A DNA stretch of 64,000 nucleotides from Candidatus Nitrosotalea bavarica (GTDB lineage Archaea; Thermoproteota; Nitrososphaeria; Nitrososphaerales; Nitrosopumilaceae), in NCBI RefSeq assembly GCF_900167955.1, contig NZ_FUYK01000003.1:124001-188000 (forward strand). The letters are read 5' to 3'. Under the pieces are notes generated by a model. It was not told the DNA's origin. It saw only the letters and a list, made by a program, of their open reading frames with translations, and made no database searches. Positions 1 to 64,000 of this stretch are shown here, piece after piece; within the stretch, counting starts at the first letter, position 1, and the number at the start of each line of letters is the position of its first letter. Both the position numbers and the translations under genes were made by a program.

Positions 1-458
1 AACCCTTCACTAAAGTTATGTGCGCCAATTCCTATTGCTATCATCATTGCAAGTTTGTATGCACTTGCATCATGGAAAAGTCGGTGAAGATGATCATCAC
101 CTTCTTTGAGGTTATCAACAGAGAGTATCTGAGGAAATTGTTTTGTCATAAATTTTGTTTCATACAATACCAGACCTAACAGACCTATTGCTATACCACC
201 AAACATTGCGGCAAGATCAATTACTGCATCACCAATTGGACCTTTTCCAGAAAATGCATCTGTCGCTGCGCTTGATGCAGTCTCATATCCATGACTAAAA
301 ACATCAATAATTAAAAATACTAAAATTCCAAGTGCAAATGCATTCAAGAAACCTTTCTTTTTTGAACTAAGGTGTTGTAATACAGCTATAGGAAGACCAA
401 GAAAAATTGTAAAACCTGCTATTGCACCAAGTAACAAAAGTTGCCAATAATTAATCAT
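1..458 (-). CDS. ZIP family metal transporter (partial, C-terminus outside window)
   Basis: The reverse strand from an ATG at 458 reads an integral membrane protein that runs off the left edge after about 152 residues. Three hydrophobic helices are visible (about 5-27, 37-55 and 78-100), then a His/Asp-containing cytoplasmic loop (GDDHLHRLFHD), then a fourth helix ending in HNFSEG. The HNxxEG motif in transmembrane helix 4 is the metal-binding signature of ZIP (ZupT/GufA-type) transporters, which bring Zn, Fe or Mn into the cytoplasm. The substrate cannot be read from this fragment. A TATA-like element lies 26-35 bases before the start, so the mRNA is probably leaderless. It is divergent from a winged-helix gene with a palindrome in between. 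Confidence 0.85.
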   Translation of the reverse strand, partial: MINYWQLLLLGAIAGFTIFLGLPIAVLQHLSSKKKGFLNAFALGILVFLIIDVFSHGYETASSAATDAFSGKGPIGDAVIDLAAMFGGIAIGLLGLVLYETKFMTKQFPQILSVDNLKEGDDHLHRLFHDASAYKLAMMIAIGIGAHNFSEG

Positions 459-483
459 GATAATTTAATTAGGATAAGCTAAC

Positions 484-493
484 TTATTTAAAT
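484..493 (-). promoter_or_regulatory. TATA box of the ZIP transporter gene
   Basis: On the minus strand the element reads ATTTAAATAA. Its centre is about 30 bases before the ATG at 458, the spacing expected for a leaderless archaeal transcript. Confidence 0.5.
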
Positions 494-533
494 CACTGAC
501 TAGTTCTATGATTGTAGAATTACTCCCGCGTCG

Positions 534-556
534 TTTAAATAGTTAGGCATGCCTAA
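534..556 (+). promoter_or_regulatory. TATA box plus palindromic operator of the winged-helix gene
   Basis: TTTAAATAG (534-542) is a TATA-like element. It is followed directly by the perfect 14-bp palindrome TTAGGCATGCCTAA (543-556), which ends 11 bases before the TTG start at 568. The expected transcription start is about 560-566, so a protein bound to the palindrome would sit between TATA box and start site and could block initiation. The TTAGG...CCTAA half-sites resemble DtxR/IdeR/MntR metal-repressor boxes, which fits the neighbouring ZIP transporter. The identity of the repressor is inference. Confidence 0.55.
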
Positions 557-567
557 TTCAAAAAATA

Positions 568-897
568 TTGAAAAAGAAAGTTCCATTATCGCAACTTAAA
601 AAATATGACATAAATCAAAAAATTCTAGAAGCGTTAGCAGATCTTCAATCAAGGTCAATATTATTTTCAATCATCAAGGAAGGAAAGACAGCACTAGAAT
701 TATCAGAAAAATACAGAATTCCCCTTAGTTCTGTTTACAAAAAGATTTCTGATTTAGAGCAACTTGCTCTAATAAGAGTAGACAAATGGGTCTTATCAGA
801 TAATGGAAAAAAATTCAAGGTGTACAAGAGCAGAATAAGTCGGGCAGAAATTAGTATTAAAAAACCAGAACCAATTATAATTTTGAGTCCAAATTAA
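568..897 (+). CDS. Small winged helix-turn-helix transcriptional regulator
   Basis: A 109-residue basic protein. Residues about 17-80 fit a winged helix: a helix containing SRSILFSIIKEG, the pair TALELSEKYRIP / SSVYKKISDLEQL as helix-turn-helix, and a wing ending VLSDNGKKFKVY. It has no metal-binding or dimerisation domain of DtxR type. The start is a TTG at 568; the ATG inside the palindrome (549) is in another frame. The TATA box and operator lie just upstream, so autoregulation is plausible. It is followed 47 bases later by the DsbA-like gene on the same strand. Its targets are unknown. Confidence 0.7.
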   Translation: MKKKVPLSQLKKYDINQKILEALADLQSRSILFSIIKEGKTALELSEKYRIPLSSVYKKISDLEQLALIRVDKWVLSDNGKKFKVYKSRISRAEISIKKPEPIIILSPN

Positions 898-944
898 AGC
901 CGATGTTCAAATAGTTAATATTCAAAGAAAACCCACTCAAAAAA

Positions 945-1592
945 GTGAAGAAATACTATTACTTTGCAATACCCGTAATCATAACAATAGCAGCAGTCTA
1001 TTACATGACAACTCCACATGAAAACAAACAGGATGAATTAACACCTCAAATGCTAGTACAAAATGGATCACCAATACTTGGAGATCCTAATGCAAAGATA
1101 ACCATCGTAGAGTTTGGGGATTATCAGTGTACATATTGTCATTTATTTCATGAAAACACCAAAGACGCATTACTCCAACAATACGTCGATACCGGAAAGG
1201 TCAACTTTGTATTTCGAGACTTCCCACTAAATGGCCCAGATTCAGTATTGGCTGCAGAGGGATCATATTGTGCAGATGACCAAGGCAAGTATTGGCAGTA
1301 TCATGATGAATTGTACAAAAACTGGGGAGGCGAGAAAACCGGGTGGGTAAATCAAAATTCATTAGACAAATTTGCCACAACAGTGGGCCTTGATTTAGAT
1401 AAGTTTGATAAATGCATGTCAGATAAGAAATACGAACAAAAAGTGCTAGACAATCAAAAATTCGGTGAGAAAATAGGAATAGATGCAACGCCGTCATTTA
1501 TCATATTTAGCAGTAAGAATGCGACCAAATTAGTAGGCGCACAACCAATATCAGTATTCCAGCAAGTTCTGGACAAATTCCAAAATAGTTAG
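945..1592 (+). CDS. DsbA-like membrane-anchored thiol-disulfide oxidoreductase
   Basis: 215 residues beginning at GTG 945. An N-terminal hydrophobic helix (about 5-21) anchors or exports the protein. The rest is a DsbA-type thioredoxin fold: FGDYQCTYC holds the redox pair C62-C65, a helical insertion follows, and IDATPSFIIF contains the cis-proline loop. Two further cysteines (in GSYCAD and DKCMSD) sit in the helical insertion. It should act outside the membrane in disulfide formation or isomerisation of exported proteins. A possible TATA element (TTCAAATAG, 906-914) precedes it. The aRF1 gene starts 10 bases after its stop and may be co-transcribed. Confidence 0.85.
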   Translation: MKKYYYFAIPVIITIAAVYYMTTPHENKQDELTPQMLVQNGSPILGDPNAKITIVEFGDYQCTYCHLFHENTKDALLQQYVDTGKVNFVFRDFPLNGPDSVLAAEGSYCADDQGKYWQYHDELYKNWGGEKTGWVNQNSLDKFATTVGLDLDKFDKCMSDKKYEQKVLDNQKFGEKIGIDATPSFIIFSSKNATKLVGAQPISVFQQVLDKFQNS

Positions 1593-1602
1593 GTAATAGT
1601 TC

Positions 1603-2877
1603 ATGGTCAAACCCAAGATAGAAAAACAAGATTCTGTAAAATTATACAAGCTACGAAATATGTTAGAAGAATTATCAGATAAAGAAGGACGTGGTACGGA
1701 ATTAATCTCACTTTATGTCCCTCCAAAAAAGGCATTGCATGAAGTCATAAACAATCTTCGCGAAGAGCAAGGAACTGCAGACAACATCAAGTCAGACCTT
1801 ACAAGAACGCATGTAGTAGATGCATTATCCAGAGTAATCCAGAGACTAAAACTGTACAAAACATCTCCCGATAAGGGACTAGTCATGTTTTGCGGTGCCT
1901 TACCACCAGAAGGCGGAGGACCAATTGGAAGTGAGGTCATAAAATTATACGAGATTGAACCTCCAAAAGAACTGCAGACATTTCTATACAGATGTGATGA
2001 TCATTTTCACGTAGATCTTCTCAAGGAAATGTTAAGAGATGACAACATGATTGGATTTTTAGCAATTGATGCCAAAGACGCAGGCTGGGGATTATTGCGC
2101 GGTAACAAATTAGATGTGTTATCAGAGACATCATCAGGTGTTGCAGGAAAACATAGACAGGGAGGCCAGTCTGCTAGAAGATTTGAAAGACTCAGAGAGA
2201 TGGAGCTTAATGATTACTATAACAGAGTAGCTCATACAACCCGAGAATATTTTATTGATATTTATCCAGTAAAGGGTCTCATAGTTTCAGGACCCGGACC
2301 TACAAAAGAGACTTTCTTGAGAGAAAACTATCTAGAATACAGACTACAAAATAACATTCTTGCAACTCTGGACTGTTCTTATGCAGGTTCAGAAGGAGTA
2401 CGCGAGGCATTTGCCAAAGCCCAAGATGTTCTTACAGATTATAGAATGGTTGAAGAAAAGAAGATGGTAGAAAAACTATTCGGTGACATACACTTCTCAA
2501 GAGGTCTTGCCACTTATGGCCTCAATGAAATTATTGATCTTATGAAAAGAAACGTTGTAGAGACTGTACTAGTTACAGATGACACCAACCTGCGAAAGAT
2601 TGACATCACATGTAGAAGATGCCAGAATCTCCAGACGGAGATTCTAGAGCGTCCAAAGGTTATTCCAAGATTACAACAACTACTAAGTCAGCCTTGTCCT
2701 GGCTGTAAAAGCATGGACTTGGAATCAACTGAACGTGACATTGTAGATTATCTAGATCTTCTTGCAGGTCAAACAGGTGCAAAAGTTGAGGTCATTACCG
2801 GATCAACTGAATATGGTGCAATGCTTTCAAGCATAGGCAAAGTTGGTGCATTTTTAAGATACAATCCCAATCAGTAA
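1603..2877 (+). CDS. prf1: Peptide chain release factor aRF1
   Basis: A 424-residue class-1 release factor of the archaeal/eukaryotic eRF1 family, which recognises all three stop codons and triggers hydrolysis of peptidyl-tRNA. The N-domain carries the stop-decoding NIKS motif at residues 61-64. The central domain carries GGQ at 187-189 (RQGGQSARRFE), which enters the peptidyl-transferase centre. The C-terminal L7Ae-like domain contains two cysteine pairs (CRRC and CPGC), a putative zinc site seen in archaeal members. Length matches the family. The ATG at 1603 lies 10 bases after dsbA. Confidence 0.97.
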   Translation: MVKPKIEKQDSVKLYKLRNMLEELSDKEGRGTELISLYVPPKKALHEVINNLREEQGTADNIKSDLTRTHVVDALSRVIQRLKLYKTSPDKGLVMFCGALPPEGGGPIGSEVIKLYEIEPPKELQTFLYRCDDHFHVDLLKEMLRDDNMIGFLAIDAKDAGWGLLRGNKLDVLSETSSGVAGKHRQGGQSARRFERLREMELNDYYNRVAHTTREYFIDIYPVKGLIVSGPGPTKETFLRENYLEYRLQNNILATLDCSYAGSEGVREAFAKAQDVLTDYRMVEEKKMVEKLFGDIHFSRGLATYGLNEIIDLMKRNVVETVLVTDDTNLRKIDITCRRCQNLQTEILERPKVIPRLQQLLSQPCPGCKSMDLESTERDIVDYLDLLAGQTGAKVEVITGSTEYGAMLSSIGKVGAFLRYNPNQ

Positions 2878-2991
2878 TTTTTTAAAATATTAGTTATAAT
2901 GAAATAAACTTTTGATAGAAAATTAAATTCAATCGTAGTATACAGATAGCATTCAATAAACAGTAAATATCATTTAGAATTAAGATCAGTC

Positions 2992-3699
2992 GTGCATTTT
3001 TGGTTAGGATCATATTGTAATGTTCAAAATGTTGACACATTATCATATCCAACTCAAGTCACTGCAATTTCAGATATAATTACACTTGTATCAGATCTAG
3101 GAAATAACATTCCCGATAAATCATGGATGCTCTATCTTTTGGAATTATTTAATGCGCAACAAATTCCTGTTGAACTAAATCTGATTTGTTCATTTAATGA
3201 TGATGGTAAATTTCATGCTATATTCGGAGGAGTAAATCAATACGAGTTTAAGATCAAACCAATAATTGGACATTCATATCTACGCCAAATCATCATGGAA
3301 TCAGTAGAACAGAGGATTTCATACCATCTCAAAGATGAGACAACAGGTGAGACAGATTCATTTACGTTACAGCAAAATAAAAATTTGTTTGATTTTACTA
3401 TAACAAAGAATTTCACAGGACTTGAATGGCATAACAAAGTAGGAAATACTCCATATCCAATCAGATATGAAGTAAAAATATCACATCTTGCATATGGAAT
3501 AAATGATAATCATTCAGATTTGCAATCTTTAACATATTTTCCGTATAACCAATTATTACCAGATGATGAAGGACTTGCAAGGCAGTATCCAGTATCGCTT
3601 GATAATTTTGAAATCAAGAATGGATTTATTACATATGAAATTGTGGATGGTAAATATAATTCAGGAATCATAAACAGATTTCTAAAACCATACCTCTAA
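2992..3699 (+). CDS. Conserved-looking hypothetical protein
   Basis: A 235-residue protein from GTG 2992 that I do not recognise. It is rich in aromatic residues and alternating polar/hydrophobic stretches (for example HAIFGGVNQYEFKIKPI and FDFTITKNFTGLEW), which suggests a mainly beta-sandwich fold of lectin or jelly-roll type. No signal peptide, transmembrane helix or catalytic motif is evident. It stands alone, 114 bases after aRF1 and 25 bases before thioredoxin. A secreted-enzyme role (for example a G1-like peptidase or sugar-binding protein) would be a guess. Confidence 0.6.
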   Translation: MHFWLGSYCNVQNVDTLSYPTQVTAISDIITLVSDLGNNIPDKSWMLYLLELFNAQQIPVELNLICSFNDDGKFHAIFGGVNQYEFKIKPIIGHSYLRQIIMESVEQRISYHLKDETTGETDSFTLQQNKNLFDFTITKNFTGLEWHNKVGNTPYPIRYEVKISHLAYGINDNHSDLQSLTYFPYNQLLPDDEGLARQYPVSLDNFEIKNGFITYEIVDGKYNSGIINRFLKPYL

Positions 3700-3724
3700 A
3701 TATTTTAAGATTTCACGCAAATTC

Positions 3725-4045
3725 ATGGAGCATGTAACACCAGAAGAATTTGATTCAAAAGTATTAAAACCAGACAAAAAGACAGTCGTTCTATTTTATG
3801 CAACATGGTGTCCATATTGTACCAATTTCAAACCAACTTTTGAATCTGCAAAAATTGAAAAGGCAGACAAGATTGGATCAATTATTGATGAGGATGAAAA
3901 TCCACTCTGGGACAGATTCAATATCCAGGCAGTTCCCACAATGCTGGTATTTCAAAATGGAAAAATAATTTCAAGAAGAGATGCCAAGAAACATGTCGGT
4001 CTTACAAAATCAGACATGGATTCAATCGTTACAGAATTATCTTGA
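3725..4045 (+). CDS. Thioredoxin
   Basis: A 106-residue single-domain thioredoxin without signal peptide, so cytoplasmic. The redox motif is WCPYC (residues 28-32) after VLFYAT, and AVPTMLVF supplies the cis-proline. The CPYC active site, rather than CGPC, is the glutaredoxin-like variant found in many archaeal thioredoxins. It probably reduces cytoplasmic disulfides or peroxiredoxins. Its end overlaps the convergent HIT gene by 9 bases. Confidence 0.88.
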   Translation: MEHVTPEEFDSKVLKPDKKTVVLFYATWCPYCTNFKPTFESAKIEKADKIGSIIDEDENPLWDRFNIQAVPTMLVFQNGKIISRRDAKKHVGLTKSDMDSIVTELS

Positions 4046-4450
4046 CAACATATTGTTTCTAATTGCTTTTGCCAATTCGTCAAGATCATCATTTGCGCTA
4101 ATCATTCTTCTTGCCCAGGAATTTCCTATCTTGTGATATCTTGGAATAATATGAACATGCACATGTGGAATAATCTGGTTGGCGGACTTTCCATTATTTT
4201 GTCCAATGTTAAATCCATCTGCTCCTGTCGCTGCAAGAATACTACGTGCTATGAGAGGAACTCTAGAAAATAGTGCTCCAACTTCATCATTTGGCATGTC
4301 AATAATTTTTTCATGATGTAACTTGGGCATGACTAGTGAGTGTCCCTTCTGTATTGGATACTTGTCCATAATTGCAATGTGGGATTCATCTTCAAATATA
4401 ATATGAGCATCTTGTTTTTTATTAATAATATTGCAGAAAATACAGTCCAT
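4037..4450 (-). CDS. HIT family nucleotide hydrolase (Hint-like)
   Basis: 137 residues from the ATG at 4450. N-terminal CIFC and a later histidine form the usual zinc site of bacterial/archaeal HIT proteins. The catalytic triad is HVHVHII near residue 108. The family hydrolyses AMP-lysine or dinucleotide substrates such as adenosine phosphoramidates. A GTG at 4462 is in frame, but a TATA box (TATAAATAAA on the minus strand, about 4470-4479) puts the transcript start near 4450, so the ATG is preferred. It converges on thioredoxin with a 9-base overlap. Confidence 0.9.
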   Translation of the reverse strand: MDCIFCNIINKKQDAHIIFEDESHIAIMDKYPIQKGHSLVMPKLHHEKIIDMPNDEVGALFSRVPLIARSILAATGADGFNIGQNNGKSANQIIPHVHVHIIPRYHKIGNSWARRMISANDDLDELAKAIRNNMLSR

Positions 4451-4561
4451 GCCTTTTTGCACAAAGTATTTTATTTATACTCACCTTCATGAGATCTTAA
4501 AATTATACTCGTCCATGTCAGATACTGTTATTTAGGGTAAAATTTTGACTTGTATCGTCAA

Positions 4562-5164
4562 ATGGGCAAAAAAGATAGAGAAGAGCGAGTGCAGGAAAGA
4601 GAGAGTTTTTACCAAAAGCGACAAAAGACCCAATTTAGGAACAAGGCAATAGCAATAGGCATTTTAGCAGGAATTGTCGTAGTACTTGGAATATCAAGTT
4701 ATAATTTCTACATATTATCTTCACAAGTAACACCAAGTGGAATGCCACCCGGCTCAGGTACTCTTGGAGGAATTCACATTCATGCAGGACTATTGACTAT
4801 GATTTACGGTCAACAATTTGATTACTCATCTACAGCTTACCAGATAAAAAATCCATACATTAGTTTCCAAAAAGGAAATGGTGAAACAGTGCACATGATG
4901 GCAACCAATGTTACAATGGGATTTCTCTTTAGCTCACTAAAAATTGGATTGGATGACAAGTGCTTTACATTCCCAGACCAACGTGCATTTTGTACAAATG
5001 ACAAGTACACACTAAAGTTCTATGTTAATCATCATGAGGTACCAGATCTGAAAAACTATGTCTTCAAAGACCAAGATAGAATGTTGATATCATATGGCAA
5101 TGAGAATGACACTCAGATAAATGCCCAGTTGGCCAAATTAGACGGATTCAAACTAATAACTTAG
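4562..5164 (+). CDS. Membrane-anchored hypothetical protein with extracellular domain
   Basis: 200 residues. A highly charged cytoplasmic N-terminus (KKDREERVQERESF...) is followed by one transmembrane helix (about 29-50) and an extracellular domain with several histidines (GGIHIHAGLL, TVHMMAT, YVNHHEV) and two cysteines (KCFTF, AFCTN). The TTG at 4550 is in frame, but a TATA-like TTATTTAGG at 4528-4536 fits leaderless initiation at ATG 4562. The His-rich ectodomain could bind a metal, which is only an inference. The end overlaps the convergent FN3 gene by 4 bases. I do not recognise the family. Confidence 0.75.
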   Translation: MGKKDREERVQERESFYQKRQKTQFRNKAIAIGILAGIVVVLGISSYNFYILSSQVTPSGMPPGSGTLGGIHIHAGLLTMIYGQQFDYSSTAYQIKNPYISFQKGNGETVHMMATNVTMGFLFSSLKIGLDDKCFTFPDQRAFCTNDKYTLKFYVNHHEVPDLKNYVFKDQDRMLISYGNENDTQINAQLAKLDGFKLIT

Positions 5165-6411
5165 GATTCAGAGAGTTCGTCTTTTAGTGTCCTGAATTCA
5201 TCCAAAGTAATTTCCCCTTTTGCCAATCTATTTTTGAGGATTGTCATTGCATAATCCCAATCATGTTTCTCGAGTGTAGACTCTATTGGCATTGGTGCAT
5301 CTTTTCTTGTTTCAGTAGCCCTACTTGGAGTTTTTCGTTTCTTTCTAAGATAAAGAATGGTTACAACTATTCCAACTCCCACAAGGGAGATCATTGGATA
5401 TAGCATGGTACTAGTAGCAAAGTTTGTAGAGCCACTTGACGCCAAATTATTTTTCTGTACTACCATAGATTTTTGTGCACCCAGATTAGCTGCCATATCA
5501 TTCACCCCAATGCTTTCATCGAGTTGAATAGTTTGCTGAGTATTTTGTGGCAGATTAGGCGATTGGTTAGAGGATGGATTAGAAGAAGGGTTAGAATTTT
5601 GTCCGTTAAGTAGTTCTTGTAATTGCCTTGCAGCGGCATATCGTTGTTGAAGAATATCGCTTAACGATTGGTTTGAGTTTTGATTAGTTGAACCTGGATT
5701 TTGATTAGTGGAACTGGTATTTTGTTCAGCAGGGGCAGTTGGAGGTGGTAGTGTAAACAAAGTAGATGCAGTGGAAGGAAGACTCGTGCCAGCAGCGTTT
5801 ATTGTCGATACTCTATAGGAGTGTTCCGAGTTTGGAATCAGACTCATGTCTTGATAAGTTGTTGTTTGCAAGTTTGCAATAAGGTTAAAACCGCTTCCGT
5901 CATTTCTTTCGATTTCATATCCCGTAATAGGTAGACTCCCGTTGTTTTGAGGAGGTAACCAACTAAGATCAATTTCAGTGGGAGAGGAAGACGTAGCTGT
6001 CATGTTAGTAGGCGGTGATGGTGCAAGAGATGAACCATCAGGCGAAAACGCAAAACTGACCGTTTTACCATCTATTTTATTTGCAACAAAGGCAGTTGCA
6101 TTGTATAATCCTTTTAGTGAAAATATTTGCTGATTGCTTGGAAGACTAGTATCAACGCTTACCTGAAATGCATTATTGTTATCAGCGGTTCCCGATACTA
6201 GTAATACAAATTTGTTAGTTGGATCAAAAATTAGAATGGTGACATTATGAGGATCAGTACTTAACGTAGTACCAGAAAATTGTATCATGTCTCCGGCTTT
6301 GTAAAATGATGAGCTGGTTTGAAGCGAGGTCACTTCGGCATGAACAGGAATTATGACAGATGTGGAAATAACGGATAAAATTACAACGAGATATATCTGA
6401 TTTTTATTCAT
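5161..6411 (-). CDS. Surface protein with fibronectin type III domain, TM helix and cytoplasmic SHOCT motif
   Basis: A 416-residue exported protein. It has a signal peptide (1 to about 25, ending PVHA) and a beta-rich domain (about 30-125). The fibronectin type III domain (about 130-222) shows PPTNMTAT, DLSWLPP and GYEIER. A long Asn/Ser/Gln-rich linker follows, then a transmembrane helix (about 331-352) and a basic cytoplasmic tail. The tail ends in a SHOCT-like motif (LKNRLAKGEITLDEFRTLK, about 388-416). SHOCT motifs usually mediate oligomerisation. A TATA-like TTTTTAATAG about 30 bases before ATG 6411 supports the start. It probably has an adhesion or envelope role. Confidence 0.82.
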   Translation of the reverse strand: MNKNQIYLVVILSVISTSVIIPVHAEVTSLQTSSSFYKAGDMIQFSGTTLSTDPHNVTILIFDPTNKFVLLVSGTADNNNAFQVSVDTSLPSNQQIFSLKGLYNATAFVANKIDGKTVSFAFSPDGSSLAPSPPTNMTATSSSPTEIDLSWLPPQNNGSLPITGYEIERNDGSGFNLIANLQTTTYQDMSLIPNSEHSYRVSTINAAGTSLPSTASTLFTLPPPTAPAEQNTSSTNQNPGSTNQNSNQSLSDILQQRYAAARQLQELLNGQNSNPSSNPSSNQSPNLPQNTQQTIQLDESIGVNDMAANLGAQKSMVVQKNNLASSGSTNFATSTMLYPMISLVGVGIVVTILYLRKKRKTPSRATETRKDAPMPIESTLEKHDWDYAMTILKNRLAKGEITLDEFRTLKDELSES

Positions 6412-6567
6412 GTCAAGAATCCATTGAATTTAACTATTAAAAACTCAGTAGAATTGTAAAGAAGTGTTAATTAAACTAAAAAATCTTGACAGGAAAAGTC
6501 ATGGTTTTCATCCTAGAAGGTATAGAACGTAATGCGTAAACTGCATCTGCTAATTCGTACAAGTTAA

Positions 6568-6918
6568 TTACTTTTTCCACATTTTTTGCCAAGTTTCAGC
6601 AAATTTGTTCATTGCTTCGCCATATGTTTTTACTTGATACATGCTAGATTGATTGAGTATCCTTTGCCAATCATCACCAAATTGTTTGAATGCGTTAATT
6701 CCTGCGTCGCTCATAGATTTTTTCCAATTCTCAGTAAACTCTCTCACGGTTTTATCATTAGTGTCTTTCAATGCATTTGCCATGGCGTCTTTATAGTTTG
6801 ATTGAACATCATTAGTTGCCCTCTGAAGAGATTCAAAGGCGCCCATCCATGCCTTGAGCGATTTATTATAGTCAAACCAGAATTTATCCCAATCTTTAGG
6901 TGGATTTTGTTTTGACAT
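6568..6918 (-). CDS. Small helical protein, phasin/PhaE-like (tentative)
   Basis: 116 residues, almost wholly helical by composition, with regularly placed Trp/Phe (WDKFWFDYN, AWMGAFESL, FTENWKKS, FGDDWQRIL, FAETWQKMW) and no cysteines, signal or membrane segment. Amphipathic helices of this kind occur in phasins and in PhaE, the accessory subunit of class III polyhydroxyalkanoate synthase, which some Thaumarchaeota encode. No phaC lies in this window, so the assignment is weak. The gene stands alone between the FN3 protein and ilvD. ATG at 6918. Confidence 0.6.
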   Translation of the reverse strand: MSKQNPPKDWDKFWFDYNKSLKAWMGAFESLQRATNDVQSNYKDAMANALKDTNDKTVREFTENWKKSMSDAGINAFKQFGDDWQRILNQSSMYQVKTYGEAMNKFAETWQKMWKK

Positions 6919-7107
6919 GTAATAGAATTGTCTTATTACTTGATAAGACTATTGATGATTATCAGGAATATCACTTTTGGACGTTTAACTTGATGTTAAT
7001 GCGTAGATTCAAAGAAATGATAACAATCAATTTAGATTGAAAATATACTAAACCCCAAGTAGAACAGTACGAGACATACGATCTCATGCGTGAAAATTTC
7101 TAGTATG

Positions 7108-7116
7108 TATAAAATA
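7108..7116 (+). promoter_or_regulatory. TATA box of ilvD
   Basis: TATAAAATA at 7108-7116. Expected initiation falls near 7133-7142, exactly where the two candidate start codons (GTG 7133, ATG 7142) lie, so ilvD is probably leaderless. Confidence 0.55.
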
Positions 7117-7132
7117 GGGGATGTAAAAGATA

Positions 7133-8818
7133 GTGACAATAATGGAGATATCAAGTAGAAACGTAGTAGAAGGTACAGCGAGGGCTCCACATCGAGCCAT
7201 GTACAAAGCAATGGGTCTAGATGATAATGATTTAGGAAAACCATTCATTGGAGTATCACATAGCGGAAATGAAGCTACACCGTGTAACATCCATCTTGGG
7301 AGATTGGCAACTCATGCAAAAGCAGGAGTAGAAAGCGCAGGAGGTACACCAAGAGAATTTTCAACAATTGCCGTAAGCGATGGAATTGCAATGGGGCATG
7401 AAGGTATGAAGTCATCTCTGGTCAGCAGAGAAATCATTGCAGATTCAATTGAATTAATGGTAAGAGCCCACCAGTATGACGGACTGGTTGGAATTGCAGG
7501 TTGTGACAAGAGTCTTCCAGGTACTATGATGGCAATGGCGCGTCTCAACTTACCATCAGTCTTTGTTTATGGAGGTACAATAATGCCAGGAGTTTACGAG
7601 GGAAAACAAGTAACAGTTCAAGATGTTTATGAAGCAGTTGGCGCATATGATGCAGGTAATTTAACATTAGAGGCACTGAAAAATTTAGAAAACGTAGCAT
7701 GTCCAAATTCTGGTTCATGTGGAGGAATGTATACTGCAAATACCATGGCATCAATTAGTGAGGCAATCGGAATAGCACTTCCAGGAAATGCATCGCCACC
7801 AGCAGAAGATCCAAGAAGAGAAAAAATGCTTTACGAAAGCGGAAAAGCTGTAATGAATTTACTTGAAAAGGGAATAAGACCAAAGGATATTTTGACATAT
7901 GAAGCATTTGAGAATGCAATTACAGTTGCCAATGCAATAGGAGGTTCAACAAATGCAGTATTGCATTTGCTTGCCCTATCACGTGAGATGGGAGTAAAAC
8001 TAGAACTGGATGACTTTGAGAGAATTAGAAGAAAGACACCACATCTTGCAGACATGAGACCAGGTGGGACATATGTCATGTTGGATCTTGACAAAATAGG
8101 CGGAATCCCACTATTGATGAAAAGTTTACAAAAGAAAAATCTCATAAATGAAAATATAATTACAGTTACAGGTAAGACAGTAAAACAGAATCTAGATTCA
8201 TTACAGATTTCATTTGATGTAAATCAGCAGGTCCTAAAATCAATCGAGTCCCCAATTCATGAAGTTGGAACTCTAACAATACTTAGAGGAACACTTGCAC
8301 CAGAAGGAGCAGTTGTAAAAGTTGCAGGAGTTCACACAAAAGAGTTTAGAGGAAGGGCCAAAGTATACGACAGAGAAGAAGATGCATTTGATGCAATATC
8401 AAAACGACAAATAAAGGAACACGATGTAGTAATCATACGATATGAAGGTCCAAAGGGAGGACCAGGTATGCGAGAGATGCTAGGAGTAACAGCTGCTCTT
8501 GTCGGACAAAACCTAGGTGAAAAAGTTGCATTGATAACAGATGGAAGATTTTCAGGCGCAACACGAGGTTTCATGATAGGACATGTTGCCCCAGAAGCGG
8601 CGGTGGGAGGAAATATTGCACTAGTCAATGAAGGAGATGAGATTGTAATCAATCTTGAAAAAAACACTATCGATATAATGGTACCAGAAAACGAACTTGC
8701 ACAAAGAAGAAAAGATTGGAAGCCAAGAAAACCAAATTATGAAAGTGGTGCTCTTGCAAAATATGCATCACTTGTAACTTCTGCCGCTGAAGGTGCAATT
8801 ACAAAACCAATCTGGTAA
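7133..8818 (+). CDS. ilvD: Dihydroxy-acid dehydratase
   Basis: A 561-residue IlvD/Edd family enzyme that dehydrates 2,3-dihydroxy-isovalerate and -methylvalerate to the 2-keto acids of valine and isoleucine. Cysteines that can ligate the Fe-S cluster are in [17 protein letters not shown] and [14 protein letters not shown]. Other signatures are [20 protein letters not shown] and [14 protein letters not shown] 7133 is the longest start and ATG 7142 (three codons later) is equally compatible with the TATA box. It lies away from the ilvBN-leuAB operon at 29-34 kb; ilvC and ilvE are not in the window. Confidence 0.97.
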
Positions 8819-8841
8819 ATACTAGAATTTTCTAATGCCGA

Positions 8842-9054
8842 TTATTCTGGAATATGGTATTGGCAGAAAAGCCTCAATTTCATACCAATTCTTTTTGCAG
8901 TGACAGATACACCATCTTCAAGACCCTTTTGGCATATGATACAGGTTGCCTCTTGTGTAGTTGTTTTTACAGGAGTTTTTTTTACTACAAAATACAGGTC
9001 TTGGAATAGCAATGATGTTGCCTTGCCAAACTCTGGAATCAGGATTTGAGACAT
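8842..9054 (-). CDS. Zinc mini-protein (CxxC ... CxxH)
   Basis: A 70-residue protein. Its second half has CIIC (residues 38-41) and, at the end, FCQYH, making a likely four-ligand zinc site of the type C-x2-C ... C-x2-H. The N-terminal part is hydrophobic (TSLLFQDLYFVV). A TATA element (TTTATATG on the minus strand, about 9075-9085) lies 25-30 bases before the ATG, consistent with a leaderless gene. The terminal CxxH layout recurs in the small proteins at 19772 and 23440. Function unknown; nucleic-acid or protein binding is possible. Confidence 0.7.
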   Translation of the reverse strand: MSQILIPEFGKATSLLFQDLYFVVKKTPVKTTTQEATCIICQKGLEDGVSVTAKRIGMKLRLFCQYHIPE

Positions 9055-9127
9055 GTCTCACATACATCCAGATCGCATATAAAGGTACCGTACTATACAG
9101 TAATTATCAAATATAGACTTGGCTTAA

Positions 9128-9137
9128 TTTTAAATAG
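9128..9137 (+). promoter_or_regulatory. TATA box of the trp operon
   Basis: TTTTAAATAG at 9128-9137, centred about 31 bases before the GTG of trpE. The transcript should begin within a few bases of the start codon, leaving no room for a leader peptide or riboswitch. Confidence 0.55.
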
Positions 9138-9162
9138 AGAGGTACAATAAGTTCCCTCATGG

Positions 9163-10518
9163 GTGGCCACATTTGGGCATTCAAGCCTTAAGATAATACC
9201 TCTAGACTATACTGGCTCCCAATTTGATCTGTATAATAAAATATCACGTGACTTTGAGTATTCGTTCTTCTTTGAATCCCTTACAGGACCCGAAGAACTA
9301 TCAGAGACATCTCTAATTGGTTTTGATCCTGCAATAATTATCAAGGGGTATTCTGACAAAGTTGTGCTCCATTACAAAAGTGGAGGTGCCATGACAATTC
9401 AAACAAAGGATCCCTTGTCTGAAATCAAGAAACTAGTCTACAAGATACATGATCAAAAGTATCGATATGTTGGAGGGGCAGTTGGAATTATCAATTATGA
9501 CGCAATCAGATTGTGGGAAGATATTCCAAATTCACACCGAGGTTCTGAAGAGCCCTTGATGGAGTTTGGTATTTACACAGATGGAATTCTTTATGACAAC
9601 AAAGAAAAAAAATCATTTTACTTTTATTATGATAAAAATAGAATAGATGAAATATCATTCTCAAATGTAGATTGTGGCAAGTTTTCAGCCTCAGAAATTT
9701 CAGAGAATTTAGATCAGGACAGATTTGTGGAAATGGTAAAAAAGGCAAAAAAATACATTCATGATGGAGACATTTTCCAAGTTGTACTTTCAAGAAAATT
9801 TAATTTTAATGCAGATGGAGATTATCTTAAAGTATACAAAATTCTAAGACAGATCAACCCTTCACCATATCTCTACCACATGAAACTTGGACCGCGGACT
9901 ATAATCGGTTCTAGCCCAGAGATGCTATTACGAATCACAGGAAATCAAGTAGAGACATTTCCAATTGCAGGAACAAGACCAATTACAAAGGATGAGAAAA
10001 AAAACGAGGAGCTAAAAGAAGAGATGTTGCACGATGAAAAAGAATTAGCAGAGCATACAATGTTGGTAGATCTTGGCAGAAATGATATTGGACGGGTATG
10101 CAAATACGGCTCAGTGCATGTCAAAGAACTAATGGTAGTCAAAAAATTTAGCCATGTTCAACATATAGTAACTCATGTAGTAGGAATTTTAGATAAAAAA
10201 TACGACATGTATGATGCCGTGAAAGCAGTCTTTCCAGCAGGTACTGTTTCAGGCGCTCCAAAGATTAGAGCTATGGAAATAATTGATGAATTAGAGCCAG
10301 ATACTAGAGGACCTTATGCAGGCGCTGTTGGATATTTTTCATTTAATGGCTGTTGTGACTTTGCAATTGCAATAAGAAGCATCTTCATTAATGGTTCAAA
10401 GGGATTCGTTCAGGCAGGGGCAGGCATAGTCACAGACTCGATTGCCCACAACGAGTGGATGGAAACAGAACACAAGGCAAACGCAATGATATCAGCTTTG
10501 AAGGAGGCATCAAAATGA
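9163..10518 (+). CDS. trpE: Anthranilate synthase component I
   Basis: 451 residues of the chorismate-binding family. TrpE converts chorismate and ammonia (from TrpG) to anthranilate, the first step of tryptophan synthesis. Landmarks are PIAGTRPI, DLGRNDIGRV, GTVSGAPKIRAMEI and, near the end, QAGAGIVTDS. A start at GTG 9163 is chosen because the overlapping ATG at 9159 is out of frame and the TATA box is correctly placed. The stop overlaps the trpG start by 4 bases (ATGA), typical of translational coupling. First gene of trpEGDCBA. Confidence 0.97.
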   Translation: MATFGHSSLKIIPLDYTGSQFDLYNKISRDFEYSFFFESLTGPEELSETSLIGFDPAIIIKGYSDKVVLHYKSGGAMTIQTKDPLSEIKKLVYKIHDQKYRYVGGAVGIINYDAIRLWEDIPNSHRGSEEPLMEFGIYTDGILYDNKEKKSFYFYYDKNRIDEISFSNVDCGKFSASEISENLDQDRFVEMVKKAKKYIHDGDIFQVVLSRKFNFNADGDYLKVYKILRQINPSPYLYHMKLGPRTIIGSSPEMLLRITGNQVETFPIAGTRPITKDEKKNEELKEEMLHDEKELAEHTMLVDLGRNDIGRVCKYGSVHVKELMVVKKFSHVQHIVTHVVGILDKKYDMYDAVKAVFPAGTVSGAPKIRAMEIIDELEPDTRGPYAGAVGYFSFNGCCDFAIAIRSIFINGSKGFVQAGAGIVTDSIAHNEWMETEHKANAMISALKEASK

Positions 10519-11102
10519 AATTTTTAATCATAGACAATTATGATTCGTTTGTATACAATATTGCCCAGCTACTCGGAGAACTAAATGTAGAATCAGATGT
10601 AATCAGAAATGACAAGATAACAATAGAAGATATCAAAAAAGGAAACTATGACGCAATAATAATTTCTCCAGGCCCTGGGACTCCTGAAGATGAAAAATAT
10701 TTTGGCATATGTACCAAAGTTATCAAAGAATTAGGGCCAACAAAACCAATACTAGGAGTTTGTCTGGGCCATCAAGGAATCATACATGCATTTGGAGGTA
10801 AAGTTGTCAATGCAGGAAATGTAAGACATGGTAAAACAAGCCCTGTAGAATACATCCAGTCTCCACTCTTTGAAGGGGTACAAAATCCGTTCAGAGCTAC
10901 ACGGTATCATTCTCTAGTCGGTGACAAGACAATAATTCCAGAGGATCTTAAAGTGACCGCTGTGGCTCAGGATGACAAAGAGATAATGGCAGTAAGTCAC
11001 AAAAAATACCTAATTGAAGGTGTCCAGTTTCATCCAGAGTCAATCATGACTACAGAGGGTAAGAAAATTCTAAGTAATTTTATCAAGTTGGTGCAAAAAT
11101 GA
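10515..11102 (+). CDS. trpG: Anthranilate synthase component II (glutamine amidotransferase)
   Basis: 195 residues from the ATG at 10515. A class I glutamine amidotransferase supplying ammonia to TrpE. The nucleophile cysteine is in GVCLGHQG and the His/Glu pair in QFHPESI. NYDSFVYNI at the N-terminus and ISPGPGTP are typical of TrpG/PabA. The frame extends upstream to 10455, but that part overlaps trpE and lacks family sequence. The 3' end overlaps trpD by 4 bases. A dual role in folate synthesis (PabA) is possible because the family is often shared. Confidence 0.96.
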   Translation: MKFLIIDNYDSFVYNIAQLLGELNVESDVIRNDKITIEDIKKGNYDAIIISPGPGTPEDEKYFGICTKVIKELGPTKPILGVCLGHQGIIHAFGGKVVNAGNVRHGKTSPVEYIQSPLFEGVQNPFRATRYHSLVGDKTIIPEDLKVTAVAQDDKEIMAVSHKKYLIEGVQFHPESIMTTEGKKILSNFIKLVQK

Positions 11103-12145
11103 TCTCAGAGTATATCACCAAGATTTCATCCAACAAGAACCTCAGCTATGATGAGATGTCTCAGATCATGAAGGAAATTTTGTCTGGAAAAATTTCGGTA
11201 GATGAGACAACGAATTTTCTTAGAACTTTGACAGAAAAAGGAGAAACAGACCAGGAGCTTCTTGCAATGCTGGATGAAATGCAAGAAAATGCAATACACA
11301 TACGTCCCAAAATAGATCAAAACATAATTGATGTTTGTGGAACAGGTGGGGACAGGCTGAGCACATTTAACATTTCAACTTCGGCATCATTTGTAATTGC
11401 CGCATCAGGGGTGGTGGTGGCAAAACATGGAAACAAATCATCTTCTGGAATAAGTGGAAGTGCAGATATTTTTGAATATTTTGGATATGACCTAAACATG
11501 GAACCAAATAAAGTTCAGGAAATAATTGAAAAATTTGGAATTGGTTTTATGTTTGCGCCAAAGTTTCATCCAGCTATGAAAAACGTTGTAGAGGCAAGAA
11601 AAATCATAGGCAAAAGGACTGCATTCAATCTACTAGGACCTCTAACTAATCCCGCATCTGTAAAACACCAGCTTGTCGGAGTATACTCAAAGGAATACCT
11701 CAGTCGTGTGATATCACTATTAGAATCAAGAGGATCAGAAAGCGTAATGACTGTAATTTCTGAGGATGGTCTTGATGAGTTATCCACAACATCCAAAAAT
11801 TACATTTATCAGTTAAACAAAGGCGAAGTAACAAGCTCAGTATTAGATCCCGCAGAACTTGGTTTGAGTAAAGCTAAACTGCAAGATCTTCAAGTCTCAA
11901 CAAGTGATGAGGCAATCAATGCCTTTGTATCAGTTCTCAATGGAACTGCCAAGAAGTCCATGTTAGAGATAACAGCTCTTAATGCTGCAGCAGGGTTGAT
12001 AGTTGGCGGATTTTCAGAAAAATTTGATGAAGCATTAAGCATTTCACTTCAGACAATTAAAAAAGGTAAGGCATATGATCTCTTCAGGGATTTTATCAAA
12101 TATTGCGGAGATGTAACAAAGTTGGAGGCTTTTGAGAAAAAATGA
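11099..12145 (+). CDS. trpD: Anthranilate phosphoribosyltransferase
   Basis: 348 residues. TrpD transfers phosphoribose from PRPP to anthranilate. The PRPP-binding motif DVCGTGGDRLSTFNIST and the downstream KHGNKSSSGISGSAD and NLLGPLTNPA are characteristic. The length equals the stand-alone enzyme, so it is not fused to TrpG. It is coupled to its neighbours by 4-base overlaps on both sides. Confidence 0.97.
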   Translation: MISEYITKISSNKNLSYDEMSQIMKEILSGKISVDETTNFLRTLTEKGETDQELLAMLDEMQENAIHIRPKIDQNIIDVCGTGGDRLSTFNISTSASFVIAASGVVVAKHGNKSSSGISGSADIFEYFGYDLNMEPNKVQEIIEKFGIGFMFAPKFHPAMKNVVEARKIIGKRTAFNLLGPLTNPASVKHQLVGVYSKEYLSRVISLLESRGSESVMTVISEDGLDELSTTSKNYIYQLNKGEVTSSVLDPAELGLSKAKLQDLQVSTSDEAINAFVSVLNGTAKKSMLEITALNAAAGLIVGGFSEKFDEALSISLQTIKKGKAYDLFRDFIKYCGDVTKLEAFEKK

Positions 12146-12915
12146 AAGATATGCTAGAAAAACTTGCCAAGAATTCACAAAAGGCAATAAATGAAAAAGT
12201 CTATGAAATTAGTTACAAAAATTCAAAGTCAAAAGTAAACATAATTGAACAAATTAAAAACAACAAACATGCGTCTCTAATAACTGAGGTAAAATTCTCA
12301 TCCCCATCTCTTGGAGACATAAGAGAAATCTCCAACCCAGTTTTAATTGCAAAACAAATGGTAGAAGGAGGTGCAACTGGATTATCAGTTTTGACACAGC
12401 CCTACTTGTTCAACGGATCACCAGAATATTTCACAAAAATTCGCAAGCAAGTTCAAGTTCCGCTTTTAATGAAGGACATAGTAGTTGATAAAGTTCAAAT
12501 TGACGCCGCTGAAAAATTAGGAGCCGATATGATCCTACTAATACAAGCAATATTTGATAAAAATTTTGCAAGTGATATTGACGAGTTTATTGCATATGCA
12601 CACAAAAAAAATCTGCTAGTATTATTAGAATCCCATACGAAAAAAGAGTTTACAGATTCCGCAAAAACTCTGGCAGACATACTTGGCATAAATAATCGTA
12701 ATCTAGACACTTTGGAAATTGATCTAGGTACAACGGAGACCATCTTAAAAGATAGAGATGAGAAAAGAATCATAATCTCAGAAAGCGGAATAGAATCATC
12801 AAAAGATATTCAATTTCTTCGTAAATGTGGTGCAGATGCATTTCTTGTTGGCAGCAGCATAATGAAGAGTAAAGATATCAAGGGATTAGTATCAGAGTTG
12901 GTATTAGCAATATGA
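12142..12915 (+). CDS. trpC: Indole-3-glycerol phosphate synthase
   Basis: A 257-residue TIM-barrel enzyme that closes the indole ring from carboxyphenylaminodeoxyribulose phosphate. Family landmarks are EVKFSSPS (catalytic Lys), [35 protein letters not shown] and ISESGIES. The length covers IGPS only, with no TrpF domain attached. It overlaps trpD and trpB by 4 bases each. Confidence 0.96.
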
Positions 12916-14114
12916 AACTAAAATACCCAAAGAATGGCAAATTTGGAGAATTTGGAGGAAGGTACATTCCTGAAACCCTAGTTCCAGCAGTAGAGGAACT
13001 AGAAGAGGCATATCTAAAGTATAAAGATGATACAGAATTTAAGAAAGAATTACGCTATTACCTAACACAGTATGCCGGAAGGCCTACTCCGCTTTACCTT
13101 GCAAAAAACCTAACAGAATTTGCAGGCGGTGCAAAAATATATCTCAAGAGAGAGGATTTGCTGCATGGTGGTGCCCACAAGATTAACAACACATTAGGTC
13201 AGGGTCTGCTTGCAAAGAGGATGAAAAAAAAGAGAATCATTGCAGAAACTGGTGCAGGACAACACGGTGTTGCAACTGCTATGGCATGTTCGGCTTTAGG
13301 ACTCCATGGCGAAGTATACATGGGCTACAAAGACACTCAGAGACAAAAGCTAAATGTCTTTAGAATGAATTTACTTGGTTCCAAAGTACATCCAGTTAAA
13401 GAAGGAACACAGACTCTCAAGGATGCAATCAATGAAGCCATACGTGATTGGATTACAAATGTAAAAACAACTTACTATCTTTTAGGATCAGCTGTTGGTC
13501 CACATCCATACCCAGTAATGGTAAGAGATTTTCAATCAGTCATAGGAAATGAAATTCTTGTACAGATGAAGGAATTGGAAAAAAAATCACCAGACTCTGT
13601 TGTGGCATGTGTCGGGGGAGGTTCAAATGCAATAGGAACTTTCTATCCATTAATTGATGAAGATACCAAGATGTTTGGAATTGAAGCTGGAGGAGAAGGA
13701 ATCAAGAGTGGTCATCATTCTGCAACACTGGTAGGCGGTTCAAAAGGAATTCTCCATGGTATGCTCACATATCTCCTACAAGACAAAGAGGGACAAATTA
13801 GTGAAACACATAGTATATCAGCAGGATTAGACTATCCAGGAGTTGGACCAGAGCATTCGTATCTAAAAGATGCAAAGAGAGTAAAGTATGACGCAGTAAA
13901 TGACAAGGAAGCAGTAGAGGCATTTCTTTTACTTTCAAAACATGAAGGAATCATACCTGCTCTCGAGTCTGCACATGCAATTGCATATGCAATAAAAATT
14001 GCAAAAAATATGCCAAAGAGTGAGAGTATCGTTGTAACATTATCAGGCAGAGGGGATAAAGACGTAGAAGAAGTTGGGAGATATTTGAGTAAAAATGTCA
14101 AGAATAAAAAGTAA
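12912..14114 (+). CDS. trpB: Tryptophan synthase beta chain
   Basis: 400 residues of the TrpB1 type. PLP-dependent condensation of indole with serine. The PLP lysine is in HKINNTLGQ, the carboxylate loop is [12 protein letters not shown], and the phosphate-binding loop is GGGSNAIG. The N-terminal [12 protein letters not shown] is diagnostic of TrpB1, the form that works with TrpA, in agreement with trpA being next. The last 20 bases overlap the start of trpA. Confidence 0.97.
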
Positions 14115-14901
14115 ATTTCAAGATCTCAAGTCCAAAAACCAAAAGGCCTTGATTGCATATATCATGGCAGGATTTCCAAATGAGAAAGGCACTCTGTCTG
14201 CAGTTCGCGGATTAGTAAAGGGAGGCGCAGACATAATAGAACTCGGAATGCCATTTTCAGATCCTTTAGCAGATGGACCTGTAATTCAAAATGCCGGCTT
14301 TCATGCATTGCAAAAGGGAATGAATTTTGAAAAGTTTCTCGTTCTAGTAAAAAAAATTCGCAAAGAGACTGACATACCACTTGTTTTAATGACATATACA
14401 AATCTCCTTTACAGACAGGGTTATGAGAAATTCATATCCACTGTAAAAAAGGTAGGAATTGATGGTTTGATACTACCGGATATGTCAGTTGATGAATCAA
14501 AAGATTTTCTCCAAGCCGCAAAGAAACATAAGATGGATACAATATTTCTCATCTCACCAAATACATCATCTGAGAGAATCAAGAAGATAGCAGGTGTTTC
14601 ATCAGGTTTTCTATATCTGGTGTCAGTATTTGGAACCACGGGAGGTCAACAACAATTCCAAGATTATACCACACATGCAATCAAGAATGCAAAAAAAATT
14701 CTAGATAGTAAAATTCCACTAGGGGTTGGATTTGGGGTAAGCAATCCAGATCAGGTAAGATTCATAATAAAATCGGGCGCAGATGCAATAATTGTAGGAA
14801 GTGCATTTTTACGGTTAATAGAAAATGCGCCATCAGAAAAGATCGAAGGTAAAATTGAATCTTTTACAAAGAGCCTAAAGAAAGCTACAATTTCAGAATA
14901 A
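14095..14901 (+). CDS. trpA: Tryptophan synthase alpha chain
   Basis: 268 residues. A TIM barrel that cleaves indole-3-glycerol phosphate to indole, which is channelled to TrpB. Catalytic Glu is in [17 protein letters not shown], catalytic Asp in [10 protein letters not shown], and the phosphate loop is VGFGVSN. The ATG at 14095 lies 20 bases inside trpB. It closes the operon, and pyrG follows after 25 bases. Confidence 0.97.
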
Positions 14902-14926
14902 GAATTAAAAAGACCTTCAATCCATC

Positions 14927-16543
14927 ATGAATATGCAGACTGAATCTACAAAATACATTTTTGTAACGGGAGGAGTCATGTCTGGCCTTGGAAAAGGAGT
15001 AGTTTCATCATCTATTGCAAAGTTACTTCAGCTTTCTAATCAAAAAGTCTCTTGTGTGAAATTTGATCCATATCTGAACTATGATGCAGGAACAATGAAT
15101 CCCATTGCTCATGGCGAAGTCTTTGTCACAGAAGATGGTGGAGAGTGTGACATGGACATAGGAAACTATGAGAGATTTCTCAATCAGAACATACCAAGAA
15201 CTCACAATATAACAACAGCCCAGATTTATTCTAGTGTAATAGAGGCAGAGAGACGCGGGGAGTACCTAGGAGCTTGTGTACAGATAATCCCACATGTAAC
15301 AGACGCAATCAAAGACAGAATAAGAAAGATAGTCAAAATTGAGGGACTGGATATGTTGGTAATAGAATGTGGTGGAACGGTAGGAGATATTGAAAGTTTA
15401 CCATTTCTCGAAGCATTAAGACAGATGAGATTGGAGGAAGGACCTGAAAATGTAATCTTTGTTCATGTAACTCTAGCACCTTCTCTTGATGTTGTGGGAG
15501 AACAAAAAACAAAACCTACTCAACATAGTGTTCAAGAATTACGGAGAATTGGTATCCAGCCAGATTTACTTGCAGTCAGGTGTACAAGACCGCTTGAGAC
15601 TGCAGCAAGGAAAAAGATTTCGTTATTTTCAAACGTTACGGAGCGTGATGTATTCTCATGCCATGATGCAGAATCAATTCTTTTGGTTCCACAGATGCTA
15701 TATGATCAAGGAATAATTGATGTAATATTCAAGAAATTTGGAAAAGTTGGACTGGTTAACACTTCTGCAAACTGGGACAAGTGGAATGCAATCATAAATT
15801 CATTTCAAAATACAAAAGAATCAGTCAGAATTGCAATGGTTGGAAAATATGTCAAACTTGCAGATAGTTATGTAAGTGTAAATCATGCCCTAAAACACGC
15901 TGGTGCGAAGATTGGCAAAAATGTAGTAATTGACTGGATAGACTCTGAAGAATTAAACGGGGATGTAAACAAACTGGCATCATACAATGGCATAATTGTT
16001 CCAGGAGGTTTTGGAGATAGAGGATCAGAGGGAATCATCAGTACAGCAAACTATGCACGAGAGAAAAATATTCCATACCTTGGAATCTGTTTTGGTTTTC
16101 AGCTGGCAGCAGTAGCATTTGGAAGATATGTGTGTGGATTGACAAATGCAAATTCTACAGAAATATTACCTAATACAGAAAATCCAATAATTGATCTCTT
16201 ACCAGAACAAAAATCAATTGAAAACAAGGGCGGCTCATTACGTCTTGGAGCGCATGATATAACAGTTGAAGAGAATACACTGGCATTCAATCTTTACAAA
16301 TCTAATAAAATACAAAAAAGACACAGACATAGATTTGAATTTAATCAAAAATACTTGGAGATGTTTTCCTCAAAGGGCATGAAGTTTTCAGGGTACAGTG
16401 ACAACAAAAAACGCATGGAAGTATTAGAGATTCCCACTCATAGGTTCTATCTGGGAGTTCAATATCACCCAGAATTTAGCAGTAGACCGGGCCATCCCGA
16501 AGAATCATTTGAGGCATTCATCAGAGCATCTGCCAACGCCTAA
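14927..16543 (+). CDS. pyrG: CTP synthase
   Basis: 538 residues. It aminates UTP to CTP using glutamine. The N-terminal synthetase domain has [14 protein letters not shown] (P-loop) and [14 protein letters not shown]. The C-terminal class I amidotransferase domain has the nucleophile in GICFGFQLA and the His/Glu pair in YHPEFSSRP. Length matches the family. An ATG two codons later (14933) is an alternative start. It lies 25 bases after trpA and may be read through from the trp operon or have its own promoter. Confidence 0.97.
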
Positions 16544-16546
16544 GAA

Positions 16547-17539
16547 TTATTTCGGAATTTCATATATTCTCTGACGTGTATCGCGTAGTGAGACTCTACG
16601 TTTGACATATCCTTTCTCAAGGAGATGACTCAATGCAAGCCTGACAGTCCTGTCAGGAAGGAGTGTTTTTTCAGCAAGTTCCTTTTGGGTAAGAGAGCCT
16701 TCGTATTCAAGTGTCTTTAGTAGCAACTTGGAGCTTGGTGGCATATTCAATAGTTCATCTGCAAGTTTTACTTTTTTGGCAAGAGCTGAAACAGTAGTAG
16801 AATCCTTTTTCATTCTAATGACATTTGCAGGTTGTGGAAACTTTGTACAGGTCACAGTCTTGTCAACTTTGAATCTGTCTTTTCCATCAACTATAACTTC
16901 ACATCTCAGACTAGAAGATATGTCATCTATTTCGATCAAAGTATCCTCAGGAACTATTAGAGGACGTCTTGTGATATCGAGTGAGTTTACCGACACAATA
17001 CAGAAAACTTTGGAATTTTGATATATTGCAGGACCACCTGCAGACATGGAATATGCAGATGAACCAATAGGAGTTGAGATAATCAAGCCATCACTACTGT
17101 CGTGCCAAAGTTCTTCTCCATTTACACGTAAGACATGTTCTACTAGTGTTGCACTCTTTGAAGAAAATATTGCAACATCATTTAATGCAGGATAGATTGG
17201 CTTGTCATCAATTTTTACACCAACTCTTGGAAGAGCTTCAATTGAAAAATCACCTTTTTTCAACCTGTTAAGATAGAGTGTAAATTGTTTAAGATCAGTC
17301 TGGGCTAAAAATCCGCTTGATTCATACTCGTTTATACCAAGTACTGGAATTGTAGAGCTTGTGATATTATGGAAATATGTTCGAACTCCTCGGTCTCCGC
17401 CTGTTACAATAACATAGTCAATGTCTTTTCCTAGAGGTTTTTTTCCAAGAGTGATAGATTCTATCCCATGACTTTCAAGTGAAAGTTTGAGAGATTTTAC
17501 TGTCTGTTCATGATCCTGACTAAATATGGCAACCTTCAC
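16547..17539 (-). CDS. NAD kinase with C-terminal winged-helix domain
   Basis: 330 residues. Positions 1 to about 255 are an ATP-NAD kinase that makes NADP: VTGGDRG (47-51 is GGDRG) replaces the usual GGDGT but keeps the catalytic Asp49, followed by LNDVAIF (usual LNE) and TPIGSSAYSMSAGGP. Residues about 265-330 form a winged helix-turn-helix (LTQKELAEKTLLPDRTVRLALSHLLEKGYVKRR) not found in typical NAD kinases. The fusion suggests DNA-linked or autoregulatory control, or an inactive domain kept for oligomerisation. It converges on pyrG with 3 bases between stops. A PfkB kinase lies upstream on the same strand, 31 bases away. Confidence 0.85.
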   Translation of the reverse strand: MKVAIFSQDHEQTVKSLKLSLESHGIESITLGKKPLGKDIDYVIVTGGDRGVRTYFHNITSSTIPVLGINEYESSGFLAQTDLKQFTLYLNRLKKGDFSIEALPRVGVKIDDKPIYPALNDVAIFSSKSATLVEHVLRVNGEELWHDSSDGLIISTPIGSSAYSMSAGGPAIYQNSKVFCIVSVNSLDITRRPLIVPEDTLIEIDDISSSLRCEVIVDGKDRFKVDKTVTCTKFPQPANVIRMKKDSTTVSALAKKVKLADELLNMPPSSKLLLKTLEYEGSLTQKELAEKTLLPDRTVRLALSHLLEKGYVKRRVSLRDTRQRIYEIPK

Positions 17540-17570
17540 AGGTTTGATTTATGCCTCACACAATAAAAGC

Positions 17571-18446
17571 CTAGACACTTGAGAATTGCATTAAATTGTA
17601 AAGATACGCCGCGTTTCTCTCGGTGTCGCCACCAAGTGGTACTTTTCCAAGTCCAGTAGCCTTTGTCTCAAGTGCTGCTTGTGCTGCCCCTACTGCAAAA
17701 CAGATTGCCCAGATAGCATCTTTTTCTTTCAAATAAGAACAGGTAAAAGCTGCGCAAAATATGTCTCCAACTCCAGTCGTATCACCTATTTCCACATTTG
17801 GAATTTTTAGGTGATACATTCTATCTTTTGCAAGCATGGTAATGTTTTGTTTGTCAGTATAAAGTACATGTTTGACACCTTTCTTTTGCAAAGCAATCAT
17901 TGCTTCTTTTTCTTTCAAACCTGTAAGATAAAACGCCTCATCAGGATCTGTTTTAATTGCAGTTATTCCCGATAGGTCAAGTAACGTTTTTTCTAAAAAG
18001 ACTTTACCAGCATCATCTACTCGACGGAGATATCCTTGAGGATCAAGTAATGTAAAATCAAAGTTTTCTTTTATTGCATCTAGTGTGTCTTCAGAAACTT
18101 CATCAAATACAGGACTTACAATTGCACCATCGGCGTCTGATTTTATCGATTCTATTGGTTCACATTTTGTTTTAAGGTAAAGATCACGTTCTGTTCCAAA
18201 TATTTTTAATAAGAATCTAGTAGTAGAGACATCAGATATAGAACTCTGAGAAAGGAAAATTCCTTTTTTTTCAAGTTCAGTACGAAATGAAAAATCTTTT
18301 CCCACTTTGGTATGAAGATCAATTTCAAACTTCATATTTTTTGCAGTTAGCCCGCAATAACATGCAGGGCCACCCGCAGTTTCTACCACTATATCATTTC
18401 GAGATATCTCATCTATGGTACAATGAGAAAAAATTGCAATCTTCAT
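17571..18446 (-). CDS. PfkB family carbohydrate/nucleoside kinase
   Basis: 291 residues of the ribokinase family. The N-terminal substrate region contains ETAGGPACYCGL, and the C-terminal catalytic motif is GDTTGVGDIFCAAF, where Asp of GVGD is the base (the usual motif is GAGD). The sugar or nucleoside substrate cannot be inferred. It is immediately upstream of the NAD kinase gene and is probably co-transcribed with it; the 34-residue zinc protein at 18474 precedes it. Confidence 0.88.
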   Translation of the reverse strand: MKIAIFSHCTIDEISRNDIVVETAGGPACYCGLTAKNMKFEIDLHTKVGKDFSFRTELEKKGIFLSQSSISDVSTTRFLLKIFGTERDLYLKTKCEPIESIKSDADGAIVSPVFDEVSEDTLDAIKENFDFTLLDPQGYLRRVDDAGKVFLEKTLLDLSGITAIKTDPDEAFYLTGLKEKEAMIALQKKGVKHVLYTDKQNITMLAKDRMYHLKIPNVEIGDTTGVGDIFCAAFTCSYLKEKDAIWAICFAVGAAQAALETKATGLGKVPLGGDTERNAAYLYNLMQFSSV

Positions 18447-18473
18447 TTAATTTAATGCCCACAGCCTTTCCAT

Positions 18474-18578
18474 TTAGTCCTTTTTCTGACCCTTTAGACA
18501 GAATTGGCAGAGTATCTTGCCTTTTACTATAACTATATCCACATTAGAGGCCAGACAGACATGGCAAAGGCCGCGCAC
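18474..18578 (-). CDS. Tiny zinc-finger protein (two CxxC knuckles)
   Basis: An open frame of 34 codons on the minus strand, from GTG 18578 to TAA 18474, encodes CHVC (5-8) and CQFC (24-27) separated by 15 residues (LASNVDIVIVKGKIL): a minimal zinc ribbon with a beta hairpin. A TATA-like TTTAAATTT lies about 30 bases before the GTG. An ATG in a neighbouring frame gives no such motif. It precedes the PfkB kinase on the same strand, 27 bases away. Short length makes it less certain, but the paired knuckles are unlikely by chance. Confidence 0.6.
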   Translation of the reverse strand: MRGLCHVCLASNVDIVIVKGKILCQFCLKGQKKD

Positions 18579-18673
18579 GTCATTTTTAGAATCAATATGA
18601 AATTTAAATTTTCCAAGATATCATAGATCAATAAATCTCTCAATTTCTCACCATACACCTCAAAGGAATAGAA

Positions 18674-18763
18674 TTGAAATCTCCAAACAAGTACGTTAGA
18701 CAACTAAGAATTTGTCCATCAGATCACAAACACGGTAAGAAAGTGGTTCAAATATCGTTATAA
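18674..18763 (+). CDS. Possible 29-residue basic peptide upstream of rps26e
   Basis: From TTG 18674 to TAA 18763 the frame encodes a basic peptide (starting KSPNKYVRQLR, then ICPSDHKHGKK). A purine-rich AGGAAT lies 6-11 bases before it. It sits 22 bases upstream of the S26e gene on the same strand and could be a small co-transcribed protein or a remnant. I see no recognised family and coding status is uncertain. Confidence 0.35.
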   Translation: MKSPNKYVRQLRICPSDHKHGKKVVQISL

Positions 18764-18785
18764 AGAGGAACCTTACAGGTAAAAC

Positions 18786-19073
18786 ATGCCACTAAAGCGT
18801 GCTAGTCGTGGACGACAGAAAGGAGGAAAAGGATCCACTGGACGTATCCAGTGTACCAACTGTGGTGCTACAGTTCCGCGAGACAAGGCAAAGAAAGTAA
18901 CATCAAGACTAAACCTAGTTGAACATACTTTAGCAAAAGAGCTAAGAGCTCAAGGGGCATACATTGCATCGCCTACAGTACTCAAATGGTATTGTATTTC
19001 ATGTGCAATACACTTTGGAATTCTAAAAATTAGATCAGCAGAGTCAAGACGTCAGACCGGCAGACTGAGATAA
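18786..19073 (+). CDS. rps26e: Small ribosomal subunit protein S26e
   Basis: 95 residues. The eukaryote-like S26e, present in only part of the Archaea (TACK group), binds near the mRNA exit channel and the 3' end of 16S rRNA. A very basic N-terminus (KRASRGRQKGGKG) is followed by a zinc ribbon: CTNCG and, later, YCISCAIHFGI. Starts at ATG 18786. Length matches archaeal S26e. It supports a Thaumarchaeota/Crenarchaeota affiliation. Confidence 0.94.
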   Translation: MPLKRASRGRQKGGKGSTGRIQCTNCGATVPRDKAKKVTSRLNLVEHTLAKELRAQGAYIASPTVLKWYCISCAIHFGILKIRSAESRRQTGRLR

Positions 19074-19075
19074 GC

Positions 19076-19648
19076 CTAATCTTTTATTCCGTGAGCTGTT
19101 GTTACAATTCTCTGAACAAATGTGATTCCTGCTATTATTATGACAATTATTACTGCATAATTTAGAAAACCAATCATTCCAATTATTGCAATTACAAGTA
19201 ATCTTTCTGCACGTTCCCCTATACCTATGCCTTGAAGTTGAACTCCGAGAGATTCTGCTCTTGCCCTAGTATAACTAACAAGTAGAGAAAGTCCTATTGC
19301 CAACAATACAAGATACCCTTGAGAACATCCGCCAACTAAGATTCCAAGAAATATTGCAACTTCTGCAATTTTATCAAAGACAGAATCAAGAAATGCTCCC
19401 TTTTTAGAAGTCTTTCCAGTGATACGTGCAACTTGTCCATCAACAATATCAAAAAATCCTGAAACAAGCAACAAGATTCCTCCAAGGATAAAAGAATATT
19501 CAAGATGAACGGCGTAAATAATTGCAGACGCAAATGCAAAACTGAGTCCAACTGCAGTCCAGAAATTTGCAGACAGTCCAGTAGACGCAAAAACTTTACC
19601 AATATTCTGAAGGGTCGGCTTTAGACTCTCTCTAAAGTTGTTAAGCAT
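19076..19648 (-). CDS. CDP-alcohol phosphatidyltransferase (archaetidylinositol-phosphate synthase type)
   Basis: A 190-residue integral membrane enzyme with about five or six hydrophobic helices. The catalytic motif D-G-x2-A-R-x8-G-x3-D-x3-D is complete (DGQVARITGKTSKKGAFLDS, then VFD). The family transfers a phospho-alcohol onto a CDP-activated lipid. In this genome the inositol-phosphate synthase at 44328 makes archaetidylinositol phosphate the likely product, an inference. It converges on rps26e, 2 bases away. ATG at 19648. Confidence 0.88.
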   Translation of the reverse strand: MLNNFRESLKPTLQNIGKVFASTGLSANFWTAVGLSFAFASAIIYAVHLEYSFILGGILLLVSGFFDIVDGQVARITGKTSKKGAFLDSVFDKIAEVAIFLGILVGGCSQGYLVLLAIGLSLLVSYTRARAESLGVQLQGIGIGERAERLLVIAIIGMIGFLNYAVIIVIIIAGITFVQRIVTTAHGIKD

Positions 19649-19771
19649 TTGATACTAGCCATCTGACAATAATTTATACCATATATCTTCTTAGAGCATG
19701 TCTATCAAAATATGTTCAGATTTGAATAAAATATTAAAAAATCTGATATAATAGTGCGTTTTAGAACTCTC

Positions 19772-19984
19772 ATGGGCCTAATAGCAAAAGGTGCAAAATG
19801 CAGTGTTACAGGCTGTGATAAAGATGGCATGCGTTCACTTACTGCCTCAAAGGTAGAAGGAACTGGGGTAGACATTCCACGGGGTTTGAAAAAGGCCATC
19901 CTTTGTAAAGAACACTACAAGGAATGGAAGAAAGAAACAAAGGACGACAGAGACACAGAAAAAGCTAGATTTAGTAGATTCTAG
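19772..19984 (+). CDS. Zinc mini-protein (CxxxxC ... CxxH, HYKEW tail)
   Basis: 70 residues from the ATG at 19772. C10 and C15 (KCSVTGC) and later LCKEHYKEW form a likely zinc site. The basic, charged tail suggests nucleic-acid binding. A GTG at 19754 is in frame, but a TATA-like TATAAT (about 19747) sits about 25 bases before the ATG, which is therefore preferred. The CKxHYKE end is shared with the 58-residue protein at 23440. Function unknown. Confidence 0.68.
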   Translation: MGLIAKGAKCSVTGCDKDGMRSLTASKVEGTGVDIPRGLKKAILCKEHYKEWKKETKDDRDTEKARFSRF

Positions 19985-20076
19985 ACAATTAACAACCATT
20001 TTGAGTGTACTTTTTTGTATTGCCAGTTTCTATGTCAAATTAATTTAAAGAAAAACAGTGCTTACAATAGTAGGAA

Positions 20077-21141
20077 CTAGTGCTTTTTGGCAAAATACGC
20101 TTTTGACAAGTCATCATAATACTTGTTCAATTTTTTATACAATCGCTTTGGTTTTCTAGGTTTTTCATTACTTAGAGCATAAAGACAAAGTATTGGAAAT
20201 GCAATAGTTGCATCAGTGTAAACCATTATCACATCTTCATGAGCATCTTTTACTTTGCCCCAGCTCTTTCCTTCTTGCAAGGTTGCACCAGAGAGTCCAC
20301 CAGTATCAGGTCTTGCATCTGTGATTTGTATGATATAATTTTGACCGCCGTGGCCAAGGCCAAGTATTTGATCAAGTAATGGGCCTGTTTGCTGTGCAGT
20401 ATTTTTTGGTACCCCTCCACCCAATTCAACTATTCCCGATTTCTTAGAATGATATAAAATTGCAGCTTGCTCTATTATTTCCCTTACAAAGTCAAGACTA
20501 TGAATTTTATTCTCAAGTCTTAGAGGAGCCAGGTCCAATGCAAGAGAAGAGTCTTTTAGAGTTGACACGTAGACCGGAACATCATAATCATATGCAGCTA
20601 CAACAAAACTACGATCTGGGTTTTTAGAATGTTCTTTGGAATACTTGCCCATTGCATTACAAAATTCAGCAGTGGTAAACGGTTTGTCAAGCAGATCTTT
20701 TGTAAACATCTTTTGAACAATCTTGTCTTCTGCTTTGAGTGTCTCCTCACCCTTGATGTATACGTCTCGAATTCGGACTATGTCCTTTGCATATAGTATC
20801 ATATCATCTACCTCAAAGTGTCCTTGTTTTACCGGAAGATTCCATGCAAAATGATCCTCGTGATACACGTTTGCACCAGTAGAAACTATCCAGTCAACAA
20901 AACCTCGTTCAATAAGAGATTTGAATAATCCTCCAAAACCAACAGGAGTCATTGCACCTGCTATGGTAAGACAGATAGTGGCATCATCTTCAATCATTTT
21001 ACAATATAATTTTGCTGCATCTCCAAGCTGTCGTGCATTGTAACCCGTACTAGCAAATATGTCAACAAGGTCATCTATCCCCATATTGGGTGTGATTTTA
21101 AGGTGGGGGATGTCTTTTCCTTTAAAATTGTGATGGTCCAC
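20077..21141 (-). CDS. Deoxyhypusine synthase-like protein (divergent paralogue)
   Basis: 354 residues of the deoxyhypusine synthase fold (NAD-binding: IAGAMTPVGFGGL, VSTGANVYHED). The active-site lysine region SWGKVKDAHED is kept. Where true synthases have a KHH motif (binding spermidine), this protein has GVPKNTAQQ, and the canonical QEFDGS is replaced by DARPDTGG. The canonical paralogue is at 45483. Divergent members of this family can make homospermidine or use other amine acceptors, so this one may modify a polyamine rather than aIF5A. Starts at GTG 21141. Confidence 0.82.
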   Translation of the reverse strand: MDHHNFKGKDIPHLKITPNMGIDDLVDIFASTGYNARQLGDAAKLYCKMIEDDATICLTIAGAMTPVGFGGLFKSLIERGFVDWIVSTGANVYHEDHFAWNLPVKQGHFEVDDMILYAKDIVRIRDVYIKGEETLKAEDKIVQKMFTKDLLDKPFTTAEFCNAMGKYSKEHSKNPDRSFVVAAYDYDVPVYVSTLKDSSLALDLAPLRLENKIHSLDFVREIIEQAAILYHSKKSGIVELGGGVPKNTAQQTGPLLDQILGLGHGGQNYIIQITDARPDTGGLSGATLQEGKSWGKVKDAHEDVIMVYTDATIAFPILCLYALSNEKPRKPKRLYKKLNKYYDDLSKAYFAKKH

Positions 21142-21239
21142 GAACGACTAACTTATTTTTGGGCTAAATAAATACTTGCAAGGATTTTCCTAAAATAATA
21201 ATTCAAGACAGATACAGTACAAAAAATAAAAAGTAGAAC

Positions 21240-21359
21240 CTATTCAGGAAGTTCTACTTCTCTCGTGTCGTGATGGGAGATTTCTTTATGCATAACAACA
21301 TGAGACTTTTCTTTGAAAGTCAGATTACATCTGTAACAATGCCATGCTGTCATGCTCAT
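21240..21359 (-). CDS. C2H2 zinc-finger mini-protein
   Basis: 39 codons from ATG 21359 to TAG 21240, too short for most gene finders. The protein contains HCYRCNLTFKEKSHVVMHK followed by EISHH, a C-x2-C-x12-H-x4-6-H zinc finger of the classical fold. A TATA-like AAATATTAAAAAT lies about 20-30 bases upstream of the ATG on the minus strand, so it is likely leaderless. A second ATG (21353) is two codons later. It stands alone between the DHS-like gene and the M3 peptidase. DNA/RNA or protein binding is plausible. Confidence 0.68.
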   Translation of the reverse strand: MSMTAWHCYRCNLTFKEKSHVVMHKEISHHDTREVELPE

Positions 21360-21431
21360 GTCATCTATAACGTATTTTTAATATTTAAGACATGTGTACA
21401 ATTTGTTCATTTGATAACAACCTAAATTATT

Positions 21432-23315
21432 TTGGAAAAATCCAAGTGGGTTACAGGAGGATACACCCAAAGATTATCAAATCAAGAAAACATGTGTTGT
21501 TTTTCACATAGTATTTTAAGAAGAAACCCCATCTTGAGTCAGATGCAAGTTTTCAAAGAGGAAAAATGGGTTCTAAGTGAACTTGTAAAAGATTCAGATT
21601 CGCCCCAATTTACTAAGCGCCTTAATGCCATACAATTAGATGTCAAAAATTTTGAAAAGAATAAGAAAATTCTCAAACCTACATTAACTGAAAAAAAATT
21701 TCTTTCTATGCTTCATACTTTAGAAAATATAACAGAAGATTTTAGCAGTGTTTCAGGATACGCTTCTTTAGAGTACTCAGTAGATACCCAGTCTGACAAG
21801 GCAACGGCGTTGCTTTCAAAGATGCGAAAGTTGGGGGCACAACTAGAGAATCAGACTTTATTTTTCGACCAATGGTGGAAGAAACAACTTGATGAGAAAA
21901 ATGCTCAAAGATTAATGAAATCAGCAGGAGAGTTGCATGAATTTTTACGATACAAAAGATTACTTGCAAAATATTCCCTTACTGAACCAGAAGAGAGAAT
22001 AATTAACACATTAGATGTTACGGGCCACTCTGCCCTTGTCAAAATCTATGACAAGATAACAAATGCGTTTGTGTTTGAAGTGAAAATAGACGGCAAGACC
22101 AAGAAATACAATAGAGAGGAATTATCAGTTCTAATTCGAAATCCAAAACCAAGAACAAGAGAGATCGCATACAAGGCACTATTATCTGAATTTGACAAAA
22201 ACAAGGGAGTCCTAGGAGAAATTTATCAAAATATAGTTTCAAACTGGAAAGATGAATGCATTCAGATACGAGGATATGCATCGCCAATATCAGTTCGAAA
22301 CATCGGAAATGACGTGGATGACAAGACAGTAAATGCGCTTCTTTCTGTTTGTAAGAAAAACTCGGATGTATTTCGAAAGTTCTTTTTGCAAAAAGCACAC
22401 ATTTTGAAAATGAAAAAGTTACGGAGATATGACATTTATGCACCAATTCAGAAAAAAGAAGAAAAAAGATATAGCTATGACAAGGCGGTAAAACTAGTTC
22501 TTGAGACTCTAAATGATTTCAGTCCGAAACTAAGCGAGTATGCCAAGAGAGTATTTGTTCAAAGGCACGTGGATTCTACTATCAGACCAGGAAAGAGAAG
22601 CGGTGCATTTTGCAGTACAATATCTCCAAAGATAACACCATATGTCATGGTAAATTTCAAGGGTAGGACCAATGATGTCTTTACTTTGGCTCATGAGATT
22701 GGTCATGCAATACATAGTATCGCAGCCTCTGACAAATCAATATTCATAGCAGAAGCCCCATTACCACTAGCCGAGACAGCTTCGACGTTTTCAGAAATGC
22801 TATTGTTCAACAAGATTCTCGATCAAATATCCGAAGACGAACAACAATCTAGACTCATGGAACACTTGGATGACTTGTATGCAACAGTAGGACGACAGGC
22901 ATACTTTACACTATTTGAGATAGCGGCACATGAAAAGATTGGCAATGGGGCAATGGTCCAAGACATAACATCAGAATACATGAAGACATTAAAAGATCAG
23001 TTTGGTAATTCTGTAGATATTACTCCAGACTTTGGAACTGAATGGACATGCATCCCACACTTTTACCATTCACCGTTTTACTGTTATTCCTACTCTTTTG
23101 GAAACCTACTCTCTTTGTCATTATACCAGAGATACAGAAAGGAGGGAAGATCATTTGCCTCTACATATGTAGATATTTTAGCTGCTGGAGGTTCAAAAAA
23201 GCCAGAAGACCTGCTCAAGGAACATGGAATAGACATAACATCTGAAAGTTTCTGGCAAGAAGGTTTTGAGTATATCAGAAATCAAACAGAACGACTTGGA
23301 AGAGTAATTAATTAA
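21432..23315 (+). CDS. pepF: M3 family oligoendopeptidase (PepF-like)
   Basis: 627 residues. A cytoplasmic zinc metallopeptidase that degrades peptides of moderate length. The zinc motif HEIGHAIHS is near residue 420 with the third ligand in EAPLPLAETAS about 25 residues on. The N-terminal half is the helical oligopeptidase domain (starting WVLSELVKD, matching the family's WDLSEL). The frame opens at TTG 21432, but the family homology starts around residue 38, so ATG 21492 or ATG 21543 may be the true start. It stands alone. Confidence 0.92.
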   Translation: MEKSKWVTGGYTQRLSNQENMCCFSHSILRRNPILSQMQVFKEEKWVLSELVKDSDSPQFTKRLNAIQLDVKNFEKNKKILKPTLTEKKFLSMLHTLENITEDFSSVSGYASLEYSVDTQSDKATALLSKMRKLGAQLENQTLFFDQWWKKQLDEKNAQRLMKSAGELHEFLRYKRLLAKYSLTEPEERIINTLDVTGHSALVKIYDKITNAFVFEVKIDGKTKKYNREELSVLIRNPKPRTREIAYKALLSEFDKNKGVLGEIYQNIVSNWKDECIQIRGYASPISVRNIGNDVDDKTVNALLSVCKKNSDVFRKFFLQKAHILKMKKLRRYDIYAPIQKKEEKRYSYDKAVKLVLETLNDFSPKLSEYAKRVFVQRHVDSTIRPGKRSGAFCSTISPKITPYVMVNFKGRTNDVFTLAHEIGHAIHSIAASDKSIFIAEAPLPLAETASTFSEMLLFNKILDQISEDEQQSRLMEHLDDLYATVGRQAYFTLFEIAAHEKIGNGAMVQDITSEYMKTLKDQFGNSVDITPDFGTEWTCIPHFYHSPFYCYSYSFGNLLSLSLYQRYRKEGRSFASTYVDILAAGGSKKPEDLLKEHGIDITSESFWQEGFEYIRNQTERLGRVIN

Positions 23316-23385
23316 AGCGCCTGGCAGTCAAGCGCCCCCAACTGCCAGGCAATGTTCCCCTACGGTTTGAACCGATGTCAAGGAT
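23310..23385 (-). ncRNA. Candidate structured non-coding RNA
   Basis: A conspicuously GC-rich island between two AT-rich genes. It contains a perfect 10-bp stem (GCCTGGCAGT 23319-23328 with ACTGCCAGGC 23341-23350, loop of 12) and a second small hairpin (CGGTT 23363-23367 with AACCG 23370-23374). On the minus strand a good TATA box (TTTAAATTATAA, 23398-23409) predicts a start near 23378, and the long hairpin is followed by TTTAATTAATT, a plausible termination tract. It contains a tRNA B-box-like GGTTCAAACC, but no cloverleaf can be folded. No ORF fits. The boundaries are estimates. Confidence 0.42.
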
Positions 23386-23439
23386 CCTACGCACGCATTA
23401 TAATTTAAACCTAGAGTTTAGATCGAGAACTTTTATTTT

Positions 23440-23616
23440 ATGAGAACCATCAATGCACGAGTGAAATATCCAAGATGCTGCAATAGAGAACCAGAATATT
23501 TGGTAACTTATGACTGCGGACCTGATCCACAACAGACCATGTTGGTTTGCAAGTATCATTACAAGGAAGAGCCTTTTCAGAGATTCGCAATAAAGATAGA
23601 AAAATTACGAGAATAA
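23440..23616 (+). CDS. Zinc mini-protein (58 residues, CxxH tail)
   Basis: From ATG 23440 to TAA 23616. C13 and C14 (PRCCN), C26 and the C37-H40 pair (LVCKYHYKEEP) provide zinc ligands. The CKYHYKE stretch resembles CKEHYKE in the protein at 19772, suggesting a small paralogous family. A TATA-like TTTAAACC (about 23404-23411) lies about 30 bases upstream, shared back-to-back with the promoter of the minus-strand RNA candidate. Function unknown. Confidence 0.68.
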   Translation: MRTINARVKYPRCCNREPEYLVTYDCGPDPQQTMLVCKYHYKEEPFQRFAIKIEKLRE

Positions 23617-23648
23617 ACTTAATAGTTCGATTTTAAAAGTTGCTTTAA

Positions 23649-24842
23649 ATGAAAAACCTGCTTACATTATCTATAATTTTCTCATTATTGCTGACTTCGT
23701 TTGTTTCAGTCTATGCACAACAACCACAACTTGCATCATACCGTGAAACAGCCAACATACTAATCGATGAAAAAATACAGAATCAGACTAGTGCGTTTAT
23801 CACATTGGCATCTACAAGCCCAGTAGAAATGAGAGTCCCTCCAGATCTTAGTGAAAAGATTACAAATACTGCCAATGTTACTTCGGTAGTAATAACAAAT
23901 GCAGATACATGTGTAATAGGAGTTACGAAGGACCAAGGATGTGTCATAATAAACATAGTTTCCCCAGCGCTTATTGAGACTTACAACATTACAACGATTC
24001 AAACACAGGCTAAACAAGTAGGTGACACTTTGATTAATAGCATTAACAAGGCATTTGCTACTGATGCAACATTTTGGCTTACTTATGTTAATCCAAAAGG
24101 AGAACTCAACAAGGCTCTTGGTACATCCGGAATCATATCAGGAAACAGAACCATATCGGTTGTATATACAATGTCAAGACCAGATTCGTCATATCTTTTT
24201 GACGGATTAACATCCATTTTAATTCCAAAACAAATTCGTGATGATGGTGGATTTTTTGATGCAGCCCAAAAGATGGCGCAAGATTCCAATTCTTCAGTTA
24301 CATTTGTAATCACTCCAGGACAAGGATCATCACTTTATCAGTTACAGGTCTCAAAACACATTCCAATCAAGGGCAAAGTAACTACAGTTAATCCACTAGA
24401 GTTGCTAGGAGTTGACAAACTTGAAAGATCAAGTTATTATAGTATTGGTTTCTTTCCTTTGAATTCCATTCTACAAGTCACAGCAATATCTAATGATACT
24501 ATTGCAGTAACAAGTCATGGTGGAGATTTAGCCCCTACTACAATCAAAGACGGTCAAAAGTTTCCAACAGACCTAACTAAAGCAGGCTGGATAATCGACC
24601 CAGAGTACGGAAATAGAATTTCTGCAATATACCTATTTGGAACAACAACGTCGTTTACAGGCAATCAATCTTCATTGACATTAGGTAGTGCGCCAGTACA
24701 GAGTCAATCCACACAAACCAACACCACAACTATATCTGCAACACCAAGTGCAAAATCTTCCAATGATTATTCCACTTATGCTTTAATTGGCATAATTGCA
24801 GCAGGTGGAGCTGCAGTATACATATTCATGAAAAGAAGATAA
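23649..24842 (+). CDS. Cell-surface protein with signal peptide and C-terminal anchor
   Basis: 397 residues. A signal peptide (1 to about 23, ending VYA) is followed by a large extracellular part with many potential N-glycosylation sequons (NQT, NVT, NIT, NRT, NSS). A Ser/Thr/Gln-rich linker (about 340-368) leads to a C-terminal transmembrane helix (about 372-392) ending in KRR. This is the tripartite layout of a wall- or membrane-anchored surface protein. It lacks the PEFG-type sorting motif, so processing by the archaeosortase at 52005 is not indicated. Family unknown to me. Confidence 0.8.
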   Translation: MKNLLTLSIIFSLLLTSFVSVYAQQPQLASYRETANILIDEKIQNQTSAFITLASTSPVEMRVPPDLSEKITNTANVTSVVITNADTCVIGVTKDQGCVIINIVSPALIETYNITTIQTQAKQVGDTLINSINKAFATDATFWLTYVNPKGELNKALGTSGIISGNRTISVVYTMSRPDSSYLFDGLTSILIPKQIRDDGGFFDAAQKMAQDSNSSVTFVITPGQGSSLYQLQVSKHIPIKGKVTTVNPLELLGVDKLERSSYYSIGFFPLNSILQVTAISNDTIAVTSHGGDLAPTTIKDGQKFPTDLTKAGWIIDPEYGNRISAIYLFGTTTSFTGNQSSLTLGSAPVQSQSTQTNTTTISATPSAKSSNDYSTYALIGIIAAGGAAVYIFMKRR

Positions 24843-24845
24843 AAT

Positions 24846-25397
24846 TTAGAGAATCAATACCGCGGCAGTAAATACTGTAGTCCAGTGACCTTTTGCATCC
24901 CCTACTGCACTCTGGGTGATGTTTCTAGTCTTGTATATCTGTCCTGATATCTTCCACTGTTGTCTTTTCTCATCCCAGCTCTTGTTTACATCAAATGATA
25001 TTCCAAGTGATGATGCAAGCATCTGCGCAGCTATGTCTTCCGCATAATCTCCTGCTTCTTTTTCAGTCTCTCCAAATGAGATGTATTCAGATAGATAACC
25101 ATACTTTGTCTTGTCCTTAGGTTCCGCTATTCCGACTGATGCTGCCATCAATCGATGTGGTTCATTACTCTCTTGCCTTGAATAAATTGCAAATGTAACA
25201 CTTCCAGGTCTTATTAGTTTCAAGCCTTCGGCCTTTGAAATCAGTTTGCAGCCTGGTGGAAATATACTAGATATCAAAACCAAATTGGTTCCAGCGATTC
25301 CTGCATCTCTTAACGCATATTCAAAACTTGTTAGCCTATCAGGATGCACACCCTTACCTTTAGTAAGGAATATTTTTTTTGCTACTAAATCTAGCAC
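24846..25397 (-). CDS. pdaD: Pyruvoyl-dependent arginine decarboxylase
   Basis: 183 residues of the PdaD family, which decarboxylates arginine to agmatine, the precursor of putrescine/spermidine in Archaea. The proenzyme cleaves itself at a Ser-Ser bond; here S43-S44 in LISSIFPPGC is the site, leaving a pyruvoyl group on the alpha chain. Other family features are YALRDAGI at the start and SVGIAEP. In some crenarchaea the related enzyme is an S-adenosylmethionine-decarboxylase homologue instead, but this sequence is the pyruvoyl type. It connects functionally to both deoxyhypusine synthase homologues. Confidence 0.9.
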   Translation of the reverse strand: MLDLVAKKIFLTKGKGVHPDRLTSFEYALRDAGIAGTNLVLISSIFPPGCKLISKAEGLKLIRPGSVTFAIYSRQESNEPHRLMAASVGIAEPKDKTKYGYLSEYISFGETEKEAGDYAEDIAAQMLASSLGISFDVNKSWDEKRQQWKISGQIYKTRNITQSAVGDAKGHWTTVFTAAVLIL

Positions 25398-25451
25398 AAG
25401 TCAAGTCTTAACTCACATCTTTAAAAATATATTGAATTTATAAAAATCCAA

Positions 25452-25916
25452 TTATTTCAAATTCTGTAATGATGAAATTATTTCTTGACCATGTTTTTCA
25501 GGACTGATATCTCTGAAAATTTTTGAAATCTTACCATCTTTGCCTATAATGAATGTAGAGCGTTTTGCAAGTCCTGCAATATTTAGTCCAGCGTAAGTCT
25601 TGCAAGCGATCTTTTGCATATCACTCAGATGAAGATATGGAACGCTATATTCCTCAACAAATTTCTTTTGATCTTCAACAGTGTCTACAGATATTGCAAA
25701 GAGTTCAGCTTGCTCTTTTATCTTAGGATATGCAGCAATTATGGCCTCTGCCATTTGAAACACCTTCTTTGATGGACATGCAAAGAGATGATTTTTGGGA
25801 TAGAAACATAGCACTACGTTCTTTTTTCCCCGGAATGAACTTAGTTTTACAGTACTTCCATCATTTGCTACAAGCTCAACATCAGGAGCCAGGTCGCCTT
25901 CGTTCATACCACTCAT
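25452..25916 (-). CDS. Peroxiredoxin (Bcp/AhpC-TSA family) with altered active-site motif
   Basis: 154 residues. A thiol peroxidase that reduces hydroperoxides. The peroxidatic cysteine is C47 in [14 protein letters not shown]. The family motif is P-x3-T/S-x2-C, but the Thr/Ser position is Leu44 here, an unusual change because that hydroxyl helps activate the substrate. The conserved Arg is present in [12 protein letters not shown] second Cys (KIACKTY) could resolve the disulfide. ATG at 25907 (three codons in) is an alternative start. The upstream pyrophosphatase gene is on the same strand but 65 bases away. Confidence 0.87.
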
Positions 25917-25981
25917 CTACAAATACAGGTTAATACCATTTCCGTTGTAATTTTTTTTATTAGAGAACTAAATCTATCGGA

Positions 25982-26512
25982 TTATTTTTTGAATTTCTTT
26001 TGGTATAACTTTATTCCAGCAAGGACTTCTTTCTTTGCGCTAGCAGCATTTTTCCAACCTAGTATCTCAACTTTCTTTCCTTCAAGTTGCTTGTATACTT
26101 CAAAAAAGTGACCGATCTCCTTGAGATAGTGTTTGTCAAGATCAGCAATATCCTTCAGATTATCATATCTAACGTCGTCTTTTGCGACACATAAAATCTT
26201 GTTATCCATTTCACCCCCATCTTTCATACGAAGCATTCCAATTGGGCGTGATTCTATTAGAACACCAGGATAAGTGTGATTACTAACAAGTACAAGTGCA
26301 TCCATTGGATCGCCATCTTCTGCATATGTTTGTGGAATTATGCCATATTCTCCAGGATAGAAAAACGGCGAAAATAACACTCTGTCAAGTTTAATGATGC
26401 CTCTTTTTTTATCATATTCGTATTTGTTTTGAGAACCTTTTGGAATTTCAACTATAACATTTATCACAGAAGGTATTTTTGGGCCAGTTTCAATGTCATG
26501 CCACAAGTCCAT
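25982..26512 (-). CDS. ppa: Inorganic pyrophosphatase (family I)
   Basis: 176 residues. It hydrolyses pyrophosphate to drive biosynthesis. The acidic metal-binding residues are in YGIIPQTYAEDGDPMDALVLV (within 90-110) and in the following KDDVRYDNL segment. EIPKGSQNKYEYDKKRG and the FYPGEYG loop are diagnostic. Length matches archaeal family I enzymes. It stands alone with ATG 26512. Confidence 0.96.
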   Translation of the reverse strand: MDLWHDIETGPKIPSVINVIVEIPKGSQNKYEYDKKRGIIKLDRVLFSPFFYPGEYGIIPQTYAEDGDPMDALVLVSNHTYPGVLIESRPIGMLRMKDGGEMDNKILCVAKDDVRYDNLKDIADLDKHYLKEIGHFFEVYKQLEGKKVEILGWKNAASAKKEVLAGIKLYQKKFKK

Positions 26513-26652
26513 GACAAATTGTCAGAAATATGTCCTATTTAATTGACATCATATGAGAAATATTTCTTTATATGGAATTTCTTGTTTTGTAAGACAACAA
26601 AACACTATAACTTCGGAAAAAGATAAAACGCCATTCAAGACTCATTTTAATA

Positions 26653-27696
26653 ATGAAAGCAGTATATGTTTCAGGACCATCAGACGTCCAGATAAAAAAT
26701 GTAGAGAGACCACAAGTTGGCAAGGGAGAGATACTAGTCACCATGAAAGCATGTGGCGTATGTGGTTCTGACTTGGAAAAGATTTATGGTAAATACAGCC
26801 AGCCTTCCATGAGACTAGGCCATGAGCCTTCAGGAATAGTTTCTGCAGTAGGCGAAGGAATAGTAGATTTCAAAAAGGGAGACAGAGTATTTACTCATCA
26901 CCATGTGCCATGTTATTCTTGTCACTTTTGTACACATGGAAATGAGACAATGTGTCAGAAATATTCAGAGACAAACCTTTCACCATGTGGCCTTGCTGAG
27001 GAGTTTATTGTTCCCGAGTGGAACGTATCACATGGAGGAGTTATAAAATTACCAAAAAATATAAGTTTTGAAGAAGCATCCATGATAGAACCATTAGCAT
27101 GTTGTGTACGAGCATGGAATAAAATAAAATTCAAAAAAGGAGATTCGATTGCAATTCTTGGAGCAGGGCCAACAGGCCTTATGCACCTCATGTTAAGTAA
27201 GGTACATGGAATTGAAGATATATTTTGTTTTGACCTCAATGATTTCAGATTAGGTTTTGCAAAAAAGTTTGGCATAACAGAAGCAATAAGATCAGATGAT
27301 CAAGATGCATATCAAAAAATTCTTTCAAAGACTAGTAATCGTGGAGTAGATATAGTGATGGTTGCGACTGGAAGTCTTAATGCCATATCTCAGGCAATTG
27401 ATTTTGTAAGAAAAGGTGGCGTTGTCATGCTATTTGGAGTTCCTTCAAAAGATGCAAAGATGTCACTTGACATGAGTAAGGTATACTCTAAGGAAATTAC
27501 AATCACTCCAAGTTATGCAGCTTCTGAAAAGGATACAAATGAAGCATTTAATCTAATAGAACAAGGAATAGTGGATGTAAAAAAATTAATCACTCATAAG
27601 TTTGATCTTACTGAATCTGCAAAAGCTTTGGATTATGCTCATCAGGGAAACGATTCCATGAAAATAATAATTACAAATTCAGAAACGCTTAACTAA
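26653..27696 (+). CDS. Zinc-dependent alcohol dehydrogenase (MDR family)
   Basis: 347 residues. The catalytic zinc ligands are in CGVCGSD (Cys), GHEPSG (His-Glu) and, at the structural zinc site, CYSCHFCTHGNETMC, four cysteines. The Rossmann NAD(P)-binding motif is LGAGPTGLMHL. The family includes threonine, sorbitol and glucose dehydrogenases, and the substrate cannot be read from sequence alone. It is 22 bases upstream of the LsrF-type aldolase gene on the same strand, so the two probably act in one pathway. Confidence 0.88.
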   Translation: MKAVYVSGPSDVQIKNVERPQVGKGEILVTMKACGVCGSDLEKIYGKYSQPSMRLGHEPSGIVSAVGEGIVDFKKGDRVFTHHHVPCYSCHFCTHGNETMCQKYSETNLSPCGLAEEFIVPEWNVSHGGVIKLPKNISFEEASMIEPLACCVRAWNKIKFKKGDSIAILGAGPTGLMHLMLSKVHGIEDIFCFDLNDFRLGFAKKFGITEAIRSDDQDAYQKILSKTSNRGVDIVMVATGSLNAISQAIDFVRKGGVVMLFGVPSKDAKMSLDMSKVYSKEITITPSYAASEKDTNEAFNLIEQGIVDVKKLITHKFDLTESAKALDYAHQGNDSMKIIITNSETLN

Positions 27697-27718
27697 GGCA
27701 AATTTTTTCGATGAAGAT

Positions 27719-28555
27719 ATGGATTGGGGACTCAAAAATAGACTTGCAAAAATAATCAAACCACAAAACAGACGTGGTGTAATGCTTGCAGTAGACCACG
27801 GATATTTTCTTGGACCTACAGAGAGATTAGAAGTACCCAAAAAAACCATAGCCCCATTATTACCTTTTGCAGATTCTCTTATGCTTACAAGAGGTGTTTT
27901 AAGAACATCCGTTGATGCAAATTTTCCAGTGCCCGTTGTGCTCAGAGTATCTGGAGGAGCAAGTATTATCGGAAAAGATCTTTCAAATGAAACAATAACC
28001 ACATCAGTAAAAGAGGCAATCAGATTAAATGTGTCTGCCATTGCAATGTCAATATTTATCGGTGCACCTCATGAACATGAATCGCTTGTCAGTTTAGGCA
28101 ATCTTGTAAATGAAGGTGAAGAATATGGAATACCCGTACTTGCCGTCACAGCAGTAGGAAAAGAATTAGAAAAACGTGATGCAAGATATTTGGGATTAGC
28201 ATGTAGAATGGCCGCAGAATTTGGGGCACATCTAGTCAAGACATACTATTGTGAGAACTTTGAAAAAGTAGTAACAGCATGTCCAGTGCCAGTCATAATT
28301 GCAGGAGGTCCAAAACTTGCAACAGAACTTGACGTGTTTAATCTAACACATGATGCATTACAAGCCGGGGCATCCGGAGTTGACATGGGACGAAACATTT
28401 GGCAAAACGATCATCCAGTAGCCATGATAAAGGCAGTAAGAGCAATAGTGCACCAAAAAGCCACAGTCAAAGAAGCCCATGAAATTTTCAAAAAAATAAA
28501 AAATGAAGCACCTGAAATAAATAAACCTACTCAAAAAAACAAATCAAAAAAATAA
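27719..28555 (+). CDS. DhnA/LsrF-type class I aldolase
   Basis: 278 residues of the class I aldolase (DhnA/LsrF) family. It matches the pattern of the bacterial autoinducer-2 thiolase LsrF over its length: LDWGL-type start (DWGLKNRLAKI), VMLAVDHGYFLGPT, SGGASIIGKDLSNE, KTYYCENFEKVV (catalytic lysine), IIAGGPK, GVDMGRNIWQND. Because AI-2 signalling is not known in Thaumarchaeota, the substrate may be a different phospho-diketone or sugar phosphate. A basic 20-residue tail is unique. It is downstream of the MDR dehydrogenase. Start at ATG 27719. Confidence 0.82.
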   Translation: MDWGLKNRLAKIIKPQNRRGVMLAVDHGYFLGPTERLEVPKKTIAPLLPFADSLMLTRGVLRTSVDANFPVPVVLRVSGGASIIGKDLSNETITTSVKEAIRLNVSAIAMSIFIGAPHEHESLVSLGNLVNEGEEYGIPVLAVTAVGKELEKRDARYLGLACRMAAEFGAHLVKTYYCENFEKVVTACPVPVIIAGGPKLATELDVFNLTHDALQAGASGVDMGRNIWQNDHPVAMIKAVRAIVHQKATVKEAHEIFKKIKNEAPEINKPTQKNKSKK

Positions 28556-28559
28556 ATTC

Positions 28560-28964
28560 TTAATCTGAAATTTTTGTCAAATGTATGTGGACTATTTTCC
28601 ACTTTAGATTTTTCATAAAAACAAAAGTTGCTCTGCTATCCATTGTAAGATGTTGTCCTCTAAAGCTATAATTATCCACAATCATTCCAGATTGTTTTAC
28701 AGTAAAGGTTGCCACTGCAAAAGTCTCAAACAAGTCTACTCGAGTATTTTTTAATTCAAAATCATAATCAGAGATACTTACAAATCGCAATTGTTCTAAT
28801 GCGGTTGTAGTTGCAAAGTCTTTTAGATCAAATGGTGGAACATCACTGTATGAGGAAAATCTCGAATCATCAAGTTGGATGACGCTTAGCGGTGCAACAT
28901 TCTTGGTCTTTCCAGCAGTAAAAAATGTCGTAATTATATCAAGAATATCGTCTTTATCGCTCAA
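28560..28964 (-). CDS. NTF2/SnoaL-like protein
   Basis: 134 residues with the cone-shaped NTF2-like fold: an N-terminal helix pair (DILDIITTFF), a central beta sheet, and a terminal RATFVFMKNLKWKIVHIHLTKIS strand pair typical of the SnoaL/DUF4440 group. These proteins bind small hydrophobic molecules or act as cyclases/isomerases, but many have unknown roles. No catalytic residues stand out. It converges on the LsrF-type gene with 4 bases between the stops. Confidence 0.75.
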   Translation of the reverse strand: MSDKDDILDIITTFFTAGKTKNVAPLSVIQLDDSRFSSYSDVPPFDLKDFATTTALEQLRFVSISDYDFELKNTRVDLFETFAVATFTVKQSGMIVDNYSFRGQHLTMDSRATFVFMKNLKWKIVHIHLTKISD

Positions 28965-29070
28965 AATCGGTATTGCTTAAGACAAATCTACTTTAAGTCT
29001 TATGACATGATAAATGCAAGTTAAATTTGTGCCTAGCAATATCCAATACATGGTTGATTTAGGACAATAT

Positions 29071-29085
29071 CTTTATTAATAATTT
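29071..29085 (+). promoter_or_regulatory. TATA box of the ilvBN-leuAB operon
   Basis: CTTTATTAATAATTT at 29071-29085 is the only good TATA-like element in the intergenic region. Its centre is about 32 bases before ATG 29110 and 124 bases before ilvB, so the mRNA would start at or just before the small ORF and carry a leader of about 100 bases. Confidence 0.5.
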
Positions 29086-29109
29086 TAGAGAGAAAATCAT
29101 TAGATAAGT

Positions 29110-29172
29110 ATGAAAAAAGTAGACTCGACAAGCATTTCAAGTATTTTGTTGCTAGTCGAGGTTATGCTGTAA
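29110..29172 (+). CDS. Candidate leader peptide rich in branched-chain residues (ilvB attenuator)
   Basis: A 20-codon ORF (ATG 29110 to TAA 29172) that ends 29 bases before ilvB. Nine of 20 residues are Val, Ile or Leu: V4, I9, I12, L13, L14, L15, V16, V18, L20, including the run ILLLV (12-16). This is the composition of leader peptides controlling ilv and leu operons in bacteria by ribosome stalling. The ORF is predicted to be nearly leaderless. It overlaps with mutually exclusive hairpins (separate entry). Translation of the ORF and a regulatory role are inferences. Confidence 0.5.
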   Translation: MKKVDSTSISSILLLVEVML

Positions 29173-29191
29173 AACACAGCAATTTTCGGAG
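29124..29191 (+). promoter_or_regulatory. Possible attenuator hairpins and ilvB ribosome binding site
   Basis: Within the predicted ilvB leader: a 6-bp stem CTCGAC (29124-29129) with GTCGAG (29155-29160); a 6-bp hairpin TGCTGT (29165-29170) with ACAGCA (29176-29181), followed at 29183 by TTTT; and a competing pairing TTGCT (29149-29153) with AGCAA (29178-29182). GGAG at 29188-29191 is a Shine-Dalgarno-like site 10 bases before ATG 29202. The leader-peptide stop codon is within the second hairpin. Stems are short and the switching logic is not settled. Confidence 0.4.
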
Positions 29192-29201
29192 ATAGAAAAT
29201 T

Positions 29202-30890
29202 ATGGAAAAAATTTCAGGTGCAAGGGCTTTGATGATCGCTTTGGAAAAAGAGGGTGTGGATATTGCCTTCGGACTACCGGGAGGTGCAAACTTGCCAATA
29301 TACGACGAACTTTACAAAAGCAACATACGACATGTTCTAGTAAGACATGAACAATCTGCGTCGCACATGGCAGACGGTTATGGTAGAGTAAGTAGAAGAC
29401 CAGGAGTATGTTTTGCAACATCAGGTCCAGGTGCAACAAATATTGTAACTGGAATTGCAACAGCTCAGGCAGATTCTGCTCCAATGGTTGCAATCACAGG
29501 CCAAGTTCCTTCAAAAATGATTGGCCGTGATGCATTTCAAGAAAGTGATATAATCGGAATTACAAACCCTATCGTAAAATATGCATTTCAGCCAATGAGT
29601 CCAGGAGAAATTCCAGAAGTAGTAAAGAAGGCATTCTATATCGCATCAACTGGAAGACCTGGTCCTGTTTTGATAGACATTCCAAAAGATGTACAACAAA
29701 ATGAAGCAGAGATACAATTTCCTTCAGAGGTTAAAATTAGAGGATACCATCCATGGGTAGATCCTGACATAAAAGAAATTGAAAGAGCAACTGATATGTT
29801 ACTAGCTGCAGAAAGACCAATTATTCTTGCAGGCGGAGGAGTTATAATTTCAAGTGCATTTGCAGAACTTCAATCAATTGCAGAATTACTCATGATACCT
29901 GTTGTAACAACTTTCAAAGGAAAGGGTTCATTTCCAGAAAATCATCCACTTTCACTTGGACCAATTGGAATGCATGGACACGCAGAAGCAAATAAGATGA
30001 TGACTGAAGCTGACTGTGTACTAGCATGCGGTTCCAGATTTTCAGACAGGTCAGTTGGTACATTTGAAGAATTTGAGAGAAATTTGAAAATAATACACAT
30101 GGATGTAGATCCTGCAGAGATTGGAAAGAATCAGACTACACATGTAGCAGTAATTGGAGATGTAAAGACATCGCTTAGAATCATGGTAAAGATGCTAATC
30201 CAAAAGGCCATTAAACGAAATGGTGAAAACGCATGGGCAAAAAAAGTTAGAGAAACTAAAGAATACTATAGAGAAAATATCAAGATTCATCCACATCCAT
30301 TAGCAGCTTCCAAAGTTCTCAAAAAGTTAAGAGAGGTTCTTCCTGCACAATCAATTGTCACTACCGAAGTAGGCCAACATCAGATGTGGGCATCATTATT
30401 TTTTGATGTCATACATCCAGGCACATTCTTTAGCTCTACAGGTCTTGGAACAATGGGGTGGGGATTCCCAGCAGCGATAGGTGCCAAGGCTGCAAGACCC
30501 GATGTTCCAGTTTTAGATATTGCAGGAGAAGGAAGTTTTAACATGACAGAAAACTCACTTGCAGTTTCAGTATTAGAAGACTTGCCTGTTATTGTATTCT
30601 TGTTAAACAATTTCACACTTGGCATGGTAGCCCAATGGCAGAGAACATTTTATGACAGAAGGATGATAGGAGTAGACCTTAAGAATTGTCCAGATTATGT
30701 CAAAGTAGCAGAAGCATATGGCGCACAGGGAATAAGGGCTACTACTATTGATGAAATTGGAAAAGCAGTCCAGACAGCCTTGAAGAGTAACGTTACAACC
30801 GTAATAGACATACCAATTGATCCACAAGAAGACGTCTTTCCATTTGTGGCACCCGGAACATCTCTTAAGGACATGATCTTACCATCATAG
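29202..30890 (+). CDS. ilvB: Acetolactate synthase large subunit
   Basis: 562 residues. A thiamine-diphosphate- and FAD-dependent enzyme that condenses pyruvate with pyruvate or 2-ketobutyrate, the first common step of Val/Leu/Ile synthesis. The catalytic glutamate is in LVRHEQSASHMADGYGR, the ThDP-binding motif is AGEGSFNMTENSL (with GEG in place of GDG) through LNN, and GTFSSTGLGTMGWGFPAAIGA is diagnostic. Starts ATG 29202 preceded by a GGAG site. It leads the operon ilvB-ilvN-leuA-leuB; a branched-chain-rich leader ORF precedes it. Confidence 0.96.
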   Translation: MEKISGARALMIALEKEGVDIAFGLPGGANLPIYDELYKSNIRHVLVRHEQSASHMADGYGRVSRRPGVCFATSGPGATNIVTGIATAQADSAPMVAITGQVPSKMIGRDAFQESDIIGITNPIVKYAFQPMSPGEIPEVVKKAFYIASTGRPGPVLIDIPKDVQQNEAEIQFPSEVKIRGYHPWVDPDIKEIERATDMLLAAERPIILAGGGVIISSAFAELQSIAELLMIPVVTTFKGKGSFPENHPLSLGPIGMHGHAEANKMMTEADCVLACGSRFSDRSVGTFEEFERNLKIIHMDVDPAEIGKNQTTHVAVIGDVKTSLRIMVKMLIQKAIKRNGENAWAKKVRETKEYYRENIKIHPHPLAASKVLKKLREVLPAQSIVTTEVGQHQMWASLFFDVIHPGTFFSSTGLGTMGWGFPAAIGAKAARPDVPVLDIAGEGSFNMTENSLAVSVLEDLPVIVFLLNNFTLGMVAQWQRTFYDRRMIGVDLKNCPDYVKVAEAYGAQGIRATTIDEIGKAVQTALKSNVTTVIDIPIDPQEDVFPFVAPGTSLKDMILPS

Positions 30891-30899
30891 TGAAATAAC

Positions 30900-31391
30900 A
30901 TGTGGTCGATAATTTCCGTTCTAGTAGAAAACAAACCAGGTGTCTTGTTCAAGATTACAAACTTGTTCCGATCAAGAAACTATAACATTGACAGCATATC
31001 TGTAGGAATAACTGAAAATCCCGAAATCTCTAGAATGACAATTACTACAGAGGCAGATGAAAAACAGCTAAATCAAATAATAAAACAACTAGACAAGTTG
31101 ATTGATACGATAGAAGTAAAACTATTAGACGAGAAGAAGAGCATATACAGAGAACTTGTCATGATGAAGATTAAAGTATCAAAACCAACTGACATCAAGG
31201 AGATAACAGACCTTGCAAACGCCTTCAAGTGTGACGTTCATGATGTCAGAAAATCTTCTATCATATTAGAGATAACTGCAACACCAGATAGAATTAATGC
31301 CCTAGAAGACCTTGTCAGAGGATATGGAATCCTTGAAATGGCAAGAACTGGAATATGTGCATTAGCAAGAGGAGAAAGAAGTGAAAGTTAG
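30900..31391 (+). CDS. ilvN: Acetolactate synthase small (regulatory) subunit
   Basis: 163 residues: an N-terminal ACT domain (about 3-75; ISVLVENKPGVLFKITNLF) that binds branched-chain amino acids for feedback inhibition, and a C-terminal IlvN-type domain (ELVMMKIKV ... GILEMARTGICALARGE). It lies 9 bases after ilvB and overlaps the GTG start of leuA by 11 bases. Confidence 0.95.
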   Translation: MWSIISVLVENKPGVLFKITNLFRSRNYNIDSISVGITENPEISRMTITTEADEKQLNQIIKQLDKLIDTIEVKLLDEKKSIYRELVMMKIKVSKPTDIKEITDLANAFKCDVHDVRKSSIILEITATPDRINALEDLVRGYGILEMARTGICALARGERSES

Positions 31392-32904
31392 AATTTTTGA
31401 TACCACATTAAGAGACGGAGAGCAGACACCAGGTGTAGCCTTGACTCCAGACCAGAAACTTGTGATAGCACAAAAATTAGACGAGCTTGGTGTTGATGCA
31501 ATAGAAGCAGGTTTTCCAATCATTTCAGAAGGAGAGATGATAGCAATCAAGTCCATAACAGGAGCAGGTTTGAAAGCAGAGATTTGTGGACTAGCACGAA
31601 CAGAAAAGAAAGACATTGATGCAGCTGTAGCAGTTGGGTTAAAGTACATCCACACATTCATTGCAACTTCAGACATACATCTCAAGTACAAGCTAAAATT
31701 AACCCGAGAGCAGGCATTAGAAAAAGCAGTGGAAGCAGTTCAATACGCCAAGTCACTTGGTTTACAAGTTGAATTTTCAGCAGAAGATGCTACAAGGACG
31801 GATAGAGAATTTCTAAAAAAAGTATTCAAAGCGGTAACAGAAGCAGGAGCAGACAGATTAGACATACCAGATACAGTAGGCTATTCCACTCCACAATATA
31901 TTGCTGAAATTACAAGGGATACAATTGAGGCAACGCACCTACCAGTAAGTGTTCACTGCCATAACGATTTTGGTTTAGCTGTAGCAAATGCATTATCTGC
32001 AATACAAGCAGGTGCAAAATGTGCACATGTTACAATCAACGGAATAGGAGAGAGGGCAGGTAATGCATCTTTAGAAGAACTAGTAATGGGATTACAATGT
32101 CTACAATGGGACAAGGATAGAAAGTTTGAGACAAATATTAACACTAAACTTCTTTATGAGACTTCACGGTTTATCTCAAAGATAGTAGGAGTTCAGGTTC
32201 AGCCAAACAAAGCAATCGTGGGAGAAAATGCATTTGGTCATGAATCAGGAATTCATACACATGGTGTGTTGAGCAATCCATTAACCTATGAACCAATCAG
32301 TCCTGAGCTTGTGGGTAGAACAAGATGGTTCCAAGTAGGAAAACATGCAGGAGCACATGGAGTTTCTGCCATGCTTGAAGAATATGGTATCCAACCTTCA
32401 AAAGAACAGGCGCATGAAATTTTAGAGAAGATCAAAAAGCTTGGAGACCTAGGAAAACATGTAACAGATGTTGAGCTTTTAGGAATTGCAGGAGAGGTAA
32501 TGCAGCAACAAGGATTAAAGAGACTAGTCCACCTCGTAGGTTTTTCAGTATCAACAGGAATTGGAAATATGCCATATGCATTTGTAAAATTAAACATTGA
32601 AGGAAAAGACTTTATCAGTACAGACTATGGCGTGGGTCCAGTAGATGCGTCAATTAATGCAATCCAGAAAATTACTGGAGAAATATCCAAAGTCAGAGTA
32701 AAAGATTACAAGTTAGATTCAATCTCTGGAGGTTCTGAGGCATTATGTGAAGTTACCATTAAAGTGGAAGACGCATATGGAAACCAAGCCTCTGCAAAAT
32801 CAGTAGGAGAAGATATCGTAATTACAAGTGTACAAGCAGTTATAGATGGAATAAACAGAATTATGCTCAAAAAAATTCTCAAACAAAAAAACTTGGGACA
32901 GTAA
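31381..32904 (+). CDS. leuA: 2-isopropylmalate synthase (or citramalate/homocitrate synthase family)
   Basis: 507 residues. Catalytic TIM barrel with RIFDTTLRDGEQTPGV (metal/general base), HCHNDFGLAVAN (metal ligands) and NGIGERAGNASLEE. The C-terminal allosteric LeuA domain spans about 390-500. It condenses acetyl-CoA with a 2-keto acid. The leuB neighbour and the ilvBN context favour isopropylmalate synthase, but citramalate synthase (a route to isoleucine) cannot be excluded by sequence. GTG start at 31381 overlaps ilvN. The stop is immediately followed by leuB ATG. Confidence 0.87.
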   Translation: MKVRIFDTTLRDGEQTPGVALTPDQKLVIAQKLDELGVDAIEAGFPIISEGEMIAIKSITGAGLKAEICGLARTEKKDIDAAVAVGLKYIHTFIATSDIHLKYKLKLTREQALEKAVEAVQYAKSLGLQVEFSAEDATRTDREFLKKVFKAVTEAGADRLDIPDTVGYSTPQYIAEITRDTIEATHLPVSVHCHNDFGLAVANALSAIQAGAKCAHVTINGIGERAGNASLEELVMGLQCLQWDKDRKFETNINTKLLYETSRFISKIVGVQVQPNKAIVGENAFGHESGIHTHGVLSNPLTYEPISPELVGRTRWFQVGKHAGAHGVSAMLEEYGIQPSKEQAHEILEKIKKLGDLGKHVTDVELLGIAGEVMQQQGLKRLVHLVGFSVSTGIGNMPYAFVKLNIEGKDFISTDYGVGPVDASINAIQKITGEISKVRVKDYKLDSISGGSEALCEVTIKVEDAYGNQASAKSVGEDIVITSVQAVIDGINRIMLKKILKQKNLGQ

Positions 32905-33921
32905 ATGTATAAAATATCACTTATCACCGGAGATGGAATAGGTCCGGAATTATCAGAATCAGTAATCGAGGTCTTGAATGCAGTAAATGACAAATTTGGA
33001 GTAAAGTTAGACATTACAAAATTAGAAGCAGGTGATGCAGCACTCAAGAAAACAGGAAAGGCGCTTCCAGATGAGACATTAGATATAATAAAAAAGTCCG
33101 ATGCATGCCTCAAGGCACCTGTTGGCGAAAGTGCTGCAGATGTAATTGTAGTATTGCGAAGATTATTGGACCTTTATGCAAACATCAGACCTGCTAAATC
33201 TTATCCAAACATGCCAGCATTGAAGGAAAACATAGACATGGTAATAGTAAGAGAAAACACAGAAGATCTATACACAGGAATGGAATTTGACATTGGAGAG
33301 ACATCTATTGCATTACGTACAATCTCAAAGAGAGCATCAGAAAGAATTGCAAAATATGCATTTATGACAGCAGAGCAACGAAATGGGAAGAGAAAGGTAA
33401 CTTGTGTCCACAAATCAAACGTGATGAAAAAGACAGATGGGTTATTCTCAAGGTCATGCCAAGAAGTAGCAAAGAATTATCCAGAAATTTCATTTGAACA
33501 GATGTATGTTGATGCATGTGCCATGAATCTAATAAGACAGCCAGAGTCTTTTGATGTCATAGTAACTACCAATTTGTTTGGAGATATTTTATCAGATGAG
33601 GCATCACAGGTTGCAGGCGGACTAGGAATGGCACCAGCAGCAAACATCGGAGACAAATTTGCGTTATTTGAACCAGTTCATGGTGCAGCATTTGACATAG
33701 CAGGAAAACAAGTTGCAAATCCATCCTCATTTATCTTGTCTGCAAAAATGATGTTTGAGTGGCTCGGAATGAAAAACAATGACAAGTCGTGTTATGATAT
33801 AGCAAAAAAGATAGAAGATGCAGTATATGGAGTTGTCAAAGAAGGAATAAAGACAAAAGACATTGGCGGCAACAAGAGTACTAAAGAATTCACACAGAGC
33901 ATAGTATTACGTATTATTTGA
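32905..33921 (+). CDS. leuB: 3-isopropylmalate dehydrogenase (isocitrate/isopropylmalate dehydrogenase family)
   Basis: 338 residues of the beta-decarboxylating dehydrogenase family. GDGIGPE at the N-terminus, RENTEDLYTG (substrate loop), the catalytic Lys/Tyr region, and DILSDEASQVAGGLGMAPAAN are typical. Length fits isopropylmalate or homoisocitrate dehydrogenase rather than the longer archaeal isocitrate dehydrogenase. It starts directly at the leuA stop (no gap), consistent with LeuB. leuC and leuD are not in the window. It overlaps the convergent zinc/TM gene by 8 bases. Confidence 0.85.
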   Translation: MYKISLITGDGIGPELSESVIEVLNAVNDKFGVKLDITKLEAGDAALKKTGKALPDETLDIIKKSDACLKAPVGESAADVIVVLRRLLDLYANIRPAKSYPNMPALKENIDMVIVRENTEDLYTGMEFDIGETSIALRTISKRASERIAKYAFMTAEQRNGKRKVTCVHKSNVMKKTDGLFSRSCQEVAKNYPEISFEQMYVDACAMNLIRQPESFDVIVTTNLFGDILSDEASQVAGGLGMAPAANIGDKFALFEPVHGAAFDIAGKQVANPSSFILSAKMMFEWLGMKNNDKSCYDIAKKIEDAVYGVVKEGIKTKDIGGNKSTKEFTQSIVLRII

Positions 33922-34276
33922 GGTCAGATACAGGCGGCTCTCTTGACCAAAAGAACATTGCAAGACCAATTGGAATCATAATCATTATTGCAACACTTAA
34001 TGAAATCCAGTAAAACGTAGGATCGATTCCTTTGATAAAAGGGACTGGAAATACAGTATACGCCCAGACAAATGCAATAAATCCTAACAACACTTTATTT
34101 TTTTTAAAAATGCGCCATCCAAGTTTTCTTTTTGCAATGTAACAACGTTTGCACCTAGTCCTGTCGTCAGTCATGCATGAAGTGCAACAGTGTTTATCAC
34201 AAAAGTAGCATGTTCTATCACCAAAGTCAGAACCACAAAAATCACATTGTCGCACAATTCTTCTGGATTTGATCAA
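33914..34276 (-). CDS. Zinc-finger protein with two transmembrane helices
   Basis: 120 residues. An N-terminal cysteine-rich domain (CDFCGSDF, TCYFCDKHCC, SCMTDDRTRCKRC; ten cysteines within residues 11-45) suggests two zinc sites of B-box or treble-clef type. It is followed by two hydrophobic helices (about 62-79 and 88-109) and a short tail. The layout resembles bacterial/archaeal membrane-anchored zinc proteins of unknown role. It converges on leuB with an 8-base overlap. Starts at ATG 34276. Confidence 0.75.
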   Translation of the reverse strand: MIKSRRIVRQCDFCGSDFGDRTCYFCDKHCCTSCMTDDRTRCKRCYIAKRKLGWRIFKKNKVLLGFIAFVWAYTVFPVPFIKGIDPTFYWISLSVAIMIMIPIGLAMFFWSREPPVSDLK

Positions 34277-34323
34277 AATTTATCTTTTTATGGAGGTCAG
34301 CGAATGTTGAGCATATTTTTGTT

Positions 34324-34827
34324 CTAACGATGTTTTCCTAGCTCTTCACCAAGCTTATCGATGCTCTGATTCCAGCCCATCTTCATTCCAGAAAGTGGTC
34401 CTTCCGTTCCTGGACCTGCCTTGGTCACTACTATATGCAGTGTCATTTTCGTCTTTCCTTCTAAATCCTCAAGCATTATTGTAACTTTTTGCTCAAGTTG
34501 TGGATTACCATTTTCATCCTTTATTGCCGAAGAAGTGAAGACAATGCGCTGGGGCGGAATGACTTCGTCGAAGGTTCCTTTCATGGGCCACTCTTGTCCT
34601 TCTAGATCGCCTAGGTCTTTACCTGCCAACATGACAATATGAATAGCGCCACCAGGTCTAGCATCTAGTTTACAAATAGGATTTGTAACACCTCTTGGAC
34701 CCCACCATTTCTCTATGAGTTTTGGATCAGTCCAAGCCTTGAACACAAGCTCACGTGGTGCATCAAATATTCTTGTGATGACAAGTTCTCGATCCGATGT
34801 TCCTGTGTTGGCACTATTTTCTTTCAT
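34324..34827 (-). CDS. SRPBCC/AHSA1 domain protein
   Basis: 167 residues of the START/SRPBCC superfamily, AHSA1 type: RIFDAPRELVFKAWTDPKLIEKWWGP at the N-terminus is the diagnostic motif, and KTKMTLHIV and GWNQSIDKLGE end the domain. Such proteins bind hydrophobic ligands and are commonly paired with an ArsR repressor, as here (14-base overlap). The two form a compact operon probably acquired from bacteria, where the pair is common; transfer is an inference. Confidence 0.9.
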   Translation of the reverse strand: MKENSANTGTSDRELVITRIFDAPRELVFKAWTDPKLIEKWWGPRGVTNPICKLDARPGGAIHIVMLAGKDLGDLEGQEWPMKGTFDEVIPPQRIVFTSSAIKDENGNPQLEQKVTIMLEDLEGKTKMTLHIVVTKAGPGTEGPLSGMKMGWNQSIDKLGEELGKHR

Positions 34828-35170
34828 ATTTCTTTCCTCTCTGTTTCATTTCATCCTCTTGTAGTTTGATAAGATAATCATCCAACCTATCCAATCTCTT
34901 GTTCCAAGTACTACGATATGACTCCAGCCAAATGTTTAACTCTTTGAGCGGTTCAGGACGAAGTTTGTAAATCCGTTGCTGTGCAACTGGATGCATCTCG
35001 ACTAATCCAGCTTTACTTAGCACGTGTAGATGTTTGGAGACTTGTGGTTGGCGTAGTCGGAGTATATTGACAATCTCTCCAACGGGTCGTGGTCCATCAC
35101 GCAAAAGTTCAACAATATGTAAACGATTAGGTTCTGCTAGCACACTTAATGTACGTAGAGTAGATTTCAA
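34814..35170 (-). CDS. ArsR-family transcriptional repressor
   Basis: 118 residues with a winged helix: LRTLSVLAEPNRLHIVELLRDGPRPVGEIVNILRLRQPQVSKHLHVLSKAGLV is the ArsR N-terminal pattern. It lacks the metal-binding ELCVCDL motif of arsenic repressors, so it belongs to the non-metal (SdpR-like) group that pairs with SRPBCC proteins. TTG start at 35170. It probably represses its own operon through the two palindromes directly upstream. Confidence 0.92.
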   Translation of the reverse strand: MKSTLRTLSVLAEPNRLHIVELLRDGPRPVGEIVNILRLRQPQVSKHLHVLSKAGLVEMHPVAQQRIYKLRPEPLKELNIWLESYRSTWNKRLDRLDDYLIKLQEDEMKQRGKKYERK

Positions 35171-35177
35171 GATCTTA

Positions 35178-35213
35178 ATATTCCTCTACAGGAATATTCC
35201 TGTATAGGAATAT
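35178..35213 (-). promoter_or_regulatory. Two overlapping 20-bp palindromes, ArsR operator
   Basis: 35178-35197 and 35194-35213 both have the form ATATTCCT-N4-AGGAATAT, with perfectly symmetrical arms, and share four bases (spacing 16 bp). On the minus strand a TATA-like TTTATATT (35212-35219) touches the outer arm, and the region covers the expected transcription start, so a bound repressor would block initiation. The TTG start lies 8 bases beyond. Confidence 0.75.
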
Positions 35214-35246
35214 AAATTTTATGCTTTAGATTTGGAAAAATATTTC

Positions 35247-35363
35247 ATGATCTTCGTTAAATTCAAAGTATTTTGGTTAGAAATAAAAGATCAGGATAAT
35301 TATCATAAGATGATTTTACAAGAATGCCCAGACTGTCTTAGATTTCGTTTTTTATGGAAATAG
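35247..35363 (+). CDS. Possible 38-residue protein divergent from arsR
   Basis: Open frame ATG 35247 to TAG 35363 encoding a basic, aromatic-rich peptide with one CPDC knuckle (residues 27-30) and the end LRFRFLWK. A TATA-like TATAAATTT (35211-35219) lies about 36 bases upstream. The frame overlaps the 3' end of aspS (opposite strand) by 12 bases. A single CxxC is weak evidence and the ORF may be fortuitous. Confidence 0.33.
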   Translation: MIFVKFKVFWLEIKDQDNYHKMILQECPDCLRFRFLWK

Positions 35364-36641
35364 TCTTTCAGGATCACGGGGGTATAGTACAACCTCTCTA
35401 ACATTATCAATCTGGGTTAAAACAGCCATCAGCCTATCCAAACCCAATCCCCAACCAGAATGAGGCGGCATTCCCCAATCAAATGCTCTCAAATGGTCTT
35501 CAAATTGTACCGGATCTAGTCCTTGTTCTATCAGTCTAGATTTTATCTTGGCAGGGTCATGTAGTCTTCTACCTCCAGATGACAATTCAAGATATCCAAA
35601 TTGCAGGTCAAATGATTTTGAAGTTGTAGGGTCGTCTTCTTTTTCATGGATGTAAAACGGCTTTAGTTTAAGTGGCCAATCAGTCAAAAAGTAAAATCCA
35701 GGATGAATCTCACCAAGTTTTCTTAGATGAGAATCAAGTAAATCGTCTCCAAATACAAGAGCAAGTCCTTGTTTTCCAAGCTCTTCGATTGCTTGCCGGT
35801 ATGTTACCCTATCAAAAGGGGCATTTGGTTTTCTAATTTCAATTCCTAAATTCTTTTGCTCTTCAATACAGTTTTTTTCTACATATTCAAAAACAGATAC
35901 AACTAGTTTTTCCAAAATATCCATGACATCAGTATAATCCATAAATGCAGATTCAATGTCAACACTGGTAAATTCAGTCAAGTGTCTTACAGTATGAGAT
36001 TTTTCAGCTCGATAAAAAGAAGATATTTCAAATATTCTCTCAAGGCCAAGTGTTAGTTGCTCTTTGTAAAGTTGTGGGCTCTGTGCAAGATATGCCTGCT
36101 TGTCAAAATATTTTAAAGAAAATAAATTAGCTCCACCTTCACTTGCGCTTCCAATAATTTTCGGAGTGTTTACTTCAAGAAAACCAAGTTCAGTAAGCAT
36201 CTTGCGAATAGAAAGAAGAACATGATGTCGTATCTTAAAGATGGATGCAGTTTTTTGGTTACGAAGATCAAGCGCTCGTGCGTTTAATCTATTATCAATC
36301 CCACTTTCTAGCCTACCAAGTGGATCTATTGGTAGAGGATGTATAGCCCTTGATAGAATCTCAATTTTTTCAGCCTTTATTTCATATGCAAAATCTCGCG
36401 CTTTTGATTCCTGTACCGCACCAGCAATTCTTACCACGCTTTGTCGGCTAAGATCTTTGACTTGTTGTAGATTTTCCGGACCCGCAACTACAATCTGTGA
36501 TACGCCCGTGATATCCCTCAAAGTAAGAAATGTGAGTTTTCCTAATTCTCGTAAATCTTCCACCCAACCTGCAACTATGACTTTTTGACCCTTCATTGAA
36601 GGTCCAAGTGCTCCTATGTTGTGAGTTTTTGTGATATCCAT
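35352..36641 (-). CDS. aspS: Aspartyl-tRNA synthetase (archaeal type)
   Basis: 429 residues from ATG 36641. N-terminal OB-fold anticodon-binding domain (about 15-100; VIVAGWVEDLRELGKLTFLTLRD) and class II catalytic domain with motif 2 (FEISSFYRAEKSHTVRHLTEFTSVD) and motif 3 (GWGLGLDRLMAVL). The archaeal form is often non-discriminating, charging both tRNA-Asp and tRNA-Asn when AsnRS is absent; this cannot be judged here. A TTG at 36665 is in frame but overlaps the upstream gene, so the ATG is preferred. Confidence 0.94.
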   Translation of the reverse strand: MDITKTHNIGALGPSMKGQKVIVAGWVEDLRELGKLTFLTLRDITGVSQIVVAGPENLQQVKDLSRQSVVRIAGAVQESKARDFAYEIKAEKIEILSRAIHPLPIDPLGRLESGIDNRLNARALDLRNQKTASIFKIRHHVLLSIRKMLTELGFLEVNTPKIIGSASEGGANLFSLKYFDKQAYLAQSPQLYKEQLTLGLERIFEISSFYRAEKSHTVRHLTEFTSVDIESAFMDYTDVMDILEKLVVSVFEYVEKNCIEEQKNLGIEIRKPNAPFDRVTYRQAIEELGKQGLALVFGDDLLDSHLRKLGEIHPGFYFLTDWPLKLKPFYIHEKEDDPTTSKSFDLQFGYLELSSGGRRLHDPAKIKSRLIEQGLDPVQFEDHLRAFDWGMPPHSGWGLGLDRLMAVLTQIDNVREVVLYPRDPERLFP

Positions 36642-36651
36642 TAAATCTAGC

Positions 36652-37161
36652 CTACTTTCTTTCAAATTCCACTACTAGTTCTATCTTTCGAAGATCGTGC
36701 ACAATTGCAATCACCTGGTTTACATCTATTGGAAATTTTGATGTCTTTTTTCCAGACACTATGACTTTGGTTTTTCTAAGACCGCCAAGGGCCCAAACTT
36801 GGTTTATTGCAAGTATTTTGATTGGAAAGAATACGTCTTCAATGAATTTCTTGTCATCAGAGTCTTGGTGAACAAGCCAGATTTTTCCTGAAAATTCACC
36901 TTGAAGTATACGATAAAGCTCCCTACTTTGCCTAATCGTCATAATATCCTGGCTACCAAGATATATTACAAAATCACCGTTTGATTCACGACATGAATTT
37001 AAGGTGAATTTTTCTATTTGTGGTATCTTTTGAGAAAGTTTTACTAGTTTCATAGAAGCATCTACATCCGCCTTGGTCAGTACGCCTTGATCTAATTTAG
37101 ATTCACATTGAGGACACAGTATGCCATTCATTGCATCAAAATTACAAATTGGCGTTCTCAT
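36652..37161 (-). CDS. NusA-like/KH-related RNA-binding protein
   Basis: 169 residues. The N-terminal zinc-like segment has CNFDAMNGILCPQCESKL, followed by a helical part and a region with a KH-like character (VFFPIKILAINQVWALGG, and basic KTKVIVSGKKTSKFP). Related proteins in Thaumarchaeota are annotated as transcription elongation factor NusA-like. It is upstream of aspS on the same strand (10 bases before the aspS ATG), and probably co-transcribed with it. The exact molecular role is uncertain. Confidence 0.65.
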   Translation of the reverse strand: MRTPICNFDAMNGILCPQCESKLDQGVLTKADVDASMKLVKLSQKIPQIEKFTLNSCRESNGDFVIYLGSQDIMTIRQSRELYRILQGEFSGKIWLVHQDSDDKKFIEDVFFPIKILAINQVWALGGLRKTKVIVSGKKTSKFPIDVNQVIAIVHDLRKIELVVEFERK

Positions 37162-37218
37162 GGAAATCGATTTTTTGCCTGTAAAACTGAAAGATAAACT
37201 ATTCGAAATTAGGTTCTG

Positions 37219-37548
37219 TCAAGTTGAAGGGTGATCGGTATTTTTCTTTATCGTGTTACATTTCGGGTGATGGGCTTCTTTTGTAGAGGATAACTTCAAT
37301 ATGGAAGTTAAGTCGTGCCTACTATACCATAATCGATTATTGTTTAATTTTATGATGGAATTTTCTTTCTTGAACTGTAAACTGAATCGCCCATCAGTAT
37401 TTTCTATTAATACTGCAGGTATTTGGTCATATGGTGCCAATACACTAAAAATAAAATTTTCTTCATTACTGGTTTCTTTATCGTATGACCAGCACAGATC
37501 CAGATCAATATCAGAAAAAGGTAGGCTCTCAAGTGTTTTGTATTTCAT
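37219..37548 (-). CDS. Hypothetical protein
   Basis: 109 residues from ATG 37548. Beta-rich and polar, with an Asn/Lys-rich end; no motif, signal or membrane segment recognised. The plus-strand frame across it (37301-37555) lacks a promoter and has a less convincing composition. It could be a fast-evolving thaumarchaeal orphan. The 57 bases between it and the NusA-like gene show nothing. Confidence 0.4.
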   Translation of the reverse strand: MKYKTLESLPFSDIDLDLCWSYDKETSNEENFIFSVLAPYDQIPAVLIENTDGRFSLQFKKENSIIKLNNNRLWYSRHDLTSILKLSSTKEAHHPKCNTIKKNTDHPST

Positions 37549-37716
37549 CTATTAGTCAATATTCTGTTTTTTGTGATTGATTTTAGATCTATTTTTAGAT
37601 TATGATTGATAGTTTTGTCAAATTATAGACAGAACATTCATTCCTGTCAAGTCCATCACGGAATATTTAAGAAACATACAAAACTCAAATGTACCGCTCA
37701 TCCATAGTGTAATCAT

Positions 37717-38652
37717 ATGGTATTTTTGTCTGTAAATGATCTGGATGTTCAATACCAGAGTCAAGGAAAAAAGGTACATGCTATAGACCACATATCATTT
37801 TCCTTGCAAGAAAAAGAGTCAATTGGCATAGCGGGAGAAAGTGGTTGTGGCAAGAGTACACTTGGTCTTGCCATTATGAAAACACTTCAGGAAAATGCAA
37901 GTGTGTCAGGTGAGATTCTTTTTGATGGTAAATCAATTTTGGCCATTCCAGATCCAGAGTTTACAAAAAATATCCGATGGAAGCAGATATCCATGGTCTT
38001 TCAAGGAGCAATGAATTCTCTAGATCCGGTCTTTACCATTAAAAAACAATTTGAGGAAATTCTAAAAAAGCATGATTTTCATGAAGATTACAAACAAGTA
38101 ATAGAGTCTGCAATATCTTCAGTTGGATTACCACGTTCAGTTTTAGACAAATATCCACATGAGATAAGCGGCGGTATGAAGCAGCGAGTTGTAATTGCAA
38201 TGGCTCTAATTTTAAAACCAAAAATGGTGATTGCGGATGAACCTACCACAGCATTAGATGTGTTGGTTCAAGCACAGATTATGACATTATTAAAAAATCT
38301 CAAAAAAAGCGGACTAGGAATCATGTTAATTTCTCATGACTTGGGAATAATTTCCGAAATTGCAGAAAAAATAGGCATCATGTACGCAGGTCAGATTGTA
38401 GAGTTTGGCCTGCTATCAGACATTTATAAAAATCCAAAGCACCCCTATACTTTTGCCCTATTGAATTCAATTCCCAGTCTAAACAATACAACAAAAATCA
38501 CATCACTAAAGGGCAGTCCACCCAGTATGACAAACCTCCCAAGCGGTTGTAGATTTTATGATAGATGTCCACAGGCAATGGAAAAATGCAAGAAAGAACC
38601 TCCCAAAGTTATGACTTCATCAGGTTTTGTGATGTGCTGGTTATATGAATAA
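37717..38652 (+). CDS. oppD: ABC transporter ATP-binding protein (OppD/DppD family)
   Basis: 311 residues. Walker A GESGCGKST (about residues 41-49), Q-loop, signature ISGGMKQR, Walker B MVIADEPTTALD, and H-loop ISHD. The C-terminal extension with RFYDRCPQAMEKC supplies cysteines of the OppD/DppD Fe-S or zinc-like motif (C-x5-C in CRFYDRC). The partner OppF at 39721 is frameshifted, and no permease or binding protein is in the window. It imports peptides, nickel or other solutes in this family. It starts at ATG 37717 about 50 bases after a TATA-like element. Confidence 0.93.
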   Translation: MVFLSVNDLDVQYQSQGKKVHAIDHISFSLQEKESIGIAGESGCGKSTLGLAIMKTLQENASVSGEILFDGKSILAIPDPEFTKNIRWKQISMVFQGAMNSLDPVFTIKKQFEEILKKHDFHEDYKQVIESAISSVGLPRSVLDKYPHEISGGMKQRVVIAMALILKPKMVIADEPTTALDVLVQAQIMTLLKNLKKSGLGIMLISHDLGIISEIAEKIGIMYAGQIVEFGLLSDIYKNPKHPYTFALLNSIPSLNNTTKITSLKGSPPSMTNLPSGCRFYDRCPQAMEKCKKEPPKVMTSSGFVMCWLYE

Positions 38653-38690
38653 ATAATTTCTAAAATATTTTTTAAAACAGAATTTTAGTT

Positions 38691-39638
38691 TTACTTGTTA
38701 AGACCTACGCCATTATAGTAGGAGTTGTACACTCGTAATGCGTTGGTCAAAGAATCGCTTTGGGCTTGAGCAATCATAGTATTTCTATCTCTACCTTGAG
38801 AATTAGTTGGGGTACTTGTCAAACCATAGTAGTTTGATTTCAAGGAGTTGATAGTCGCCTGATGAATCTGGTTGAATATCATTATAGCCTTTTCAAGTGA
38901 ATAAGCCGCTTGTGGAGGTAGATTTCTGCCACCATGATTCATCTCAGAGGTTATTGAGCCAGGCTTGTATGTAAATGGAATATTGGTACCAACATACGGA
39001 GTAAGATCAAGATACACTTGATCAATCTTTGCAAGTTGGCTAACTAGTGATGCTGCTTGTGCTTCAGCAGTTTGGGAATTCTGTCCAATCATGGTTTGTC
39101 TATCATAAGTGGCAGCTGTATCGGTTGGAGTGCTTGGGGCAAAGTTGGCATAATTTTGTTGAATCTTTACTAATTGACTCAAAACATCATTTGCTTGCAC
39201 AAGAGATGATGCGGTAGCACTATCAATCATAGCATTTCTATCCCTACCTTGAGAATCAGTTAGTGTACTTGTCAGATTAGCATAACCAGTAGAAGTATCA
39301 TATTGTAACTGTCTAACATGTATGTCATTAAATTGTGCTACTGCATTTTGTAGTGAAACTTGTGCTGCGGCATCAATATTTCTACCTCTGCTTGTTTCAT
39401 CAGTTGTAGTGCTGTTAAGTCCAGTCCAGTTTCTCTTTGCTGCATCCATATTAGCAAATTGATAGTATGTGTTGTACTTTTCAATAGCCTTTTGTTCTGA
39501 TGTTTGCATCCTTGCAGTAATATCAGACTGGGGATCATCTGCAAAGACAAATTGGTTCAAGTATGAGGAACCTGAGCTAAATAAGAATCCGGTAATCATT
39601 ATGACTGTCAATAATTTGTAGTTCACGAAATCTCTCAT
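38691..39638 (-). CDS. Secreted repeat protein between oppD and oppF
   Basis: 315 residues. A signal peptide (1 to about 33, ending VFA) and five imperfect repeats of roughly 45-55 residues. Repeat cores fall at about 72-98, 120-148, 166-196, 210-251 and 270-300; the best preserved is LTST-T-SQGRDRN-MI, with Asn/Thr-rich loops. Each unit couples a loop with a Gly-Arg-Asp/Asn motif to a helix. There is no transmembrane helix besides the signal. It is inserted on the opposite strand between two ATPase genes of one transporter family. Function unknown; an extracellular binding or structural protein is possible. Confidence 0.82.
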   Translation of the reverse strand: MRDFVNYKLLTVIMITGFLFSSGSSYLNQFVFADDPQSDITARMQTSEQKAIEKYNTYYQFANMDAAKRNWTGLNSTTTDETSRGRNIDAAAQVSLQNAVAQFNDIHVRQLQYDTSTGYANLTSTLTDSQGRDRNAMIDSATASSLVQANDVLSQLVKIQQNYANFAPSTPTDTAATYDRQTMIGQNSQTAEAQAASLVSQLAKIDQVYLDLTPYVGTNIPFTYKPGSITSEMNHGGRNLPPQAAYSLEKAIMIFNQIHQATINSLKSNYYGLTSTPTNSQGRDRNTMIAQAQSDSLTNALRVYNSYYNGVGLNK

Positions 39639-39720
39639 ATATTGAGCCTTTTAAAACTTTGCGATGGATAGATTTTCAGCCAGTGATCGCTTGATATATT
39701 TCCAATCACAACAAATACCA

Positions 39721-40724
39721 ATGGAAGAGATCCTTTCAGTCAATAATTTAAAAAAATACTTTACAAAAAAAGGATCATCGGGAGTAAGTAAAGATATCAC
39801 AAGAGTAGCCGATGGAATCTCATTTTCGATAAAAAATGGTGAGACGTTGGTATTGGCACATTTTCGATAAAAAATGGTGAGACGTTGGTATTGGCAGGCG
39901 AATCAGGTTCGGGCAAGACTACGATCGCCCGTATGATATTACGAGCAATAGAACCAGATTCAGGAACCGTAAATTTTGAGGGCCAAGAGATTACAAATCA
40001 ACAGGATCATCTAAGAAAAATTAGATTGGGTTGTCAGATGGTTCACCAGGATCCATATGCTTCCATCAATCCCAGAATGACTGTTCTAGACATAGTAAAA
40101 GAACCACTTGACATACACTCCATTGGGAATAAAAAAGAAAGAAACAAGTTAGTTTTGCAAGCACTAAGTCAGGTAAATCTAGAACCAGTAGAAGAGATTA
40201 CGGCAAAATATCCCCACATGCTATCAGGGGGACAAAGACAAAGAGTTGCATTAGCTCGTGCAATTGTAACAAAACCAAAAGTAGTCATTGCTGATGAACC
40301 TGTTTCGATGCTTGATGTATCAGTAAGAATTGGAGTTTTAGAACTTATGAAAAATTTACAGGAAAAGCTAAAGATTTCTTTTCTGTACATTACACATGAC
40401 TTGGCTACTGCAAATTATATTGGCAATAGAATTGCAATTTTATATCTTGGAAAGATTGTAGAGATTGGACCTATCAATGAAATTTTATCAAGCCCACGTC
40501 ATCCATATACTCAGGCACTCATAGATTCAATATCATATCCAGATCCAGAGAATCTAAAGAGGGACAAAAAGATTCACATCAATGATCCTATAGATGTAGA
40601 TGTGTATCAAGGCTGCAGATTCAGAGCTCGGTGTCCTTATGCCATTGAAAAATGCAAGCAAGAACCATTACTTGAAGAAATTTCAGAGGGCCGACAAGTT
40701 GCATGCTTTGTTAAGATAAACTAG
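39721..40724 (+). pseudogene. oppF: ABC transporter ATP-binding protein (OppF family), frameshifted by a 38-bp tandem duplication
   Basis: The N-terminal part from ATG 39721 (EEILSVNNLKKYFTKKGSS...) runs in frame 1 to NGETLVLA, then meets stop TAA 39868-39870. The remainder (LVLAGESGSGKTTIARMI, signature LSGGQRQR, Walker B VVIADEPVSMLD, C-terminal CRFRARCPYAIEKC) is in frame 3, open from about 39843. Removing one copy of the 38-bp repeat restores a continuous 321-residue OppF, the normal length. As written, the gene cannot make a full protein unless a frameshift occurs. A TATA-like TGATATAT near 39690 precedes it. It overlaps smc by 4 bases. Confidence 0.85.
39821..39896. repeat. Perfect 38-bp tandem duplication
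   Basis: The 38 bases at 39821-39858 are repeated exactly at 39859-39896, beginning CATTTTCGAT and ending TATTGGCA. 38 is not a multiple of 3, so the repeat shifts the frame of the OppF gene. Perfect identity implies a very recent event, an assembly artefact or phase variation by slippage. Confidence 0.95.
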
Positions 40725-43700
40725 TTTGCTACTTCAGATACATTAGAAATTCTATGTGAGACCACATGTGATACTCCATTTCTTGGAAATACACCATAAA
40801 TGAGAGTTGCCTTCTTTACTACAGAGTCTTTAAGTGAAACCATGATCATCTGACTTCCTTTTGATCTATCTTCAAGTATTGTAGAAAGTCGTTCAGTGTT
40901 TAATGCATCAAGGTGTGCATCAACTTCGTCTAAAAGATAGAAGGGAGACGGTTTTAGTTTTTGAAGGGCTAACAAAAAGGTAATTGCAGCAAGTGTTTTT
41001 TCTCCACCACTAATTGATGTAGATTCTCTTTTTGGTTTATTTGGAAATTGTACAAGATATGATATGCCTGATGAAAATATGTCATCTTCATTTTGAATCT
41101 CAAGCCATGCATTACCTCCTGTCATTTTGCTAAATATTTCACGGATATCCTTGTCTACTTTATCATATGATTCCAAGAATGTCTGACGTTTGCCCTTGTC
41201 AATCTCTTCAATGAATTTCACTATAGAGTTTCTTTCTTCTTCAAGTTCATTCTTTCTTGAAGACATGGAACGATACCCGTTTGAGATTTCCACATATGTT
41301 TCAGGAGCCCTAGTATTCAGAGAGCCCGACAGTTTTCTCTTCTCTGACTCTAATTCAATAAGAATTTGATCAACGTCAAAGGACTCCAAAAGTGTGTCAT
41401 ATCCATAGGATTCCAATGTCTTTCTGATTCGGCTTTCATTTTCTGCCAGATCCTGAATATCACGCGATATAGAATCAGATTGTCGCTCCATGCCGTTTAC
41501 TTCTTTACTCAAAGTCCTTTCAGATTCATACAGTCCTTTTAGTTTAGAATCATATTCTTTTAGCGTGGATACGGACGTTCCAGAAGTGGATATCAATTGT
41601 TGTTCTTTTTCTCTCAAAGTAACAAGTAAGGAATCAACACTTTCTTTCTCTTTTGCAAGTGCCCTTGACTGGACTTCGATATCATATTTTTCATGATTTA
41701 TTGAGGACTGTTCTTGAGTCAAAAGCCTCACATTTGCTTTGAATGAATTTTCTTCATTTCCCAGGTTGGTCAAATTACCAGTCAACTCTCTAAACTGAGT
41801 CGAGATGGCACTATGAGAACTCAGAAGATTAGAGCGCTTTTCATTTAGCGTTGAGAGTAGACTTGCTACCCTAGTCTGGCCCTCATCGGCATAATTTTCA
41901 TTAGTAAGAGAGATGCGTTCTTCAAGAGATGACTCGTATGACTGTAATTTGGATAAATTAACCAAGATGCTCTCTTCCCTTCTTCGTAATTGAGAGATCC
42001 TTGAGGTGTGTTGCTCTTCAGACATGTTTAGCGTTTTCAATTTTATCTTTATGTCAGAAAGACCAAGGCTGACATTTGTAAACCCAGTCTCAGATGAGTT
42101 GTATCGGTTATCAAGGCGGTCCATAATTCCTTCAAGTTTTTTTAGCTGTGCCTTTTTATTTTGAATAAATCTTCTCAATAATTCAATAGATTCAACCAGT
42201 CCGTCTACAGAGGTACTTAACAGAATTATTTTTGTCAGGTGTGATACTTTAGAGTTTACATCAATTACAACAGCATTTGCGTCAGCTTCAAAGAATTGTC
42301 CGTCAGTAGTTACTGATCTATAACCCTTCTTTGACAACTCGTATGCTTTCTCCTTTGAATCCACCAGTATAATGTTTCCAAAAATGAAGTTCTTAAGTGA
42401 GTCAAACTTTTCCTCACACTGTACAAATTCAGATAACACTCCAAGTACACCGGGTTCTTTAGTGATTGAAATTTTAGAGTTTGATATTGCGTCAAGTGGT
42501 ATTATCCTAATCTTTGGTAATTTTTTCTCTTGTGCAAATTCAGCTAGTCCAAGTAAAGTAGCAAAATCATTTACAACCAATCCCTTGAGCCAATCAGAAC
42601 CAACTGCTAATAGTGGACGTTCATATTGTTTATCCCACGTTAGAATCTCAAAGACTAGGCCTTGTATTCCAAGTCGTTTTGAATCTTCTTTGAGTTTTGC
42701 TATAGAATAATCTTCGTGCATTACTTCTTTTACAACTTTGATCTTTGCTTCATATTGTGCAGCAGCCTTGCTTGCTTTTTCAAAGATCAGTGTTGTCTCC
42801 TCGATATCTTTCTCTATCTTGACACGTCTCTCGCGTAGATTCCCAAGTCTTGATTTTAGATCATTGATTGCTGCCTCATGACCGGTCCTTACTTGATGAA
42901 GTCTTCTCTCAAGACCCAAGAGATTATCCTTCTCATCAAGTATGGATTTTATTCTAGATGAGTTTTGTTCTATTTTATTTTTAATATCATCGCTTTCTTG
43001 TTCTAGTTTTGATAAAGAAAGCTTTGTTTCGTTTAATTGGTCTGAAAGACTTCTTATTTTTTCATCAACGCGCATTTTGTTTGTTGCAATCTGTGATTGT
43101 TGCTTTAACACTTGGTTGATTTCAGAGTCTACCGAAGTAAGTTCAACATTTGTAGTCTTTCTTGTTTCGTTAATTGTAGCGATCGAATTTTTTAGTTCAA
43201 TTATTTGATTTTCCAATATAGTGCGTCGTTCATTTAATGCTGTAAGATCAGATTGAATTTCAGGCAATCTAGAATCAATCTGTGAAAGCCTTCTTGCATT
43301 AGTGGCAAGCTTGCTGTTTGCAGATTCAAATTGATGCATTGCAGATGCAAGTTCAGAGTCAATTGTGGCCTTTGCTTGATTGTACACATTTACTTCGTCC
43401 ATGAACTTTTGTTTTTCTTCTTCAAGTTTTTTTATTTCATCACGCAGTTGTGTACGTTGTTCATCAAGTTTCTTGGATTCAGATTGGATGGCGTGAAGAT
43501 TTCTCTCCTTTGAAATTTTTGCCGTTTCAATGTCTCGTAGTTTATTTGAAGATTGAATCGCGTATAGTCTTTTTAGCTCTTTATCGATAACATCAAATCT
43601 GAGTTGGTCATTTCTTTCTTCTTCTAGCTCATCGATGCGTTTTTTGATCTCATCCATTCTAGCAAGGGCAATCTCAAGTCTTCTATCTGCCTCATCGAGT

Positions 43701-44245
43701 TGTTTTAGTGATTCTGTCTTTTTTTCGTCAAAATATGCCAGTCCTATAATATCCTCTATTATTTTCCTTCTTTCTTCAGCATTAAATTCAGAGATTCTAG
43801 TGATAGTTCCCTGCTGTACAATGTTGAGTTTATGAATGCCACAATTTGCCACCTCGAGAATATCCAAGACATGGTTTCGTAGCACCTTTTTTTGGTTTAA
43901 ATAGTAAACATTCTCTCCATTTTCGTCCATTTCCCTAGTTATGATTACAGCATTCGAGTCTACAGGAATCTTTCTGTCGGTATTATCAAAATGGCAGCTC
44001 ACACGTGCTATCTTGGCACCGTGCTTTGCATTATCAACATCATGTAGTAATGAACGAAGCTTGTCCACTCTCATTATCTTAGGAGAGTTTTCACCAAGAG
44101 AAAACGAGATGGCATCAAGTATGTTACTCTTGCCAGAACCGTTTGCTCCAGATATTGCAACTAATCCTTGTTCAAAATTAACTATGGTATTCTTATATCC
44201 AAAGGACTTGAAGCCAAATATCTCTAGCTTGCGTATATGGACCAA
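40721..44245 (-). CDS. smc: Chromosome segregation protein SMC
   Basis: 1174 residues, normal length. N-terminal Walker A at ISGANGSGKSNILDAISFS (about 33-41), two long coiled coils (about 170-500 and 670-1000) separated by a hinge (about 515-660), and a C-terminal domain with signature ISGGEKTLAAIT and Walker B PFYLLDEVDAHLD. SMC organises and segregates the chromosome with ScpA/B partners. It starts at TTG 44245. No kleisin gene is adjacent. The 3' end overlaps oppF by 4 bases. Confidence 0.97.
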   Translation of the reverse strand: MVHIRKLEIFGFKSFGYKNTIVNFEQGLVAISGANGSGKSNILDAISFSLGENSPKIMRVDKLRSLLHDVDNAKHGAKIARVSCHFDNTDRKIPVDSNAVIITREMDENGENVYYLNQKKVLRNHVLDILEVANCGIHKLNIVQQGTITRISEFNAEERRKIIEDIIGLAYFDEKKTESLKQLDEADRRLEIALARMDEIKKRIDELEEERNDQLRFDVIDKELKRLYAIQSSNKLRDIETAKISKERNLHAIQSESKKLDEQRTQLRDEIKKLEEEKQKFMDEVNVYNQAKATIDSELASAMHQFESANSKLATNARRLSQIDSRLPEIQSDLTALNERRTILENQIIELKNSIATINETRKTTNVELTSVDSEINQVLKQQSQIATNKMRVDEKIRSLSDQLNETKLSLSKLEQESDDIKNKIEQNSSRIKSILDEKDNLLGLERRLHQVRTGHEAAINDLKSRLGNLRERRVKIEKDIEETTLIFEKASKAAAQYEAKIKVVKEVMHEDYSIAKLKEDSKRLGIQGLVFEILTWDKQYERPLLAVGSDWLKGLVVNDFATLLGLAEFAQEKKLPKIRIIPLDAISNSKISITKEPGVLGVLSEFVQCEEKFDSLKNFIFGNIILVDSKEKAYELSKKGYRSVTTDGQFFEADANAVVIDVNSKVSHLTKIILLSTSVDGLVESIELLRRFIQNKKAQLKKLEGIMDRLDNRYNSSETGFTNVSLGLSDIKIKLKTLNMSEEQHTSRISQLRRREESILVNLSKLQSYESSLEERISLTNENYADEGQTRVASLLSTLNEKRSNLLSSHSAISTQFRELTGNLTNLGNEENSFKANVRLLTQEQSSINHEKYDIEVQSRALAKEKESVDSLLVTLREKEQQLISTSGTSVSTLKEYDSKLKGLYESERTLSKEVNGMERQSDSISRDIQDLAENESRIRKTLESYGYDTLLESFDVDQILIELESEKRKLSGSLNTRAPETYVEISNGYRSMSSRKNELEEERNSIVKFIEEIDKGKRQTFLESYDKVDKDIREIFSKMTGGNAWLEIQNEDDIFSSGISYLVQFPNKPKRESTSISGGEKTLAAITFLLALQKLKPSPFYLLDEVDAHLDALNTERLSTILEDRSKGSQMIMVSLKDSVVKKATLIYGVFPRNGVSHVVSHRISNVSEVAN

Positions 44246-44327
44246 TGCATCCGATAGCGTTTGAGCTGAAATAACAGATTATTGCCAAGTTTCATTGAGC
44301 TGCTGAATAAAAATTATAATGTGAGAT

Positions 44328-45395
44328 CTAACTGTCTCGTTTGCCTTCTACAAATTCTGCAAAAGCTTTCTTTGCTTCGGCATATGGCATCTGAATAGGA
44401 GGATGTTTGAAGCAATAAGAGGATATACTTGTCATTGGACCGGATAGTTTTCTGTCTAGTGCAATCTTTAGTCCTCGGATTGCATCGATCATTATTCCCG
44501 CACTGTTATAGGCATCAATTACTTTGAGTTTTAAATCCAATTTGACTGGGATCTTGCCAAAATATTTTCCTTCCAAGTTTATGTAGCATATTTTCTCATT
44601 GTCTATGAAATCAACATAATCACTAGGACCTATTCTCATCGGGATATCATAATCTGCCATTGCCTTTACTGCGCTTGTCTTACTGATTCTTTTATCTTCT
44701 AGTCTCTCTTCGTCTAGCATGTTATAGAAATCCATGTCGCCTCCAATGTTTAGCTGATAAGTTCCATCAATCTGTACACCTCTATCTACAAAGAGTTTAA
44801 CAAGTGTCTTATGAACAACCGTGGCTCCAAGCTGGCTCATTACATCGTCACCTGCAAGTGGGATCTTTTTGTCAGCATAAGCCTGTTGCCATTTTGGCTC
44901 AGATGCAATAAACACTGGAATTGCATTAAGAAATCCTATTCCTGCCTCTAGTGCTTGACTTGCATAATGTCTTACTGCATTAGTGCTTCCAACAGGAAGA
45001 TAATTTACAAGCATCTCGGCACCTGTGTCTTGAAGAACCTTTTTGACGTTAACATCTGGCTCTGAAGAATTGGTAACAATTTGGCTCAAGTGTCTACCTA
45101 GACCATCAAAGGTAGGACCTTTTTGAACAGTTACGCCCATGTGGGGCACTTCGGCTATAGTGATAGTATTATTTGGTTTTGCATAGATTGCTTCAGATAC
45201 ATCTTTTCCTACTTTGGTATCTGCAACATCGAATGCTGCCACGACTTCAATATCCCCTGGTTCATATCCGCCCAGGTTATAGGCAGTCAAACCTATTGTA
45301 TCATGAGTGTTTTCTGAATAATATTTTGTGCCTTGAATAATTGCAGAAGCACAGTTTCCCATACCTGCTATTGCAATTTTGATTTTCTTACCCAA
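44328..45395 (-). CDS. ino1: myo-inositol-1-phosphate synthase
   Basis: 355 residues. Converts glucose-6-phosphate to inositol-1-phosphate with NAD. Features: N-terminal AIAGMGNCASAI (Rossmann), NLGGYEPGDIEVVAAFDV, LVNYLPVGS, and the catalytic lysine/metal region (NIGGDMDFYNML, MRIGPSDYVDFIDN). The product feeds archaeal inositol phospholipids through the CDP-alcohol transferase at 19076. TTG start at 45395. It shares the 87-base intergenic region with the divergent deoxyhypusine synthase. Confidence 0.94.
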   Translation of the reverse strand: MGKKIKIAIAGMGNCASAIIQGTKYYSENTHDTIGLTAYNLGGYEPGDIEVVAAFDVADTKVGKDVSEAIYAKPNNTITIAEVPHMGVTVQKGPTFDGLGRHLSQIVTNSSEPDVNVKKVLQDTGAEMLVNYLPVGSTNAVRHYASQALEAGIGFLNAIPVFIASEPKWQQAYADKKIPLAGDDVMSQLGATVVHKTLVKLFVDRGVQIDGTYQLNIGGDMDFYNMLDEERLEDKRISKTSAVKAMADYDIPMRIGPSDYVDFIDNEKICYINLEGKYFGKIPVKLDLKLKVIDAYNSAGIMIDAIRGLKIALDRKLSGPMTSISSYCFKHPPIQMPYAEAKKAFAEFVEGKRDS

Positions 45396-45482
45396 CTTCG
45401 ATAGATAGCAAATAATCCATTATATTAATTACTTGTGATTCTGAACAGAGGATTTTATAGCCCAGAATTGATTTATTGAATC

Positions 45483-46421
45483 ATGATAAAGCCCGGCAAG
45501 CCTGTCAAAGATATTCGTATCAAAAAAGGAGATACCATTGATACAATATTTGATCAGATGGCAAAATCAGGTGGGTTTGAATCAAAAAATCTTGTTGATG
45601 GTCTCAACATTTTAACTTCAATGATAGAAGATAAAAACTGTCTAAAGTTCATGTCATTTGTTGGTGCAATAGTATCAACAGGTCTGAGAGGAGTAATTAC
45701 AGACATGGTAAAAAACAGAATGTGTGATGTCATAATTACAACCTGTGGAGCTTTGGACCACGATATAGCTAGACATTATTCCAATTATCTAGAAGGTTCA
45801 TTTACAATGGATGACAGCGAGCTCATGGAAAAAGAGATTCACAGATTAGGAAATATTCTAGTCCCGATGAAAAGTTATGGTCCATTGATTGAAGAAAAAA
45901 TGCAAAACTTTCTTCAACAAGCATACAAAGATGGTAAGAGAGAGATGTCAACTAGAGATATAACAAAAATGATTGGAGAACAACTGGGAGAAGATTCATT
46001 TCTTTATTGGGCCAACAAAAATAACATTCCCGTCATAGTTCCAGGAATAATGGATGGGGCAGTAGGAAGTCAAATCTGGATGTTTTCACAAATTCATGCA
46101 GATTTTAAATTAAATATTTTAGCTGATGGAGATTTATTATCAGGATTAATCTTCAAGGCAAAAAAATCTGGGGCGCTGATGATAGGCGGTGGAATATCAA
46201 AACACCACACTTTGTGGTGGAATCAATATAGAGAAGGTCTCGACTATGCAGTGTATATCACAACTGCTCAAGAGTTTGACGGTAGCTTGAGTGGAGCACT
46301 TGTCAGAGAGGCAATATCGTGGGGAAAAGTTACAAAGAATGCAAAACAGACTACAATACATGCAGAGGCAACAACGATTCTACCTTTTCTATATTCGGCA
46401 CTACTTGCTAGAATCAAATAG
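45483..46421 (+). CDS. dys: Deoxyhypusine synthase
   Basis: 312 residues. It transfers the aminobutyl group of spermidine to a lysine of translation factor aIF5A. It has the canonical motifs: KHH in GGGISKHHTLWWN, TAQEFDGSLSGA, and the catalytic lysine in AISWGKV. This is the likely true synthase, in contrast to the divergent paralogue at 20077. It is divergent from ino1 and overlaps the end of the GNAT gene by 8 bases. Confidence 0.94.
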   Translation: MIKPGKPVKDIRIKKGDTIDTIFDQMAKSGGFESKNLVDGLNILTSMIEDKNCLKFMSFVGAIVSTGLRGVITDMVKNRMCDVIITTCGALDHDIARHYSNYLEGSFTMDDSELMEKEIHRLGNILVPMKSYGPLIEEKMQNFLQQAYKDGKREMSTRDITKMIGEQLGEDSFLYWANKNNIPVIVPGIMDGAVGSQIWMFSQIHADFKLNILADGDLLSGLIFKAKKSGALMIGGGISKHHTLWWNQYREGLDYAVYITTAQEFDGSLSGALVREAISWGKVTKNAKQTTIHAEATTILPFLYSALLARIK

Positions 46422-47115
46422 TATAGATGTTTTTTTGGTAAATACTCTCAAACCCTAAATTAGAATAAAATTTCGACAGATTATCCCTCTCAAAGGTTTC
46501 AAGCATTAGAAATTCCAAGTTTCTAGAGTGTACCTCATGTAATGCAAAGTCAATCAAAGATGTAGCAGAGCCTTGTTTTCGCCTAGACGGTACAGTTCCC
46601 AGACAATAAAGTCCCAAGATAGAGTTTTTTTCATATAAAACCATGCATGAACTGCTGGATTCATCCACATAATACTCTGCCAAGGAAATAGAATTTTTCA
46701 ATATAGAACTTACGGGTTCTGCCCACTCTCTACAATCATAAGATTCACAGAAAATCCCAGTCCATAAAGAAATAGTATCATGTGTGATCTTGATTGCATT
46801 AGGTTTCTTTGATGGCAGTGTTCTTTTTTTTAACACGTGTTGAGTATCATGATATACAAATCCCTTACTTTTGAGAAAGATCTCAAGTTCTGGATAGTTT
46901 TGAGAGTAGACATATGGCACAGAATGGTTTTTTTGAAATTGTTTCATTGATTCCATAATCATTTTTTCGCTTATACATGTCACATTTGTCAACTTGTTAA
47001 AAAAAAGATCACCTGCAAGTTTTGGATTTAAAAATAGAGTACCACATTCCAATTGACTTGGGACGCTCCATATTTCTGAAAAACCATTATCGTTTGATTC
47101 TGTTTTTTGCATCAC
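46414..47115 (-). CDS. GNAT family N-acetyltransferase
   Basis: 233 residues. The C-terminal half has the GNAT fold: GLYCLGTVPSRRKQGSATSLIDFALHEV carries the acetyl-CoA loop (V-P-x-x-R-x-x-G-x-A/G), and LETFERDNLSKFYSNLGFE is the last motif. The N-terminal half may be a degenerate second GNAT module. The substrate is unknown. It overlaps the CysRS gene by 4 bases (GTGA at 47112-47115), or starts at ATG 47112, so the two are translationally coupled. It could acetylate a product related to cysteine chemistry, which is only inference. Confidence 0.82.
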   Translation of the reverse strand: MMQKTESNDNGFSEIWSVPSQLECGTLFLNPKLAGDLFFNKLTNVTCISEKMIMESMKQFQKNHSVPYVYSQNYPELEIFLKSKGFVYHDTQHVLKKRTLPSKKPNAIKITHDTISLWTGIFCESYDCREWAEPVSSILKNSISLAEYYVDESSSSCMVLYEKNSILGLYCLGTVPSRRKQGSATSLIDFALHEVHSRNLEFLMLETFERDNLSKFYSNLGFESIYQKNIYTI

Positions 47116-48272
47116 GGTATGATTCCAAGTATTTCACAGATGCGATTAAAATCATTTTGATTTATGCCCTTTCCATTTTTTACTTCAATACAGATTTTTT
47201 CTAGTGTATCAAGAGCCATCGGAGTATCTAGATCATCATGTAATGATTGTATGAAATTGTGAATTAGTTTAGAAATATCTTCATTGGTATTATCAGATAC
47301 TCTGGATTTTGCCAATTGGATTAAATCCATTAGTGGTTTTTTTGCCAATAGATCTTTTTCAGAAAAATCAATGTCGTCGCGATAATGTTTTGAAAAAATG
47401 TACAGCCGTATGAGATTCTGGTCATACGTTTTAATCAAATCCCTGACCCATACAACATTTCCAAGAGATTTTGACATCTTTTCTCCTCCAGATAAAACAA
47501 GACCCACATGTACCCATGTTTTAACAGGAACGTCAGAGCCAGAGAGAAGTTGGTACTGTGCAAGATGTGCTTCATGATGAGGATACAAGAGTTCCCTTGC
47601 GCCTCCATGAATGTCATAATTCTTACCAAAATTCTCCATTGCTACAGCAGTATCCTGCATGTGCCACCACGGAATACCCTCTCCAAGTTCACTTTTCCAT
47701 GAGAAATCAAAGTCATCAGTACAATTCCACAGCATTATATCTTCAGGATTTTTCTTTCCAGGTCCAATATCTAATCGGTGCAGACTTAATTGTTCTTTTG
47801 TCTGATGTGAAATCTTACCATAGTTTTTCACTTTGGAAATATCAAGATAGACATTACCATGTGCCATGTAAGCAACTTGTTTTTGAATCAATGTATGAAT
47901 TTGTTTTTCCATATTTGATACATAGTCTGAAACATATGCAAGCCTATTGATACTTTGTATGTGCAGTGTTTCAAGATCATTTACAAATGCAGTTGCATAA
48001 AATTTAGCAATATCTTGGTAGGTTGTAGAATTTTCTTTGGCTTTGTTAAAGACATTTTGGTTGATATCTGTCATGTTTACAAGAATATCAGTTTCAAGAC
48101 CCTGATCATTTAAGCATCTAGCTAGAAGATCATATGTTAAAAATATCCTAGCATGGCCCAAATGAGTATAATCATAAACGGTTGGACCACAGATGAATAC
48201 TTTAACAAGATTTTTTTCAAATGGGACAAAGTCTTCTATAGATGATGAAAAAGAATTAAAAAGTTTGAACAT
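47112..48272 (-). CDS. cysS: Cysteinyl-tRNA synthetase, short form with altered zinc ligands
   Basis: 386 residues, against 450-480 for typical CysRS. The class I motifs are present: CGPTVYDYTHLGHAR and KMSKSLGN. In the zinc site, C28 is kept, but the usual Cys of WHIECS is D207 (WWHMQDT) and the HHENE motif is PHHEAH, giving C28, D207, H232, H236. The C-terminal anticodon-binding domain is short. It may be a CysRS of an archaeal zinc-free branch, or a CysRS-like amino-acid:amine ligase. It sits downstream of the RAM-domain gene and upstream of, and coupled to, the GNAT gene. Confidence 0.78.
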   Translation of the reverse strand: MFKLFNSFSSSIEDFVPFEKNLVKVFICGPTVYDYTHLGHARIFLTYDLLARCLNDQGLETDILVNMTDINQNVFNKAKENSTTYQDIAKFYATAFVNDLETLHIQSINRLAYVSDYVSNMEKQIHTLIQKQVAYMAHGNVYLDISKVKNYGKISHQTKEQLSLHRLDIGPGKKNPEDIMLWNCTDDFDFSWKSELGEGIPWWHMQDTAVAMENFGKNYDIHGGARELLYPHHEAHLAQYQLLSGSDVPVKTWVHVGLVLSGGEKMSKSLGNVVWVRDLIKTYDQNLIRLYIFSKHYRDDIDFSEKDLLAKKPLMDLIQLAKSRVSDNTNEDISKLIHNFIQSLHDDLDTPMALDTLEKICIEVKNGKGINQNDFNRICEILGIIP

Positions 48273-48280
48273 TTTTTGAC

Positions 48281-48526
48281 TTAACGTCCACCCTGAGATA
48301 GGATAGGAGTTAATGTCACAGTAGATCTGACCTTTGCAAGTCGTCTGATTTTGTGAGTTATGATTGACTCTAGTGCAGATTGGGAATCAGCTTGCAATTT
48401 TACAAATATGTCATATATTCCATATGTGCCTCGTACTTCTTTTATTTCAGGAATTTTTGCAAGCTCGGATATAATATCAACTTCAGAGCCCAGATCACAG
48501 TTAATCAATATGTATAGTGATTCCAT
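48281..48526 (-). CDS. Stand-alone Lrp/AsnC ligand-binding (RAM) domain protein
   Basis: 81 residues from ATG 48526. ESLYILINCDLGSE followed by EIKEVRGTYGIYDIFVKLQADS is the RAM/ACT-like ligand-binding domain of Lrp family regulators; the HTH domain is missing. Such proteins form rings and modulate partners by binding amino acids. A longer frame reaches 48634 but would overlap the divergent PAC2 gene. The shared TATA box (about 48560-48572) supports ATG 48526 or 48550. It ends 8 bases before cysS, and could respond to amino-acid levels. Confidence 0.82.
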   Translation of the reverse strand: MESLYILINCDLGSEVDIISELAKIPEIKEVRGTYGIYDIFVKLQADSQSALESIITHKIRRLAKVRSTVTLTPILSQGGR

Positions 48527-48559
48527 GAATAAAGTCTGTTTTTGCCACATAAAATGATA

Positions 48560-48572
48560 TCCATATTTAAAA
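48560..48572. promoter_or_regulatory. Bidirectional TATA region
   Basis: The AT-rich block ATATTTAAAAA serves both directions: TTTAAATAT for the minus-strand RAM gene (start 48526) and TTTAAAAAGG for the plus-strand PAC2 gene (start 48595, 25-30 bases on). No other TATA-like element is nearby. Confidence 0.45.
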
Positions 48573-48594
48573 AGGCGTATTCGATAACTCTCGT

Positions 48595-49314
48595 ATGGCA
48601 AATGATACTGTATTTGTAAGAGAGATAATTCCAATCGATGTAAAAGACGGCTATGTCATCGATGGTTTTCCATACACAGGTTTAGCCAATGCCATAGCAA
48701 CAGAGTCACTTGTCAATAACACATCTCAGTTTGAATTAGCAGGCGTTCTTGATTCAGAACTATTTCCTCCAATCAGCATAGTAAGAGACGAAGTGCCAAA
48801 CTTTCCAGCAAGAATTCTAGTTAATAAAAATCTCAAACTGGCAGTATTTTCATCATATCTTACTCCACACGAATCAATCCATCGCGAAGTGGCAAAGACC
48901 ATGTTAAAGTGGGCAAGCGACCATAAATGCTCATTTATCATCAGTAGCTCTGCAATCAAAAGTGATGAGGACACGCCTTTTGTGATAGGAGTTGGAAGTA
49001 CAGATGAGGCCAAGAAAAAACTACGTGATGCAGAAATTCCAGTATTAAAAAATGGTACCATCCCAGGAATTCCTGGAATTTTGTTAAACGAGGGATTGAT
49101 ATCAAATATCAATGTAATAGTACTGTTGTGCAAAGCCAGAGAATCAGGACCTGACTATAGGGCAGGTGCAGAGATTTGCATGGCAATGTCAAAACTAGTT
49201 CCAGGGGCTTCATGTGATCTTAAATCATTACTACGAGAAGCTGAAGGTATTGAAGAAAACCTCAAACAGACCGAGCAAGATGCAGGTCCAATCCGAGATG
49301 CAATTTACGGATGA
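48595..49314 (+). CDS. PAC2 family proteasome-assembly-chaperone-like protein
   Basis: 239 residues of the PAC2/DUF75 family. VIDGFPYTGLANAIATESLV and GTIPGIPGILLNEGL are characteristic. In eukaryotes PAC2 assists proteasome assembly, and archaeal members are proposed to play a related role. The C-terminal helix (LLREAEGIEENLKQTEQ) is typical. ATG at 48595, leaderless. It overlaps the next small gene by 4 bases (ATGA). Confidence 0.88.
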   Translation: MANDTVFVREIIPIDVKDGYVIDGFPYTGLANAIATESLVNNTSQFELAGVLDSELFPPISIVRDEVPNFPARILVNKNLKLAVFSSYLTPHESIHREVAKTMLKWASDHKCSFIISSSAIKSDEDTPFVIGVGSTDEAKKKLRDAEIPVLKNGTIPGIPGILLNEGLISNINVIVLLCKARESGPDYRAGAEICMAMSKLVPGASCDLKSLLREAEGIEENLKQTEQDAGPIRDAIYG

Positions 49315-49559
49315 CATACCAGGAACGTTCCATTTCTAAAGATAACTTGGAAAAAAATTTAAGGTCATTGGATTCTGATGAAGGCATAAGAATTGATAGC
49401 GAGTCAGATCACATATTTATCAACAAAACCTCGAAAAGATACTGCATAAACATTTCAAACAATGGCAAAGATGAATTCATCTACAAAAATACAGTAAAAG
49501 ATGCATTTGACTTTCTACAAAACCAGATTACCCAAACATCAAAATTTTTTGTATACTAG
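49311..49559 (+). CDS. Hypothetical small protein, coupled to PAC2
   Basis: 82 residues from ATG 49311. Acidic/polar, mostly beta then a helix (KDAFDFLQNQI), no motifs. The 4-base overlap with the PAC2 gene argues for translational coupling. Converges on the TM gene, 3 bases apart. Function unknown. Confidence 0.6.
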   Translation: MTYQERSISKDNLEKNLRSLDSDEGIRIDSESDHIFINKTSKRYCINISNNGKDEFIYKNTVKDAFDFLQNQITQTSKFFVY

Positions 49560-49562
49560 ATA

Positions 49563-49802
49563 TCATCCACAGTCCAATTCTTCAACATCAGATTTACATT
49601 CAGAATTAAATTGAGAAATTTTTGCATTTAGCATATCACATGTTTGTGGATCTTGCGTCTTGCCATAATTTTGTATTTGACTGACAATACTTAGCTGACG
49701 CAATGGACAGACAGTTGATGATTCTGTATAATATGAGATAAATGCCAGAGTAGATCCAACTGCAATTATAATTAAAATCCACTTTTGCTGCCTATTGAGC
49801 AT
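49563..49802 (-). CDS. Single-pass membrane protein
   Basis: 79 residues from ATG 49802. A transmembrane helix (about 7-24) is followed by an external part with three cysteines (VCPLRQL, DPQTCDMLN, FNSECKSDVEELDC; four in all), which could form two disulfides. An in-frame ATG at 49820 would overlap alba. It lies directly after alba with no promoter between, so it is probably co-transcribed. Function unknown. Confidence 0.62.
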   Translation of the reverse strand: MLNRQQKWILIIIAVGSTLAFISYYTESSTVCPLRQLSIVSQIQNYGKTQDPQTCDMLNAKISQFNSECKSDVEELDCG

Positions 49803-49803
49803 T

Positions 49804-50082
49804 CTAACTTTTAGAAACATCTATCTCTATAGTTGAGACGTTTCTTTCTTTTCCATCTTTTGATTCCAATCTCTCAGAGAAGATCCTCACACCACTTACC
49901 TTGTATCCCATTGCACTCATTCGTTTAACTATCATTTGAGATACGTCCACTGCGGTGATTATACTTCGACCTCTTGCCTTTATAGTGACAGTAGGCTCAT
50001 TTGCTAAAAGTGTCAGAGTGGCATTAAGATATGTCAAAAGGGGTTTTTTACCAATAAATATGATATTAGGCGGTCTTGACAT
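49804..50082 (-). CDS. albA: DNA/RNA-binding protein Alba
   Basis: 92 residues. Alba is a small dimeric chromatin protein of Archaea. The first strand and loop (PNIIFIGKKPLLTYLNATL) and the TIKARGRSIITAVDVSQM segment with the lysine/arginine DNA-contact residues are typical. Starts at ATG 50082 or the nearby Met. Its length matches the family. It precedes the membrane protein at 49563. Confidence 0.94.
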   Translation of the reverse strand: MSRPPNIIFIGKKPLLTYLNATLTLLANEPTVTIKARGRSIITAVDVSQMIVKRMSAMGYKVSGVRIFSERLESKDGKERNVSTIEIDVSKS

Positions 50083-50106
50083 ACGACAACTCTTGTTGTG
50101 TTTTAT

Positions 50107-50352
50107 TTAATAGTTAAGGTTCTTTTTTTCTATATATCGTTGCAGTATGTTTTCAATATCGTCAGATTGTGATTGTTTTACCTCATCGATTACATCTTTT
50201 TCTGTTATTTCATAGCAATTTAGCATATCATTTTTTTCTTTGTAAAACAACAATATTTTTTCTTGATATATGCAATAGTATAGCTTGTCAACTTCCATCT
50301 TCTCTGATCTTATTTTGACACCTTCGGATTCTACTACAATAGGATAATCCAC
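50107..50352 (-). CDS. Hypothetical small protein upstream of alba
   Basis: 81 residues from ATG 50352. A beta-rich N-terminal half (IVVESEGVKIRSEKM) and a helical acidic C-terminal half (DVIDEVKQSQSDDIENILQRYIEK). Lies 24 bases upstream of alba on the same strand. Not recognised. Confidence 0.5.
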   Translation of the reverse strand: MDYPIVVESEGVKIRSEKMEVDKLYYCIYQEKILLFYKEKNDMLNCYEITEKDVIDEVKQSQSDDIENILQRYIEKKNLNY

Positions 50353-50450
50353 ATTTGATTTAGAGTGAGAGGATATTTAGATTATATCAATAGACAAAAA
50401 CTCCTAAACATAGCAATAACGTAATAAGGATTTCAAATCATAAATTCATT

Positions 50451-51545
50451 GTGAGCAGTAGAGTAGTACTCCATATCGATTTTGATTATTTTTATGCCCA
50501 GTGCGAAGAGATTCGCAAGCCAGATTTGAAAACAAAGCCTGTTGTAGTATGTGTATATTCAGACCGTGGTGGAGACAGCGGAGCAATTGCAACTGCCAAT
50601 TATGTGGCAAGAAAATATGGCGTAAAATCTGGAATGCCAATCAAGTTTGCAAAAAAGAAGTTAGAAGAAGTTCCAGAGGCGGTATTTTTGCCTACAGATT
50701 TTGATTACTATACCGAAGTTTCAGATAGTGCAATGAGCATAATCAGAAGCTATGCCGATGTTTTTGAATATGTTGGAAGAGATGAGGCATATCTTGATGT
50801 TACAAACAGAGTGGAATCTGATTTTAAAAGGGCGGCGCATCTATCACAGCAATTAAAGAATTCTTTGCGCAGTGCAGTAAAGATATCAAGTACTGTTGGA
50901 ATCTCTGCAAACAAGCTTGTCTCCAAGATTGCCTCAGATTATAAAAAACCAGATGGTCTTACGATTGTCGAGCCAGAAAAGGTAGAGTCATTTTTAGATC
51001 CTTTGCCAATAAGATCAATTCCAGGAATTGGCAAAAAATCCGAGGAGAAACTTGCTGAAATTGGCCTTGAAACAATATCACAACTTCGTGGTGTAGACGT
51101 CTTTACACTAAACGGATTATTTGGAAGAAAAGTTGGAACCTATATCTACAATGCTGCACGCGGTATTGATGATGAAGCGGTATCTCCAAGACACGATCCT
51201 GTCCAATATAGCAGAATTATCACACTAAAACAAGATTCCAAAGATTTTGATTTTCTTGTAAAAGATTTAGAAAAATTATGCGACGACCTACACCAAGCAA
51301 TTGTAAAAGACGACATATTGTTCAAGTCTGTAGGAATACAATTTGTACAATCTGATCTTTCAAGCAGAACAAAATCAAGGACTCTAAAAAATCCAACATC
51401 GGGCCTTGATGAATTAAAAAAAGCTGCAATCCAATTACTAAAAGAATCACTAGAAGATCAAAGACTATTAATCAGACGACTAGGAGTTCGGGTCTCAGAT
51501 TTTTCACAGATTCATGGACAAGTAGACATTACAAGATTTTTTTAA
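50451..51545 (+). CDS. dinB: DNA polymerase IV (DinB, Y-family)
   Basis: 364 residues. A translesion polymerase. N-terminal VLHIDFDYFYAQCEEIR contains a catalytic Asp, and DEAYLDVT contains the second acidic pair. Helix-hairpin-helix at PIRSIPGIGKKSEEKLAEIG. The protein ends with QVDITRFF, a perfect PCNA-interacting (PIP) box (Q-x2-I-x2-F-F). GTG start at 50451. Overlaps the convergent metalloprotease gene by 4 bases. Confidence 0.95.
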   Translation: MSSRVVLHIDFDYFYAQCEEIRKPDLKTKPVVVCVYSDRGGDSGAIATANYVARKYGVKSGMPIKFAKKKLEEVPEAVFLPTDFDYYTEVSDSAMSIIRSYADVFEYVGRDEAYLDVTNRVESDFKRAAHLSQQLKNSLRSAVKISSTVGISANKLVSKIASDYKKPDGLTIVEPEKVESFLDPLPIRSIPGIGKKSEEKLAEIGLETISQLRGVDVFTLNGLFGRKVGTYIYNAARGIDDEAVSPRHDPVQYSRIITLKQDSKDFDFLVKDLEKLCDDLHQAIVKDDILFKSVGIQFVQSDLSSRTKSRTLKNPTSGLDELKKAAIQLLKESLEDQRLLIRRLGVRVSDFSQIHGQVDITRFF

Positions 51546-52027
51546 ATCCGTACACCGACTCGGGATGCCAGACGCTTGTGTTCATCATGAGATATCCATT
51601 CCACATGTAGATATTCAAATATCTCATCGTCTTTCATTCCAAGCCTTCTTGCCTCCTCAACTGCAATCTCATAGGCTTCAATTTCGGTAGGCCTATCAAC
51701 ATATGCATATGAACTGTCATAGAGATCAAGACCAGCCCTTTGCTGTTTCACATGGACCAATTCATGAATTATATCAAGATAAAGAATTTTTTTTTCAGAG
51801 TTTTTTAGATGATCTCGTCCTACTACAATTGATGCGTCCTCATTTTTAACATGCATGTAATGACTACTACCATCTACAATAACTGGAGTGTTTTCAAACA
51901 CGTCTTCTAGAACTTCATGAGATTTGAAAACCTTGAAAAGTATCTCGACTGTTTTTAGATTTACAAATATGTCTTCAAGATTATAGATTCCATCTTGTAA
52001 GTCTCTATTTACTTGGATCCTGTTCAT
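51542..52027 (-). CDS. Putative zinc metalloprotease-like protein
   Basis: 161 residues from ATG 52027. HELVHVKQQ provides an HExxH zinc motif and the following RPTEIEAYEIAVEEAR an acidic third ligand, the pattern of gluzincin/IrrE-like ImmA peptidases. Whether it is an active peptidase is unknown. Overlaps the archaeosortase by 23 bases, indicating translational coupling. The frame extends to 52036. Confidence 0.7.
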   Translation of the reverse strand: MNRIQVNRDLQDGIYNLEDIFVNLKTVEILFKVFKSHEVLEDVFENTPVIVDGSSHYMHVKNEDASIVVGRDHLKNSEKKILYLDIIHELVHVKQQRAGLDLYDSSYAYVDRPTEIEAYEIAVEEARRLGMKDDEIFEYLHVEWISHDEHKRLASRVGVRI

Positions 52028-52949
52028 GCTTTGCAATCTCTAGTTTTTTGATACGTTTTGTTTCAATATATGTAACTATGAGCAAGAAGATAAACAGCCA
52101 CGGCAGGAACATAATCTCTCCTGCAATTCCATGAAATGACTCAAACTCGTTTACATTTGTTGATACCTTGAGTACAAAGATGGATAGCGAGAATATCCTA
52201 ATTACGTTAACAGTAATTGTTCCCACTACGCCCATGACAAAGTAGCCAATTTTTCTATTCCTTGGAATATTCATCTTTAACAAGAACGCCATCATTACAA
52301 GAGAATAGATAATCATACTGTGGACACCGGCAGAGGGCCAAAACACTTGTAATGCAAATGGACCATGATCCCCATTTAGAAACATGACATTACCTTGTGA
52401 AGTGGCATGACCCACGTGGAATGCACCAATTAGAAAAACATCAAGTTTTACAAGATATGGCACTACGTATTGCAACGGACCTAGTGAATCATATGGGAAA
52501 AATGCATCAAGTGAAAGTATGATTGCAGTTCCTGCTGTATATATCGGTCCAGCAGGAGATATTCTAATCCATCTTTTTCCAAATAATATAGTCATACTTG
52601 CAATAAAAAATGCGGCAAGTACAATAAAGTCCCACATCCAAGTCCATGAATATACAACCTGTATGTGGAATTGAGGAGCAATAGAAACTAGGTAATCTTT
52701 CAGTCCTAGATGTAAAGCGATAAGGTAAACAATCACTGCTGCTGCAAGAGGAATAATTGTCAGTAATTTTTTCTTTGGAATCTCTAATTTTAGACCGATC
52801 AATTCTGCTGCGATAAAGGCCATGGCAAAGAGAAATCCACCCCTGCCCTGATTCCAGCCAAGACTAAACGAGTCTGGAAACACGGCTAGTGCAAATATCA
52901 CAGGTGATGCAAGTATAGCCAGTGCAAAAATGATGCTTTTGTTTTGCAA
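52005..52949 (-). CDS. Archaeosortase/exosortase-family protein with Ser in place of Cys
   Basis: 314 residues with about eight transmembrane helices. The exosortase/archaeosortase family normally has a catalytic Cys (CSG), Arg and His. Here the first motif is PSAG: S206-A207-G208 (in FWPSAGVHSM), with R251 (NVIRIF) and H273 (SFHGIAGE) retained. Members cleave and attach C-terminally tagged surface proteins to lipid or sugar anchors. Ser may act as nucleophile or the protein may have lost activity. No PEFG-type target is found in this window. It overlaps the metalloprotease gene downstream. Confidence 0.82.
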   Translation of the reverse strand: MQNKSIIFALAILASPVIFALAVFPDSFSLGWNQGRGGFLFAMAFIAAELIGLKLEIPKKKLLTIIPLAAAVIVYLIALHLGLKDYLVSIAPQFHIQVVYSWTWMWDFIVLAAFFIASMTILFGKRWIRISPAGPIYTAGTAIILSLDAFFPYDSLGPLQYVVPYLVKLDVFLIGAFHVGHATSQGNVMFLNGDHGPFALQVFWPSAGVHSMIIYSLVMMAFLLKMNIPRNRKIGYFVMGVVGTITVNVIRIFSLSIFVLKVSTNVNEFESFHGIAGEIMFLPWLFIFLLIVTYIETKRIKKLEIAKHEQDPSK

Positions 52950-52989
52950 TATATCACGTCCAGATTGTGTTAAATAAAAACTCTAGCAA

Positions 52990-54150
52990 CTAGAAAAAAT
53001 CTGAAATTGATTTTTGTTTTTTTGCCTGATACAACTTGCTGTGAGAGATCCATTCATTTTTCCCTATGCTTAATGCCTTACAAGCATTGTCAAGCCCCTC
53101 TAGAAAATTTGTAACTTGTATAGGTTTTTGTTTTAATGCCATTCTAACTCCTTCCCTTACTTGCCAAACACCAACAGGTACCGCATATTCTGGCCTGATC
53201 TCACGCAATACCATCACAGCTGCTTGCAATTTACGCACATCAAGATATTCAGATACTGCAAGTCTTGATGCAAAGTGACCACCTGCAGTTTCAGGATAGT
53301 GTTTTAGTCCTGTAACATCTTCAAAATCACAGCCAAATCCTACATTTCCCTGTTCGTCATACCATGCTTCTTGCATCTCAAACATCCACCTGCTTGGAAA
53401 CATTATGACGCAAAAATAGTTGCCCAGGTGATTATACGAAAATACTAGAGTTGTGTCAAGTATATCATATTCAATTATTTTTTCTGCAAGTGCTTTTGAA
53501 ATAGTATCATCTGTTGCAGTAATGCTCCAACGAGTAGGAACAAGTTTACGGTTTTTTCCAAACATTCCAATACTAAAACACTTTTGAATTCTTGAGATCT
53601 CTATTCCCTTGTTGAAAAGATCAACTACTGCATCTTGCGCCAAGAGGTCTTTGTCATAATATGACTTTTGGATTTGTTTATCAGAAGATGAGTTTGAAAA
53701 CGTGGCAGATTTTATTTCTCCTATTGGGCCGAAAATAGGGCTGTCGCCATCAACTGAGACAACAGGCGAGGCATTTTTTACAAGTTCCATCTGTGCGTCA
53801 GTCGACTTGACTGACATGGACATCTCTTGCAGACTCTCAATGTATCGTTGTCCAACATCCTCCACCTTTACTGGTTTTATTCCACGAACTAGGCTCAGTC
53901 TGTAATTTACTATATCTTCAAGACTTTTTCCTACCCATTTTTCAGGAGAATCAAGTATTGCAGTATCTCCATGAATTGGAGGCAACATTGGACCTACCAA
54001 AACTTTTGGATATCCATATGCTCCCACAAATACAGATGGCGGAGTAGAACCGTCAACATGATTAGAGGAAAAAAGATTTCCATAACGCGAAAGGTATTCT
54101 TTCCAGTTTGATTCTATTGCCTTTCGTATCTCTGCAGCAGTGCGCTTCAC
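52990..54150 (-). CDS. nreA: DNA repair protein NreA
   Basis: 386 residues of the Nre family, conserved in Archaea and implicated in UV or mitomycin-C damage response. FVGAYGYPKVLVGPMLPP is diagnostic. The C-terminus is QKSISDFF, a PCNA-interacting box (Q-x2-I-x2-F-F), as in other archaeal NreA. The GTG start at 54150 gives MKRTAAEIR. Alone on its strand, 41 bases before the archaeosortase. Confidence 0.95.
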   Translation of the reverse strand: MKRTAAEIRKAIESNWKEYLSRYGNLFSSNHVDGSTPPSVFVGAYGYPKVLVGPMLPPIHGDTAILDSPEKWVGKSLEDIVNYRLSLVRGIKPVKVEDVGQRYIESLQEMSMSVKSTDAQMELVKNASPVVSVDGDSPIFGPIGEIKSATFSNSSSDKQIQKSYYDKDLLAQDAVVDLFNKGIEISRIQKCFSIGMFGKNRKLVPTRWSITATDDTISKALAEKIIEYDILDTTLVFSYNHLGNYFCVIMFPSRWMFEMQEAWYDEQGNVGFGCDFEDVTGLKHYPETAGGHFASRLAVSEYLDVRKLQAAVMVLREIRPEYAVPVGVWQVREGVRMALKQKPIQVTNFLEGLDNACKALSIGKNEWISHSKLYQAKKQKSISDFF

Positions 54151-54233
54151 GTAATTTCTAGTATCATCATGCTAATAATATTATTTAGCTAATCGGTTTT
54201 GAGTTATATTCAGCTTGTTTGCAATTTTATAAT

Positions 54234-54617
54234 ATGGACTCAGAAACTTTTGGAGTAGAAAAAGGATACGGAATTTTAGCTGTAGAATGGATGAATGCAG
54301 AAGCAAAAAAAGACGGCCTAAAGTTTGAGGCAAGACTGTACAATTACGAAATTACAACAAAGAATTTTGGCACATTTGAGATGTATTCATTAATTGCAGA
54401 TCCTAAAGCTGCAAGAGAGTTAACAATGAAGGCAAGCAAGCGATTTAAGATCAAAGTTATAGAAGGAGGATACAAGACAAGAAAACTTTTGGTCAAAGTG
54501 GCCAAAAATGAGTACGGAATGGTAAAAAAAGTGGACAGAATAATAGGCCAGGTTGAATTCGAGTCATCTAGATTTTCACGTGGCGGCTGGAAAGTAACAA
54601 AAGAAGAGAGAAGATAA
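54234..54617 (+). CDS. Hypothetical basic protein
   Basis: 127 residues from ATG 54234. Alternating beta strands and a long helix (DPKAARELTMKASKRF), basic overall, ending SRGGWKVTKEERR. Not recognised; nucleic-acid binding is possible from its charge. A TTG at 54219 is in frame, but a TATA-like TTATATT near 54203 places the start at the ATG. The 3' neighbour is a convergent gene beyond a small hairpin. Confidence 0.6.
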   Translation: MDSETFGVEKGYGILAVEWMNAEAKKDGLKFEARLYNYEITTKNFGTFEMYSLIADPKAARELTMKASKRFKIKVIEGGYKTRKLLVKVAKNEYGMVKKVDRIIGQVEFESSRFSRGGWKVTKEERR

Positions 54618-54632
54618 CATAGTAATTTTGTA

Positions 54633-54644
54633 CCGCCAGTGCGG
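54633..54644. terminator. Small hairpin between convergent genes
   Basis: CCGC (54633-54636), loop CAGT, GCGG (54641-54644), flanked by AT-rich sequence, between two convergent stop codons. Could act as a bidirectional transcript end, though a 4-bp stem is weak evidence. Confidence 0.25.
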
Positions 54645-54661
54645 ATTATAATTAAAAATTA

Positions 54662-55234
54662 TCAGGCATTTACAGTAAGATTGCTTTTTCCATTTTTATA
54701 AATCAAATATGCATGATGATTTTCTTGCAGTTCCGTGAGCCATCTCATCCATTCGTTATTTGCCTGTATCTGAGATAGGTCATATGTACACAATATAGAG
54801 CCGTTGAGTTTGTCAAAGATACTATTATGGAATATTTTTTCAAATTTGACTTGAATAGCCATTGCAGTTTCTGTTCCCACATCAGGAATGAGCCTTCCTA
54901 CTATTCTGAAAGATATTTCTGGGTTTGGTAGTATTTTTTGAAGTGATGTTTGAATGGAATCTAAAAAATCTAAAGAGTCTTCTGCCGGATTTCCAATATT
55001 GAGAATTTTTAGTAATTCTTTCTTTTTATAATGACTTACATTAATGCCAAAAACTAGCATTTCTTTTTCAACTTGTTTTACGTCACCATGAGTAAGATAA
55101 ATCGATAATTCATTTTTATCAAGACCCTCTTTTAGGAATTCAAATTCTATTTTGTGGCCAATTGCAATATCATCAGATGCAACCATGAGATGTTTTTTAG
55201 AATCAAATAAGCCAAAAGATAATTGAGAATTCAT
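54662..55234 (-). CDS. MEDS-domain (DcmR-like) sensory protein
   Basis: 190 residues resembling the MEDS domain (methanogen/methylotroph DcmR sensory domain): SFGLFDSKKHLMVASDD..., YLTHGDVKQVEKEML and ILCTYDLSQI. Such proteins are numerous in Thaumarchaeota and probably sense a small ligand. No DNA-binding domain is attached, so it may act through a partner. It stands alone. ATG 55234. Confidence 0.72.
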   Translation of the reverse strand: MNSQLSFGLFDSKKHLMVASDDIAIGHKIEFEFLKEGLDKNELSIYLTHGDVKQVEKEMLVFGINVSHYKKKELLKILNIGNPAEDSLDFLDSIQTSLQKILPNPEISFRIVGRLIPDVGTETAMAIQVKFEKIFHNSIFDKLNGSILCTYDLSQIQANNEWMRWLTELQENHHAYLIYKNGKSNLTVNA

Positions 55235-55268
55235 GTGGTTAAAAGTGGTACTAGAAATCTATATAGTT

Positions 55269-55850
55269 TTATTGGTTAAAAGACAGGGATGATGATGCCT
55301 TGGCAAGCAATTGAGCAACTTTGATTGGTTCAGGTACAGAGCCCTGGACAGTAACCAAGTCTAGAAATTTTTTTGCCTCTTCCAACAAACAACCTTCATT
55401 TCTCAAGTATAGTTTGTATCCAGTGTGTAAAGTAATCTCTGTTCTTTTACCAAGTTTAGAATATTGTTCTAGTTTTGTTTCATATGAATTTGGAAAATGA
55501 TGTCGTATTGTATCCTCAATTCCTCTAGATTCTTCATACGTTACTCCAATGACTGGAATTTTTGTTGTTTCCCAGATTTTCTTGATGTCTATAATATTAT
55601 ACATAGAAATTACAAGGCCTGAAATTATAATATAACTAATGTCGTCTCGATTTAACCTAGAATACATATCAAGAATTGCGTCAGTTGCATCATCTCCCTC
55701 TATGGTACATTTTCCAAACACAAATCCATCAATGATAAAATCTCGTCTAATAACTACACCTGCAAGTCTAGAGAAATCATCACCTTGCTTGAAGCTCTCA
55801 GCAATGGCAAGCCCTCTTAGGCCCTTCTTTTCAAGATGTATATGATTCAT
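55269..55850 (-). CDS. DUF99 family protein (endonuclease V-related)
   Basis: 193 residues of DUF99, an archaeal family related to endonuclease V by fold. KGLRGLAIAESF, LAGVVIRRDFIIDGF and IPVIGVTYEESRGIEDTI are typical. It may take part in DNA or RNA repair, but no activity has been assigned. It overlaps the small membrane ORF at 55831 by 20 bases, suggesting an operon. ATG at 55850. Confidence 0.83.
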   Translation of the reverse strand: MNHIHLEKKGLRGLAIAESFKQGDDFSRLAGVVIRRDFIIDGFVFGKCTIEGDDATDAILDMYSRLNRDDISYIIISGLVISMYNIIDIKKIWETTKIPVIGVTYEESRGIEDTIRHHFPNSYETKLEQYSKLGKRTEITLHTGYKLYLRNEGCLLEEAKKFLDLVTVQGSVPEPIKVAQLLAKASSSLSFNQ

Positions 55851-55968
55851 TATTTTTTATTTTTGAAAATCTTCTATAAACCAGACCTATGACAACCATA
55901 CAAATTGCAGTCAAGACAGACCACGAAGCCATGGCAGTAGTATCAAGCAGAGTCAACTCATAATCCAA
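55831..55968 (-). CDS. Small single-TM protein overlapping DUF99
   Basis: 45 codons from TTG 55968 to TGA 55831 (ATG 55930 is an alternative). The peptide has a short acidic start (DYELTLLD), one hydrophobic helix (WSVLTAICMVVIGLVY) and a basic tail (RRFSKIKNNE). The combination of acidic outside, membrane span and basic inside is that of a real small membrane protein. It overlaps the DUF99 start by 20 bases. Confidence 0.48.
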   Translation of the reverse strand: MDYELTLLDTTAMASWSVLTAICMVVIGLVYRRFSKIKNNESYTS

Positions 55969-56038
55969 TATGACATAGATCTATTTTAGTGAATTTAGAA
56001 GACAAAATGATATCGGATATATTTATAATAAGTTAAAT

Positions 56039-56956
56039 TTATTTTATTTTTCCGCTCCCCACAATACGAATAGTGGTAGACTCGGGTTTTAGAATTACAC
56101 AGATCTCACCTTTTTCACATACAGCCGGTTTACCAAGAGAGAGTTTCATAGGATTAAGTGAGACAATTTTTGCAGGTCGTATTTGTAACCCTAGGCTTAC
56201 AAGGAACATTTGGTTTTCAGATAATTTATCTTTAAAAAACTTGCTTTGTATGTAATCAATTTCAATCTCTTGTGATGTTAAAGATGCATCAGGAAGAGAA
56301 AGTACATCACCTCTTTGAATGTCATCAGGGGTAACGCCCTTTGCCGCAATACCTACTCTTGCAGGAGAAACTGCCTCTGGTACAGTATCATCATGCATTT
56401 GAATTGATTTTACCATTACATCGAGACCTTTTGGAAAAAGTTTGAGTGTGTCATACTGTTTTATTTTACCTTGTACAATTTTACCCAGAATTACTGTCCC
56501 TACACCTTTGACATCAAAACAATGATCAATTATGATTTTGGGTTTACCGTCTGTTGAGATAGGCTCTAGTTGATCAATTTCTTTTTTTAAATTTTCAGGT
56601 TCAACTATTTTGTATTGTTCTACAACAGTACCTTTTATCATTGAAAGTAACGTGTTTCTGTCAACATCAAAGGTATGAGACAAAATACCTTTTTTCTTTT
56701 CTAAAACATCTAGTGCGATTATCTGCTCTCCTGTAAATTTATCTAATTTTGAGACATGCAGTATGACATACTCGCCCATACTAATTGCCTGAAAAAGCGG
56801 TTGGATCTTGTCTGGAAATGAAGTAGGAATAGTCCATGTTCGCAATGTATCAGACTCTTTTCTATCATAAATTGTAATATCAGTCGAAGTTCCTTTCTTT
56901 CCAAAATCTTTGGCAAGCGATTCATCACCTAGTAATGTAAAATTTATTGATTTCAT
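56039..56956 (-). CDS. EF-Tu/SelB-like protein without GTPase motifs (pseudo-GTPase)
   Basis: 305 residues. About 155-240 is a translation-factor domain II: HCFDVKGVGTVILGKIVQGKIKQYDTLKL and AARVGIAAKGV-like RVGIAAKGVTPDDIQRGDVL are its signature. The N-terminal half should be the GTPase domain, but the P-loop (GHVDHGKT in SelB) is replaced by GDESLAKDFGK and the other G motifs are absent. A third beta-barrel domain follows at about 255-305. It resembles SelB and eIF2-gamma-like factors. No selenocysteine system is visible. Its role could be tRNA or ribosome binding without hydrolysis. Confidence 0.75.
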   Translation of the reverse strand: MKSINFTLLGDESLAKDFGKKGTSTDITIYDRKESDTLRTWTIPTSFPDKIQPLFQAISMGEYVILHVSKLDKFTGEQIIALDVLEKKKGILSHTFDVDRNTLLSMIKGTVVEQYKIVEPENLKKEIDQLEPISTDGKPKIIIDHCFDVKGVGTVILGKIVQGKIKQYDTLKLFPKGLDVMVKSIQMHDDTVPEAVSPARVGIAAKGVTPDDIQRGDVLSLPDASLTSQEIEIDYIQSKFFKDKLSENQMFLVSLGLQIRPAKIVSLNPMKLSLGKPAVCEKGEICVILKPESTTIRIVGSGKIK

Positions 56957-57072
56957 CGATTTGTGAAAACAATGAAACTAGTAAAATATCTTGTGGAAAT
57001 TAATTCGTTGATAAAAATTAGAAGAGAAAATATGAATAACAGGTATTGTTCTTGTAGTTTTTATCAGTTATA

Positions 57073-57534
57073 TTATGAATGAACTGCCCATCCACGCTGA
57101 ACCAGTACTTGAGCAACAGAAGAATCCACACATGCGGCAGAGCCATCCTCTGCTTTTAGAATCAAAGAAAAACCTTGTTCACATGTTACAGATTTTGGAG
57201 CAACTCCAGATTTTACCTCCTCTAAGGGTGCCATCATTTTTGGTGCGGGAGCATTAGTCATTGGCATCGACATTGTATGATTCATACCAGGAGACATCAT
57301 TCCGGTATGATTCATACTTTGGTACATCATACCAGTGTGGTTCATACCAGGATACATACCAGTGTAATTTCCATGATGATACATTGTATGGTTACCACCA
57401 GCTGAATTAGTTATGGTTTGAAAAGTTGGAGCAACTGCGGTAACATTAGTTTGGGCATAGGACATACCAACTGGCAAAACCAAGGCACTTGCCAAAAACA
57501 TGACTATAATCGACATCGTTGTAACTTTCAACAT
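57073..57534 (-). CDS. Secreted Met/His-rich protein
   Basis: 153 residues with a signal peptide (1 to about 27, ending SYA). A central region (about 47-95) has repeated Met/His/Gly/Tyr units: NHTGMM, MNHTGMM, MNHTMSM, and MYHHGNY. The C-terminal part has two cysteines (VTCEQG, AACVDS). Met- and His-rich periplasmic segments bind Cu(I)/Cu(II) in many proteins, which would suit an organism that depends on copper for ammonia oxidation. Stands alone. ATG 57534. Confidence 0.8.
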   Translation of the reverse strand: MLKVTTMSIIVMFLASALVLPVGMSYAQTNVTAVAPTFQTITNSAGGNHTMYHHGNYTGMYPGMNHTGMMYQSMNHTGMMSPGMNHTMSMPMTNAPAPKMMAPLEEVKSGVAPKSVTCEQGFSLILKAEDGSAACVDSSVAQVLVQRGWAVHS

Positions 57535-57610
57535 ACATACTTTTTCTAATGGCTATTTAAATTTAAAGAAGAAATTCTCATCGTCGCAACTGTGAATAAT
57601 TTTACACCAT

Positions 57611-57925
57611 CTAGAGACAGTCTACTTCATGTATTGTCACTAGACCGTTACCATCCACTATCTTTTTTATCTCAGGAAGAACAGATTCTATTTTTGATTT
57701 ATCATCAACAATCTCAATAATCAGAGGCATGTTTACTGTAATTCCCTCAATGTGAAGATCTGACGCACCATGTTTTCCATATCCTCCAATTCCAGTCCAA
57801 ACAGTAGCACCTGTGATCTGGGATTTTTTCAAAAGATCAAGAATTACATGATGTGTTCTTTTTCCGTCTGTATTATCATTCTTTTTTATTCGTATTGTAA
57901 GACAGTACATTTTGACTCTGTTCAT
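57611..57925 (-). CDS. DUF190 family protein
   Basis: 104 residues of the DUF190 family (PII-like fold), which is commonly next to crcB. VILDLLKKSQITGATVWTGIGGYGKHGASD is diagnostic. These proteins have been suggested to regulate or assist fluoride export. It starts at ATG 57925, immediately after the crcB stop (no gap). Confidence 0.92.
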   Translation of the reverse strand: MNRVKMYCLTIRIKKNDNTDGKRTHHVILDLLKKSQITGATVWTGIGGYGKHGASDLHIEGITVNMPLIIEIVDDKSKIESVLPEIKKIVDGNGLVTIHEVDCL

Positions 57926-58315
57926 CTAGCGAAATCCTCCTTGAAGAATTACAGTCATCAAAGATTTTCCGCCAAAGATAGCACCTATCGATAGTCCCAC
58001 ATTTGCAATTATATTTACTGCCACAAGTCCCAATTGCTTGTTATCAAAAAGATTACTTGTTTCCAATGCAAAAGAGGACATTGTTGTAAGAGAACCACAA
58101 AAGCCTATTGCTATTAGCATTGCATATTTTTGATCAAGGCTCCATTGTTGAGACATGACTGCAAACAAACCCAAAATGAAACTTCCAATGATATTAACAA
58201 TCAAGACATTTACTGATAGAGTTCCTAAAAGTAGTGGAGATTCAGTTATTCGATACCTAAGAAAAGTTCCTACAAGCCCACCCACTGCAATAAAGATTAT
58301 TACGATTGGCTTCAT
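57926..58315 (-). CDS. crcB: Fluoride channel CrcB/Fluc
   Basis: 129 residues with four transmembrane helices. Fluc signatures GTFLRYR, NIIGSFILG and GFCGSLTTMSSFALE are present; the central Asn and the Thr/Phe residues line the pore. The single short gene implies a dual-topology homodimer. Fluc exports F-. No fluoride riboswitch is visible upstream. It is followed directly by the DUF190 gene. Confidence 0.95.
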   Translation of the reverse strand: MKPIVIIFIAVGGLVGTFLRYRITESPLLLGTLSVNVLIVNIIGSFILGLFAVMSQQWSLDQKYAMLIAIGFCGSLTTMSSFALETSNLFDNKQLGLVAVNIIANVGLSIGAIFGGKSLMTVILQGGFR

Positions 58316-58330
58316 TTTTGATTAACCACA

Positions 58331-59209
58331 TTATTTGCTCAATATAACTGCAAGAATCAGATCTACCTTGTAATTCAATTCAAGTCTATGGTTTACAATT
58401 AATTTCCAAGGAATAAAACTTGGTTTGCTCGTATGTCGTAAAAGCTTGAAACCCATTTTATTTAGTTGCAGCCTCAGTGATTTTGCGTCAAGTTTGACTT
58501 TGACAGAGTTTTTACCTCGTTCATAATCATACGGATCTGAAAGTATTACAAATCTTCTAGTTTGATTACGTATAATTTTTAAAAGTTTCAAAGGCTCAAT
58601 TAATTCTAATACATTAAGTGCCACGCTTAGTTCAAATTTTTTATTACCAAATGGATGTGACAAAGAATCCGCTAGAAAAAAATCAGAGTTTTTGATTTTA
58701 CGTTTTTTTGCTTCCAACAAGGCAAAAAATGATTTGTCTATTCCAAAAACTTGACTGTGATATTTTGCCAGAACAGCAGATATTGCTCCTACAGAACAAC
58801 CATGCTCTATTACAGAGACGCATTTTGGAAGTGTCTTTATGATATTTTTCACTTTTGTCTCAAATGATGTATGTTTGCTTTTTTTGTATATGACAGCCCA
58901 GTTCTTTTCCAAATTAGTAGTATCTTCTCCAACATATTTTATTTCATGTAGAGATTTTTTTATCAGAGATTTTATTTTTAGATTTTTTGCGTGCAATAAT
59001 AGATACCCTCCCAATTTGGCTCTAATTGAAAAATAGGAAGAAAAGTCTTCCAATAAAAATGGAATTGATGAAATTATAGGATAGTTGGCAGTACAGTGTA
59101 CACAGGAAAGAATACCCTCAACAACTTCATTGTTCTTCTCAAAGATTTCAAGTTCCAACTTGTGTCCACATTTGACACATCTTAGATATACCAAGCTAGA
59201 TTCGTACAA
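58331..59209 (-). CDS. SAM-dependent methyltransferase with zinc ribbon
   Basis: 292 residues. The N-terminal Trm112-like zinc ribbon has CVKCG and, about 25 residues later, CVHC. The class I methyltransferase domain (about 120-290) has motif I in VIEHGCSVGAISAVLA (E-x-G-C rather than D-x-G-C-G), a shortened SAM loop, and ADSLSHPFGNKKFELSVALNVLEL. Target unknown; small molecules, lipids or RNA are possible. Upstream of crcB on the same strand. ATG 59209. Confidence 0.82.
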   Translation of the reverse strand: MYESSLVYLRCVKCGHKLELEIFEKNNEVVEGILSCVHCTANYPIISSIPFLLEDFSSYFSIRAKLGGYLLLHAKNLKIKSLIKKSLHEIKYVGEDTTNLEKNWAVIYKKSKHTSFETKVKNIIKTLPKCVSVIEHGCSVGAISAVLAKYHSQVFGIDKSFFALLEAKKRKIKNSDFFLADSLSHPFGNKKFELSVALNVLELIEPLKLLKIIRNQTRRFVILSDPYDYERGKNSVKVKLDAKSLRLQLNKMGFKLLRHTSKPSFIPWKLIVNHRLELNYKVDLILAVILSK

Positions 59210-59290
59210 TAAAATTCAACAACCATCAAGAGATTAAGGTCCAAGTGGTAATTTGTTAGACTAAAATATCAACAAACAATTGAGATATGC

Positions 59291-59659
59291 ATGATAACAG
59301 TAGATTGTAAGGGCATACCGTCTTTAAAATCGCCACTAGCCGTCTACACATCGGACCAGGTAGGTGCAGTACCAGCATTAAAAATAAATGAATTCATGCT
59401 TGCTCCACTAAGTGAAGAAGAAATTGATTCTGCCGGAGTCATAAAAGCAATCAAAAGTTTTCTAGAGTCATTATCTATTGAGAAACACTTTGCAGTCATA
59501 CAGAAAAAAGATACAATTTCTATAATACCATTAGACGATTACAAATTAGAGGAACGCCCAACGCAGCCAACAGACCAGTTTTTCTCTTGTGTACATTGTG
59601 GTCATCTCACCCAGTTTGAAACAGTTCACAGAAACCACATGAAAATACATTATTTGTAG
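59291..59659 (+). CDS. Hypothetical protein with C2H2 zinc finger
   Basis: 122 residues. The N-terminal 80 residues are unrecognised (PLAVYTSDQVGAVPALK). The C-terminus is CVHCGHLTQFETVHRNHMKIH (split here from the remaining YL), a C-x2-C-x12-H-x4-H finger. Starts ATG 59291. Divergent from the methyltransferase. May bind nucleic acids. Confidence 0.7.
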   Translation: MITVDCKGIPSLKSPLAVYTSDQVGAVPALKINEFMLAPLSEEEIDSAGVIKAIKSFLESLSIEKHFAVIQKKDTISIIPLDDYKLEERPTQPTDQFFSCVHCGHLTQFETVHRNHMKIHYL

Positions 59660-59689
59660 ACGAGTAGTAAAAAACTAGGAATATTTTAT

Positions 59690-59974
59690 TTATTGAGATA
59701 CGACTTCGTAAAATGTTGGCTTTGGAAGACCTTCCATGAAAGAATGTCCCTTTGATTGTATCCTAAAGTGTTCCTGAGTTTTATGCATAGTTTCAAACTT
59801 TTCCTTGGTTTCAAATTCTACCAAGATTACATGCTTACCATTATGCGTCTCAAGTAGCCTTCTCCTTACAAAGCCATCAAATTTTGAAAGTTCCGCATTG
59901 GATTCCTTGATCCAGTCCTTAAATTCATTTTCAGAACCTTTCTTAATCTGAATTTCTGCGGTAACTACAAACAT
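59690..59974 (-). CDS. Antibiotic-biosynthesis-monooxygenase-like (ABM) dimeric alpha-beta barrel protein
   Basis: 94 residues from ATG 59974. TAEIQIKKGSENEFKDW, SKFDGFVRRRLLET and HVILVEFETKEKFE define the ABM/ferredoxin-like fold of monooxygenases and heme-degrading enzymes. No catalytic residue is assignable. The frame reaches 60022, but a TATA-like element about 30 bases upstream supports the internal ATG. Stands alone. Confidence 0.82.
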   Translation of the reverse strand: MFVVTAEIQIKKGSENEFKDWIKESNAELSKFDGFVRRRLLETHNGKHVILVEFETKEKFETMHKTQEHFRIQSKGHSFMEGLPKPTFYEVVSQ

Positions 59975-60113
59975 GAAATTAGACAGTATTGATTTCCATA
60001 AGAATATTTCTAAGATTACCAAATCCAGTAAACGACACGTACAATCCCCTTAATGCCAAACACAATACTTTATCTCAATAATGCTAAATAACGGACTAAT
60101 TCGATCAAAATGT

Positions 60114-60371
60114 ATGAATGAGAAACTCGTGGCATATGGTGCCATCGCCGCTGCCATAATTGTAATGACAACCATAGTGTTCCCATTTTGGAATTTAATT
60201 CCAACCATGGTTACAGAAAAAATGAAGGTTGTCTATGTAGAAGATGGTAAATGTACTGCACAGACAGTCGATGGATACATCATTCGCAACATACCCTGTA
60301 CTGCAAAAATTGGGGACAACATCACTGCGTCGTATGATGTTAAAGTAAAAGACAGAGAACGCAAAATATAA
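60114..60371 (+). CDS. Membrane-anchored hypothetical protein
   Basis: 85 residues from ATG 60114. One transmembrane helix (about 4-24) and an extracellular part with a small beta barrel-like pattern and two cysteines (GKCTAQTVDGYIIRNIPCTA) that could form a disulfide. The in-frame ATG 60081 is an alternative; a TATA-like GCTAAATAACG (60086-60096) favours ATG 60114. Converges on pth2. Function unknown. Confidence 0.62.
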   Translation: MNEKLVAYGAIAAAIIVMTTIVFPFWNLIPTMVTEKMKVVYVEDGKCTAQTVDGYIIRNIPCTAKIGDNITASYDVKVKDRERKI

Positions 60372-60375
60372 CAGA

Positions 60376-60732
60376 TTATAAAAGTTTTAGATCTTTTGTA
60401 ACTTTGTCTATCATCTCTTCTGGAGCAGGCCCTATGGAAATACAAGTAACTGTTCCAGGCTCTATCTGGGTATGTCCTGCATCTGTCACTTCAGACCATG
60501 GTAGATCATGCGATATTGCATCTCGTTTTATTTTATCCAATTCTGACAAGCTTGACACCTTGAGAACTACTTTTTGCTGGCCATATCTCTCCCATTGATC
60601 ATACCATTCTCTTTTTGATTTTCGCACATGTTCAGCCCCTAAAACACATGCATGTCCCACCTGTGCAGCAATCTTTCCAGCACCCATGCCAAGATCTTTT
60701 CTTACAACTATTACCTGTTTAATTACACCCAT
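60376..60732 (-). CDS. pth2: Peptidyl-tRNA hydrolase 2
   Basis: 118 residues of the archaeal/eukaryotic Pth2 family, which cleaves peptidyl-tRNA that drops off the ribosome. VVRKDLGMGAGKIAAQVGHACVLGA, VSSLSELDKI and DAGHTQIEPGTVTCISIGP are diagnostic. Length matches. ATG 60732. Confidence 0.95.
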   Translation of the reverse strand: MGVIKQVIVVRKDLGMGAGKIAAQVGHACVLGAEHVRKSKREWYDQWERYGQQKVVLKVSSLSELDKIKRDAISHDLPWSEVTDAGHTQIEPGTVTCISIGPAPEEMIDKVTKDLKLL

Positions 60733-60857
60733 ACTAGATTGAAATAATATTAGGACATGTTAAACTTTTGAATTATTTTACAATAAGAAAAAACAACAAG
60801 AGACAGAATAATCATTAATGTCATATCCATAAATAACGGGTTTATGATATAACATAC

Positions 60858-61001
60858 ATGCCAGGTATGAAATGCGTATCATGCGGAATTGGATTCTTTT
60901 CTGCTACTGGATCAGACAAATGTTCCAAGTGTTCAGACAAGGGAGGCCATCACGAAGCCGCAGAAAGTCACGACTCTTGTGGTTGCGGTCATAGCCACTA
61001 A
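60858..61001 (+). CDS. Cys/His-rich mini-protein
   Basis: 47 residues from ATG 60858. Two knuckles in a zinc ribbon (CVSC 6-9, CSKC 22-25) are followed by an Asp/His/Cys-rich tail (GGHHEAAESHDS then CGCGHSH). The tail may bind metals such as Cu or Ni. A TATA-like CATAAATAACG (about 60826) lies about 30 bases upstream. Not in common gene calls because of its size. Function unknown. Confidence 0.66.
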   Translation: MPGMKCVSCGIGFFSATGSDKCSKCSDKGGHHEAAESHDSCGCGHSH

Positions 61002-61086
61002 AACCCATTTTTTCACATAAACACACAATACAGCTTTTTCAAAATACATATTGAATTAATAGTACAGATATTGATAAAAAAATATC

Positions 61087-62223
61087 ATGGACTATGATGT
61101 TGTAATAGCAGGTGGAAGTGTTGCAGGACTGTTATGTGCAAGAGAGATTGCAGCAAAAAACCACAAAGTCCTCGTCATAGAAGAAGATCATGAGATTGGA
61201 ACTCCAGAACATTGCGGAGGAGTAGTAAGCATTCCTGCAATGGAGGACTTGGGAATCATTCCCATGAGAGCTACACTTGACAACAAGATACGTTCTGCTA
61301 AAATAGTAGCACCATCTGGAAAAAGTTTTACACTTGATGCAAGACCTCAGCAGGTCATAGTATTGGACAGACGTGAGTTTGACAAACAGATTGCTCATCA
61401 GGCCCAAGTCAATGGAGCAGAGATTAGAGTAAAATCATCATTAAGAGAGATAACAAAAGACAGTGTAAGAACTTCAGACGGCGAGATAAAGTGTAAGATA
61501 ATAGTTGATGCAAGAGGAGTATCATCGCTCATTCAGAAGGATAGAACTGGTACACTCCAATCCGCACAATACGAAGTCTTTGCAGATTGGATAGACAAAG
61601 AAAGAATTGAAGTTCATTTGGATCAAGAAAAATATCCAGGATTTTTTGCATGGGTTATACCTACAAGAAGAGATGAAGCTAAAATTGGAGTTGCAGGAAG
61701 AGGAATCAATCCAGCACTTGCCATAGAAGAATTTCTCAAGAAGAAAGGAAGACATTCAACCATTAGAAAAATATTTGCGCCAATTTGGATTAAAGGTCCA
61801 ATCAAGGAATTTGTTATAGGAAATCTAGTAACAATAGGAGATGCCGCAGGACAGGCAAAGCCTACAACAGCAGGCGGAATTTACTCTTCCGGAATTGGAG
61901 GCATGTTGGCAGGAAGATCGATTTCCAAATTTTTAGAGTCAGGAAAAGAATCTAGTTTATCAGAATACCAAAAAGAGTGGACTGGAAAATTTGGCAAGGA
62001 GTTTGAGCATATGCTTCTTGCACGTTCCCTGCTTGAGAGACTGGACAACAAATCAGTTGATTCAATATTTGATTCCATAACACCAAAGATACTAGATGAG
62101 ATCTCAAAAGAAGGAAGCTTTGATTTTCATACCACGTCTGTTGCAAAGATGTTAGGAGTACGAGGGTCGGTCAAAGCAGTTCAGGCAATTCTTGGAAATG
62201 AATTGAGAAGATTGTTGAACTAG
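61087..62223 (+). CDS. Geranylgeranyl reductase family protein
   Basis: 378 residues. A FAD-dependent reductase that saturates the isoprenoid chains of archaeal lipids or of related compounds. N-terminal DYDVVIAGGSVAGLLCA (dinucleotide binding), the typical PEHCGGVV, a central WVIPTRRDEAKIGVAG and GDAAGQAKPTTAGGIYSSG are all present. Length is normal. ATG 61087. Confidence 0.93.
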   Translation: MDYDVVIAGGSVAGLLCAREIAAKNHKVLVIEEDHEIGTPEHCGGVVSIPAMEDLGIIPMRATLDNKIRSAKIVAPSGKSFTLDARPQQVIVLDRREFDKQIAHQAQVNGAEIRVKSSLREITKDSVRTSDGEIKCKIIVDARGVSSLIQKDRTGTLQSAQYEVFADWIDKERIEVHLDQEKYPGFFAWVIPTRRDEAKIGVAGRGINPALAIEEFLKKKGRHSTIRKIFAPIWIKGPIKEFVIGNLVTIGDAAGQAKPTTAGGIYSSGIGGMLAGRSISKFLESGKESSLSEYQKEWTGKFGKEFEHMLLARSLLERLDNKSVDSIFDSITPKILDEISKEGSFDFHTTSVAKMLGVRGSVKAVQAILGNELRRLLN

Positions 62224-62273
62224 ATGATAAATGATAAGCAAGATATAAATTCGGTCAAACTTGCGTTTTTAAC

Positions 62274-62453
62274 ATGTCGTCAACAATAGCATTACCCGTG
62301 TGCACTTCATGCCACAGACCAATAATGCCTAGAGACATGTGTGTAAAATTTAACTGTCCTAGCTGCGGTTCCCTATTGCTTTGGAGATGCGAGAGTTGCA
62401 GAGAAGCAGCGAGAGCATACAAGTGTAATTCATGCACTTTTGAAGGACCTTAA
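62274..62453 (+). CDS. Zinc-ribbon RNA-binding protein (DUF1610-like), upstream of aEF-1beta
   Basis: 59 residues from ATG 62274. Four CxxC knuckles (CTSC, CPSC, CESC, CNSC) give two zinc ribbons; the pattern PRD-x-C-VKF-x-CPSCG is conserved in archaeal DUF1610 proteins. They occur next to the aEF-1beta gene in many archaea. It lies 4 bases upstream of that gene. Likely an RNA- or translation-associated protein. Confidence 0.85.
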   Translation: MSSTIALPVCTSCHRPIMPRDMCVKFNCPSCGSLLLWRCESCREAARAYKCNSCTFEGP

Positions 62454-62457
62454 AAAA

Positions 62458-62739
62458 ATGGCGCGACTTTCGCTTCGAGCAAAAATCCTTCCAACTGGAA
62501 CTGAGATAGATCTAGATGAGGTTGCAAAAAAGATCCAAGGAGTATTAAAAGAAGGAATAATATTTTCAAAGTATACAAAAGAGCCACTTGCATATGGGCT
62601 TTATTTTCTTAATGCCGAATTTTCCCTAGATGATAAAGAAGGACAAATGGATTCTCTTGAAAATGCGATTCGTTCAATCGAAGGCGTAGGAGAATTTCAA
62701 GTATTAGGTTTAAGTCGAACATCTGTTGACATGAAGTAG
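62458..62739 (+). CDS. ef1b: Elongation factor 1-beta (aEF-1B)
   Basis: 93 residues from ATG 62458. The nucleotide-exchange factor for aEF-1alpha. LAYGLYFLNAEFSLDDKEG and IRSIEGVGEFQVLGLSR are diagnostic. The TTG at 62440 is in frame, but overlaps the zinc-ribbon gene. The Cdc48 gene follows after 8 bases. Confidence 0.93.
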   Translation: MARLSLRAKILPTGTEIDLDEVAKKIQGVLKEGIIFSKYTKEPLAYGLYFLNAEFSLDDKEGQMDSLENAIRSIEGVGEFQVLGLSRTSVDMK

Positions 62740-62747
62740 GTGGCCTT

Positions 62748-64000
62748 TTGGTAAAAAAAGACGAACTGCTTCAAATGCGGGTCGGAGAAGCAAAACAAAG
62801 AGACGTTGGAAAGAGACGAGCTAGAATAGAACCGGAGGCAATGGAGTTTTTAAAAGTAGAAGCAGGAGATATGATAGAAATAACAGGTAAGAGGGCAAGC
62901 TGTGCCATAGTCTGGCCTGCAGATGATGATAACAAATCACCAGATGTAATACGAATTGACGGTCAGACAAGAAAGAATGCAGGTGTTGGAATAAACGATC
63001 TAGTAAATGTAAAAAAAATAGTTGCCAAGCCTGCAAAAAGCGTAACCCTGATGCCAGTTAATGGCAATGTTACAGTAGACAAGGAATTTACAGATTTTGT
63101 AAAAAATAGACTCAGAGGACTACCTCTTTCAGAGGGAGACGAGATATCAGTTATGATTCTTGGGAATTCAATGGATTTTAAAATTCATAAAATTTCGCCA
63201 AAAGCTGTTGTAAAGATTGAGCGTAGTACTGCCGTTACCATACTAACTGAAACAACCACCGATAAAAAAATTCGAGTCACATTTGAAGAGATAGGTGGTC
63301 TCAAGTTACAGACAAAGAGAATGAGGGAAATTGTGGAACTGCCACTAAAACATCCTGAAATATTTGTAAGGCTGAACATAGAACCGCACAGTGGCATTCT
63401 CCTATATGGCCCACCAGGATGCGGTAAGACATTAATTGCCAAAGTATTGGCAAGTGAGTCAGAGGCCAACTTTTATTCAATTAACGGCCCAGAGATTATG
63501 AACAAGTATTACGGAGAGACAGAAGCAAGGCTGAGAGACATTTTCAAAGAAGCAAAGGAGAATTCCCCTAGTGTGATATTCATTGATGAAATTGATGCAA
63601 TTGCTCCAAAAAGAGAGGAAGCGTATGGAGATGTAGAAAAAAGAGTAGTGGCACAGTTGTTAGCTTTGATGGATGGCCTTAACGAGAGAGGAAATGTCAT
63701 TGTTCTAGGAGCCACGAATAGGCCAGAGAGTGTAGATCCTGCCTTGAGAAGACCAGGTAGATTCGACAGAGAGATTGAGATCTCAGTACCCAATGCAGAT
63801 GGAAGATTAGAGATATTACAAATTCATACACGTGGTATGCCTTTACATGATGTAGACCTCAAAACACTTGCTGCAGAATTGCACGGTTATACCGGAGCAG
63901 ACATCAAATCACTTTGCAGAGAAGCTGCAATGAAAGCTGTAAGAACTCTCTTGCCAGATGTAGAAAATGAAACTGAAAAAGTATCTCCAGAAATTTTACT
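62748..64000 (+). CDS. cdc48: Cdc48/VAT AAA ATPase (partial, C-terminus outside window)
   Basis: From TTG 62748 the frame runs off the right edge after about 417 residues. The N-domain (about 1-175; [21 protein letters not shown], ending ITEIER-like [11 protein letters not shown]) is followed by the D1 AAA domain: Walker A GPPGCGKT, Walker B VIFIDEID, and the sensor/arginine-finger region [22 protein letters not shown]. The second AAA domain lies outside. A protein-unfolding ATPase that feeds the proteasome. It starts 8 bases after aEF-1beta. Confidence 0.96.

Follow-up and report, generated by a model that had tools for sequence, protein, structure and literature searches.

Background

Among the described systems closest to the small RNA reported here, the yeast snoRNA snR190 pairs in domain V near the peptidyl-transferase centre (PTC) and is reported to serve as a placeholder rather than as a methylation guide (PMC8536666). 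The present RNA resembles it, as well as the other eukaryotic chaperone snoRNAs (U3, U14, snR10 and snR30), in being a small RNA that would likewise pair with pre-rRNA. However, snR190 belongs to the box C/D RNAs and its pairing partners are helix 73 and domain I, whereas the present RNA has no boxes and is complementary to helix 89 and the catalytic ring, and chaperone action has been demonstrated for snR190 but is only proposed here. A chaperone role has also been put forward for archaeal box C/D sRNAs, whose targets form hotspots around the PTC according to two reports (PMC7994747, PMC4644070); in the main text of each, as far as accessible, the names Thaumarchaeota and Nitroso- have 0 occurrences. 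These sRNAs share antisense pairing to rRNA with the present RNA, but the latter has no C or D box where one would be needed, contains a single hairpin and is preceded by its own TATA promoter.

Some features recall H/ACA RNAs instead, as the first antisense element lies 3' of looped-out rRNA and the next one 5' of it, and an ACA triplet is conserved. However, a pseudouridylation pocket is absent, the antisense motifs lying 5' of one continuous hairpin with no stem between them; the loop-out is 5 nt and not 2 nt, and in the alignments the ACA sits 5' of the hairpin and not 3' of it.

Another archaeal RNA, rancRNA_s194 of Haloferax volcanii, is intergenic and about 100 nt long, associates with the 50S subunit and influences translation in vitro (PMC6104027, accessible part). 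It shares with the present RNA an intergenic archaeal origin and a tie to the 50S subunit, which is predicted in the present case; it belongs to another lineage, its site is not given as PTC base pairing in that part of the report, and the two are likened by description, not by sequence. One 'conserved noncoding RNA with 93% identity to N. maritimus' is noted in the description of the N. limnia genome (PMC3043068), and it may be the present RNA, RNase P RNA or SRP RNA. No description of this RNA of ammonia-oxidising archaea (AOA) was found in the open-access literature that was searched.

The locus and its predicted transcript

The locus was found in a 64,000-nucleotide stretch of Candidatus Nitrosotalea bavarica DNA, the whole of which is referred to below as the window. 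The GC content of positions 23320-23399 is 0.575, compared to ~0.31-0.44 in most neighbouring segments, and the GC-rich block with a perfect 10-bp hairpin noted in a preliminary description of this DNA is indeed present. An 84-nt stretch read on the minus strand had a folding energy of -33.9 kcal/mol (z -2.9; 1 of 200 shuffled sequences equal), whereas the plus strand of the same stretch folded more weakly (-23.1 kcal/mol, z -1.6). As the minus strand thus folds better than shuffled sequences and the plus strand barely does so, the minus strand was taken to be the structured one.

In minus-strand order, the promoter element TTTAAATTATAAT is followed by a 17-nt spacer, the block GACATCGGTTCAAACCGTAGGGGAACA (23379-23353), the hairpin and the T-rich sequence TTTAATTAATT. 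The T-rich end had been described as correctly placed for a minus-strand transcript and is found there; in most relatives it reads TTTAAT or TTTTAAT. The length of the transcript, first given as about 70 bases, is better stated as about 65-70 nt, from ~23379 to ~23310, with both ends predicted. The tail of the RNA (to ~23310) overlaps the last codons and the stop of the M3 peptidase open reading frame (ORF). The features are listed in the table below.

Table. Predicted features of the small RNA gene and its convergent neighbour, in window coordinates
Feature	Position	Strand	Remarks
TATA/BRE promoter element TTTAAATTATAAT	23397..23409	-	Distance from the start of TTTAAA to the first conserved RNA base, 30 nt
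Small RNA, about 65-70 nt	23310..23379	-	Conserved block from 23379; predicted +1 at 23379; both ends predicted
Motif A, GACAUCG	23373..23379	-	Complement of 23S rRNA C2501-C2507 (E. coli numbering)
Motif B, UCAAACCG	23363..23370	-	Complement of 23S rRNA C2488-G2495 (3' strand of helix 89)
Motif C, GGGG	23357..23360	-	Complement of 23S rRNA C2483-C2486
AACA joint between core and hairpin	23353..23356	-	Unpaired with rRNA in the duplex model
Long hairpin	23319..23350	-	10 perfect bp; 14-15 if G-U pairs are counted
T-rich 3' end TTTAATTAATT, presumed terminator	23305..23316	-	Overlaps the end of the M3 peptidase ORF
M3-family oligopeptidase, convergent neighbour, outside the RNA	21432..23315	+	PF01432, E 1.8e-49

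A second hairpin, proposed at 23363-23374, exists in the window as a 4-bp hairpin, but its fold is not kept in the relatives, which read ATTCAAACCG, CTTCAAACCG or ACCAAACCG where the window has GGTTCAAACCG. The 5' side varies freely among lineages, and a conserved helix at this position was rejected. According to the alignments, the segment belongs to the conserved core, in which the sequence and not the fold is conserved.

Two further ORFs lie on the plus strand beyond the promoter element. The first (23440-23616), divergent from the RNA gene, encodes a Cys-rich product of 58 aa (CC, C, C, H) and has no Pfam match; short homologous ORFs adjoin the RNA in several genera of the Nitrosopumilaceae, although not in all. 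The second (23649-24842) encodes a 397-aa protein with a signal-like N terminus, a C-terminal segment resembling a membrane anchor and no Pfam match; among 25 representatives of the Nitrosopumilaceae, 20 have a homologue upstream of the RNA.

Distribution among archaea

A DNA search was positive in 32 of the 37 genomes of the genus, including 19 of 19 good genomes, and, with an E threshold of 0.1, in 59 of 200 family genomes. Two covariance models were used, R1 made from 29 sequences and R2 from 51 sequences. In the window's own genome the only true copy matched by the covariance model (G000:C11:147301-147379) corresponds to window positions 23301-23379, and a second match is the same hairpin in reverse reading. 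A covariance search over the relatives, which the preliminary description had suggested as a check, found the RNA widely: R1 matched 211 of 250 Nitrosopumilaceae genomes (125 of the 131 good ones and 21 of 22 genera), and many Nitrososphaeraceae genomes matched in a sample of the order, in which the total of 202 out of 300 genomes includes 13 weak matches outside both families. These 13 are chance-like, and those that were read had no promoter and a broken core. The second family (f8), which we infer to be Nitrososphaeraceae, carries the core TACATCGACCAAACCGAWGGGGAACA and hairpins that have changed freely but remain paired.

Families of the order beyond these two gave weak matches (f5, f6, f7, f9, f10, f11, f13, f14 and f17; E 2e-4 to 0.09) that had neither a promoter nor a full core and were rejected, as were four further R2 matches (L144, L146, L150 and L155) with the same deficiencies. 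Searched with R2, six genomes of f2 and two of f3, both AmoA-positive families, gave nothing below E 0.28, and nothing solid was found in the other families of the order that were sampled. In a sample of the phylum, R2 matched 49 of 300 genomes, two of them weakly (G561 and G650, E 0.001-0.006).

A scan with the core pattern returned at least 119 named stretches, all titled archaeal, and 0 matches in viral contigs. Among the pattern matches listed, nearly all are from Nitrosopumilus, Nitrosarchaeum, Nitrosotalea, Nitrosopelagicus, Nitrososphaera, Nitrosocosmicus, Cenarchaeum or Thaumarchaeota. One genus of the Nitrosopumilaceae (g5; G040 and G061, ~0.8 Mb) has AmoA and an intact 23S site and no detectable copy of the RNA, an apparent loss.

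Promoter

Of 174 distinct copies, 169 have a TTTAAA that starts 29-32 nt upstream of the first core base, and the remaining five carry CTTAAAT or ATAAAT at the same position. The chance that TTTAAA begins in a given 4-nt stretch of the window is 0.002, and the spacer between the TATA element and the core is not conserved. The claim that the RNA has its own minus-strand promoter is thus borne out by the presence of the element and by its fixed spacing. Archaeal TATA boxes are centred ~26-27 nt upstream of +1, which would therefore place +1 at the G or U before ACAUCG.

Covariation in the hairpin

Compensatory change in the hairpin, which the preliminary description had named as a further check, was found. 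In an alignment of 29 sequences 97.8% of the helix cells are paired, 9 of 11 pairs have changed on both sides and 0 of 500 shuffles did equally well; when the partner strand was slid by one to three bases, pairing fell below 44%. The 51-sequence alignment, which was fitted to the covariance model and is thus biased towards it, contains 151 cells with a compensatory change and has 96.8% of its cells paired (0 of 500 shuffles equal), with a covariation score of 0.795 compared to at most 0.144 when slid. The sequence of the hairpin is free to vary and its pairing is kept.

The tip of the hairpin is GTGCGT or ATGCGT in many Nitrosopumilaceae; Nitrosotalea and the genera close to it have GGGCGC. 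Several genera of the Nitrosopumilaceae carry a CCCC 3' of the hairpin, which could pair with the GGGG of the core and so act as an internal competitor for rRNA pairing. The Nitrososphaeraceae have neither this type of GTGCGT/ATGCGT tip nor a CCCC after the hairpin.

The conserved core and its complementarity to 23S rRNA

The 5' part of the RNA is a nearly invariant core of ~27 nt, in which three motifs (A, B and C) hold 17 conserved bases. Motif C is GGGG in 173 of 174 copies and is followed within 3 nt by ACA in all 174, counts which overstate the invariance because 119 of the stretches underlying these copies were picked by an exact core pattern containing GGGGAACA. In alignment A3, the 51 rows of which were picked by model, CAAACCG and CATC are each present in 51 of 51 rows and the preceding A in 50 of 51.

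The core was compared to the 16S-23S regions of four genomes from both families, and one best site was obtained, 23S 5'-CCCC-G-CGGUUUGG-UACCU-CGAUGUC-3'. Counted from the GGGAUAACAGG motif (A2451), we take this site to be E. coli 2483-2507, a segment made up of the 3' strand of helix 89 and the bases C2501-U2506 of the peptidyl-transferase ring. The RNA would pair with it as GACAUCG, (U or C)CAAACCG and GGGG (7+8+4 bp), with G2487 and U2496-U2500 of the rRNA looped out in the duplex model. The three paired segments are exactly the motifs A, B and C, which had been defined by conservation, and follow in the same order. The preliminary description had proposed no function, and this complementarity is new here.

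In all four genomes the best duplex fell on the same 23S alignment columns, with an energy of -28.8 to -32.5 kcal/mol (-32.4 in Nitrosotalea), and 0 of 30 shuffled cores equalled it in each of the four. In a larger control, 2 of 300 shuffled cores and 1 of 300 genomic 27-mers reached the same energy, a chance of ~1 in 150 to 300 for energy alone. When all 17 conserved bases had to find their exact complement in the right order (6+7+4, gaps of at most 8 nt), 3 of 300,000 shuffles and 0 of 35,994 25-mers of the window did so. Cofolding of the RNA with the 23S site gave -69.2 kcal/mol, compared to -29.6 and -20.5 kcal/mol for the two separately, and produced exactly the 7+8+4 duplex; in the free RNA the core is predicted to be only partly open. 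Complementarity to this one rRNA site is therefore strongly supported by the sequence comparisons. Extended complementarity to rRNA beyond chance, as looked for in a chaperone RNA, was thus found.

The 23S site was read in 24 genomes, among them that of the window, and has the same sequence in 23 of them; the exception, a genome from outside the order, has a single differing base. The pattern did not locate the site in G258, and no 23S match was obtained for G190. Because the site is invariant, the pairing is not provable by covariation between the RNA and the rRNA, and because it is also present in archaea without the RNA, including genus g5, the RNA is not universally needed. A mimicry of the 5' strand of helix 89 was considered and rejected, as that strand is CUCGUCGCGGG and unlike the core.

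The changes seen in the core are mostly neutral with respect to the predicted pairing. The first base of motif B is U or C, both of which pair with G2495, a change from A to G in motif A of one copy gives a G-U pair, and the lengths of the linkers, whose sequence is variable too, vary solely opposite the two unpaired rRNA stretches. The pair with C2507 is lost in all 44 copies of the Nitrososphaeraceae type, which have U for G at the first core base, and genus g9 (G044) has GGGU in motif C while its own 23S rRNA still reads CCCC, so that one end pair is lost without compensation. The core also resembles an antisense 23S sequence in which AGGTA is shortened to 1-4 nt and C is replaced by 2-3 nt, and an origin from an antisense 23S fragment is therefore possible.

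Comparison with known RNA classes

The preliminary description had assigned the RNA to no known family, and the searches agree with it. Rfam 15 gave no match at the gathering score, either in the window or in seven other loci. A relaxed scan (E up to 5) yielded only four chance-level matches, the best with 14.6 bits against a gathering score of 53, and ARAGORN detected no tRNA or tmRNA. A box C (RUGAUGA) within 75 nt was found in 0 of 184 readings, 10 of which are antisense-23S readings, and CUGA (box D or D') in 0 of 184 within the first 30 nt, which hold all the antisense motifs.

Possible functions

Comparison of the copies shows the gene, its promoter, its structure and its phylogenetic range, and a conserved and undescribed small-RNA gene almost certainly exists at this locus. 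Transcription from its own TATA promoter would yield an RNA of ~70 nt with a largely open 5' core, a hairpin that would protect and terminate the RNA, and a U-rich tail. The core would pair with 23S positions 2483-2507 through the three short helices, and this pairing with the PTC is probably the function of the RNA. Such a duplex would occupy one entire strand of helix 89 together with bases of the active-site ring, which are folded otherwise in the finished 50S subunit. As the duplex is incompatible with the mature helix 89 and catalytic ring, a role as a placeholder on the pre-50S particle is the most likely one. In E. coli the folding of the PTC ends with helix 89, on which assembly factors act (PMC11260487); on this basis and on the precedent of snR190, binding to the pre-50S particle and shielding of the site are proposed. 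The RNA would keep the strands from misfolding until their late folding and would then be displaced, and a protein may bind at the constant ACA. We thus favour, with some reserve, a box-less assembly chaperone or placeholder for helix 89 and the catalytic ring, in which binding in the cell, the stage of assembly and the chaperone action are all putative.

The main rival to an assembly chaperone is a translation off-switch, in which the RNA would invade or block the PTC of the finished 50S subunit under stress and lower protein synthesis. The same 23S complementarity would suit this role, and the haloarchaeal rancRNA_s194, with its 50S binding and its effect on translation in vitro, is a loose precedent; however, s194 is not described as pairing with the PTC in the accessible part of its report (PMC6104027), and in the finished subunit the strands to be paired lie buried within helix 89 and the catalytic ring and would have to be unfolded. 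We regard this role as unlikely. Still less probable is a guide for the modification of the looped-out U2496-U2500 (or G2487) by an unknown enzyme outside the C/D and H/ACA systems. In the duplex model a 5-nt unpaired stretch of the rRNA does lie between two antisense helices, and C2498 is a modified base in E. coli, but the lack of box C and CUGA in all 184 readings, together with that of a pseudouridylation pocket and a 3' ACA, argues against a guide, as does the linker on the RNA side, which varies between 1 and 4 nt and would be unusual for a catalytic guide.

An open 5' seed, a 3' hairpin and a U tail make up the anatomy of many regulatory RNAs, and the present RNA, with its open conserved 5' seed, could accordingly be a trans-acting antisense RNA on mRNAs, with the 23S match secondary or coincidental. 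However, when motifs B and C were searched at fixed spacing with at most one mismatch in 32 genomes, using a pattern with two bases between the motifs that is blind to the 23S site (one base there), only the RNA's own genes and scattered sites at the level of a reversed-pattern control were found. With a chance of ~1e-5 for the 23S match, and with a 17-base core frozen across two families that fits an invariant target better than mRNAs, an action on mRNAs seems improbable. The element could, lastly, be mainly a terminator or another DNA element of its neighbours without an RNA function of its own. A homologue of the M3 peptidase is convergent with the RNA in 24 of 25 Nitrosopumilaceae representatives, and the hairpin could end the M3 mRNA too, a possibility already raised in the preliminary description. 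It fails in the second family: a phmmer search with the M3 protein gave no match among 87 neighbour ORFs of 21 Nitrososphaeraceae loci, and core, promoter spacing and compensatory hairpin persist there beside different genes. The RNA is therefore not an appendage of the M3 gene, an M3 terminator does not explain the family, and an invariant 17-base core would not be needed by a terminator; this explanation is very improbable.

Taken at its widest, the assembly-chaperone reading or its off-switch rival would make this RNA a third kind of rRNA-pairing RNA beyond the C/D and H/ACA RNAs, namely a promoter-driven and terminator-ended sRNA of AOA that would hold the PTC open by a three-part antisense core, as a dedicated assembly factor or an off-switch. 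This proposal is a tentative one.

Conclusions

Ammonia-oxidising archaea rank among Earth's most abundant organisms, and the regulatory and housekeeping RNAs known from this group are, to our knowledge, few. An RNA gene that is conserved across two large families of these archaea and absent from Rfam is already a useful annotation. Should its pairing with helix 89 and the catalytic ring prove true, the RNA would act as a box-less helper, or blocker, dedicated to the active site of the ribosome in a prokaryote, and would give a testable handle on the archaeal maturation of the PTC, which is poor in protein and the last region to fold in bacteria.

Follow-up and report, generated by a model that had tools for sequence, protein, structure and literature searches.

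Results

A short ORF rich in branched-chain codons precedes the ilvBN-leuAB operon

The window analyzed here, a 64,000-nt stretch of DNA, comes from a Nitrosotalea species with an archaeal genome of 1.55 Mb, the nearest named relative being Candidatus Nitrosotalea devanaterra (96% identity in IlvB). Four genes follow one another on its plus strand: ilvB, encoding the acetolactate synthase large subunit (29202..30890; TIGR00118, 719 bits against a cut-off of 538); ilvN, encoding the small subunit (30900..31391; TIGR00119, 180 bits, cut-off 57); a leuA-like gene of the isopropylmalate synthase family (31381..32904; NF002085, 642 bits, cut-off 517, with TIGR02090 also above its cut-off); and a leuB-like gene of the isopropylmalate/isohomocitrate dehydrogenase family LEU3_arch (32905..33921; TIGR02088, 419 bits, cut-off 410). 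The curated models bear out the order and identities that an earlier reading of the same DNA, hereafter the original prediction, had given to an ilvB-ilvN-leuA-leuB operon. The GTG start of leuA lies inside the end of ilvN (31381-31391), and this 11-nt overlap suggests translational coupling.

Upstream of the ilvB start codon (ATG at 29202) lies an ORF of 20 codons, MKKVDSTSISSILLLVEVML (29110..29172, plus strand), with nine valine, isoleucine, or leucine residues (V/I/L) and its stop 29 nt before ilvB, as originally described; it is referred to below as the leader. Directly before the stop stands a block of presumed control codons, I-L-L-L-V-E-V-M-L (29143..29169, plus strand), which includes the I-L-L-L-V run that had been pointed out. 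The TATA box reported for this promoter of leader and operon was likewise found (29071..29085, plus strand; TTTATT from 29072), 38 nt 5′ of the leader ATG. Such a TATA-like box precedes the ATG in 107 of 112 leaders, at a spacing of nearly always 30–39 nt. Because the TATA-like motifs of other genes peak 27–31 nt 5′ of their ATG, the 5′ end of the leader probably comprises only a few nucleotides, and from the TATA spacing we estimate that transcription would start at about 29100-29105.

As had been noted from its GGAG motif, ilvB has a Shine-Dalgarno (SD) site of its own, GGAGA (29188..29192, plus strand). An SD-like site was scored for all 32 Nitrosotalea ilvB leaders versus 53 of 335 genes sampled from the genus, as expected if ilvB is read from a longer mRNA. 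No such leader was found for ilvC and ilvD of the genus, both of which look leaderless; in the window, ilvD (7187-8806) follows a leaderless-looking promoter, TATAAAATAG, without a leader ORF. A separate observation concerns window positions 27719-28555, where a predicted aldolase scored above the cut-off for 3-hydroxy-5-phosphonooxypentane-2,4-dione thiolase (LsrF type), which is unexpected in an archaeon.

The leader is conserved across Nitrososphaerales

DNA upstream of ilvB was collected from the genus, the family, and the order, giving 137 loci in total. A leader was defined as an ATG-initiated ORF of 12–26 codons that ends 20–70 nt 5′ of ilvB. For the statistics, leaders were picked with V/I/L content as a tie-breaker and with at least one V/I/L among the last three residues, which introduces a mild bias; the unfiltered ORF list gave the same leaders. 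Counterparts were present at 113 of the 137 loci, in 16 lineages and as 97 different peptides, a second family (Nitrososphaera-like, f11) included. Examples, given here up to the stop codon, are MTKVDSTSISSILLLVELVL and MKLGGSASISGILLLVDLLL in Nitrosotalea, MTIYSSTAPTVLLLVELVL in the Nitrosotenuis-like lineage, MSTKITGKLGVLLLVDLVL in lineage g10, MSTKLTGPISKNLQVVVLL in the Nitrosopumilus-like lineage (g14), MINPVAASSILLLEVLY at locus L193, and MPHTGSERSRHKVKILVLLLLA in f11; the leader at L213 ends in AAVVMLL, and three further similar leaders (L155-L157) have TTG in place of ATG. The distance from the leader stop to ilvB is 26–69 nt across lineages. DNA 5′ of the leader diverges between species, and the leader itself varies in N terminus and length (12–22 codons), while the V/I/L block keeps its frame relative to the stop. 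A search of plasmids for horizontal spread of the leader returned no match.

V/I/L codons are enriched in frame beside the stop codon

Counted backwards from the stop, the V/I/L frequency is 90, 78, 91, 30, 95, 78, 82, 68, and 61% and then drops; the exception within the block, position −4, is mostly Asp or Glu. Over the last nine codons, V/I/L account for 0.50–0.85 of residues by lineage in frame 0 versus 0.24–0.35 in base-shuffled sequences, and for 0.00–0.41 in the other reading frames, apart from a single frame in g19, a lineage with two sequences. In the Nitrosopumilus-like g14 and in g10, the in-frame values of 0.59 and 0.85 compare with 0.20–0.28 in the other frames and 0.32–0.35 after shuffling, although the RNA helix of these two lineages does not use those codons. 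Within Nitrosotalea and its nearest relatives, stop codons exchange at the same place (TAA 24, TAG 13, TGA 1) and codons 18-19 vary among Leu, Val, Ile, and Met. As judged from these alignments, the conserved feature is the composition beside the stop, not the sequence.

The V/I/L content of the leader in a single genome is mildly unusual (binomial p of 0.02); the case rests on conservation. Of 222 candidate upstream ORFs (uORFs; 669 genes, two 400-kb samples), 2 have at least seven V/I/L among their last nine codons, one of them being the present leader. Among 23 uORFs with a TATA box in the 400-kb samples of Nitrosotalea and a Nitrosopumilus-like genome, none was a convincing leader for another amino acid.

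The leader pN/pS is 0.4–0.9, and among changing residues the fraction going from V/I/L to V/I/L is 0.36 versus 0.33 expected, near chance. Such values indicate that the exact peptide matters little, which fits a sensor and not a trans-acting peptide. If the leader encoded a conserved, small hydrophobic protein with a function in trans, the hydrophobic C terminus of all lineages would be explained; we nevertheless consider this hardly credible, since the hydrophobic run spans only some nine residues, the N terminus is unconserved, the constraint is as weak as just described, and the leader is invariably placed just 5′ of ilvB. Another thinkable cause of stalling is arrest of the nascent peptide at the stop codon by a free amino acid, in the manner of TnaC or the fungal arginine attenuator. 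Leu is the last residue of 87 of the 97 unique peptides, and V-D/E-L commonly precedes it, which speaks for such an arrest peptide. Fixed critical residues at a set distance from the stall site are nonetheless missing, the hydrophobic class alone being conserved across lineages: the Nitrosopumilus-like leaders have no D/E, and those of the second family end in A, S, or F. Weak amino-acid constraint and a preference for rare codons speak against arrest as well, making it very improbable. That preference is marked, with CTG used for 37% of Leu in leaders versus 7% in genes and GTC for 49% of Val versus 14%; RNA pairing may explain part of it.

Bases following the leader stop are predicted to pair with the leader

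RNA of 29098-29201 folds better than all 200 of its dinucleotide shuffles (z = −4.2). The stem originally proposed inside the ORF, 29124-29129/29155-29160 (plus strand), is present and extended by 29131-29133/29151-29153; in this stem, S1, 92% of the cells scored over 35 sequences are paired, with mostly G-C/G-U type changes and no double changes, and 95% are paired in the Nitrosotenuis-like lineage. The stop codon sits at the loop edge of a second hairpin, S2 (TGCTGT/ACAGCA, 29165-29170/29176-29181, plus strand), for which 98% of cells are paired, and 100% in the Nitrosotenuis-like lineage. Elsewhere the S2 equivalents differ in sequence and keep the pairing (CAGTGCT/GGCGCTG, TTGTGC/GCACAA, and TTCTGT/ACAGAA). 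Double changes in S1 and S2 are almost absent within lineages. A possible weak hairpin, S3 (AATTTTC/GAAAATT, 29181-29187/29195-29201, plus strand), holds the ilvB ribosome-binding site in its loop; 81% of its cells are paired and two pairs have changes on both sides, and the Nitrosotenuis-like lineage does not conserve it in this form.

S2 had been described as a hairpin followed by TTTT and opposed by an alternative pairing. The hairpin itself holds up. Its short U-run (29183..29186, plus strand) is 2–5 T long across the genus and too weak for a terminator call, and the T-run after the helix is 2–6 across lineages, mostly 3–5. The competing pairing, 29149-29153/29178-29182, had 83% of cells paired, no double changes, and a score below its shuffles; moreover, it sits under the very ribosome that would need to induce it. 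A terminator scan of the window region found nothing. A classical terminator/antiterminator attenuator is not supported: its antiterminator pairing is not conserved, the terminator scan was negative, and the U-run is weak.

What recurs in nearly all lineages is a predicted, co-varying helix between the leader and the approximately 16–30 nt 3′ of its stop. Of 107 folds, 96 have the first 16 nt after the stop paired with leader bases, and all 16 lineages have a negative mean fold z-score. The helix comes in two versions. In the S2 version (Nitrosotalea, the Nitrosotenuis-like lineage, g12, and g13), the post-stop arm pairs with the last codons, for example, GCTGTAA..ACAGC; in the P0 version (g10, the Nitrosopumilus-like g14, g4, g16, and f11), its partner is the region of the start codon, for example, ATGAGCAC/GTGCTC. 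Between lineages the arms change in a compensatory manner (GAGCAC/GTGCTC, GAGCAAA/TTTGCTC, GAATACAC/GTGTGTTC, GACCACA/TGTGGTC, GACTGAT/GTCAGTC, and ATGCCT/AGGCGT), and when partners were swapped, native arms did better than those of other lineages in 14 of 16 lineages (below 0.5). In the comparison with relatives proposed at the outset, therefore, the ORF and its V/I/L codons were kept at 113 of 137 loci and the stem changes proved compensatory between lineages.

Strong folds and conserved inverted repeats would also be expected of a structured regulatory RNA (a riboswitch or tRNA sensor) or of an inverted-repeat DNA operator, with the ORF as a by-product. This has little to recommend it: the type of structure changes between lineages while the in-frame V/I/L codons and the stop persist, the helix of the P0 lineages excludes the V/I/L codons, and Rfam at its gathering threshold gave no match in ten representatives and nothing beyond sub-threshold matches in the window region.

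A ribosome on the last leader codons is predicted to occlude the helix

Each leader was then folded with pairing barred across the ribosome footprint, taken as the stretch from 12 nt behind the P-site to 15 nt ahead of it. In this model of the Nitrosotalea leader, the probability of the post-stop helix fell from 0.48 to 0.01–0.18 when any of codons −1 to −5 occupied the A-site, and was back at 0.45 with codon −6 or one further back; a stalled ribosome is thus predicted to abolish the helix. The response was broadly alike in g15, g10, g13, and f11, and confined to the last two or three codons in g14 and g4. The codons whose occupancy blocks the helix are those richest in V/I/L. These folds fit a two-state design, simpler than a terminator/antiterminator switch, in which a ribosome on the last codons would occlude the post-stop helix.

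The same sensor might act on translation, as in ermC: the post-stop helix, stacked on the weak hairpin around the ribosome-binding site, would hinder ilvB initiation, and a stalled ribosome would open it. In keeping with this, an SD precedes ilvB in lineages most of whose genes lack one, and S2 of Nitrosotalea abuts the hairpin whose loop contains the SD and of which two pairs are doubly changed. We nevertheless consider it unlikely. In the model, ribosome position has little and no consistent effect on how open the SD and start codon are; other lineages have not kept the SD hairpin; and an SD precedes ilvB in 0 of 12 g10 leaders and 1 of 18 g14 leaders. SD sequestration as the main switch was rejected because the modelled openness does not track ribosome position. 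The small change in openness favors RNA polymerase as the target of the read-out, by pausing or termination and perhaps with FttA/aCPSF1 involved; we lean slightly toward this over an effect on translation or RNA stability.

Altogether, we consider it probable (about 0.7) that the archaeal ilvBN-leuAB operon has a leader-peptide attenuator. With transcription starting a few nucleotides 5′ of the leader ATG, the first ribosome would load almost at the 5′ end and trail RNA polymerase. When charged Leu, Val, and Ile tRNAs are plentiful, it would complete the leader and depart, the post-stop bases would pair with the last codons (S2) or the start region (P0), and the helix would reduce operon expression. 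When charged tRNAs are scarce, the ribosome would wait on the rare Val and Leu codons of the last approximately five positions, its footprint would cover the helix arm, and the operon would be expressed. The scheme takes three steps by inference: that the leader is translated, that uncharged tRNA stalls the ribosome, and how the signal is read out. The core of the original prediction, a cognate-codon leader controlling the branched-chain operon, is supported by conservation and compensatory stems; its terminator/antiterminator switch is not, given the weak U-run and the unconserved pairing. A broader proposition, which we regard as an even bet, is that a near-leaderless leader sensing Val, Leu, and Ile is widespread and ancient in ammonia-oxidizing archaea, with its start codon often paired to post-stop bases and the ribosome itself serving as the antiterminator.

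Discussion

In bacteria, the control of amino acid operons by ribosome-mediated attenuation is textbook knowledge. In the enterobacterial ilv and leu attenuators (ilvGMEDA, ilvBN, and leuABCD), a leader peptide with cognate codons heads a branched-chain operon, which is regulated via ribosome position, as is proposed for the archaeal leader. Unlike these, the archaeal locus has no conserved antiterminator or strong terminator, and its control codons adjoin the stop, inside or beside the helix. On the best reading, the archaeal leader works like a bacterial leader-peptide attenuator, though not one of the classical terminator/antiterminator type.

The nearest described relatives are the actinobacterial ilvB leaders of Corynebacterium, Mycobacterium, and Streptomyces (PMC1262725, PMC11857589), which also combine a short ORF, runs of Ile/Val/Leu codons, a hairpin overlap, and the same operon function, and for which comparative description likewise gave no clear antiterminator. 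Their hairpins are followed by poly-U runs, whereas the archaeal U-run is weak and the arm often pairs with the leader start codon. The mechanism of the actinobacterial leaders is also disputed, codon substitutions in the Streptomyces coelicolor ilvB leader being reported to have no effect (PMC1262725). Mycobacterial cys leader peptides similarly have cognate codons close to the stop and no obvious terminator (PMC1262725), but no conserved helix was found for them, and both the amino acid and the domain of life differ. Translational attenuation of the ermC type (PMC10219788) shares the stalling of a ribosome in a leader ORF that reshapes local mRNA structure; there, arrest is induced by a drug and exposure of the ribosome-binding site is central, whereas such exposure is not predicted for the archaeal leader.

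Archaeal termination relies on U-rich tracts and FttA/aCPSF1, with possible exclusion by coupled ribosomes; the review of archaeal transcription-translation coupling that describes this never mentions attenuation (PMC8116511). One general statement in the literature holds that uORFs regulate in archaea and names no such example. In agreement with the original prediction, no described case of archaeal ribosome-mediated attenuation was found in the open-access literature searched. The present comparison, made at the level of sequence, suggests that ammonia-oxidizing archaea use the translating ribosome as an amino acid sensor, as so far described in bacteria. If true, no family of ribosome-mediated attenuators would have been demonstrated in Archaea before this one, and functional coupling of transcription and translation would be implied for this phylum. 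With a conserved case at hand in ammonia oxidizers that are abundant and can be cultured, two questions become testable: whether the coupling of archaeal ribosomes and polymerases is tight enough for regulation, and how translation controls archaeal termination. The proposed design is simple, namely ribosome occlusion without an antiterminator, and related lineages show two structural versions of it.

The leader has no counterpart in g3, g7, g8, g11, and g20, in six g14 species, and in several f11 members, whether through loss or original absence, so it is dispensable or replaced there. Five Nitrosopumilus-like loci (L176, L177, L179, L185, and L190) have neither the leader nor its TATA box but retain the AT-rich element proximal to ilvB; the attenuator has apparently been lost there. 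In g10, g12, g13, and most of g14, ilvB has no SD, and most carry TTAAAATT 24–25 nt 5′ of the ATG; at this distance a TTAACACATTAAAATTATGG element is conserved in L139-L149 and L175-L198 (Nitrosopumilus-like and related). This proximal TTAACACATTAAAATTATGG/TTAAAATT element may be a second, leaderless ilvB promoter in Nitrosopumilus-like genomes, which would bypass the leader. In g10, the ATGG of the element opens a 7-codon mini-ORF ending one base before the ilvB ATG. The two g19 loci (L214 and L215) have shorter leaders, MTTATQTLLVLS and MTTTTQLLLVLF, and a self-contained GC hairpin (GCGCGT..ACGCGC) that begins at the leader stop codon. Finally, ORFs before ilvB in family f10 (L199, L200, and L204) share a stretch rich in V/I/L/G, for example, MVGIIISLGLN, and may represent a more distant version of the leader.
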